From the IMG/VR virus record IMGVR_UViG_3300032311_000203, positions 1 through 32,103 of that record: DNA of 32,103 nucleotides; one strand, given 5' to 3'. This document shows positions 1-32,103 of the stretch, in pieces. The notes beneath the pieces were generated by a model. It had not been told where the DNA came from and did no database searches. It saw nothing but the letters and a program-made list of their open reading frames with translations. The stretch's first letter is position 1, and each line of letters starts with the position of its first letter. The DNA is from a virus. Made by a program: the position numbers and the translations under genes.

Positions 1-5
1 TAAAG

Positions 6-37
6 CTAATCTACGAAGAATAGCTGATATTACCAAA
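6..37 (-). promoter_or_regulatory. Promoter P1, Bacteroidota type, reading out of the left edge
   Basis: On the minus strand TTTG (37-34) is followed, after exactly 20 bp, by TAGATTAG (13-6). This resembles the Bacteroidota -33 TTTG and -7 TAnnTTTG elements. A 21-bp block here (2-22) is repeated exactly at 285-305 inside promoter P2. Any gene it drives starts left of the window, so the call rests on sequence and repetition only. Confidence 0.5.
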
Positions 38-250
38 TTATTTGGTATATTTTTTTGAATTATTTTTAGTGTTTTTCGTAACTCGTTGATACTCAACCTC
101 ATACCCAAATTCACTAAATAACTGAATTGCATCATTAATGTTTCTAATTTGGTTGTAATCACCCATATCTTTGTATTGTTTACCAAACATTACATTGTAT
201 CCAAAACGGGCAAATAAATCTAAAATCTCTGTTCTACTTTTAACTTTCAT
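38..250 (-). CDS. Small protein with an internal duplication, unknown function
   Basis: This is a 70-residue basic protein that I do not recognise. It contains two copies of a short motif, ILDLFARFGYNV (residues 9-20) and AIQLFSEFGYEV (41-52), so it looks like a tandem duplication of a helix-plus-FGY unit. An in-frame ATG also exists at 331, but it lies upstream of the -7 element of promoter P2 (289-320). The ATG at 250 sits about 30 nt downstream of the expected transcription start and follows an A-rich leader, as Bacteroidota genes usually do. The C-terminus is Lys/Asn rich and probably disordered. It lies beyond the end of the structural operon and has its own promoter, which suggests an early or host-interaction protein rather than a virion part. 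That role is inference. Confidence 0.6.
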   Translation of the reverse strand: MKVKSRTEILDLFARFGYNVMFGKQYKDMGDYNQIRNINDAIQLFSEFGYEVEYQRVTKNTKNNSKKYTK

Positions 251-284
251 TTTTTTATGTTTTAATGTTGATAACCTCATCAAC

Positions 285-305
285 AAAGCTAATCTACGAA
301 GAATA
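285..305. repeat. 21-bp direct repeat, second copy (first copy at 2-22)
   Basis: The same 21 bases occur at 2-22 and 285-305. They span the -7 element and the spacer of promoters P1 and P2. The spacing brackets gene 38-250, so the repeat probably arose by copying a promoter or a promoter-gene unit. Confidence 0.85.
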
Positions 306-320
306 ATCGGTATTTCCAAA
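289..320 (-). promoter_or_regulatory. Promoter P2 for the 70-residue protein gene
   Basis: The minus strand shows TTTG (320-317), exactly 20 bp, then TAGATTAG (296-289). The -33 box lies in the longer motif TGTTTGGAAATACC, which is nearly repeated at 31.65 kb. Transcription should begin near 282, giving a leader of about 30 nt before the ATG at 250. Confidence 0.6.
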
Positions 321-441
321 CATTTTACCATATATTTTTATATAAATATATCCGTATATACGAAGTAATTGAGTATCAATAAGTTACGGCGAATGTGTAA
401 AACTAACGATTTAAGGATTTTATTAGTTTTAATGAGATTTC

Positions 442-472
442 CAAATATACGAAAAACTTTTAGGCAAACAAA
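442..472 (-). promoter_or_regulatory. Promoter P5, exact TTTG-N19-TATATTTG
   Basis: The minus strand carries TTTG (472-469), 19 bp, then TATATTTG (449-442), an exact match to the Bacteroidota TAnnTTTG -7 element. It begins right after the stem of a minus-strand terminator (474-511), so one transcript ends and another can start within a few bases. The next gene downstream on this strand is 38-250, which would then have two tandem promoters. Confidence 0.5.
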
Positions 473-473
473 A

Positions 474-511
474 ACCCCTCGTATAAAATGGCGGTATTAG
501 GAACGAGGGGT
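474..511 (-). terminator. Intrinsic terminator, minus strand
   Basis: A perfect 9-bp stem (ACCCCTCGT at 474-482, ACGAGGGGT at 503-511) encloses a 20-nt loop. On the minus strand the stem runs into TTTTTGTTTG. There is no T-tract on the plus side, so it should stop only minus-strand transcription, for example antisense reads crossing the bS21 gene. Confidence 0.7.
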
Positions 512-524
512 ATAAACAATACAA

Positions 525-551
525 TATGGGAGATGTATCACGTCTCCCATA
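525..551 (+). promoter_or_regulatory. Tight 12-bp hairpin upstream of bS21
   Basis: TATGGGAGATGT (525-536) pairs with ACGTCTCCCATA (540-551) around a three-base loop, with one G-T pair. No T-tract follows on either strand, so it is not a normal terminator. It ends 58 bases before the bS21 start codon and could be an operator or an mRNA structure controlling that gene. The hairpin is plain in the sequence; its role is inference. Confidence 0.5.
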
Positions 552-609
552 CGGATATATATACTACAAATTCTAAAAATGTTGTTTTATATATAAAGAT
601 AAAAATATT

Positions 610-825
610 ATGGGAAAGATAAGTTATGCAAGTGTAGAGAGAAGAGGTGGTGAAGATATCGCATCGATGTTAAAAAGATTTAAACGTAAGGTTGAAGCAT
701 CGGGTCATTTGATAGAATTAAGAGAACGCAAGGAATATCTTAAACCATCAGTTATAAAACGTAAAGCAAAACAACAAGTAATTTATAGGGAGAAGATTAA
801 GAATCTAAAACAACAATCAAAGTAA
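610..825 (+). CDS. rpsU: Phage-encoded ribosomal protein bS21
   Basis: This 71-residue very basic protein has the bS21 pattern. A variable N-terminus is followed by LKRFKRKVEASG (residues 21-32), then LRERKEYLKPSVIKRK (37-52) and a Lys-rich helix. In bacteria bS21 sits on the 30S platform beside the 3' end of 16S rRNA. In Bacteroidota it helps sequester the anti-Shine-Dalgarno sequence. The KPSVxKR form and a tyrosine 12 residues after that Ser (Y59) match my recollection of Bacteroidota bS21 better than E. coli bS21. The ATG at 610 follows an A/T-rich leader with no AGGAGG. It is the only convincing plus-strand gene here, convergent with the structural operon and with its own terminator at 846-873. 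It probably enters host ribosomes and biases translation, which is inference. Confidence 0.88.
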   Translation: MGKISYASVERRGGEDIASMLKRFKRKVEASGHLIELRERKEYLKPSVIKRKAKQQVIYREKIKNLKQQSK

Positions 826-845
826 TCTGAATTTGATTGCATTAA

Positions 846-873
846 AAAAGGAGTGGTTTTTACCATTCCTTTT
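846..873. terminator. Bidirectional terminator between bS21 and the structural operon
   Basis: A 12-bp stem with one wobble pair (846-857 with 862-873) and a four-base loop has T-rich runs on both strands: TTTTCTTTTT on plus, and a T6 run on minus that includes the end of the stem. It can end both the bS21 transcript and the long minus-strand structural operon. Confidence 0.8.
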
Positions 874-889
874 TCTTTTTAAGGTAATC

Positions 890-1006
890 TTACCTTTTTA
901 TATATTCATCATCTCCTTGCCCGCTAGGAATTGGATTATAACCTATTCTAACTTCTTTACCTCTATAGGCTTGGGTGTTTAGAGATTGCCTATACTTTAA
1001 TATCTT
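890..1006 (-). other. Open frame without a start codon, in the +1 frame of the 52-residue gene
   Basis: A 38-codon stretch with no ATG, GTG or TTG overlaps the end of gene 990-1148 and lies in its +1 frame. Its ending, GKEVRIGYNPIPSGQGDDE, looks like real protein. It could be the second half of the upstream gene reached by a +1 shift near the TAG at 990-992, a remnant left by an indel, or chance. It ends just before the operon terminator. Confidence 0.3.
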
Positions 1007-1148
1007 CTATTAACTTTTCTATCTTTTTATCAATTTCATTTATAGTCCACGAAAGAGTTATAAGAATTTCTCTTAATTCATCTATATCTCTTTTACAATG
1101 TTCTGAATCTAATTCTAATTGTAATAATCTAGTTTCTAAGGTATCCAT
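990..1148 (-). CDS. Small helical protein, probable coiled coil
   Basis: This is a 52-residue protein starting at an ATG three bases after the previous gene's stop. It is rich in Leu, Glu, Ile and Lys in a heptad-like pattern (LETRLLQLELDSE near the N-terminus, INEIDKKIEKLIEDI near the C-terminus), so it is probably one long helix or a short coiled coil. The tight spacing to gene 1151-1546 and the normal codon use support a real gene. It is the last ATG-started gene of the structural operon, about 120 bases before the terminator. I do not recognise a family. A small virion or assembly factor is possible but unproven. Confidence 0.6.
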   Translation of the reverse strand: MDTLETRLLQLELDSEHCKRDIDELREILITLSWTINEIDKKIEKLIEDIKV

Positions 1149-1150
1149 AA

Positions 1151-1546
1151 TTAATCAGTTATCGGACCACCGACTACCCATGCTGCACATGTTCTACTTG
1201 CTGCACACTTAAAATCAAATGCCTCACAATATCCTAATGACCCAGCATCGATGGTATCCCATTCATTTTCATTATTTATTCCACCTGCAATACAATCCAA
1301 CATTTTTTTGGTTTGTACGAAAAACGCACAATTTCCACACAATGCTTTCTTTGCTGAGGGGATATCTCCACCAAATTGATTTGCTTTCTCTTTCCAATAA
1401 TCCTCATTCGGTTCGTTAGGGTTAAGGGGGCCGTAATTTGCTTCATCAATTGCTCTTTGTCTATTAGCAAGATTAAGTGGGATGTTCTGCGTTGCCGGAG
1501 GACACCCTACTTCTTGTAATTTTTGTATAAATTTATTGAAATTCAT
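1151..1546 (-). CDS. Cysteine-rich phage protein of a conserved late-operon family
   Basis: This 131-residue protein has six cysteines in its C-terminal half: CGNC at 70-73, C85, C107, C114 and C120, followed by AAWVVGGPITD. A spaced set of this kind suggests a bound metal or an iron-sulfur-like site. I recall phage proteins with the CGNCA...C...YC..F.F.C...RTC..W layout next to structural genes, but cannot name a proven function. The N-terminal 60 residues are polar with Asn/Pro-rich stretches. It follows gene 1548-1736 with one base between, so they are cotranscribed. Likely a virion-associated or maturation protein; confidence in the gene is high and in the role low. Confidence 0.72.
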   Translation of the reverse strand: MNFNKFIQKLQEVGCPPATQNIPLNLANRQRAIDEANYGPLNPNEPNEDYWKEKANQFGGDIPSAKKALCGNCAFFVQTKKMLDCIAGGINNENEWDTIDAGSLGYCEAFDFKCAASRTCAAWVVGGPITD

Positions 1547-1547
1547 T

Positions 1548-1736
1548 TTATGATTGTTTAATCAAAGTTTTCAAAGTGTTGAACCTATTAATATTCTTAG
1601 TCATTTCTTCAGCACTATCCCATTTGGATTTACAAATAGCATATGCTTGGTCACTTTCATAATTAGCAGTTTCTTCACTCATGCATCTACTGATAAATTC
1701 TTCTTCTGTTTCTTTTTTTCCTGGATTGATTGGCAT
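1548..1736 (-). CDS. Small phage protein with paired cysteines (QAYAICKSKW)
   Basis: This is a 62-residue acidic protein. Its centre, FISRCMSEETANYESDQAYA followed by ICKSKW, resembles a short module in many Bacteroidota phages that carries one Cys near the start and a second in an (E/D)QAxAICxSKW context. In other phages I recall it beside or fused to head-maturation genes. Here it sits downstream of the second adhesin and two bases ahead of the cysteine-rich protein, which suggests the two act together. I cannot assign a biochemical role. Confidence 0.6.
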   Translation of the reverse strand: MPINPGKKETEEEFISRCMSEETANYESDQAYAICKSKWDSAEEMTKNINRFNTLKTLIKQS

Positions 1737-1753
1737 ATTCTTTAATTTTATTT

Positions 1754-3286
1754 TTAACCTGTGTATGTTCCACTACCTGTAAATGTATGGTATGTATATC
1801 CACCTGAATTTGTAATTGTTCCACCAGTACCTGATGCACTACCTGAAACGTATCTAATGATTACGATACCACTTCCTCCACTAGCACCACTTCCTCCACC
1901 TGTTGCTTTGATACCACCACCACCATTTCCAGTGTTAGGGTCTCCAGCAACTGCTGAGAATTTAGTTGTACCTCTACCTGCAGCATCACCACCTTTAGAG
2001 TATGCAGTTCCATTTAACCAAAGTTTAGCAGAACCTCCACCACCATAAGTTGATGCAGCCGGAGTTGAACCTGCAGAAGTAGCTCCACCACCTCCACCAC
2101 CAGCTCCAACTGATTCTAATGTGGCATCTCCACCATTATTTCCTTGACCAGCAGTTCCTGTACCAGGAGCATTTACTGAAAGTGCTCCACCACGTGAACC
2201 ACCTCCACCACCTGAACCACCATTTGCTCCTGCTATTGCAGTATTACCTGCAATTGCACCATATCCACCACCAATAGCAGTTAAAGTAAATGCTGTTGAA
2301 TTATTACCACTCACATCTGCACCACCACCAGTACCTACTACTAATGAGTAAGCTTGTGATTGAGTTACAAATAATGAGCCTGATAGGAATCCACCAGCTC
2401 CACCACCACCTGAACCTAAGTTATTATTAACGGATTCTTGTGAACCACCACCACCTCCACCACCTACGATTAAGTAGTCAACTTGATAAGTTACTAATGA
2501 TGCAGTTGTTGTTGTTGTAGTTGTAGTCGTTGTTGTTGTACTTGTTGTTGTTGTAGATGTTGTTGTTGTAGTTGTTGCACCTGCACATGGACTAGAACCT
2601 GATGGTAATGTATCTCCACCTGTATATGCTAAATCATTGTAACAATAGATACATTGACAATCAGTATCGTATTGACAATCAGCTCCAAATGCAGAAGGTG
2701 CTACTGATGCGGTATAACTACCATCACCATAACCACCAACCATTGGTGCAGCAAAATAAGTTAAATATGGATATGTAACACATCTCTGAATTGAAGAGGA
2801 TGGTGGTACAAATTCATAAGTGACAGTACTTGCACTATATGGTACATAAGTTGCTAACATCCACTTACCAGAACCAGTGGTATAATTATTTGTAAAAGTA
2901 CAAACTTTACCAAAGATAGATGCTTTTACATCAAAATCTACGGAGAATGGTGAACGCCAAATACTTGTTGTATTTGATTTATCAGCTCCACCATAAGGAG
3001 TTAAACCAAAGTTATTACTTACTAATGGAGGAGGATTATCTGTATCCCAGTTAATTGCTTTAGCTCCACCAAAGAATTTACCCGGTCCAGTTACACTCCA
3101 ATTGGTTATTTCATCGGCCTGAAACCATTCTCCACCAATAGAGCCACTTTGGAAATCACCAGCTTTTGCCCACCAAAATGATTCATATGGAGGCGAAAGA
3201 GTAGTAGTCGTAGTAGAATTTATACCACGTCTTGTAGCTCCTTGCAAAGTTTCTACTCTATTTGTATTTGAAATGTATAGAGGCAT
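1754..3286 (-). CDS. Glycine-rich adhesin with a Thr/Ser tract, probable receptor-binding tail or head fibre
   Basis: This is a 510-residue protein in three parts. Residues 1-235 are an aromatic, Cys-containing domain (CQYDTDCQCIYC near 205) without a family I can name. Residues 238-261 are 22 Thr and 2 Ser in an unbroken tract. From about 265 to the end it is extremely Gly-rich (VDYLIVGGGGGGGS, SGIVIIRYVSG) and ends GGYTYHTFTGSGTYTG. The Gly-rich part resembles polyglycine-II adhesins of phages such as S16, which form the host-recognition tip. Its last 45 residues match the end of protein 19348-20298, so the two share a terminal module. The Thr tract is a likely flexible linker and a possible O-glycosylation site, given the glycosyltransferase-like gene at 6938-7867. 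Receptor binding is inferred from composition. Confidence 0.75.
   Translation of the reverse strand: MPLYISNTNRVETLQGATRRGINSTTTTTLSPPYESFWWAKAGDFQSGSIGGEWFQADEITNWSVTGPGKFFGGAKAINWDTDNPPPLVSNNFGLTPYGGADKSNTTSIWRSPFSVDFDVKASIFGKVCTFTNNYTTGSGKWMLATYVPYSASTVTYEFVPPSSSIQRCVTYPYLTYFAAPMVGGYGDGSYTASVAPSAFGADCQYDTDCQCIYCYNDLAYTGGDTLPSGSSPCAGATTTTTTSTTTTSTTTTTTTTTTTTASLVTYQVDYLIVGGGGGGGSQESVNNNLGSGGGGAGGFLSGSLFVTQSQAYSLVVGTGGGADVSGNNSTAFTLTAIGGGYGAIAGNTAIAGANGGSGGGGGSRGGALSVNAPGTGTAGQGNNGGDATLESVGAGGGGGGATSAGSTPAASTYGGGGSAKLWLNGTAYSKGGDAAGRGTTKFSAVAGDPNTGNGGGGIKATGGGSGASGGSGIVIIRYVSGSASGTGGTITNSGGYTYHTFTGSGTYTG
2504..2575. repeat. Imperfect trinucleotide repeat encoding 24 Thr/Ser residues
   Basis: Twenty-four consecutive codons of the form ACN or AGT-like, read on the minus strand, make the Thr/Ser tract. 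Triplet repeats can change length by strand slippage in steps of one residue without breaking the frame, so the linker may vary between related phages. Confidence 0.85.
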
Positions 3287-3292
3287 ATTTTT

Positions 3293-3547
3293 TTATTTTA
3301 ATGCTACGATATACATGTTAGCATCTGTAGCGTTAGTTACTTGTGTTATTAATCCAGGAATAAATCCACTAGCTGATACGAATGTTAATACCGAACCATC
3401 TACTGTCTTTACAACTAAATTACCTACTTGTCCAACATATAAACCACCTGCCACGAATGGTAGAGGGTTGTTTGAACCCGTTACATTTAATCCTCCAGAA
3501 AACTGTCCGTTCTCAATATAAGATTGTTGGTTGAATAATTTGCTCAT
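3293..3547 (-). CDS. Small decoration- or head-fibre-like virion protein
   Basis: This is an 84-residue beta-rich protein. The pattern FVAGGLYVGQVGNLVVKTVD then TFVSASGFIPGLITQVTNAT, ending in IVAL, is common in short phage proteins that coat heads or form head fibres and small spikes. It has no Cys and no signal peptide. It lies six bases upstream of the glycine-rich adhesin gene and 12 bases after gene 3560-3910. A trimeric base onto which the adhesin attaches is possible, but that is inference from order. I am fairly sure it is a virion protein and unsure of its exact place. Confidence 0.62.
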   Translation of the reverse strand: MSKLFNQQSYIENGQFSGGLNVTGSNNPLPFVAGGLYVGQVGNLVVKTVDGSVLTFVSASGFIPGLITQVTNATDANMYIVALK

Positions 3548-3559
3548 AATTTCTATTTT

Positions 3560-3910
3560 TTATTTTATAATATATTTTTTGTTTTTGAAGGTTACACTAT
3601 CTATGTTATCATAACTTAGTGTTCTCCATTTACCACTATTATCTGTTACTCGCAGATTCAATTGGTTTTGTAATTCTTTAGTATCACTACCACCAGCATC
3701 TCCACCTACATATTCATTAGAATCCCACCACATTAAGTATTGTGCAGTGTGGGGTGGTTTACCACTTCCATCTGCAGAACCTTCCGTTCTCCATCTAACA
3801 TTCATTTTATCACTCTTGCTAGATGTTTTTAGTAAGGATAAGAATGTATCTACTGAAATTTCAGTACCTACAAATTCTTGTATCTTCTGAAATACGTTAT
3901 TTGGTGTCAT
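3560..3910 (-). CDS. Unknown protein after the prohead protease gene
   Basis: This is a 116-residue protein that I do not recognise. I take the ATG at 3910; the frame extends to a GTG at 3940, but those extra ten residues are only KKLKRK-like translation of the protease gene's Lys-rich end. With the 3910 start it overlaps the protease gene by 14 bases, which suggests translational coupling. The N-terminus (NNVFQKIQEFVGTEISVDTF) is helical. The middle holds an unusual Gly/Asp stretch with YLMWWDSNEY. The C-terminus (LRVTDNSGKWRTLSYDNIDS) looks like a small beta sheet. The context is head and decoration genes. Confidence 0.62.
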   Translation of the reverse strand: MTPNNVFQKIQEFVGTEISVDTFLSLLKTSSKSDKMNVRWRTEGSADGSGKPPHTAQYLMWWDSNEYVGGDAGGSDTKELQNQLNLRVTDNSGKWRTLSYDNIDSVTFKNKKYIIK

Positions 3911-4940
3911 CTTTTTTCTTTTTAACTTTAGCAACTTCACCTGGATAAGAAGATGAGATTGAAGGTTGTTCGCTTTCTACTAACACACCTAACTCTCTCA
4001 ATTTATTTCTACTCCATCCCAATGCAGTTTTACCACCCCAACTATCGTACATCAATTTACCACATCCATCTGAATAGGTTTTTGATGATTCTAAATCTAC
4101 TTCATGTCTACTAAGATATGAGTACATTCTTTTAATAGTTTCTATCGAAATAGGTTCTCCATTTGCCAATTGATTTGCTCTTATTTTGCCAACTGGAGTA
4201 CCACAACTTCCCCAACCATTCTTATTTACAAACTCTAATACTTTCTTAGCGTTATTTCTTACACTATCTCCGTAATCAGAGTACGATTCCATCTCAACTT
4301 TTTTTTTTGATTTGAATCGGTTATCTGTTTTGATTAATGCTCTTAAAGTAGATAAGAATATCTCTGCTTCTACTTCAGTCATTTCATCTATATCTTTATC
4401 AATTTCTACTTTAGATGCATGAACTAAATCATGTGTGAATGTTCCTTCAATACTGAAACCTTTTACTTTTCCAGTCTTAACATAATCATTCCATATCTTT
4501 TCACCTTCAGGTGATTTATCTACTGAAAATACACCTACCCATGTTCCATCTGGTAAATTCAAACCATATTTGTTAGATTTATCAAATGAACCTTCTTTAA
4601 TCCAACTCTCTACTAAATCAACACCTTTAATGGATTTACCATGTTCTAATGTTGCTTTATCAGTATATTTACTTTTAAGATAGTTTTGAGCTAATTGTTT
4701 TACTGTCTCTTTCTTTAAAAATACGTGGTAAGGTTGACCTTCACCATCTACTCTTAAAATAGGCTTATCAGCAATAAGTATTGGTCCTAAAATCAATCTT
4801 TGTTCTGTATCTACACTAGCAAAATGAATCTCTTCTTTTCCAAAGTAAATAAAATCAGATTCTATAGCAGGAGATTCTACTAATGAAATTGCAAAAATTT
4901 CATCTGTGTCATCCTGTATTTTTAATTCGTATAGTTTCAT
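3897..4940 (-). CDS. XkdF-like prohead protease with a C-terminal helical domain
   Basis: This 347-residue protein begins as XkdF proteins do: YELKIQDDTDEIFAISLVES, then a beta-rich core containing ATLEHGKS with H100 and KGFSIEGTF with S163. These are the expected His and Ser of a prohead-protease-type serine peptidase. Such enzymes cut scaffold and capsid precursors during head maturation. Residues 225-325 form a second domain (NNAKKVLEFVNKNGWGSCGT, DGCGKLMYDSWGGKTALGWS) that I recall in other phage head proteins. Its role is not known to me; DNA or capsid binding is possible. The tail is Lys-rich. The usual place of this gene is between portal and capsid, but here it lies downstream of the tape measure, about 14 kb from the capsid gene on the same strand. 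Confidence 0.78.
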   Translation of the reverse strand: MKLYELKIQDDTDEIFAISLVESPAIESDFIYFGKEEIHFASVDTEQRLILGPILIADKPILRVDGEGQPYHVFLKKETVKQLAQNYLKSKYTDKATLEHGKSIKGVDLVESWIKEGSFDKSNKYGLNLPDGTWVGVFSVDKSPEGEKIWNDYVKTGKVKGFSIEGTFTHDLVHASKVEIDKDIDEMTEVEAEIFLSTLRALIKTDNRFKSKKKVEMESYSDYGDSVRNNAKKVLEFVNKNGWGSCGTPVGKIRANQLANGEPISIETIKRMYSYLSRHEVDLESSKTYSDGCGKLMYDSWGGKTALGWSRNKLRELGVLVESEQPSISSSYPGEVAKVKKKKDDTK

Positions 4941-4975
4941 ATCTTTAATAACAATTAAATCATAAATTGTAGTAA

Positions 4976-6781
4976 CTAGCCACCATTGAAGGTTGCAGCT
5001 CTACTTGCTCTTCTATCCAAAGCACCTTGTGTCTGAATATCTTTACTTACAACATATGCTCTTACAGTCCCTTGTGATTTAGCAATTGTTTCTCCAATTT
5101 GTTGTGTAGGATTAACTCCCTGTCCACTTTGTATTTGTGGTATTGCAGTAGGTCCAACTGTTGGTGCTGGAATTGCTCCTGCTCCTCCACCTGTTGCTAC
5201 TCCACCTCCTCCACCTCCGGTGTTTCCTCCACCACCACCCGAACTCTTAGAAGATAATACTGCTGCAATTTGTGCTGCAGATGATACACCGACAGTAGCA
5301 ATTTGTAAACCAGTACTAACTTTTAATGCAGCCTTACCTGCTATCGCTCCTGCAATTGCAGCTTTACCTGCTGCTGCTTCCGCGATACCTAATGGTGCAG
5401 TAAGTGGATTTACTAATTTTGGAATTGCCATTAAGATTGCTGCATTACCTGTAGCAATTGCTTTATTATATTCAAATTGTGCTGCTTGATTATTTACTAA
5501 TATTTGACCAATAGATGATGCTGCATTAATTACAATTTGTGCAATTGCAAATGCTTTAGCTGCATCTGAACCATCTTCGAATACACCCTTTATTGAACCG
5601 ATGATATTAGAAATATTTTGTCCTAAATCTACCCAACTTTGGTCTATAGCCTGATTAGTTGCAAATGTTAATTGTTCCCTCTCAGCTTCCATCTTTTTAA
5701 GATTCTCGTAATTCTCTCGCATATATGCTGCAAAATCTTCACGTTTCTTCTTTTGTTCTTCAGCTTCTTTTTCAGCCTTTTCAGTTTCTTCCTTCTTATA
5801 TTTTTCATCAATCTCTCTTAACTTATCAGCTTGTGCCTGTTTAAGAGTGGTTGTATCTTCACCATATTTTGTTGCAAGAGCAATAAGTGATGAATAGTGT
5901 TCATTTACCTTATACTCTTCTTGTTCTCTTTCTGATAACAATTCTAAGAACGCCTCTTTCTGGCCTTCCATAATTGTTTTTAAATCTTCTTCTCTTAACT
6001 TCTTAGCCTCTTCTGCTGCTTGTTTTTCTTGTTCTGCTTTCTTTTTAAGAAATTCTTCTCTATCTTTTTTTCGTTTATCTAATTCTTCTTTCTCTTTTTT
6101 GGTTAACTCTTTTGAACCTGCTTCAAATCTTGCATTTGCTTCTTCATATCTTTTACCAAATTCAGTAACCGATGCCTTAGCATCATCCCATGCACCTGCA
6201 AAATCACCTTTAAATAACTTACTAAGTGCACTTCCTATTTTACCAATACCTTGTAAGAATGATGTTATTGCAGAGTATGCAACTTTAAATCCTTCTGTCA
6301 CATAAGGCATTGCCTTAGTAGCCAAATCAATTAGAGCATCAAATAAGGGTTCTATTGCAGCAAATACACCATTAAGGATTCTTTGAAATCCTTCTAATAC
6401 TGGTTGAAGTTTTTTTGTAGCTCTTTCTGAATTACCAATTGCTGCTACTAATCCTGCGATTAATGCAACTATTAAACCAATACCTGTTGCTTTTAGGGCT
6501 GCACCAAAGGATTGAGTAGCTACTTTTGCCTTATTTAATCCAGCACCTAATACACCAATAGGACCACCTGCAGATTCTAATGAATCAATCCAATCAGAAG
6601 ATGTATTTTTAGCTGATTTAATTTTATCCTCTAAATCATCAATTTGATTGTATATTTTCTTAAACTCTTCAGACCCAGCTGCAGTTTCCTTTAATTGCTT
6701 CTTTAAAACTTTTAAATTCGCAATAGTAGGTTCTATATCCGCGTTTATCTCTATATCGATAGTTACTTTCTTATCGGCCAT
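4976..6781 (-). CDS. Tail tape measure protein
   Basis: This is a 601-residue protein that sets tail length and is usually ejected with the DNA. It starts with VTIDIEINADIEP and a helical segment, as tape measures do. One strongly hydrophobic stretch, GIGLIVALIAGLVAAIG (about residues 100-116), could enter the host membrane. A Lys/Glu-rich coiled coil follows (about 215-360), then an Ala/Ile-rich part, a Gly-rich spacer and the ending VRAYVVSKDIQTQGALDRRA, a C-terminal motif I know from Bacteroidota phage tape measures. At roughly 0.15 nm per residue the length predicts a tail near 90 nm. Unusually, the frameshifted chaperone-like pair is not next to it but 17 kb upstream in the operon. Confidence 0.85.
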   Translation of the reverse strand: MADKKVTIDIEINADIEPTIANLKVLKKQLKETAAGSEEFKKIYNQIDDLEDKIKSAKNTSSDWIDSLESAGGPIGVLGAGLNKAKVATQSFGAALKATGIGLIVALIAGLVAAIGNSERATKKLQPVLEGFQRILNGVFAAIEPLFDALIDLATKAMPYVTEGFKVAYSAITSFLQGIGKIGSALSKLFKGDFAGAWDDAKASVTEFGKRYEEANARFEAGSKELTKKEKEELDKRKKDREEFLKKKAEQEKQAAEEAKKLREEDLKTIMEGQKEAFLELLSEREQEEYKVNEHYSSLIALATKYGEDTTTLKQAQADKLREIDEKYKKEETEKAEKEAEEQKKKREDFAAYMRENYENLKKMEAEREQLTFATNQAIDQSWVDLGQNISNIIGSIKGVFEDGSDAAKAFAIAQIVINAASSIGQILVNNQAAQFEYNKAIATGNAAILMAIPKLVNPLTAPLGIAEAAAGKAAIAGAIAGKAALKVSTGLQIATVGVSSAAQIAAVLSSKSSGGGGGNTGGGGGGVATGGGAGAIPAPTVGPTAIPQIQSGQGVNPTQQIGETIAKSQGTVRAYVVSKDIQTQGALDRRASRAATFNGG

Positions 6782-6915
6782 AATCTTCGTTTAATGTTTT
6801 CCCATAAACCTTTCCAAGTCTTTGGTATTGCATTTTGTCCCTTAGCTATGTTCATCTTTTTAGATACACCATAGTATGGGTTTATTTGCAACAAGTCAAT
6901 AATCAATTTAATCAT
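6763..6915 (-). CDS. Small basic protein overlapping the tape measure start
   Basis: A 50-residue frame begins at ATG 6915 and ends 19 bases inside the tape measure gene. It reads MIKLIIDLLQINPYYGVSKK and then MNIAKGQNAIPKTWKGLWEN, ending KRRLWPIRK. The Trp-rich, Lys/Arg-rich composition, the ATG and the exact fit in the 156-base gap between glycosyltransferase and tape measure genes argue that it is real. It holds the slot where siphoviruses usually place chaperone genes, but it has no visible similarity to them. The overlap suggests translational coupling to the tape measure. Confidence 0.55.
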   Translation of the reverse strand: MIKLIIDLLQINPYYGVSKKMNIAKGQNAIPKTWKGLWENIKRRLWPIRK

Positions 6916-6937
6916 ATCTTTAATAACAATTTAATTT

Positions 6938-7867
6938 CTATAAGTTAGTGAGTGGCGATTCTACTTCCACATTCAGTATCCATTTATAATATTCAGAAGA
7001 ACAATAATTTGGGTTTATTTGAAGGTTTTTATGGTAAGGTACATTATCTATCCACTTTCCTTTAAAAAACAAATCTAGCCGGTCAGGAGTAACTCCAGCG
7101 TTATGTAGAAATTGTTTTCCTTCTTTCGCCTTTATATCATCGGTTGCCCAACAAAAACTCATATCATGTGAGATACGAACTTCGTTACCAAACTTCCAAC
7201 TATTCCATAATAAACTCCACATTCCTGCAGTCCATTTCTGAATAGGATAATCAGATTCGTGTCTTTTAACATAGTATGGTTCTATTTCACAAAAGAATTT
7301 ATATAGTGCTATAGAATCACTTTCTACTTTATCCCAAAATTCCCAATTAGTATTTTTAATTAGGTGTTGAGCACCTCCACTATTAGCATTATTCAATTTT
7401 GGTATCGATGCATCTAACCCAACTATATTTAACATACCTCTATATACATCTTGGCCTTTGGACATAATGTAATCATAGTTAATATACGCATTGGTATTAC
7501 TAAAATACCATATATCATCATTTAGAAGATGATTAGAACTCCATTGTCTCAATAGAATTGTATCGGAATCATGAAACATCACAACTTCCTCCTCTAACTC
7601 TGGAAACTCTTTAAAATGTTGTTTTATCCCATTAAAATAAATGGAAGGAATATAGTTGGTATCTGGTCTAGTATCGGGATACAAATAGAACCCCACTTCA
7701 GAATACTTTTCAGCAATCTGTTTAATTTCATTTGGAATTTCAACATCATAAACAAATATGACGTGTATATCTTTTGGATTAATACCATTTTCAATAAAAT
7801 TTTTAATGTACACTTCTACTTGCCATGCATAGTAGAGTGTTGCAGGTTGGGATGAAATCCACTTCAT
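6938..7867 (-). CDS. Glycosyltransferase-like protein within the tail module
   Basis: This 309-residue protein has an alternating beta-alpha start (IHVIFVYDVEIPNEIKQIAE, VGFYLYP) and the acidic motif VMFHDSDTIL with D100-S-D102. That is the DxD metal and sugar-nucleotide site of GT-A glycosyltransferases. Later parts, RHESDYPIQKWTAGMWSLLW and FFKGKWIDNVPYHKN, recall proteins related to plant hydroxyproline arabinosyltransferases and serine galactosyltransferases that I have seen in phage genomes; that link is from memory. There is no signal peptide or membrane segment, so it should act in the infected cell's cytoplasm. It sits between a baseplate gene and the tape measure, close to the 50-residue gene. 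A virion substrate such as the Thr-rich adhesin is possible, but host-surface or DNA targets cannot be excluded. Confidence 0.65.
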   Translation of the reverse strand: MKWISSQPATLYYAWQVEVYIKNFIENGINPKDIHVIFVYDVEIPNEIKQIAEKYSEVGFYLYPDTRPDTNYIPSIYFNGIKQHFKEFPELEEEVVMFHDSDTILLRQWSSNHLLNDDIWYFSNTNAYINYDYIMSKGQDVYRGMLNIVGLDASIPKLNNANSGGAQHLIKNTNWEFWDKVESDSIALYKFFCEIEPYYVKRHESDYPIQKWTAGMWSLLWNSWKFGNEVRISHDMSFCWATDDIKAKEGKQFLHNAGVTPDRLDLFFKGKWIDNVPYHKNLQINPNYCSSEYYKWILNVEVESPLTNL

Positions 7868-7876
7868 AACTTTTAT

Positions 7877-8389
7877 TTATTTACTTAACGAATCAGTAAT
7901 AATTGGTCCTAATAACTGAATATTACATTGACCAGTTTTTAGTGAGTAATCATTAATTGCTCTTAAATGATAATAGTTTCCTCTAAAGTTTACTATATCA
8001 TTCAATTCCATATCGAAATAATCCTTTAATGGAATTATTGCACTAGCATTTATTAATCTTGTTCTAGGATTGTATAATAATTGAATATATTTTTCCCAAT
8101 ATTGAGTATACAAACTTGTAGTTGGTGTTTGACCATATACAGCAGTTTCATTTGTAAAAAGTAAAGATTCTGAATCAGTTGTTGGAAAACTACCTGATAC
8201 TACATTATAGTTATCAAAATAAGGAAATGCATCTTGTTGTCTTGCACCATTATTTTCATCTGCAATATAAAAACTCTCGCATCCTATCATTCCATTAAAA
8301 AATAAAATACGTGGTAATACTCTTGCAGGTTGAAATGTTGCACTGCTTATGTAAACTGGTATATAAATTGGTATTCTTTGTGTTGCCAT
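7877..8389 (-). CDS. Baseplate/tail-tip protein, C-terminal-module type
   Basis: This is a 170-residue protein. Its second half (LYTQYWEKYIQLLYNPRTRL, then PLKDYFDMELNDIVNFRGNY, then HLRAINDYSLKTGQCNIQLL) matches the C-terminal end I know from large Bacteroidota phage tail-tip or hub proteins, where such a segment closes the polypeptide. Here it is a separate gene with its own ATG, 11 bases after the stop of the 672-residue protein. The two are probably halves of one functional tail-tip protein. No catalytic motif is visible. The ten-base gap to the glycosyltransferase gene implies cotranscription. Confidence 0.65.
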   Translation of the reverse strand: MATQRIPIYIPVYISSATFQPARVLPRILFFNGMIGCESFYIADENNGARQQDAFPYFDNYNVVSGSFPTTDSESLLFTNETAVYGQTPTTSLYTQYWEKYIQLLYNPRTRLINASAIIPLKDYFDMELNDIVNFRGNYYHLRAINDYSLKTGQCNIQLLGPIITDSLSK

Positions 8390-8400
8390 AATTATTTTTT

Positions 8401-10419
8401 TTAACAGTAATAACCCGTTCCGTATCCTATTTCACCGGTTGAAGGATTTAAAGTATAAATTTCATATGATGATGGGTCTACCACAAATTGTAATCCTCTA
8501 ATTGGACTTTGACCATATGCATCAGCATATGCTATAAGACCTGATTGTAATCTACCAGTATCAGTATATGTTATTATATAAGCAGAAGAATTACAAGTAT
8601 CTGGTGCATAATATGAATAACCATAATGAAGTGTACCAACTAAGTATTCAGTTGGTTGTGGATTTATTCCACCAACACTACCAGATAAACCTGTTCCTGC
8701 TAATCTAATCAGAGGGTCTGATGCAAATGTTGTTTTTACTTCAAACTTACCTTGTGAGAAATAATTAGCAGTATCAATATAATATTGTTTACCAAATTCT
8801 CTATTTGCTTCTTTAGAAAATTGTTGTGAAATGTAATCCTGGTCTAATGTATCTCCAAAAGTAAGTTCATTTACAGCAAGATTATTTGCTGGAATAACTT
8901 CTATTGTATTATCTAAATTAATATATTTGTTAAAATCTTTTCTTTCACCCTGTTTATACCAAGTGTTAAACGTTTCTATTAAAAATTCATTAGGTTTTAT
9001 TTTAGATGGATAAATTATTAAATTAAATTTCTTTTGTAATCCTAATATAAAATCAATTTGTTTAATTCCAGTTGTACCAAATGGCATATTGGAAGGTATA
9101 TCTAATACTTCACCATCAGCTGCTTGATTTACTTTCTTAATTTCTATATAAGATTTTGATGTAGCACCAGGGTCTAATGTAAATAAAAAGTTGTTATATG
9201 GTGCGTTAAATTGGTCTCTCCAATTTAATGCAAAATAATAAGTTCCCGGTCCTAATAGAGAAGTTCTAAATTCTTGTTGAACTTGAGTAGTTTGATTTTG
9301 TCCAGTATTACCAGCAGCAAAATCTTGATATGTTCTATCAAAAAAGTAATTACTAATGTTAGGTAATGTAGTAAGGGATACTGTTGATAATGAGCCTGTA
9401 TCTCTAACAATAAGTTCACATGTTGCTCCACCTAATGAGCCAGACATATTGATATTTAAATTAATTATGCCTGATAAGGATGAACTATGGTCTAATGTAA
9501 TTTTATAAGACGAATTACTGCCAACAACACCTGATGGGTCTTTTTCAACATTATACCAGGGTAAATTAGTAATTGTTTCTTGAGGTACAATTAAATCAGT
9601 ACCACTTCCTGAAAGAGGTGATAATTTTACCACACCTAATGTTTCTAAATCCACATTTGGGTATTCTGGATATCTTAGGGAATTATTACAAACCAAATAG
9701 ATATCATTAATAAAATCTTGATTTAAGAATGAAGATGTATAAGTAAATCCTGCTTCGTTAAATATTGCATCTATTACGGGTTTTATTCTAATAGCAGGTT
9801 TAAAATCTTGTACATTTAATGCACCTTCATTTGAATCTATACCTGTGTAGACATCAGATGGTGTATATTGCCATCCTTGTCCGTAATCTGCAAGTGGGTA
9901 AACAATATCACCATTAAACAATGCACTACTTGTACTCCAACTTTTTACTATATTATCATACGATGAAGTATGATTGTATACTGAAAGAGAAGTTAAATCA
10001 GTAAGAAAATATCTACTAATATCTCTACCAAATGATGAAAGTGCACCATAAATAGTTACATTGTATGATTCAATAAACTTATTTGCTTTAACATTTACTG
10101 AATTTAATTGTAAATAACCTTGTGAAAGGTATACCGAATCAAAATCAAAATATGCTGCAACCTTTTGGTTAGTTGCAAATAGATACGGATTATCAATTGA
10201 TATATCATAAACGTGTTCAAAGAAAGCATTGTTTACTTTTGAACCAGGAAGAGTTATATCTTTTGTAAAATCTGATGGAAGAACACCTATATCAAAAAGA
10301 CCTGTGATGTTATTGGATATGGTTATATCTTCATCATCAAAGATGTCTAATTGTTGATATCCATCACTTCCACTTGCCATTAATCGGAAAGTAAAACCTT
10401 GTGTTGAAATTATACTCAT
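8401..10419 (-). CDS. Large tail-tip / baseplate structural protein
   Basis: This is a 672-residue protein with a start typical of Bacteroidota phage tail-tip proteins: FDDEDITISNNITGLFDIGV and then PSDFTKDITLPGSKVNNAFF. The first 170 residues resemble a tail-hub insertion fold. The middle is Ser/Gly/Tyr-rich beta structure, and a later region (about 440-520) carries FGTTGIKQIDFILGLQKKFN. Its ATG overlaps the previous gene's stop by one base (TAATG), a sign of coupling. The gene following it encodes what looks like its missing C-terminal part. It probably forms the central hub or distal tail ring together with protein 10419-11579. The assignment rests on motif memory and position. Confidence 0.7.
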   Translation of the reverse strand: MSIISTQGFTFRLMASGSDGYQQLDIFDDEDITISNNITGLFDIGVLPSDFTKDITLPGSKVNNAFFEHVYDISIDNPYLFATNQKVAAYFDFDSVYLSQGYLQLNSVNVKANKFIESYNVTIYGALSSFGRDISRYFLTDLTSLSVYNHTSSYDNIVKSWSTSSALFNGDIVYPLADYGQGWQYTPSDVYTGIDSNEGALNVQDFKPAIRIKPVIDAIFNEAGFTYTSSFLNQDFINDIYLVCNNSLRYPEYPNVDLETLGVVKLSPLSGSGTDLIVPQETITNLPWYNVEKDPSGVVGSNSSYKITLDHSSSLSGIINLNINMSGSLGGATCELIVRDTGSLSTVSLTTLPNISNYFFDRTYQDFAAGNTGQNQTTQVQQEFRTSLLGPGTYYFALNWRDQFNAPYNNFLFTLDPGATSKSYIEIKKVNQAADGEVLDIPSNMPFGTTGIKQIDFILGLQKKFNLIIYPSKIKPNEFLIETFNTWYKQGERKDFNKYINLDNTIEVIPANNLAVNELTFGDTLDQDYISQQFSKEANREFGKQYYIDTANYFSQGKFEVKTTFASDPLIRLAGTGLSGSVGGINPQPTEYLVGTLHYGYSYYAPDTCNSSAYIITYTDTGRLQSGLIAYADAYGQSPIRGLQFVVDPSSYEIYTLNPSTGEIGYGTGYYC

Positions 10420-11579
10420 TACATGATTAGTTTGTAAGGTTGACCTAAGTTAAATTCAAATTGATATTGGATTAATTTATCCACAACACCAGTTTTGAAT
10501 ACTATATTTTGTGTAGTAACTGTAATTGGCATTACTGAATCAGTTGATTCATTTTGTACCCAATATATTTCATCACTTACTAATAATTGTTTTAGGATTT
10601 CGTTATATGTTTCTGGTAACCAGTTTGTGTTTACTGAAATACCTTGTTTAGAATCTACGATATACGCAAGATTTGCTGAATCATAGTTTTGATATGAAAG
10701 GGTTGAACCTTCCCAACTACCTAATTGTGGTTGGTAAGTTTTTCTTTCAGTTGAGAATGATTGACGATTAACCATATTAAAGTTCATGTAATCAAACTGA
10801 CCATATCTGTTTTTCCACTTAATTCTAATGTTAGGATACTTGTCAGTACATACTACGTTAAACGTAATAGGAGTTCCAAGAGGAGATGCACCATTGTATG
10901 CCTGAACTTTATACGATTCAATCAATCCACTCAAAGGAAACCCGCTCTGTGCAGGTCCTATGGGGAATCTAACGATTTGTCCAGTAGTAGATGTTGTTGC
11001 ACTAACTGCATAATCTGCAGTTCCTAATGCTGAAGTATAAACTATCTTTGTTGGAGTAGTAGTTCCTGCATCACCAACGTACACACCCATCTGACCATAA
11101 TTTGTTGTGAATGCCGATTGTGTTACCGGTCCATCACTCATTATTGGCCAATGTGGAGTTTTATTATAAACTGCTTGTCCGATTGGTTCTTGAAATATTC
11201 CATAACCATCTAATGCTTTATAAGTTGAACTACGAAGGTGAGAGCCTGTTACATATGAAGTACCATTATAGTATTGCCAATAGAAATCTACTGCAAAATA
11301 TTCAACTGATGATGAGTTTGCTTGTGCATAACTCGTAAGAGTAGAATTGATAATTCTATTCAAATCAAAAATACCAACATTTTGTGAGTTAGGATATTTT
11401 GAAATTGTGTATTGTGCTAGTGAAGCCGAATTAGTTAGTGACCCTGTCCAATAATATAATTCACCTACATATTGAAATGAAGATGATGTATATACAGGTG
11501 TATTCTCCGATAGAGTAAATATAATCGGAGATTGTGCAAGGGATACTAATGCCGGTGTTTGTGTTATTGATAATGACAT
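10419..11579 (-). CDS. Tail structural protein, probable distal tail or baseplate component
   Basis: This 386-residue protein begins SLSITQTPALVSLAQSPIIF and has repeated beta-strand patterns with many Ser, Thr and Tyr. The central part (PNIRIKWKNRYGQFDYMNFN followed by MVNRQSFSTERKTYQPQLGS) and the C-terminal part (YQFEFNLGQPYKLI) fit a family conserved beside the large tail-tip gene in Bacteroidota siphoviruses. It has no enzymatic motif. The downstream gene starts on its last stop base, so the two proteins are probably made in fixed ratio. The 57-base gap before it is one of the larger ones in this module and may hold a weak promoter (11591-11623). Confidence 0.65.
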   Translation of the reverse strand: MSLSITQTPALVSLAQSPIIFTLSENTPVYTSSSFQYVGELYYWTGSLTNSASLAQYTISKYPNSQNVGIFDLNRIINSTLTSYAQANSSSVEYFAVDFYWQYYNGTSYVTGSHLRSSTYKALDGYGIFQEPIGQAVYNKTPHWPIMSDGPVTQSAFTTNYGQMGVYVGDAGTTTPTKIVYTSALGTADYAVSATTSTTGQIVRFPIGPAQSGFPLSGLIESYKVQAYNGASPLGTPITFNVVCTDKYPNIRIKWKNRYGQFDYMNFNMVNRQSFSTERKTYQPQLGSWEGSTLSYQNYDSANLAYIVDSKQGISVNTNWLPETYNEILKQLLVSDEIYWVQNESTDSVMPITVTTQNIVFKTGVVDKLIQYQFEFNLGQPYKLIM

Positions 11580-11590
11580 ATGTTTTTATT

Positions 11591-11623
11591 CTAGTATAAT
11601 TATAATAACCATAAAATTTCAAA
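11591..11623 (-). promoter_or_regulatory. Possible internal promoter before the tail-tip genes
   Basis: On the minus strand TTTG (11623-11620), 21 bp, then TATACTAG (11598-11591). The -7 box differs at one base from the TATATTAG of promoter P3, but the spacing is one longer and the GGAAAT extension is replaced by AAATTT. It lies in a 57-base gap in an otherwise tightly packed module, 12 bases before the ATG at 11579. A weak call. Confidence 0.3.
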
Positions 11624-11636
11624 AAATGGTGGAAGC

Positions 11637-12053
11637 CTATAACTTCTTCACTTCTGATTTGAAATAACCCACTATATCATTTGTCATATCTGAAATGACT
11701 TTATCAATCATTCGTTTAACTTCTGCATCTTCTAATGCTTTATTAGCGAAGTTAATACTACCAGGAATATTCTTTGTTTTACCATTACGAACTGAATCAG
11801 ATACGTTAGGGTCATTCCAATACTTACCATATTCTGCTCCAGGAGGTGAAACATCTAAAGTAAATGAAAGAGATATACTCTTCTTACCACTCACTTGTTG
11901 TTTCACCATCCCAGATGGCCTGTTGTATGTATTTAATTTATTTTTTAGATTACCAGTTCTCTTTGGTGCAAGTGCTACTGCCTTATCTTTGATAAGGTTA
12001 GCTACTTGTGCAAGTGTAGGAGTTTTCTTAACTGCTTTATCTAACTCTGCCAT
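11637..12053 (-). CDS. HK97 gp10-like tail completion / neck protein
   Basis: This is a 138-residue protein with the hallmark of gp10-type proteins in its first third: a helix, then KDKAVALAPKRTGNLKNKL (residues about 23-41). The APxxTGxLxxxI/L element is common to this family. A beta segment follows (KKSISLSFTLDVSPPGAEYG, where GAEYGKYW resembles the family's YAxxxEFG), then C-terminal helices. gp10-like proteins complete the head-tail interface or tail end. It starts one base after the fibre gene stops and sits between the connector genes and the tail-tip module, the expected place. Confidence 0.75.
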   Translation of the reverse strand: MAELDKAVKKTPTLAQVANLIKDKAVALAPKRTGNLKNKLNTYNRPSGMVKQQVSGKKSISLSFTLDVSPPGAEYGKYWNDPNVSDSVRNGKTKNIPGSINFANKALEDAEVKRMIDKVISDMTNDIVGYFKSEVKKL

Positions 12054-12054
12054 A

Positions 12055-13704
12055 TTATTTTACCTGTGTGACCGTTAGGATTACTGATGGTACTGCTGGT
12101 ATATTACCACTTGCAGGGAATGTAATCATTTTAATATTAGTATCAGATGTTTGCCAACACAATTCCCAATAATCACTGCTAGTTGATTCAACTACATAAT
12201 TCCATGCTGCCAATGCTTTTGCTTGATTAGCTCCACCACTAACTGTTAATACTCCTGCTGATGAATTGTAATTAACTCCATTCTTCTTTAACCAAACATA
12301 TACTGTATCATTTCCACTACCAGTCACTCTATCAAATTGTGAAGAGAATTGTATATTGTATGTTCCACTATTCGCTAGGGTAATTCTACTATTAGATGCA
12401 ATTGATACACCTTTTGATATATCAGTTACTTCAAATTGCATAGATTGTGAAACGTTTGCAGAACCTGATTGTGTGATATTACTTTGAAATGCACCAACAT
12501 TAAATTGTTTGTTTCCACCAACATATAAACTACCAGAGATATTCGCATTACTTCCTGAAATTATATCGAATTGTGCAGTATATCCATTACCTAAATCAGT
12601 GAATATATTTCTAGCATCAGTTCTACTTCGTAATGAAACGTTACCATTAAAGTTAGTTTGTTGAGAATTAACTTCTATCCAACCCGATGAACTTACAAAT
12701 TCAATGTATCTATCTTGTGCTGAAGATGAGATAATTAAGTTACCATTATTATTCTCTCTTGTACCGATGAACCAACTTGCACCAACACCTGTTTGATTGA
12801 TTTGAATACCAGTTTGTGCACTTTGACGAGATATATTTAATGCGTTTCTACCTCCCTCATCATCAGTACCTCTACCAATTTGAATACCATTAGATGCAGA
12901 AACATAATTGTTAAATGCAACACCTCCATCAAATGAGTTTGCCCATATACCACCACCTACGTTAATACCCCATACTTGTTGTCCAGGATTTTGACCACTA
13001 CCAGTTACAATGAATGCAAAGTTGTTTTCATTATCAGTTGGTCCTAAACGAAGATATTGTGAAGGACCTGTTGATGAACGTTCTATTTGAAGATGTCTAC
13101 CTCCATTAATATATTGTTCACCTACGAATACGTTTGAACCAGTTGTTGCAAAACTACCTGTATTGATAGTTCCACCACCACCCCAACTACCTGATTGAGT
13201 AGAGATATTTATCCATTTCTGATTATCGATAGATTGTGATGTACTTAAATTAGTTAATTGAGTATTAACACTACCAGTATATGTTGCAAGTGTACTATTC
13301 TTTGTTTCTTGTGATGCAGTAAATTGATTTAACGAAGTTAAATTGATACTACCACTTAGTGCATATCTACTATCGTAAGATGATGTTAATTGAGATGAGC
13401 CAGATACGATACCTGATGGTGTACCACTAACTGGCCAAGTTGCACTACCACCTCCAGCAAATGATGATGTTGGAACTAAAACAGTCTTATTTACTGAATT
13501 ACCTACCCATACATATCCTTGTTGAAGAGATGCAGTTAAACTACCACTTAATGATAAATCTCCTGCAGAGTTTACTGCAATACCAACTGAATTACCAAAT
13601 CCATCTTGTATTCCTACTAATGAAGAAGATATAATACTATCATTCCCTAAATGTAATAGGGATTGAAATGATGCTGATATATAAAGATTATTTAAATTAC
13701 CCAT
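12055..13704 (-). CDS. Tail fibre-like protein with a C1q-like C-terminal domain
   Basis: This is a 549-residue Ser/Gly/Thr/Asn-rich fibre. The N-terminal 200 residues share modules with the 971-residue fibre: LQQGYVWVGNSVNKTVLVP here against LQAGYVWLGSTNGRAVAVP there, and FTASQETKNSTLATYTGS against FTASQNTKNSTLASYTGS. The middle is repetitive beta structure. The last about 125 residues (SNSRITLANSGTYNIQFSSQ, DTVYVWLKKNGVNY, YWELCWQTSDTNI) have the pattern of a C1q/TNF-like jelly roll, often a trimeric receptor-binding tip. The gene is wedged between the tail-completion genes 13721-14581 and 11637-12053, an unusual place for a fibre. It probably shares an attachment or chaperone partner with the larger fibre. 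Confidence 0.7.
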   Translation of the reverse strand: MGNLNNLYISASFQSLLHLGNDSIISSSLVGIQDGFGNSVGIAVNSAGDLSLSGSLTASLQQGYVWVGNSVNKTVLVPTSSFAGGGSATWPVSGTPSGIVSGSSQLTSSYDSRYALSGSINLTSLNQFTASQETKNSTLATYTGSVNTQLTNLSTSQSIDNQKWINISTQSGSWGGGGTINTGSFATTGSNVFVGEQYINGGRHLQIERSSTGPSQYLRLGPTDNENNFAFIVTGSGQNPGQQVWGINVGGGIWANSFDGGVAFNNYVSASNGIQIGRGTDDEGGRNALNISRQSAQTGIQINQTGVGASWFIGTRENNNGNLIISSSAQDRYIEFVSSSGWIEVNSQQTNFNGNVSLRSRTDARNIFTDLGNGYTAQFDIISGSNANISGSLYVGGNKQFNVGAFQSNITQSGSANVSQSMQFEVTDISKGVSIASNSRITLANSGTYNIQFSSQFDRVTGSGNDTVYVWLKKNGVNYNSSAGVLTVSGGANQAKALAAWNYVVESTSSDYWELCWQTSDTNIKMITFPASGNIPAVPSVILTVTQVK

Positions 13705-13720
13705 ATTCTATTTTTTTATT

Positions 13721-14581
13721 TTATGTTGTTGCCCATGTCCTAAAATCAGCGTATGGAGCTAATCCCCACGTTGCTGGTGTTGTTTTCCATACTTTTGGAT
13801 TTATCCACAATTCACATTCTTCACACGTTCCATAATTTGCTACAGGTAATGCTAAGACTGGAAGATTTGAATAATCAATCTCACTTTCAGGAACATCCAC
13901 CTGTTGTTCTATTCTATAACAAATTAAGTTTGGATAAGTAATTGATGCTCCCGGTGTTTTGACCGTACTCATTACTTGTCCTGGTACTACCTCACTTGCG
14001 AAGGTAGCGTAATATTCCATCCCACTTAAACACGCCGATATTCTATAATCATTAACTTGCTCCGGTGTTATCAAAAAAAAAAGACAACGGTCGCGGTCGT
14101 TGTGGGTAGTTAATGTGAACTCTGCTGTCCAACCAGCGAGACCATTATTGAACCTTTCTTCAAATTTGGTACAGGTTATGAGTTCGTTTATTTCAAACCC
14201 GTCCACCCCCCTCTGAACGTATGATGTTAAATCATTTAGAATTGCTAACGTATTAGCATGTATATCAACTGTATCATCCACTCCCTTAAAGGGTATTGTT
14301 TGTGCATTCGTTCTAACACCTGAATCATTGTTAAGATTTTTAATCTTATCAGCAATGGTTAATACAATCGAATAGTTCGTTGTATTCTCACTAAAATCAG
14401 CAGTTAAAATGTTTACGTTTCCAATTGGATATGCCGGATACTCTCTAGAATCAAAATCTACTATATCACCATGTGTAACCACCTCAATAGAGGGATGGTT
14501 ATTCATTATGGTTTTAAAGAAATTGATTGTGTTATAATACAAGGTATAGTTAACACCTGAATTATGTACTATTGCTGCCAT
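13721..14581 (-). CDS. Putative tail terminator / head-tail completion protein
   Basis: This is a 286-residue protein. The N-terminal part, YYNTINFFKTIMNNHPSIEV followed by VTHGDIVDFDSREYPAYPIG, then TTNYSIVLTIADKIKNL, matches a pattern I associate with tail-terminator-like or neck proteins in Bacteroidota phages: helix, GD turn, YP, then a beta strand. The C-terminal third has four Cys (CLSGMEYY..., ICYRI, CEECELWINPKVWKTTP). Its position after the connector and before the gp10-like gene fits. A ten-T run (on the minus strand, 14082-14073) codes CLFFLI; it stays in frame. The family assignment is from memory and moderate. Confidence 0.55.
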   Translation of the reverse strand: MAAIVHNSGVNYTLYYNTINFFKTIMNNHPSIEVVTHGDIVDFDSREYPAYPIGNVNILTADFSENTTNYSIVLTIADKIKNLNNDSGVRTNAQTIPFKGVDDTVDIHANTLAILNDLTSYVQRGVDGFEINELITCTKFEERFNNGLAGWTAEFTLTTHNDRDRCLFFLITPEQVNDYRISACLSGMEYYATFASEVVPGQVMSTVKTPGASITYPNLICYRIEQQVDVPESEIDYSNLPVLALPVANYGTCEECELWINPKVWKTTPATWGLAPYADFRTWATT

Positions 14582-14587
14582 AAGTTA

Positions 14588-15106
14588 TTAAAGTTGAATA
14601 CCTCCAAAATATTGATTCGATTGGTCAGGATAAATCTGAGTCTGATTGCCAACTGATTCAAGATATTGTGGTATATTGTTTGAATATGCGATTAAATAGT
14701 TTTGTAAACGTAGTGCGTAATAATCTGCGTTGTTTAATGCTTTACCTAAAAGGTAATCTATTTCACTTTTAGAAGGTGCTGAACCTTGTTCTGATGTTTG
14801 TTTAACACTACCATTAGATTTGAATTGGACACTGCTAAAAGGGATGTATTCAACACAAGCATACCATATTAGGGTATTCTTAATGTAATCATCTAAGAGG
14901 TCTTGATAATACGAACTTAAACTACCGACAGTGTTATCTAAAATTCTATCTTGAAGATAAAAGAATAGGACAGTTCCCAATAGATTCTTTAAGTATTTAT
15001 CTTGTGCTGTTCTTACGAATGGTAATAGAGCATCTGCATCAAGAGCACCTTGTAGGGGTGAGTTCTTAATGATATCGTTTCTTGTTATAAATAATGCGTA
15101 TGCCAT
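14588..15106 (-). CDS. Head-tail connector (adaptor) protein
   Basis: This is a 172-residue, mostly helical protein immediately downstream of the portal gene. It reads MAYALFITRNDIIKNSPLQG, then LPFVRTAQDKYLKNLLGTVL, then YYQDLLDDYIKNTLIWYACV. I recognise this as a family of small Bacteroidota phage proteins (DUF6712-like, from memory) in the connector slot, comparable in role to gp6-type adaptors that dock under the portal. The C-terminus is flexible and Gln/Tyr-rich. The nine-base gap to portal and six-base gap to the next gene put it firmly in the connector operon. Confidence 0.7.
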   Translation of the reverse strand: MAYALFITRNDIIKNSPLQGALDADALLPFVRTAQDKYLKNLLGTVLFFYLQDRILDNTVGSLSSYYQDLLDDYIKNTLIWYACVEYIPFSSVQFKSNGSVKQTSEQGSAPSKSEIDYLLGKALNNADYYALRLQNYLIAYSNNIPQYLESVGNQTQIYPDQSNQYFGGIQL

Positions 15107-15115
15107 AGTCTTTGT

Positions 15116-16399
15116 TTATTCGTAATTTTGTTTGAAAAATGCTTGTGTACTTCTTATGAATTTCTCTTCAGCTGCGTTTACTGGTGCATCATTGATTGTT
15201 TCATCAACACCATCTTCAGTTATAGCAGGATTCTCCATTGCTTTATTTGTTTCATCTTCCACTTGTGCAACTGTCTTATCAGTCTCTGCAGCTTGTTCTG
15301 ATAATATAGCTAAAGGAGTTAATTGTTCAAAGTATAAATCAGTTTCACTCCAACCACCTTCATTTAAAACCCCATCTAATGCGTTTAGTATTAGATTTTG
15401 GAATGGAGATACTGTCATTGTTTGCATGATTGAGAATGCTGTTTTCATTTCTTCTGATTGAGAACTAAAACCATTATTAGCTGTTCTAATACCAAAAAGA
15501 AGTGGTGAAGTAACTCTATGTGCTACTAGGATTCTATCCTGAATATATTCTGCAACATACTGATACTTTTCATGTAAGTTCTCAATATTAATTACATCTA
15601 ATGTAGGTTTCATTGCAGGGTCATCATTAAATGATAACATAAAACGGCCAGCATTATCCGTACCAGTAAACTTAGCACTAACTAAATCCTCAATAGTTTG
15701 TCTTTCTTCAGGTGCCGGAACTCCATTATTAAAGTTAATCATTACTGCTGGTAAGAAACCATTAGTAATATTATTGAAGTGTAGATTTGAAATCTCACCT
15801 TCACTTATAGCAAGTTGTAATGCTGAAACCCAATCTGGTAGAGAGTAGTAGTATAATCCAGGACAATAGTTCTTTATATACAATAACTCCATCTTTTCAT
15901 TTGATGTACCAAATGCAGGAATCTTTTTCTTATCTTTTACTTTACGTTGGTCACGCCAATCAGTACAATAGTAATAATTTTCTACACGAGGATTATTATA
16001 AATCTTTTCTGCTCTAAGTGTTTGTACTGGTATGTGGTATAGTTTGATTACCCTTGTATGTTCATCATTCCAATACACTTGATATGCAGCGTTACCAAAC
16101 AACTTTAAATCGAATGTAACACGTTTTGTTTCCTCTTGTGGTATGATTCTTTGTAATTGTTCATTGAACCCTTCATTCTTAGAGTATAACCCCTTACCAT
16201 AGATTAAATCGGCTATACCTTCTATTGCTGCTGCGTTAGTAGTAGATACATTCCATGATGCAACTATAGCATCAAAGAAATCATCTCCACCATAAACACC
16301 AAAAGGCACCCAACTATAACGAGTTTTTGTATCTTCGTTAATAACCGGTAATTGATTATTGTTTACATTTACAATTGCAAAGTTTTGTTGTTGTTTCAT
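15116..16399 (-). CDS. Portal protein
   Basis: This 427-residue protein has the layout of PBSX/SPP1-type portals. An N-terminal region (FDAIVASWNVSTTNAAAIEG, ADLIYGKGLY) is followed by a stem and wing with KLFGNAAYQVYWNDEHTRV and IKLYHIPVQTLRAEKIYNN. The long helix region carries SALQLAISEGEISNLHFNNI and HRVTSPLLFGIRTANNGFSS with QSEEMKTAF. The portal forms the dodecameric channel at one head vertex, through which terminase packs DNA and to which the connector binds. It ends with a low-complexity acidic region. Location between the small gene 16401-16760 and the connector gene is as expected. I am confident in this assignment. Confidence 0.9.
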   Translation of the reverse strand: MKQQQNFAIVNVNNNQLPVINEDTKTRYSWVPFGVYGGDDFFDAIVASWNVSTTNAAAIEGIADLIYGKGLYSKNEGFNEQLQRIIPQEETKRVTFDLKLFGNAAYQVYWNDEHTRVIKLYHIPVQTLRAEKIYNNPRVENYYYCTDWRDQRKVKDKKKIPAFGTSNEKMELLYIKNYCPGLYYYSLPDWVSALQLAISEGEISNLHFNNITNGFLPAVMINFNNGVPAPEERQTIEDLVSAKFTGTDNAGRFMLSFNDDPAMKPTLDVINIENLHEKYQYVAEYIQDRILVAHRVTSPLLFGIRTANNGFSSQSEEMKTAFSIMQTMTVSPFQNLILNALDGVLNEGGWSETDLYFEQLTPLAILSEQAAETDKTVAQVEDETNKAMENPAITEDGVDETINDAPVNAAEEKFIRSTQAFFKQNYE

Positions 16400-16400
16400 A

Positions 16401-16760
16401 TTATTCGTATATTACATATTTGTTTTCGGATGTATTCGAAATATATTGAGTATTCTTATTCTCATATACTGATTTATCCTGTGATTGTGATGCGAATACC
16501 TGTATAGTACCATCCCATATTACGGAATCACCATTTAACATTCTCATTCGGTATTCAGACCCTACATATGCACCACTAATTGATGCAGTGAATGCAAGTA
16601 TGTTTTCATAGGATGTAAATCCAGTACCGCTCATACTTCCTGTGAAGGTGTTTAAACCCATCATATCAGTTAAACTCATAGTGAACTGATTATAGGTAGA
16701 ACCCGTATTTTCGGTTCTAAAGGTGTATGAATTGGATTGTGATATATAATATGGTAGCAT
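16401..16760 (-). CDS. Small beta-rich protein between tail tube and portal genes
   Basis: This is a 119-residue protein using the ATG at 16760; a GTG at 16787 would add nine hydrophobic residues, but the ATG follows an A-rich leader. It reads MLPYYISQSNSYTFRTENTG, then ILAFTASISGAYVGSEYRMR and MLNGDSVIWDGTIQVFA, a pattern of short strands suggesting one immunoglobulin-like or jelly-roll domain. This kind of protein often occurs in the same place in Bacteroidota phage genomes. A small tail or capsid decoration is a reasonable guess. It lies after the terminator that follows the tail-tube gene, so its expression depends on readthrough or an unseen promoter. Confidence 0.6.
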   Translation of the reverse strand: MLPYYISQSNSYTFRTENTGSTYNQFTMSLTDMMGLNTFTGSMSGTGFTSYENILAFTASISGAYVGSEYRMRMLNGDSVIWDGTIQVFASQSQDKSVYENKNTQYISNTSENKYVIYE

Positions 16761-16814
16761 TATCTTATTATTTACTAATAATAACACCGCTTGAACTTAA
16801 AATAGTTACGGCAT

Positions 16815-16842
16815 AAAAAAAGGTGGAACTCTGTCCCACCTT
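16815..16842 (-). terminator. Intrinsic terminator after the tail tube gene
   Basis: Read on the minus strand, AAGGTGG (16842-16836) pairs with CCACCTT (16826-16820) around a nine-base loop and is followed by TTTTT. It lies 26 bases after the tail-tube stop codon. As the operon continues downstream, it probably works as a partial terminator. Confidence 0.75.
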
Positions 16843-16867
16843 GTTTATTCGTTATGCTGTATATTAG

Positions 16868-17419
16868 TTACGCACCATATACAACAGAGAAGTTTTGAGT
16901 TAATCCACCTAACGCACTTGTTGTAGTTGAGCCTGATATGAATGCTGCTGGTAATCTCTCCTGACCCTGAAGCGTAACTGAATAACCATAAAGGTCACCC
17001 AATGCTCCACCTGTCTGAATAGTTCCCGCAGTTACATCACATCCTTCGACTTCACCTAACAATAACGCTTGACCGTTTTGTGTCCATACAATGATTTGAG
17101 GACGACCATAAGCCATCAACTTCAATTGTGTAGTCATCTCATTAGTCAATTTCTTCAAGTTCAATGTCAAATCCTGTGAAAAGAATGTTGTACCATTTTC
17201 TCTTGATGAATTAACTGTCTCTGTGTATGCCGATGTTCCTTTTAGTTCGTAATAGTATAAAGTACTTCCTGATGGAATGACGGTTACTTCGTTATTTACT
17301 TTAGTAAATGACCCTGTTGAGTAATTTATAAAATAAACACCTTGTATACCTCCAACGGATTCCTTACATACTTCGTTACGTCCTGCAGATAACTGACAAT
17401 TTAGACCTGTTAATGCCAT
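16868..17419 (-). CDS. Major tail (tube) protein
   Basis: This is a 183-residue protein with the pattern of the tail tube subunit in Bacteroidota siphoviruses. The start, MALTGLNCQLSAGRNEVCKE followed by SVGGIQGVYFINY, is succeeded by beta strands, LKKLTNEMTTQLKLMAYGRP and then IIVWTQNGQALLLGEVEGCD, and LYGYSVTLQGQERLPAAF near the end. It forms stacked hexameric rings around the tape measure. It is the gene after major capsid protein and is flanked by two terminators, which fits a very abundant product. No sheath gene is adjacent, supporting a non-contractile tail. Confidence is good from motif and context. Confidence 0.82.
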   Translation of the reverse strand: MALTGLNCQLSAGRNEVCKESVGGIQGVYFINYSTGSFTKVNNEVTVIPSGSTLYYYELKGTSAYTETVNSSRENGTTFFSQDLTLNLKKLTNEMTTQLKLMAYGRPQIIVWTQNGQALLLGEVEGCDVTAGTIQTGGALGDLYGYSVTLQGQERLPAAFISGSTTTSALGGLTQNFSVVYGA

Positions 17420-17446
17420 AATATTTTCCCGTTTATTGTGTTAGTT

Positions 17447-17489
17447 AAAAAAAAGGTGAGTTTCTTTTTTATTTTACTCCTCACCTTTT
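17447..17489 (-). terminator. Intrinsic terminator after the major capsid gene
   Basis: A perfect 10-bp stem, AAAAGGTGAG (17451-17460 on plus) with CTCACCTTTT (17480-17489), spans a 19-nt loop. On the minus strand the stem ends in a run of eight T. It starts 12 bases after the capsid gene stop codon. It probably stops a share of transcripts and gives extra capsid mRNA. Confidence 0.85.
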
Positions 17490-17500
17490 ATAAAGTTTTA

Positions 17501-18496
17501 TTAGAATGCTCCGTAGTATACGATATCTTGTCCGATACCATATTGAACACCTGCGGTGTATCTCATGATAATTCTATAATTTTGAGAACCATCAAGATTT
17601 GCCATGTCTAACACTCTTACTTCGTTTTGGTCTGATAACAAACCAGTACCGAAGAATAAGTTAGATTTTTGTGCTGCGATAGCAACGTTAGCTCCTAAAC
17701 CTGGGCAAAGTACTAAATCAATACCATTGTAATTGTATGGTTTTTCACCGATAGTGAATTGATTGTTGTATCCATTAGCACCATAAGATGTTGCAGATGT
17801 TTGACCTGAAGTTGCTTGTTGGTATGCTTTAGCTACGTTTGTAGAAACATATATAACTAAATCTTGTTTACCATAGACAGTAGTTGGAATACTAGATACG
17901 ATAGAATCTAATTTAGAAATTACGTTTGTAGATGTTACAGAGCCAGAGATTGCACCAGCGTTAGAAGTTGATGAACTAGCACCTGCTGCTACTACTGATG
18001 TAGAGCCAGTTGTTACTGCTGAAGCAGATAATAGGGCTTGGAAACCTAAGAAAGAACCATTTGATTCAGTTCCTTGCCAGATTGCAGTTTCAGTTGCTTC
18101 TGCAACTTTACCACCAACGTAAGATACTAAGAAATCATTAAATGATGCTGGAATAGTGTCAAATGCACTATATCCTAATTGTAATGCTTCCCATGAATCA
18201 ACAAACTCTTGCTTACATAATTGTAAGTTAACTTGTAATTCTTTTGGAGTTAGGACTTGTTCAGATATTGCTACTGAACCGCTTGTTACGAAATCGCAAG
18301 AAGCATCTTGTATGATACCACTTACGTCTAATTTTTGGATAACTGATTTGTACTTCACGTTTGGCATGATAGTAATCAATTTCTTATCCAATGTGTTTGC
18401 ACTTAACAACGCTGCTGCGATGTATCCCGATGCTGCCTCACCTCTATAACTAGAGTTATCAATGGTTGGCAATGCGAAATTTTGTTTTCTGTTCAT
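17501..18496 (-). CDS. Major capsid protein (HK97-fold type)
   Basis: This 331-residue protein lies between scaffold and tail tube genes. It begins MNRKQNFALPTIDNSSYRGE and has a pattern I associate with Bacteroidota phage major capsid proteins: KLITIMPNVKYKSVIQKLDV, then SEQVLTPKELQVNLQLCKQE followed by FVDSWEALQLG, a long helix (VGGKVAEATETAIWQGTESN), and the ending YRIIMRYTAGVQYGIGQDIV. Length, helix-beta order and Gly/Ser loops fit an HK97 fold. Hundreds of copies make the head shell. No separate N-terminal scaffold arm is present, so the scaffold is the neighbouring gene. A strong terminator follows. Confidence 0.87.
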   Translation of the reverse strand: MNRKQNFALPTIDNSSYRGEAASGYIAAALLSANTLDKKLITIMPNVKYKSVIQKLDVSGIIQDASCDFVTSGSVAISEQVLTPKELQVNLQLCKQEFVDSWEALQLGYSAFDTIPASFNDFLVSYVGGKVAEATETAIWQGTESNGSFLGFQALLSASAVTTGSTSVVAAGASSSTSNAGAISGSVTSTNVISKLDSIVSSIPTTVYGKQDLVIYVSTNVAKAYQQATSGQTSATSYGANGYNNQFTIGEKPYNYNGIDLVLCPGLGANVAIAAQKSNLFFGTGLLSDQNEVRVLDMANLDGSQNYRIIMRYTAGVQYGIGQDIVYYGAF

Positions 18497-18524
18497 TGTT
18501 TTTTTCTTTTGAAATTAAATAATT

Positions 18525-19250
18525 TTATTTGTATAATTTAGATAGGAAGTTTGATTGTGAATTTTCTATCTTCTTACCATAATTTTTTGCGTTTTGTTCT
18601 ATTGTAGACATCTTAACTGATTCGATTGGAGCACCATCTAATTTTGGTAATTCTTCTTCCATTTTAATTCCAGCAACTTCTTCAGTTACTTCTGAATTAA
18701 CAGGAGGAACAATTGCTTCTTCCATCTTAGCGATTTTCTTTTCCATCTCAGCGATTCTATAAGCCATCTTTTCAATTTTTGCTCCCATTTCAGTTTCATC
18801 TTCAATAGGTGCTAAAGGTTCACCATCAGTTTCTGGCATTACATCTGAAACTTCATCAATTTCAGCTGCTTTAATTGTACCTGATTTGATTTCACCTGGT
18901 ACTTCTGGCATTACATTCTCTTTATCAGCATTACCTGCTTCAGGAGTATCTTCTACCTTTTTAGTTTCAGCATCTGCCAATTCTACGTTTTCTCTTTCAA
19001 CGATGATACCATCTTTAGAAATTACTTTGATATAACTTTCGTTACCTTCAGTATCTTTTAATTCTAATTCGTGAGTACCATCTGGTGCTGGAGTTTTAGT
19101 TCCATCTTCTGAAACTACTTCTAATGTTTCATTTACGTCAAAAGTTGGTGATTCTACAATCGTACCATCTTTCAATCTCGCGTATGTAAATGTTACTTCT
19201 TTTGAAGAAAGTAAAGTCATTATTTTTTGTAAGACTGTTTTTGAGTTCAT
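18525..19250 (-). CDS. Head scaffold / assembly protein
   Basis: This is a 241-residue, strongly acidic protein directly upstream of the major capsid gene. Residues 1-90 carry short beta motifs (FTYARLKDGTIVESPTFDVN, SYIKVISKDGIIV). Residues 90-155 are Glu/Pro-rich and disordered. Residues 155-180 hold a coiled coil (MAYRIAEMEKKIAKMEEAI). The C-terminus is short and basic (NYGKKIENSQSNFLSKLYK), as expected for a segment that grips the inside of the capsid. Charge, coiled coil, basic tail and gene order support a scaffold, probably cut by the XkdF-like protease. The exact family is not named. Confidence 0.7.
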   Translation of the reverse strand: MNSKTVLQKIMTLLSSKEVTFTYARLKDGTIVESPTFDVNETLEVVSEDGTKTPAPDGTHELELKDTEGNESYIKVISKDGIIVERENVELADAETKKVEDTPEAGNADKENVMPEVPGEIKSGTIKAAEIDEVSDVMPETDGEPLAPIEDETEMGAKIEKMAYRIAEMEKKIAKMEEAIVPPVNSEVTEEVAGIKMEEELPKLDGAPIESVKMSTIEQNAKNYGKKIENSQSNFLSKLYK

Positions 19251-19347
19251 ATCTGTTTGTTTTTTCTTTATAGCTGTAATAACACAGCAGAGTTAAAAAA
19301 TAGTTATTTTAATTTATATTTAGTTAATTAACTAATTAGTTTTTTCA

Positions 19348-20298
19348 CTAATTAGTAAATGTAAAGTTTCCACTTGATGTAAATGTGTGATAAATGTAAC
19401 CACTACCTGAAGTAATAGTTCCACCTGTTGCAAGAGGTAATCCTGCTTCATATCTAATCTTTACGATACCACTACCACCACTTCCTGGTCCACCTGATAC
19501 TGGCACACTTGGACTTCCTTGAAACTTACCAAATGCTCCACCTCCACCACCTCCGGTGTTTGGAGTTCCGTTTGAACCTGCTGTTGGTGTTTGGTATGTG
19601 CCACCTGATGCACCATTACCACCTCCACCTAATCCACCACTACCACTATCTTCAGCAGCATTAGCAGATGCAGCTCCACCAGCTCCTCCACCACCACCTG
19701 CGTAGTAGTTTCCATCTAACCATTGTGTTCCATTACCACCATTACCACCTACTGTCGTATTACCTCCAACAACGATTGGTTTTGAACCTGTCACTGCAGA
19801 ACCTCCTCCACCACCTCCTCCATAAGAAGGATTGTAGAAAGTTGAATCTCCTCCTCTTGTACCTTGTGGTGAAGTTCCTTGTCCACCACTACTTCCGTTA
19901 TTACCAGTCTGAACTCCACCTGCTCCTCCACCACCCGAACCTACGAACCCAGAAGTTGGTGCAGCTCCGTCTAAGACAACTTGTTGATATACTGAATCAA
20001 CTAATACTGCCCAACTACCACCACCACCACCTCCGCCTAATGCGGATGCACCGAATACGGATGATGTTTGACCATTACTACCGGTTACTGTATTTGAAAT
20101 GAATATACCACCACTACCAATTGTTACTGGATATGTTTGAAGTGAATCTAAAGTAAGTGAGCCGGTTACAAAACCACCTGCACCTCCTCCTCCTCCACCT
20201 CCGCTTAATCCATCTCCACCAGAACCCCCACCTCCTACAATTAAGTATTCAGAAAGTACTCCGGTTGAACCTTGAAATGAAAATGGTGAAAATCTCAT
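19348..20298 (-). CDS. Glycine-rich adhesin-like protein in the head module
   Basis: This is a 316-residue protein composed mostly of Gly runs broken by short strands (LIVGGGGSGGDGLSGGGGGG, YAGGGGGAGGAASANAAEDS), ending KIRYEAGLPLATGGTITSGS then GYIYHTFTSSGNFTF. The polyglycine pattern resembles phage polyglycine-II receptor-binding tips. The final 45 residues match the end of protein 1754-3286. It starts one base after the 971-residue fibre gene ends, so it may be the tip or adhesin of that fibre, and the genes are coupled. It lies just before scaffold and capsid genes, so attachment to the head is as possible as to the tail. No catalytic motif. Confidence 0.7.
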   Translation of the reverse strand: MRFSPFSFQGSTGVLSEYLIVGGGGSGGDGLSGGGGGGGAGGFVTGSLTLDSLQTYPVTIGSGGIFISNTVTGSNGQTSSVFGASALGGGGGGGSWAVLVDSVYQQVVLDGAAPTSGFVGSGGGGAGGVQTGNNGSSGGQGTSPQGTRGGDSTFYNPSYGGGGGGGSAVTGSKPIVVGGNTTVGGNGGNGTQWLDGNYYAGGGGGAGGAASANAAEDSGSGGLGGGGNGASGGTYQTPTAGSNGTPNTGGGGGGAFGKFQGSPSVPVSGGPGSGGSGIVKIRYEAGLPLATGGTITSGSGYIYHTFTSSGNFTFTN

Positions 20299-20299
20299 A

Positions 20300-23215
20300 T
20301 TATATTAAGTTTTTAACTGCTGCAGCGTATATTGAACCTGTGTTTGCAAATGTTACAAATGTAAGTATATCTTTAGCATCTGCTATTACCGATGCAGTGT
20401 ATGGTGATACTGCAGGGAAATCAAATGCAGAACTGAATGATATTGTTCCATTACCAGGACTAGATGCTTGTTTTACCAATACGTTTATTGTTTGACCTGG
20501 TTGAACATTAGTTGCTTCTACTCTTGTGTTAGTAGCATTAACTAAAGTTAATTCAAAGAAGTTAGCAGTACTGAAATCAAATGATGCAGTTGTAGATATA
20601 ATAGTTTGTGTTAACACATTACCTCTTACACTACCACTTACTATGGTACTACCATTAACACTTAAACTACCTGTCATAGAAGTACTACCACTTACGTTTA
20701 ATGTACCTTCTACAAAGGTATTAGAACCTGAATCAATTAAGAATGCAGTCTTTCTAAGTGATGTTGATGTACCAGTTCCTACTGCAAAGACAGTTGGACC
20801 AGATAATGCTCTATTACCATTTACATCATTCCATCTACCAAAGAATGCAGAACCGAAATCCGCATTAGCAGTTGCTCCTGCAACTTTACTATTTGAACCG
20901 GTTACTACTAATCCACCACCTACTATTGCTGATGAGTTTAGTGATGAATTATCTCCATTTAAAACTAATCCTATTGTAGAGTATCCACCAATTATATTAT
21001 TAAATGCTCCTCTTGGTGCAACTGCGGTAAATGTAGTATCACTACCTGATGCATTAATTGTAGTAGATGTACCAAAAATAGTACTATTACTTAAAGCAAT
21101 TGAAGCATTTGAGTTTACTGTCGAAGGGAAGTATGAGTTGTTTATCGTTGTACTACCTGCAGTTAAGTTATTTGCAAATGAGATAGATGAACTATCGCAG
21201 TTCATTGATATCTGTCCACTTCCATTATTATTTGTAAAAGCAACTGATGCGGAAAGAGGTGTTTTATATGCAGTTATAGCAGGGTTTAAAGAACCAACAT
21301 TTCCTGTTGCATTAAATCCTGATATCAATTGGTTAGCAGGAGTTCCTGCTGCAGTTCCTATAGTCCAAGCAGTTGAGTTTGCTCCTATGTTATTTGATAT
21401 AGTCCATGCAGATGAACTGGCAGGTCCTCTCATACTTATACCAGCACTACCATTCCATATATTATTATTCATAGTAGGAGAGAATCCCATACTACCAGTT
21501 ATCTGTATTGCATTGTTTTGTAATGCTATATTACCACTACCACCGAAATATCTTTTGAAACCTGCAGTTGGTGCCGATTGATTTACAAATATGTTGTTAC
21601 TACCTGATATGATTGTATCAGCAGCTGTTGTACTATTTTTGAATACTAAGTTTACTTGAGTAGAAACAGCAGATGAACTTAAATGTGCTAATCCACTAAT
21701 ACCACCACCTGCATTAGGTGATTGTAAAACTATTGAGCCTGATGCAACATCCACAGTTAAAAAGTTAGTATCAGGACTTATATTATTATTTAATCTTATA
21801 GTATTATAAAGTGATGCAGTATTATTAAATCTTGCAGTTCCATTAAAGTTTATACTACCACTAACAACATTACCATTACCATTAAGAGTTTGTGCTCCTG
21901 TAATAGTTTGTGTACCACCTATTGTTTGATTACCACTTATTCCTACACTACCAGTTATTGTTGTAGTGCCAGTTATTGTTGCACTGCCAGTTATTCCTAC
22001 ACTACCAGTTATGGATAATCCACTCTTAACATTAGTTGGTTTCCATAAATCGATTACACTTCCTGATAATCCTATTGCAGTAGCAGAACCATTATAGTTC
22101 GTACCACCAAATATCATTGGAACTGGTTGTGCACCATATTCTGTTGAATAACTTTGTACCACTACACCTAATAAGGTTTCTGCTGCACTATTATTGATTG
22201 AGAATCCACCATATACATCAGTTGGTGTTTCAGCCGCAGAAACTATTGCAGTAAATCCTGGATATTGTGAACCTGAATTGTTTGTATTTGCTGCTGATAT
22301 TACATTACTATTAAGTGCGTATATTCCATTAGCACCTGTGATAGTTCCTCCTGCAGCTATTCCACTTGAAGGTACTACTAATCCATTACCACCACTTTTG
22401 TTTATGGTTATGGTATCAGTAGTTGATGTACTACCCGTTATTCTTTGTGACCCTGATACTATCACTGTCCCATTAAGGGTTTGTGTATCTGAAGTAGAAT
22501 CACCTAATATATTAGAACCACTACTGAATATTACCGAAGAGGATTCTATTGTTGTATTAATTTTATATGCATTGATTGTACCACTAACGATTAAATCCGC
22601 ATTGATAGTTTGAGTAGCTACGAATGTATTACTACCAGTAGTTGCAAAACTACCAGTCAATCCACCTAATGTATTCCACTTTGTATCATTACTACCTGTA
22701 TAAGATGCAAGAGTACTATTCTTTGTATTCTGTGATGCAGTGAATGCGTTTAATGCACTTAAATCAGTTGAACCACCTGCTGCGATAGAAGATGATGGAA
22801 CTGCTACTGCCCTTCCATTAGTACTTCCTAACCACACATATCCTGCTTGTAAATTAGAAACAAAACTACCACTCACATCTAAATCACTATAAATGGTAAG
22901 TGTGTTACCAGTTGTAGTATCAAGTGCATTAGTGAATACAGTACCACTAACGATTTGATTACCAACAAAGGTATTTGAACCTGTGGTTGCAAGAGTTCTA
23001 TTTAAATTGTATTGTGATGCACTAAATGCTTGTAGTACATCTATATCATTAGTCCAACTAGCAGAATCTGCAGTATATATGGTTTGATTCACAGTCGAAT
23101 CAATCATATCCGCGTTGAATGAACGTAAGGTTGCCGGTGTGATTGCACCAATGTTATTGTTAGGAAAATCTAGATTATTATCTGACTTCAGTTGATTTTT
23201 ACTTAATTCTGCCAT
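20300..23215 (-). CDS. Long fibre protein, repetitive beta structure
   Basis: This is the longest gene here, 971 residues, rich in Ser, Gly, Asn and Thr. The N-terminus (KNQLKSDNNLDFPNNNIGAI, TPATLRSFNADMIDSTVNQT) is a common start for Bacteroidota phage appendage proteins and may be the anchor. The body has many ITGSx and SGxI units, including a run of hexapeptide repeats near residues 398-440, consistent with a beta-helix or triple-beta-spiral shaft. The C-terminus (FELTLVNATNTRVEATNVQP, TISFSSAFDFPAVSPYTASV) is a compact beta domain. It shares GYVW and FTASQxTKNSTLA modules with fibre 12055-13704. It is directly followed by the glycine-rich adhesin. Location between the chaperone-like pair and the head genes is unusual. 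Confidence 0.75.
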   Translation of the reverse strand: MAELSKNQLKSDNNLDFPNNNIGAITPATLRSFNADMIDSTVNQTIYTADSASWTNDIDVLQAFSASQYNLNRTLATTGSNTFVGNQIVSGTVFTNALDTTTGNTLTIYSDLDVSGSFVSNLQAGYVWLGSTNGRAVAVPSSSIAAGGSTDLSALNAFTASQNTKNSTLASYTGSNDTKWNTLGGLTGSFATTGSNTFVATQTINADLIVSGTINAYKINTTIESSSVIFSSGSNILGDSTSDTQTLNGTVIVSGSQRITGSTSTTDTITINKSGGNGLVVPSSGIAAGGTITGANGIYALNSNVISAANTNNSGSQYPGFTAIVSAAETPTDVYGGFSINNSAAETLLGVVVQSYSTEYGAQPVPMIFGGTNYNGSATAIGLSGSVIDLWKPTNVKSGLSITGSVGITGSATITGTTTITGSVGISGNQTIGGTQTITGAQTLNGNGNVVSGSINFNGTARFNNTASLYNTIRLNNNISPDTNFLTVDVASGSIVLQSPNAGGGISGLAHLSSSAVSTQVNLVFKNSTTAADTIISGSNNIFVNQSAPTAGFKRYFGGSGNIALQNNAIQITGSMGFSPTMNNNIWNGSAGISMRGPASSSAWTISNNIGANSTAWTIGTAAGTPANQLISGFNATGNVGSLNPAITAYKTPLSASVAFTNNNGSGQISMNCDSSSISFANNLTAGSTTINNSYFPSTVNSNASIALSNSTIFGTSTTINASGSDTTFTAVAPRGAFNNIIGGYSTIGLVLNGDNSSLNSSAIVGGGLVVTGSNSKVAGATANADFGSAFFGRWNDVNGNRALSGPTVFAVGTGTSTSLRKTAFLIDSGSNTFVEGTLNVSGSTSMTGSLSVNGSTIVSGSVRGNVLTQTIISTTASFDFSTANFFELTLVNATNTRVEATNVQPGQTINVLVKQASSPGNGTISFSSAFDFPAVSPYTASVIADAKDILTFVTFANTGSIYAAAVKNLI
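21897..22022. repeat. Degenerate 18-bp tandem repeat in the fibre gene
   Basis: About seven units with an exact 18-bp period; CC(A/T)G/CCAC-type starts occur at 21897, 21915, 21933, 21951, 21969, 21987 and 22005. Each codes six residues of the type TITGSV. The last four units are the most alike, a sign of recent expansion. Confidence 0.8.
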
Positions 23216-23234
23216 ATGATTCTTATTTGTAAAT

Positions 23235-23510
23235 TTAATCGAATATTATTTCAAATCCACTACTAAATCCATCGGAGAATGCGCCACCTATTGTTCTTCT
23301 TGGTGATTCAATTACACCGATACCTTGTTCCATTAGGTGTCCTTTACAACACTTAACATCGTATGTATCTTCATTAAGACATAGACAACCTCTTCTACTA
23401 TTCTTAGGAGATGATAAACCTAAAGTTGGTCCTATATATATGCCACTCTGATTCTCTCTATTAACAGAATAACGAAGGTTTCCATTACGTGAATTTGACC
23501 ATTTACCCAT
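23235..23510 (-). CDS. Small cysteine-containing phage protein
   Basis: This is a 91-residue protein. The middle, RRGCLCLNEDTYDVKCCKGH followed by LMEQGIGVI, contains CLC and CC pairs (four Cys within 15 residues), which could bind a metal or form disulfides. I recall the CLC...Y...CC.G.L..QGIG pattern in late operons of Bacteroidota phages without a known function. The N-terminus is basic and polar; the C-terminus is hydrophobic (GFSSGFEIIFD). It lies between the frameshift pair and the long fibre with short gaps, so a virion or fibre-assembly role is likely but unproven. Confidence 0.65.
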   Translation of the reverse strand: MGKWSNSRNGNLRYSVNRENQSGIYIGPTLGLSSPKNSRRGCLCLNEDTYDVKCCKGHLMEQGIGVIESPRRTIGGAFSDGFSSGFEIIFD

Positions 23511-23557
23511 TAGATGAATTTGTTTATCTTTAATAACAACGCAAATCCCAATTATAC

Positions 23558-23860
23558 TTATGCCCCTTGCCTTTTTAAATTCTCTCTATGGATTAGATTA
23601 TCTACCACCGCTTTATCTGATTTATATGCAAGATATAATAAACACATCTCTAAGGGATATCCAGTTACTTCGTTGAATTTGGTAACGTCACCCCCTGCGA
23701 GTTCAATAATTGTTTGGTAACTTCCCCACTTTTTTGCAAAATTAGCTTGGTGTTGGGATGATTGTCCAGCTCCTTCAAATAGTTCGGGATAGAAGTTACT
23801 AAGTCCGTTGACAAATGAAGAAAAAAAAACAATGCTCCGAAATGAATATCCATTCCCCAT
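23558..23860 (-). CDS. Downstream half of a chaperone-like frameshift pair
   Basis: This frame lies in -1 relative to gene 23665-24327 and overlaps its last 196 bases. After the T9 run it reads SSFVNGLSNFYPELFEGAGQ, then WGSYQTIIELAGGDVTKFNE and YPLEMCLLYLAYKSDKAV. The W..Y..I..LA.GD.TKF..V pattern is much more protein-like than the unshifted ending and is familiar from Bacteroidota phages. An ATG at 23860 could start it independently. A -1 slip on the T run (23829-23821) would instead fuse it to the upstream frame, giving about 256 residues. Either way this is probably real coding sequence, comparable to the T part of the lambda G/GT tail chaperone. The role is inference. Confidence 0.65.
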   Translation of the reverse strand: MGNGYSFRSIVFFSSFVNGLSNFYPELFEGAGQSSQHQANFAKKWGSYQTIIELAGGDVTKFNEVTGYPLEMCLLYLAYKSDKAVVDNLIHRENLKRQGA

Positions 23861-24327
23861 TGACTAATCTCTTTAGTATTATCAATACCTGAAGTATATG
23901 GTTCTATACTATATAACTCTCCCTTACGTTCAGTAATAGGACGATATAGTATATTCATTATCTTTACCCAATTATCATCTATTGCAAGGGTATCGTACTT
24001 ACTGATATCTAAATAAGAACCATAACTCATTTGAGATAGGTTAGGTTCAAATCCCCACTTAACCCCTTTCCATTCTACTATCGGAACTAATTCGTGGTCT
24101 ACCTTACTGATGAATGTACCCAATTCATTTCTTAACATATTGTAATCGTTTATTGCTATACCTTTTAGATATTGTGCATCTAAACCACAAAGGGTATGTA
24201 ACATAACTGCTACCATTGCCTCTTCATCATCACCATAGTTGGTTAATTCCTTTTGAAGTGCAAGATAGGTTTTAAGTGATATACCATTCCAATCTGTTGG
24301 AATTGTTAGAGTTATTTGTTTGTTCAT
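23665..24327 (-). CDS. Tail-assembly-chaperone-like protein, upstream half of a frameshift pair
   Basis: This 220-residue protein begins NKQITLTIPTDWNGISLKTY and continues with LMLHTLCGLDAQYLKGI-like helices, then WGFEPNLSQMSYGSYLDISK and WVKIMNILYRPITERKGELY. I recall this family in Bacteroidota phages, where it ends near a GALFFF motif and continues in another frame. Here GALFFFLHL is coded by GCATTG followed by nine T and CTT. The last 50 unshifted residues look less natural than the -1 frame. The gene lies between terminase and fibre, not next to the tape measure, so a tail chaperone role is by analogy only. A simple T-run indel is the alternative to programmed shifting. Confidence 0.7.
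   Translation of the reverse strand: MNKQITLTIPTDWNGISLKTYLALQKELTNYGDDEEAMVAVMLHTLCGLDAQYLKGIAINDYNMLRNELGTFISKVDHELVPIVEWKGVKWGFEPNLSQMSYGSYLDISKYDTLAIDDNWVKIMNILYRPITERKGELYSIEPYTSGIDNTKEISQWGMDIHFGALFFFLHLSTDLVTSIPNYLKELDNHPNTKLILQKSGEVTKQLLNSQGVTLPNSTK
23819..23831 (-). promoter_or_regulatory. Candidate -1 ribosomal slippery site (T9)
   Basis: On the minus strand the sequence is TTG TTT TTT TTT CTT CAT in the upstream frame. Tandem TTT codons satisfy the X-XXY-YYZ slip rule, and a -1 slip after the third TTT gives TCT TCA TTT, entering the longer-conserved-looking frame 23558-23860. I did not find an obvious strong stem-loop just downstream. Confidence 0.55.
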
Positions 24328-24336
24328 ATTGTTATT

Positions 24337-24534
24337 TTAATTAAATCTTGTTGTGTTATTCATTAACTGATGTATAGTAAGTGTCAGTTGTCTTATCTTC
24401 GCATCTCCGTTTCTTACATACGCATCCATTGCTATTATCTTTGCTTTAAGTTCTTCATTCTCTAATCTTACTCCCTGTGCAAAGAGGATTAAATCCTTTA
24501 ACTCCTCTTCTGTCCACGTTTGTTTATCATTCAT
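24337..24534 (-). CDS. Small coiled-coil protein after the large terminase
   Basis: This 65-residue protein begins NDKQTWTEEELKDLILFAQG and continues VRLENEELKAKIIAMDAYVR, a helix with heptad spacing, then IRQLTLTIHQLMNNTTRFN. It is likely a short coiled coil or helical hairpin. It lies nine bases before the chaperone-like gene and 30 bases after the terminase stop. The gap on its upstream side carries a duplicated TTGTTTAACTA element (24541-24566). I cannot name a family. Its place suggests a head- or tail-assembly helper. Confidence 0.6.
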   Translation of the reverse strand: MNDKQTWTEEELKDLILFAQGVRLENEELKAKIIAMDAYVRNGDAKIRQLTLTIHQLMNNTTRFN

Positions 24535-24564
24535 ATTTAGTTGTTTAACTAATTAGTTGTTTAA

Positions 24565-25746
24565 CTAATAACGAACTCCTCCAATAGAAAGTGCGTATGT
24601 TCCTTTCTTTTGTGCAGTTTGTGTTAGTTTCATTAGTGCAACATATCTCAGTGCATCCATTAAGTGGTCTAATCCTTCTTCCGGTACATCAGTTGTGTAT
24701 CCATGTTTATCCGTACTATACTGATACCCATACATCTCATTGATTAGATTCTGTGATGATTTAAGAACGTTTATCTTCCAGTTTTGTAATACTGATATAC
24801 CAAATTTGATACTATCAGGTCCTTTCTTTACTGCCTTAGTATTGAATCCCATACGATATAACTCTTCCACGCTTCGTGGCTCAGATGAATCACACCATAT
24901 TTCATAACTCTTATCTATACCGAATCTATTCAATCTATCCGCAATATCTTTCATTACTAATCCCTTTTCATAAAGTACTTCCTCTACATAAAGGTTTTCA
25001 TTACCATCCTTATATACCGCAACAACTGCAGTAGGGTCTTGTGAGTATCCCCAGTCTAAACCAAATCCAACGAAAGTCGTTTCATTCTCATCCCAATCTT
25101 CTATAATACGGAATTGATAGATTGCCTTATCGTTTGCAGTGAACTCACCTTTACCATAGATACTCCATAACTTTGGATTCTTATGTTGTAGTGCCTCAAT
25201 GGATTCAATCATTTCTTTTGGTAGAAATGGATTATCGTTATAGGTAGTGATGTATCTATCACAATCTACCATTGTTCTTAACCAATGATAAGGCGAGACG
25301 GTAGGGTTATAGGATAGAATTATCTTACCTGATGTACGGATACTCAATTGGAAAAAGGATTCCTCATCCATTTCAGATGCTTCATCTAACCAAAGTATAT
25401 CCGATTTAAACCCCCTTAACTTATCAGGGTCATCTGTATTTACAAAGGTGAAGGTAGTTCCATTCCCCATATGATAAACCCTCTCAGTTGAGTTCCAGTC
25501 ATCTTCCTTCCATATTCCTAAATCAATTAGTATATCTTTGAAATCCTTTATGTTAGTTCTCTTGAGTGAAGGGATTGTCTTTCTGACTATGGAGATATTC
25601 TTTTTAGTTTCTATCCCTTGCACGATTAACCATTGTGTGATACCATAACTCTTTCCACTACGTGTACCACCAATGCATTGTACTACTCTTTGTTTGGATT
25701 CTTGTAGATGTTCAAAACTAACTGTTGTCTGAATGTTTACTATCAT
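24565..25746 (-). CDS. terL: Terminase large subunit
   Basis: This is a 393-residue DNA-packaging motor of the PBSX/Terminase_3 type. The ATPase domain has the Walker A motif CIGGTRSGKSYG (K32), an adenine-region RKTIPSLKRTNIKDF, and Walker B ILWLDEASEM with the catalytic Glu. The C-terminal nuclease domain shows acidic metal sites GLDWGYSQDPTA, IWCDSSEP and EGLDHLMDALRY. It binds the portal, pumps DNA and cuts concatemers. The length matches the family. The start at 25746 overlaps the small subunit gene by 29 bases, implying translational coupling. All key residues appear present, so it should be active. Confidence 0.95.
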   Translation of the reverse strand: MIVNIQTTVSFEHLQESKQRVVQCIGGTRSGKSYGITQWLIVQGIETKKNISIVRKTIPSLKRTNIKDFKDILIDLGIWKEDDWNSTERVYHMGNGTTFTFVNTDDPDKLRGFKSDILWLDEASEMDEESFFQLSIRTSGKIILSYNPTVSPYHWLRTMVDCDRYITTYNDNPFLPKEMIESIEALQHKNPKLWSIYGKGEFTANDKAIYQFRIIEDWDENETTFVGFGLDWGYSQDPTAVVAVYKDGNENLYVEEVLYEKGLVMKDIADRLNRFGIDKSYEIWCDSSEPRSVEELYRMGFNTKAVKKGPDSIKFGISVLQNWKINVLKSSQNLINEMYGYQYSTDKHGYTTDVPEEGLDHLMDALRYVALMKLTQTAQKKGTYALSIGGVRY

Positions 25747-26029
25747 TAGTCTTTTTGATTTCTATAACTACTTTCTCTACTCTATGTGTCAGTTCACCTT
25801 CTAAATCAATGCGAGTTTGTTTTGGTATAACATAATCGATGAAACGAGATGATAACCTCATTGCCTCAGCAGGGTCACTCTTTCTTATCTTATCCAAATC
25901 CTTTTCTATATGTTCTAATTGATTACCAACGATTCTCGTAATAATCTCCTTAATCTCTGCAGTGGTTTTATTCTGTGCACCTTTTGGACGTCCATTCTTA
26001 TTTCCACTCTGTCCCTTTTGAAATGCCAT
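25718..26029 (-). CDS. terS: Terminase small subunit
   Basis: This 103-residue protein starts AFQKGQSGNKNGRPKGAQNK, the KGxSGNxxGRPKGxxNK signature seen at the start of phage small terminases of the DUF5681 type. A helical region follows (TAEIKEIITRIVGNQLEHIE, DPAEAMRLSSRFIDYVIPK) and then a charged tail. The protein recognises viral DNA and recruits the large subunit. The immediate, overlapping position before terL settles the assignment. It is shorter than many TerS proteins but typical for this subgroup. Confidence 0.85.
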   Translation of the reverse strand: MAFQKGQSGNKNGRPKGAQNKTTAEIKEIITRIVGNQLEHIEKDLDKIRKSDPAEAMRLSSRFIDYVIPKQTRIDLEGELTHRVEKVVIEIKKTNDSKHSDNS

Positions 26030-26067
26030 AATTGTTTTGTTTAGCGTTGTAATTTACAATAATAACA

Positions 26068-26613
26068 CTAGCGTGGGGTTTTGTATTGAAAGGTAAATCC
26101 TTTATAGGTCTTTGATACCCTATGTTTAAATATCTTACCTTCAGTTACTCGTAACATTTTATTAATAGTTGCACGATGTAATCCTAATCCGATTGCACAT
26201 GTTACAATACCTTCCCATTCACTATGTCTTTCACCAGTTAGTGCATGAAATACTATTACCGCTCTTCTCTTTAATTCTGCAGCCTTCTTAACTCCATTCT
26301 TCCTAATAGCATCCCACTTACCATCCTCTACTAATTTATGGCCAGTAACTAATCCACCCTTCTTATACTCGTGTTCTTTAAATGGTCCTCTCTTCCTTCC
26401 TGCCTCTACTACTCTCATATAGTTTTGTGATTTGTTCCAACCATAACCATCTCTTTTATTTAATTCCTCTTCCATTACAGTAGCGGTAACGATGTCTGAA
26501 ACCTCTATGGTTTCTGATACATCTCCTTCAGTATAACCTTGCATACGCAATCTTTCTCCTAATGCGTTAGTACATCCCCATTTAATTCCTTTAATATGAT
26601 ATAATGTAAACAT
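26068..26613 (-). CDS. GIY-YIG-like / NUMOD-type DNA-binding protein, possible homing endonuclease
   Basis: This 181-residue protein begins FTLYHIKGIKWGCTNALGER and continues LRMQGYTEGDVSETI and VTATVMEEELNKRDGYGWN. The order (Y-x-I, K-x-GCT, N-L-x-x-R, then an E after an A-rich helix, then GYG) resembles a divergent GIY-YIG domain. The C-terminal part (VTCAIGLGLHRATINKMLRV, then KGFTFQY) resembles a NUMOD1-like DNA-binding helix-turn-helix. Proteins of this type are common in Bacteroidota phages near terminase genes. It lies directly upstream of terS. It could be a homing endonuclease or a packaging-site-binding factor. I am moderately sure of the fold and unsure of activity. Confidence 0.55.
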   Translation of the reverse strand: MFTLYHIKGIKWGCTNALGERLRMQGYTEGDVSETIEVSDIVTATVMEEELNKRDGYGWNKSQNYMRVVEAGRKRGPFKEHEYKKGGLVTGHKLVEDGKWDAIRKNGVKKAAELKRRAVIVFHALTGERHSEWEGIVTCAIGLGLHRATINKMLRVTEGKIFKHRVSKTYKGFTFQYKTPR

Positions 26614-26624
26614 ATGTTTTCGTT

Positions 26625-26996
26625 TTATTCATCATGAGAAAATCCATTTGGATATTCCTTTTGTCTTTGTATCTTTCTATCTAAGATATCCCAATTCATT
26701 TTTTGTCTTTCAGTTGCATTAATCACCTTTATCCAATGAAGGTAATCTTCATCAGTTTGCATTAGGGTGTATATCCTTTCAAAGTATTCTCTCCATTGTT
26801 CCATTGTCATCTTATTCCAAAATGGATACTCACTACGGATTTGAGTTTTTCTTTCAAAATACGCAAGATAATAAGGGTCAGTTTTAGAATGCATGAAGGG
26901 ACGGATATCTTTCTTTTTATCAACTGGTGTATATAACCTATTTTTAGTATAATAGACTCTGCCTGATTTAGAAGTTCTTTTATGTGGACTAGGCAT
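26625..26996 (-). CDS. Unknown basic protein upstream of the terminase block
   Basis: This is a 123-residue protein starting at ATG 26996. An upstream ATG at 27044 would add 16 residues, but they run deep into the HNH gene. It reads PSPHKRTSKSGRVYYTKNRL, then PYYLAYFERKTQIRSEYPFW and MTMEQWREYFERIYTLMQTD. The start is basic and may bind nucleic acid; the rest is aromatic, helical and rich in Trp and Tyr. I cannot name the family. The ATG overlaps the HNH stop by eight bases. The position next to DNA-packaging and endonuclease genes suggests a DNA-linked role, which is inference. Confidence 0.65.
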   Translation of the reverse strand: MPSPHKRTSKSGRVYYTKNRLYTPVDKKKDIRPFMHSKTDPYYLAYFERKTQIRSEYPFWNKMTMEQWREYFERIYTLMQTDEDYLHWIKVINATERQKMNWDILDRKIQRQKEYPNGFSHDE

Positions 26997-27399
26997 TATT
27001 AATTGTTTTTTTAGTACCTCTACCATTACTATGTCTACCTGCATCTCTCTGATGTTTGTTATTTTCTGCGTGTGTACACCATTCTAAGTTATCTATATGG
27101 TTATTACAACGATTGAAATCTTTATGATTAACGCAACGTTTGTTATGTGGATTAGGAATAAAGTGTTGTGCAACTAATCTATGTACCTTCATATTCTTTA
27201 TCTTACCACTATTATCTTTCATATTAACTTTAAGATACTCATATCCAAAATCACAACCTTTCATTATAAATTCAGGTCTTAATTTGTAACCACCCCTATT
27301 ACCAACAGGTGTAGTTCTTTCTAAACTCTTTACTCTACCAAAATTTGATATTTGGTATATTTTGAAACCATCTATTGGTTTCCATATTTCATCTGTCAT
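26989..27399 (-). CDS. NUMOD4 / HNH homing endonuclease
   Basis: This 136-residue protein opens with a NUMOD4 motif, EIWKPIDGFKIYQISNFGRV (residues 4-23). It then has an HNH core, VHRLVAQHFIPNP (72-84), VNHKDFNRCNNHIDNLEWCT (90-109), in which H73, N91-H92 and the later N104 are the expected beta-beta-alpha metal motif. Such genes encode site-specific nickases that spread their own reading frame. It sits inside the operon between a small membrane-protein gene and a packaging-region gene whose start overlaps its stop. It is clearly related to the second HNH gene at 30111-30443. Confidence 0.88.
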   Translation of the reverse strand: MTDEIWKPIDGFKIYQISNFGRVKSLERTTPVGNRGGYKLRPEFIMKGCDFGYEYLKVNMKDNSGKIKNMKVHRLVAQHFIPNPHNKRCVNHKDFNRCNNHIDNLEWCTHAENNKHQRDAGRHSNGRGTKKTINNA

Positions 27400-27409
27400 A
27401 TTATTTATT

Positions 27410-27571
27410 TTATCGTAACTTATTTAGAATCGTTTTAATTAAATCCTCTCTATTAGAGAAATGTAATACCAACATTACCACATCAAAGGAAAGTGCAATG
27501 GAAATCCATACCAAAGCAAATATAAGGTATATTTTGAAAATCCATTGCAGTATTCCCCGTTTCTCTTTCAT
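27410..27571 (-). CDS. Small single-pass membrane protein with a Shine-Dalgarno-like leader
   Basis: A 53-residue frame starts at ATG 27571 and stops 11 bases before the HNH gene. It begins KEKRGILQWIFKIYLIFALV and continues WISIALSFDVVMLVLHF, one or two closely spaced membrane helices with positive residues at both ends. Unlike its neighbours it has AGGAG three bases before the start codon. It lies 16 bases after the sigma-like gene. Candidates include a holin or another small membrane effector, but I see no family-specific motif. Length, charge and fit in an otherwise empty 187-base gap support a real gene. Confidence 0.6.
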   Translation of the reverse strand: MKEKRGILQWIFKIYLIFALVWISIALSFDVVMLVLHFSNREDLIKTILNKLR

Positions 27572-27586
27572 ACTCTCCTAGTAATA

Positions 27587-28147
27587 TTATTCATCATCTC
27601 TTTTAAAGGGATTATCAATTGTGTTTTTTAAATACTTTCTTATTTTCTTTACTGCAATGAATGTAGTTGATTTACTGATACCAATTTTCTTTGCAGTTTC
27701 ATCTAAGGTATCAGTTGACATCCAATAGAGTTCAAAGATTTTACCTGATGGCCATAATCTAGTTCTTTGTAAATCCTTTAGTTCACTTATGACTTGATTG
27801 TGTGCAGTTTCTAATTTGGTATCAAATTCAATATCGTAGATATCCTCATCTGGTAAATCTTTCATCTTTTCTACGATAATAGTTTTATTTAACTTCTTAG
27901 TCTTATTCATAAACCTACTATGTAAGAATTTATTACAATAGAATATATTGTATGAATCTTCGTAAAATAGTTTTGGATTACATTTAATATGAAGATATTC
28001 AAATAACTCCTGCACTAAATCTTCACTCTCTTCACGATTCTTTGTTAGTTTCTTTGCTTCATTTAATAACCATTTATATTTGGTATTGTAAAGCACTTCT
28101 AATCTTTTACTACATTCTGATATTAGTTCTTGACTTCCACTTATCAT
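27587..28147 (-). CDS. Sigma-70-like RNA polymerase factor
   Basis: This 186-residue protein has a region-2-like helix set, YKWLLNEAKKLTKNREESED and LVQELFEYL (residues 24-52), and a region-4 helix-turn-helix, DTLDETAKKIGISKSTTFIA followed by VKKIRKYLK (146-174). Region 2 normally binds the core polymerase and the -10 region; region 4 reads the -35 region. It is shorter and more divergent than ECF sigmas, as in phage late sigma factors. A phage switch in transcription is likely, perhaps of the repeated TTTG-N20 promoters here. It overlaps the upstream gene by four bases, and stands between small unknown genes and the packaging genes. Confidence 0.75.
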   Translation of the reverse strand: MISGSQELISECSKRLEVLYNTKYKWLLNEAKKLTKNREESEDLVQELFEYLHIKCNPKLFYEDSYNIFYCNKFLHSRFMNKTKKLNKTIIVEKMKDLPDEDIYDIEFDTKLETAHNQVISELKDLQRTRLWPSGKIFELYWMSTDTLDETAKKIGISKSTTFIAVKKIRKYLKNTIDNPFKRDDE

Positions 28148-28353
28148 TTATTACTTATATAGTTACGAAGAGTATCTATTGCACGAACCCAATGTCCTGC
28201 TGCGGATTGACACATGCATGGTTGGACTTCTCTTTCTCCTCTTATGTGATTAAACATATTCCAAACGTAACTTGCTTTGTTTTCTGGTATTCTCGTAGAT
28301 ATTTCACTTAATACCGATTTCAATTCAGTTAATTCTGTTTCATTTAATTCCAT
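28144..28353 (-). CDS. Small unknown protein with a CxC motif
   Basis: This 69-residue protein reads LNETELTELKSVLSEISTRI followed by VWNMFNHIRGEREVQPCMCQ and SAAGHWVRAIDTLRNYI. The CMCQSAAxxWxxAxxxLRxYI pattern is one I recall from short helical Bacteroidota phage proteins next to regulatory and packaging genes. No activity is known to me. The pair of Cys with a nearby His could bind a metal. Its stop overlaps the sigma-like gene's start by four bases, so the two should be made together and may act together. Confidence 0.65.
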   Translation of the reverse strand: MELNETELTELKSVLSEISTRIPENKASYVWNMFNHIRGEREVQPCMCQSAAGHWVRAIDTLRNYISNK

Positions 28354-28358
28354 AACTA

Positions 28359-28664
28359 TTATTTTACTTTTGGTGATGGAGTTGGACCTTTTGGTGTAGG
28401 AGTTCCAACTTGTGTAGTTGGTGCATTACTAATATCAATTGGACTATTAAAATCTAAAAATTGTTTGATTTGTATAATTCCTGGATGATTACCCGGAAAT
28501 GCTATTCCTAACATTGAAAGGATTAAAACTAAATCATTTACTGATGTTAATTTACTCCAATCAATCATATAGGCTTTATCTGATTGTGGAGTTTGACCTG
28601 GGTTAAGTGTTCCATTTATATCTAAAAATGAACTACCACTTACTGCTGTTGTAATTTGTGACAT
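28359..28664 (-). CDS. Unknown protein with a Pro/Thr-rich tail
   Basis: This 101-residue protein starts SQITTAVSGSSFLDINGTLN, has a helical centre (SVNDLVLILSMLGIAFPGNH, IIQIKQFLDF) and ends in a Pro/Thr/Lys-rich tail (TPTPKGPTPSPKVK). The central Leu/Ile segment is too short and broken for a clear membrane anchor. I recall similar small proteins at this point of Bacteroidota phage late operons, but cannot name a role. The short gaps to both neighbours fit one transcript. The tail looks disordered, perhaps a linker to a partner. Confidence 0.6.
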   Translation of the reverse strand: MSQITTAVSGSSFLDINGTLNPGQTPQSDKAYMIDWSKLTSVNDLVLILSMLGIAFPGNHPGIIQIKQFLDFNSPIDISNAPTTQVGTPTPKGPTPSPKVK

Positions 28665-28678
28665 ATTGTTTGTTTTGT

Positions 28679-28900
28679 TTAAAATAATTTGATATCATTA
28701 CATCTTCCATCATAGGAAGGATTTGTTAATCTATTAAGAAATTGTTTACGCGAACAGCAACCGCAATCATTTAGATTGAAGAAGGTTTTAGCAATAAAAA
28801 GTGATATTTTTTCACCATAACCTAAACTGAAGAAATGGATACCTGATTCTATCCAATCGCCTAAACGAATGGATTCTTTAAATTGTTTGATACGATTCAT
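28679..28900 (-). CDS. Small protein with a DCGCC motif
   Basis: This 73-residue basic protein reads MNRIKQFKESIRLGDWIESG, then GEKISLFIAKTFFNLNDCGC followed by CSRKQFLNRLTNPSYDG. The LGDxIE...DCGCxxRKxxLN pattern is one I know from small Bacteroidota phage proteins close to packaging genes. The C-G-C-C cluster and a later Cys could bind zinc. The first half is an amphipathic helix and may touch membranes. It lies 14 bases upstream of gene 28359-28664. The role is unknown. Confidence 0.65.
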   Translation of the reverse strand: MNRIKQFKESIRLGDWIESGIHFFSLGYGEKISLFIAKTFFNLNDCGCCSRKQFLNRLTNPSYDGRCNDIKLF

Positions 28901-28957
28901 TGTATTTGTTTGTGTAGCTATAAGTATATGTAATCTGAGTTTCCGAAAAATAATGAG

Positions 28958-29278
28958 CTATAACCCTAATTTATGTAAATTATTCTGTTGGATTTCTTTT
29001 TTACAATTCCATCTATGATAAGCCATAAATGATTTCCATTGTTTGTATGTAATACTCATTGGCTCTTTAGCAGTAATTAAATTAATATTTTTCAATATTA
29101 CATCTGAATAAGGAATTGATATATCAGTATCTTTACTAGCAATGTTATAACATTCTTTAAGAATAGGAATGATATCAGTTTCGAAATCTAAAGATTGAAA
29201 CTCTATTAGATTTTTCTCTTCCCAATTTTCTTTTTGTTGTTGTGAAATAAATTTGGAAGTATAGGTGTGTTGATTCAT
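28958..29278 (-). CDS. Unknown protein, second gene of the late operon
   Basis: This 106-residue protein begins NQHTYTSKFISQQQKENWEE and continues LIEFQSLDFETDIIPILKEC and NLITAKEPMSITYKQWKSFM, ending in a basic stretch with WNCKKEIQQNNLHKLGL. It has a mixed helical character and no motif I can name. It starts two bases after the stop of gene 29281-29490, so the two are cotranscribed from promoter P4. Early place in the operon hints at regulation rather than structure. Confidence 0.6.
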   Translation of the reverse strand: MNQHTYTSKFISQQQKENWEEKNLIEFQSLDFETDIIPILKECYNIASKDTDISIPYSDVILKNINLITAKEPMSITYKQWKSFMAYHRWNCKKEIQQNNLHKLGL

Positions 29279-29280
29279 AA

Positions 29281-29490
29281 CTAATTAGTTTCGGTTTCAT
29301 CTGAATCATTAATTGCATCAGTAAAGATTCTTATATCTTCACTAAATTCATGTAAATCAGTCTTTTCAATAATGTATTCAAAATAAGTTTCATCAATCTT
29401 ATTAGAGAAATTTAAATGAATACCTTGTTTACTCCATTCAATTTGAAGTGAATCACCTCCTGAGGTGTAAGTTTTTTCAATTTTTACCAT
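29281..29490 (-). CDS. Small acidic protein, first gene of the late operon
   Basis: This 69-residue protein reads VKIEKTYTSGGDSLQIEWSK, then GIHLNFSNKIDETYFEYIIE and ends DAINDSDETETN. It looks like a small beta sheet followed by a helix and a very acidic tail, and I do not recognise it. The ATG is about 25 bases downstream of the start expected from promoter P4 (29523-29554). As the first gene of a long transcript it could be a regulator, for example an acidic protein binding a basic partner; this is inference. Confidence 0.6.
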   Translation of the reverse strand: MVKIEKTYTSGGDSLQIEWSKQGIHLNFSNKIDETYFEYIIEKTDLHEFSEDIRIFTDAINDSDETETN

Positions 29491-29522
29491 AACGTATTTG
29501 TTTTAATTTTAAATAATTTATA

Positions 29523-29554
29523 TAAAGATACAACATTATTTTGATATTTCCAAA
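29523..29554 (-). promoter_or_regulatory. Promoter P4, start of the long structural operon
   Basis: TTTG (29554-29551) with the extension GGAAATATC, then exactly 20 bp and TATCTTTA (29530-29523), one base from TAnnTTTG. It is the only clear promoter ahead of genes 29490 down to the tail, so it may start the late transcript of more than 28 kb. Confidence 0.6.
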
Positions 29555-29559
29555 TAATC

Positions 29560-29944
29560 AGTAAGTTATTTTAATAAAGAGTACCAACCCATTACTGAAT
29601 CGCTAATAAGTTAGGGGTGTATACATTTTTTTTAATACATTTATCCAAATTCAGTAATAATAGTGTTGTTTAGTAGACGTATTTATTCCTATAAAGCTTC
29701 AGAGTTCATATACTTGTGAGATTTCACCTCCTACAATATATTACTTTACGTCTCTTACTGTCTCCGTTACAATACACTAACTTACCCTTTATAGGCCAAA
29801 GGTGTTCCTCCCACTTACGACTCCTTCCCAACTGATTAATTGAGCCAGAGAAATGATTTACTATATCATTTAGGACACTACGGATGAATGTTTGAAAGTG
29901 TTATACCGCACTTAAAGTTCTTCGGTTGAAGATGTTGGGACAAT
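29560..29944. other. Gene-poor region without an ATG-started gene
   Basis: No ATG-started frame longer than a few codons is present on either strand, and I see no tRNA shape. The stretch has slightly higher G+C than its surroundings. It contains an inverted repeat (ATTACTGAA near 29593, TTCAGTAAT near 29652), an AGGAGGTGA on the minus strand (29732-29724), a CTTCGGTTGAAG mini-hairpin near 29920, and an open frame of 58 codons with no start codon (29724-29900). A noncoding RNA or decayed gene is possible. Confidence 0.4.
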
Positions 29945-29999
29945 AAAAAACCTGTCACAAAGTATCTTCGGTTGAGAACAAAGAAACCAGACAGGTTTT
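29945..29999 (-). terminator. Intrinsic terminator closing the accessory block
   Basis: A perfect 10-bp stem, AAAACCTGTC (29947-29956 on plus) with GACAGGTTTT (29990-29999), has a 33-base loop. On the minus strand the stem ends in T6. It follows the HNH gene and the small open frame and separates the accessory genes from the late operon. Confidence 0.75.
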
Positions 30000-30015
30000 A
30001 ATTATATAAAGTGAA

Positions 30016-30120
30016 TTATATTCTAATTAGAAACTTTGTTGGTTTTTTCTTTGTTCTCGAATATAAATATGCACCTAAAGTCCCAAACACGAAGAATGTG
30101 GAAAAATAATTTATTTTTTT
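30016..30120 (-). pseudogene. Start-less remnant of a small membrane protein, 3' of the HNH gene
   Basis: An open frame of 34 codons with no ATG runs from inside the HNH gene's end to 30016. It reads INYFSTFFVFGTLGAYLYSR then TKKKPTKFLIRI: one hydrophobic segment followed by a basic tail, very like a small membrane protein. A GTG in the middle could start a 24-residue version. Its 5' end may have been cut off when the HNH gene inserted. It could also be a chance frame in A/T-rich DNA. Confidence 0.35.
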
Positions 30121-30443
30121 TTATACCTACCTTCTAAACTAGATTGTTGTAGATTCATTTTTTGTGTACCCCAATATAAATTATCACTTTTATTATTATA
30201 GGTATTATGGTCTTTGTGACATACAATATTATATTCGGAAGGATTTGGATTCACAACAAAATGTTGAGCAACTAAACGATGTAATTTAACAGTAACTTTT
30301 TTATTATTTTTTGATAATACATTCAAAACATACCTGTCATATCCATTTATTTTTATAGTATTTCTTTTAACATTTAAAATGTTTCCATATGATGAGATTT
30401 TATATAACCCTTCATATCCATTTAAATCTTTCCAAATTTCCAT
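30111..30443 (-). CDS. NUMOD4 / HNH homing endonuclease, second copy
   Basis: This is a 110-residue protein from ATG 30443; the frame extends to a TTG at 30458, but MEIWKDLNGYEGLYKISSYG is the natural NUMOD4 start. The HNH core is LHRLVAQHFVVNP followed by IVCHKDHNTYNNKSDNLYWG, with the first His, C-H pair in place of N-H, and the later Asn. The usual N before the central His is Cys here, a change that may lower activity. It shares LHRLVAQHF with the HNH gene at 26989-27399 (there VHRLVAQHF). The gene follows the acetyltransferase gene with seven bases between. Confidence 0.85.
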   Translation of the reverse strand: MEIWKDLNGYEGLYKISSYGNILNVKRNTIKINGYDRYVLNVLSKNNKKVTVKLHRLVAQHFVVNPNPSEYNIVCHKDHNTYNNKSDNLYWGTQKMNLQQSSLEGRYKKK

Positions 30444-30450
30444 AATTTTA

Positions 30451-31056
30451 TTATTCAAAGTTACACCATATTAATGAACTATCGGATACAGGTCCAAATC
30501 CAATTCTTTCATAATATGATTTTAATCTATCAATGCATTTCTTTTCATCTTTTGTTGGGAAATTATCATCTGGATATGGTATTAAATAAATTGGTATATT
30601 CATCTCCTCAGATAAATCATATAACTTATTCATTACTTCTGTCCCAACTCCTTTATTTCTTAATTCTTTATTGATGTTAATACCATACAACATAACACCA
30701 TCTGAATATGGAGCGAACATTAATCTACCATAATCTTCATTTACAACTATAAAATCTGATGCATATAGGGATATCTTCATTACTTTGTAATCCTCTCTTT
30801 GAGATGCATACTCAACAATCTCATCATAATACCAATTTGGAATAATGTTTATATCTGCATTTTCAAAGATTGTTTCATTTGCCTTATTCATAAAATTTGA
30901 AAATGGTTTAGTTGATGGAGTTAATCCACACCATCCTATTGTATTTGTTCCATTAATTTGAATAGGTCCCCATACTACATCCGTTACTGCAGTATTATTT
31001 TTAAATACAGGAGACCAATCTTTTTTAGGTTTACTTACTAATTTAAATTTGCTCAT
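30451..31056 (-). CDS. GNAT-family N-acetyltransferase
   Basis: This 201-residue protein has the GNAT acetyl-CoA site near residues 121-150: LYGININKELRNKGVGTEVM with R133, G136 and G138 of the (R/Q)xxGxG loop, followed by the helix NKLYDLSEEMNIPI. A second motif, LKSYYERIGF (179-188), is the usual last helix and Tyr region. Residues 1-100 are specific, with WGPIQINGTNTIGWCGLTPS, and probably choose the substrate. No signal peptide is present. The substrate cannot be read from sequence. Some phage GNATs modify host polymerase or toxins or small molecules. It lies 22 bases after the SEC-C gene, likely on one transcript from promoter P3. Confidence 0.75.
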   Translation of the reverse strand: MSKFKLVSKPKKDWSPVFKNNTAVTDVVWGPIQINGTNTIGWCGLTPSTKPFSNFMNKANETIFENADINIIPNWYYDEIVEYASQREDYKVMKISLYASDFIVVNEDYGRLMFAPYSDGVMLYGININKELRNKGVGTEVMNKLYDLSEEMNIPIYLIPYPDDNFPTKDEKKCIDRLKSYYERIGFGPVSDSSLIWCNFE

Positions 31057-31078
31057 AACTTATTTAGTTTATTGTAAT

Positions 31079-31576
31079 TTAAAATTTTTCTGATGCATAA
31101 CCATAAGTCATTCCATTATAGTTATCATTTTTAATGTAACCTAATGTAGTAAGAATATGAATATCTTGCATTATACACATAGTTGATTTTAATATATTCT
31201 CATCTCCAAAATTTACATTTGCAATACAATGCTTTTCTTTTCTTCTTTCACTACCAATAGTATGTAAATTCCAATATTTGATACTATCTTCTAAATGTTT
31301 GAAACACTCCTTTGCATCAAACTCTTCACCAGTTTTTTCCAAATCTTCTAACTCAGCCTCTGTCATTTTAAAAACAGCAGTTGATAACATATTAGCTTGT
31401 TCATAACCCATTACACCAAATGAGAACCCATCTAATGTATCATCTTTATAATAAGCACCAAATGTATTGATGTATTCATTTTTGGGTTGATTAGTTTGGC
31501 TAGTTTTCATACAACATTTTTTGTACTTAATACCTGAACCACAATTACATTTTTCGTTTCTTTCTTGATTTTTCAT
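31079..31576 (-). CDS. SEC-C zinc-motif protein
   Basis: This 165-residue protein starts with a SEC-C motif: RNEKCNCGSGIKYKKCC, with C10-x-C12 and C21-C22 (CxC-x8-CC), which normally binds one zinc ion. In SecA this motif mediates SecB contact. In many stand-alone proteins its partner is unknown. The remaining part (INTFGAYYKDDTLDGFSFGV, LDKTG-like helices, CIMQDIHILTTLGYIKNDNY) is unfamiliar. Promoter P3 (31627-31658) lies about 45 bases before its ATG, so it heads the accessory transcript with the GNAT gene. A host-interaction role is plausible but unproven. Confidence 0.75.
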   Translation of the reverse strand: MKNQERNEKCNCGSGIKYKKCCMKTSQTNQPKNEYINTFGAYYKDDTLDGFSFGVMGYEQANMLSTAVFKMTEAELEDLEKTGEEFDAKECFKHLEDSIKYWNLHTIGSERRKEKHCIANVNFGDENILKSTMCIMQDIHILTTLGYIKNDNYNGMTYGYASEKF

Positions 31577-31626
31577 TTTTTTATTTGTTTTAAATTTTAA
31601 ATTGTTTATCTCTTAATCTTATAAAG

Positions 31627-31658
31627 CTAATATACAACATTTTTTTGGGATTTCCAAA
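31627..31658 (-). promoter_or_regulatory. Promoter P3 for the SEC-C / GNAT / HNH transcript
   Basis: TTTG (31658-31655) in TGTTTGGAAATCCC, exactly 20 bp, then TATATTAG (31634-31627). The upstream motif nearly repeats that of P2 at 311-325. The expected start is near 31620, about 45 bases before the SEC-C gene. Confidence 0.6.
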
Positions 31659-31660
31659 CA

Positions 31661-31734
31661 TTTTCTTACCTATTAAGAAAAGTTTTTTATAACTAATTGA
31701 TTATCAATCAGTTAGCTAAATCATTGATTATCAA
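31661..31734. repeat. Small repeats between the FG-GAP-like gene and P3
   Basis: TTTTCTTA and TAAGAAAA (31661-31668, 31674-31681) form an AT-only 8-bp hairpin with no good T-tract on the minus strand. A 12-bp direct repeat ATTGATTATCAA occurs at 31696-31707 and 31723-31734. Either could be an operator for P3; neither is strong evidence. Confidence 0.35.
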
Positions 31735-32103
31735 CGAAATGTGTACTTAACCCATTTATTATTTATCTTTTTATAACCATTGGTTTTACTATCACTATAA
31801 TTCTCCGCTACAATATCTACCACCCCATCCTTGTCCATATCATCAAATTTAAAGGAACTCCATCCGTAACTATCCATATTTCCTTCCGCTTTACCACCAT
31901 CTAATGGGTTATCGAAATAGGTATCATCTAAAAGGTATTTACCATTTGAATCGATATACACGAGTATTTTAGATATACCATCGTTGTTTTGTCTTAATTG
32001 TATAATATCTTTTTTACCATCTGAGTTCATATCAAATAATTCTAAATCCATTATGGCTTTCCATTCCTTTTCTTGTTCAAAATTATAAACTTTAGAATCA
32101 GTA
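31731..32103 (-). CDS. FG-GAP/VCBS-like repeat protein, 5' end outside the window
   Basis: The frame is open up to the window edge, so the protein is partial here; its visible part begins TDSKVYNFEQEKEWKA ahead of an internal ATG at 32051. Two DxNxDG or DxDxDG loops occur, FDMNSDGKKDIIQL and FDDMDKDGVVDIV, each followed by a strand. This is the calcium-binding repeat pattern of FG-GAP/VCBS blades. Such domains mostly act in surface or secreted binding proteins. At least 123 residues are visible, with the C-terminus KKINNKWVKYTFR. The function in a phage is unknown to me; adhesion or a lipoprotein-like role cannot be judged without the N-terminus. Confidence 0.65.
   Translation of the reverse strand, partial: TDSKVYNFEQEKEWKAIMDLELFDMNSDGKKDIIQLRQNNDGISKILVYIDSNGKYLLDDTYFDNPLDGGKAEGNMDSYGWSSFKFDDMDKDGVVDIVAENYSDSKTNGYKKINNKWVKYTFR

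Follow-up and report, generated by a model that had tools for sequence, protein, structure and literature searches.

A small tailed phage carries a phage-lineage bS21 gene that starts without a Shine-Dalgarno sequence

Phage genes for ribosomal protein bS21, their Bacteroidota hosts, the Tyr at position 54 and a location on the opposite strand have all been published, and replacement of host bS21 with altered mRNA choice has been proposed (Mizuno 2019, PMC6375957; Chen 2022, PMC9723584). The locus described here raises the question of what such a protein might do when its own gene lacks a Shine-Dalgarno sequence (SD). The window, meaning the whole stretch of DNA analysed, is one entire IMG/VR record of 32,103 bp, labelled linear, from a tailed phage with terminase, portal, protease, tape measure and sigma-like factor genes. 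Its terminase is closest, at ~35%, to those of Bacteroides, Phocaeicola and Flavobacterium phages, and 61 IMG/VR records match it at 62-97%. As the two ends of the window adjoin in the gene order of its kin L088 (bS21, SEC-C gene, GNAT gene), the record probably covers almost the whole of a circularly permuted genome; the gene at 31731-32102, cut at the right end, shows that some bases are missing. Searched against Bacteroidia genomes, the terminase (about 345 genomes) reached no more than 38% identity and the portal (about 395) no more than 31%, too distant to point to a host order. A 1.2-kb segment with the SEC-C and GNAT genes (30436-31635) is 97% identical to L088, compared with about 50-85% for shared late proteins, which suggests recent exchange of this segment.

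The original prediction took the following gene to encode bS21, and stood or fell with a significant profile match:

610-825, plus strand: phage bS21 coding sequence, 71 aa, ATG start, with Y59 equivalent to F. johnsoniae Y54 (Pfam and NCBIfam scores above cut-off, 7jil alignment, AlphaFold helices)

Profile searches bore this out, with scores exceeding the curated cut-offs of both Pfam (PF01165, E 3e-13, 49.7 bits against 27) and NCBIfam (TIGR00030, 36.6 bits against 28.95). The open reading frame also matched PHROG 21469, ribosomal protein S21, and its best matches among solved structures were bS21 chains, F. johnsoniae 7jil among them. An AlphaFold model (mean pLDDT 81) consists of two long helices and a linker, 17-39 (17-31/33-39) and 48-70, with Y59 in the second helix. 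All 15 Foldseek matches to this model were ribosomal, with bS21 chains on top, although none was significant (best E 0.21). In a phmmer alignment, residues 12-65 lay on 7-60 of F. johnsoniae bS21 (7jil) without gaps; Y59 therefore corresponds to Y54, confirming the expectation that it falls at the spacing of the flavobacterial Tyr.

In F. johnsoniae, the Y54A exchange raises SD-led translation (PMC9976891). An aromatic residue at this position, as in bS21 that occludes the anti-SD (ASD), was present in 9/11 related phages including the window, the other two carrying Arg. Hosts mostly have Tyr here and other phages mostly Arg. Across 39 phage bS21 proteins, 13 were aromatic at position 54; each of these came from a phage with mostly SD-less genes, and none came from the 16 SD-using phages (Fisher p 3e-4). 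Only two changes on the tree suffice to explain this association, which therefore does not count as independent evidence. The distribution fits the published role of Tyr54 in anti-SD occlusion (PMC9976891, PMC9723584). Nevertheless, occlusion through residue 54 is not indispensable, because the two kin with Arg also have SD-less genes.

The phage protein had been described as Bacteroidota-type, which was just partly right. The aromatic residue 54 agrees with this label, but a tree of 130 bS21 proteins (65 columns; other phyla represented by two sequences and two stray loci) placed the protein in a phage clade and not with Bacteroidia host bS21. All kin and most other phages formed one clade of 32 rows (100/93), apart from 89 host proteins that were nearly all from Bacteroidia, indicating that bS21 is here an old phage gene and not a recent host capture. 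Within the clade, the window protein grouped with those of G006 and G016 (99/97), and with nine kin (98/91). Two residues, V28 and H33, equivalent to F. johnsoniae positions 23 and 28, are of phage type and, at the level of sequence, support the phage clade; hosts mostly have F and V/T there. Val at position 23 occurred in 10/11 kin including the window, and His at position 28 in 11/11 kin including the window, 18/28 other phages and 0/89 host proteins. In the L088-L092 pair, which is not saturated at synonymous sites, dN was 0.10 and dS 0.91 (dN/dS about 0.11), showing purifying selection on bS21.

These phage-specific residues His 28 and Val 23 lie in the N-terminal half, which Chen et al. 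2022 also found to be divergent (PMC9723584). They are what would be expected if, as Mizuno 2019 and Chen 2022 proposed, phage bS21 in ribosomes used a divergent N-terminal half to shift mRNA choice towards phage over host mRNAs. We regard this as unlikely, as mRNAs in Bacteroidota lack an SD whether they come from phage or host, leaving no known sequence feature for such a ribosome to read, and the divergence may just reflect an old phage lineage.

For start signals, we computed how strongly the 22 nt preceding every start codon pair with the 16S tail AUCACCUCCUUUCU, calling starts SD-less when pairing was weaker than -6 kcal/mol and SD-led, or carrying an extended SD, when it was below -13 kcal/mol. 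The region before the phage gene was

588-609, plus strand: A/T-rich translation initiation region without SD (16S-tail duplex -1.3 kcal/mol)

Pairing at just -1.3 kcal/mol means that bS21 has no SD, as predicted, and falls far from the extended SD (below -13 kcal/mol) of autoregulated Flavobacteriales rpsU. Similar A-rich, SD-less starts precede the bS21 genes of the kin. As 44/45 window genes paired more weakly than -6 kcal/mol, an SD-less start is this phage's default and not peculiar to bS21. Other phages combine an SD-less bS21 gene (+1.7 to +2.0 kcal/mol) with SDs on 38-56% of their genes (L006/L381, L013/L385, L015/L371 and L115/L382), the reverse of the host rpsU pattern.

Host rpsU had been put forward as SD-led and autoregulated, in contrast to the phage gene. 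In F. johnsoniae, rpsU indeed has an extended SD and is autoregulated (McNutt et al. 2023, PMC9976891; structure 7JIL). Without bS21, or with its C-terminus missing, F. johnsoniae ribosomes favour the SD-led rpsU mRNA and are inefficient at initiating on mRNAs that have no SD (PMC9976891). The phage protein resembles F. johnsoniae bS21 in family, in its gapless alignment over residues 12-65 and in Tyr at position 54, but differs in V28 and H33 and in the missing SD of its gene. An SD-led bS21 gene was found in 28/31 Flavobacteriaceae genomes compared with 0/11 phages (window and kin). However, only about a fifth of host rpsU genes were SD-led in broader Bacteroidia samples, 5/27 at order level and 5/28 at class level. 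These samples were spread evenly over diverse lineages with only the best-scoring locus per genome kept, so that a second, SD-led copy could be missed. The contrast between phage and host is thus right for Flavobacteriaceae, and the phage's own host may differ.

Some Flavobacteriaceae carry several bS21 genes. In 15/15 sampled genomes with 2-3 full-length copies, a strong SD (pairing at about -16 to -23 kcal/mol) precedes exactly one copy, the others having none (for example, L243 with L338 and L346; L326 with L349 and L353; L325 with L355 and L356), as if one bS21 paralogue only were under SD-dependent autoregulation. Like phage bS21, the SD-less paralogues have Tyr54 and no SD, and so lie outside SD-dependent autoregulation. 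They differ in being chromosomal and in grouping with host proteins, and the literature cited reports no function for them.

That SD-less bS21 paralogues occur in host chromosomes too would suit a plainer account, in which phage bS21 mainly tops up an exchangeable protein for late translation, without special regulation or a change in specificity. bS21 belongs to those ribosomal proteins that bind loosely and can be exchanged (PMC6375957), this phage expresses its genes without an SD by default, and bS21 is patchy among the kin. An old clade distinct from hosts and conserved phage-specific residues nonetheless suggest more than dosage, and we consider this account quite improbable.

Since all other window genes are on the minus strand, bS21 is alone on the plus strand, as originally noted. 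Three hairpins flank it:

845-874, plus strand: intrinsic terminator-like hairpin behind bS21, with T-runs on both strands (scan 1 found against 0.4 expected in shuffles; fold z -4.8)
474-511, minus strand: hairpin and T-run in the position that the late-operon terminator occupies in L088 (minus-strand fold z -4.4)
525-551, plus strand: 12-bp hairpin with 3-nt loop in the putative bS21 leader (inverted repeat I22)

The first of these agrees with the terminator that had been predicted. Because of its T-runs on both strands, it may terminate the late minus-strand operon as well. The second has a counterpart in L088 (4338-4385) at the same position, with similar GC arms before the early leader. 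The leader, 470-615, folds at z -4.9, and its hairpin, TATGGGAGATGT atc ACGTCTCCCATA with one mismatch, was not seen in L088. No Rfam element was found in the bS21 leader or elsewhere in the window, and a sigma-70 promoter search for bS21 gave nothing above shuffles. The suggested transcription unit of its own is consistent with a sole plus-strand gene followed by a terminator-like site, but we infer it only, because no promoter exceeded shuffles. Repeated leader- or promoter-like DNA precedes early genes of this phage type, in the window at 2-56, 285-339 and about 31569-31664 (the first two are 55 nt long and 78% identical) and in L088 at about 4480-4590 and 5020-5126.

We compared the locus with ten related records that carry bS21, three of them terminase kin and seven found through bS21. 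In all ten, bS21 sits in the interval that separates the end of the late genes from the early ones, giving a single syntenic site in 11 records, the window included. bS21 is on the late-gene strand in 10/10 kin and inverted in place only in the window, where two neighbouring features mark the original arrangement:

990-1148, minus strand: last conserved late-operon gene, neighbour of bS21 and synteny anchor (orthologues adjoin bS21 in G006, G016, L088, L092 and L101)
892-1006, minus strand: frame without ATG whose DNA resembles the region immediately 5' of bS21 in kin, marking the ancestral upstream side (DNA comparison with L232 and L088)

Window 915-967 (minus strand) is 80% identical to L232 3663-3716, DNA that in kin lies immediately upstream of bS21 and in the window adjoins the 3' end of the inverted gene. 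This position, together with the hairpin at 474-511 in the place of the L088 late terminator, indicates that only the bS21 segment was flipped. The kin have a small conserved open reading frame immediately upstream of bS21 (L231 5444-5599, L088 3831-3977); window 892-1006 retains DNA related to it, but no ATG-started frame. An invertible switch was rejected, as inverted repeats flanking bS21 are too short (best 13 nt at 92%). An assembly artefact is unlikely, with no long inverted repeat seen that could cause one. The inversion rests on one record, because the phage collection searched held no near-identical record and IMG/VR no second record with this gene arrangement.

Full-length kin do not always carry the gene. 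Among nine terminase kin records of at least 30 kb, 8/9 lacked bS21, which is therefore not essential to this phage type. In G009, a 709-aa helicase-like gene on the opposite strand occupies the bS21 interval, and the interval between late and early genes is an accessory-gene site. The inversion, unique to the window against the late strand in 10/10 kin, could mean that bS21 is on its way out in this phage, having lost the late-operon promoter and being little expressed. The promoter search fits this, and a minus-strand late transcript would run antisense through bS21 if hairpin 845-874 leaks. Yet the open reading frame, start region and terminator are intact, and the phage bS21 genes of Chen 2022, also opposite to structural genes, are highly expressed (PMC9723584). 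We therefore think decay very improbable.

With those phages (PMC9723584), the window shares an aromatic residue 54, separation from host proteins in trees and a gene opposite to the structural genes, an orientation it has although its own kin have late-strand bS21. A Bacteroidota host was predicted for them, and the window terminase is likewise closest to Bacteroidota phages; their bS21 is expressed late (PMC9723584). They are, however, mostly large, with complete genomes up to 331 kb compared with about 32 kb, and carry bS21 no more than about five genes away from terminase, portal and capsid, whereas in the window it lies at the end of the late operon, >14 kb from both portal (15116) and TerL (24565). 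Replacement of the host protein was also proposed for the bS21 of Pelagibacter phage HTVC008M, which was shown to go into E. coli ribosomes; the ribosomes carrying it were nearly inactive in extracts (Mizuno et al. 2019, PMC6375957). That phage has an alphaproteobacterial host, a large genome and a bS21 that is host-derived in the authors' tree, in contrast to the old phage clade here.

From a gene that is present, lacks an SD and keeps the Tyr, the most economical reading is an ASD-occluding bS21 made from SD-less mRNA. We lean, with some confidence, towards a functional phage-lineage bS21 that would enter the host 30S in Bacteroidota, keep the 16S tail occluded and be made outside rpsU feedback. 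Family membership, the Y54 equivalent, an SD-less start among SD-less phage genes, synteny and the purifying selection seen in a single kin pair are shown here, while expression, entry into ribosomes, occlusion of the tail and an effect on host rpsU are inferred. During infection, phage bS21 would join the small subunit, replacing or supplementing host bS21, and its C-terminal helix with Y59 would hold the 16S 3' tail out of reach, the role that Y54 has in Flavobacterium. Ribosomes would then stay in a form suited to SD-less mRNAs, which nearly all phage mRNAs are. The SD-less bS21 mRNA would need no bS21-free ribosomes and would not be self-limited; because it has no SD, the protein would be made outside the SD-dependent rpsU feedback loop of many Flavobacteriaceae. 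Where the host uses this loop, ribosome-bound phage bS21 would also hold host rpsU translation low. Against this reading stand the sampled Bacteroidia outside Flavobacteriaceae, most of whose rpsU genes also lack a strong SD, as well as the SD-less default, Arg54 in two kin, bS21 in 1/9 full-length kin, no promoter above shuffles and the near-inactive E. coli ribosomes.

In a speculation by McNutt et al., autoregulation might restore the supply of host bS21 in infected cells (PMC9976891). Escape of an SD-less phage bS21 from SD-dependent rpsU autoregulation was not found in the phage-bS21 and rpsU literature cited. It is possible, and we offer it tentatively, that Bacteroidota phages bypass the SD-based rpsU feedback of their hosts, with bS21 from the SD-less gene made by ordinary bS21-replete ribosomes and not self-limited, the anti-SD occluded through its aromatic residue, host rpsU thereby silenced and the ribosome pool phage-marked.

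As far as the cited literature shows, what is new is the syntenic placing of bS21 in a phage type of ~32 kb, its inversion in place and the explicit setting of phage against host start signals. To a family and a replacement idea already in print, this case adds a small phage type whose bS21 has a fixed site. The contrast to test is that of a Flavobacteriaceae rpsU under SD-dependent feedback and a phage gene outside it, which bears on viral takeover of ribosome composition.
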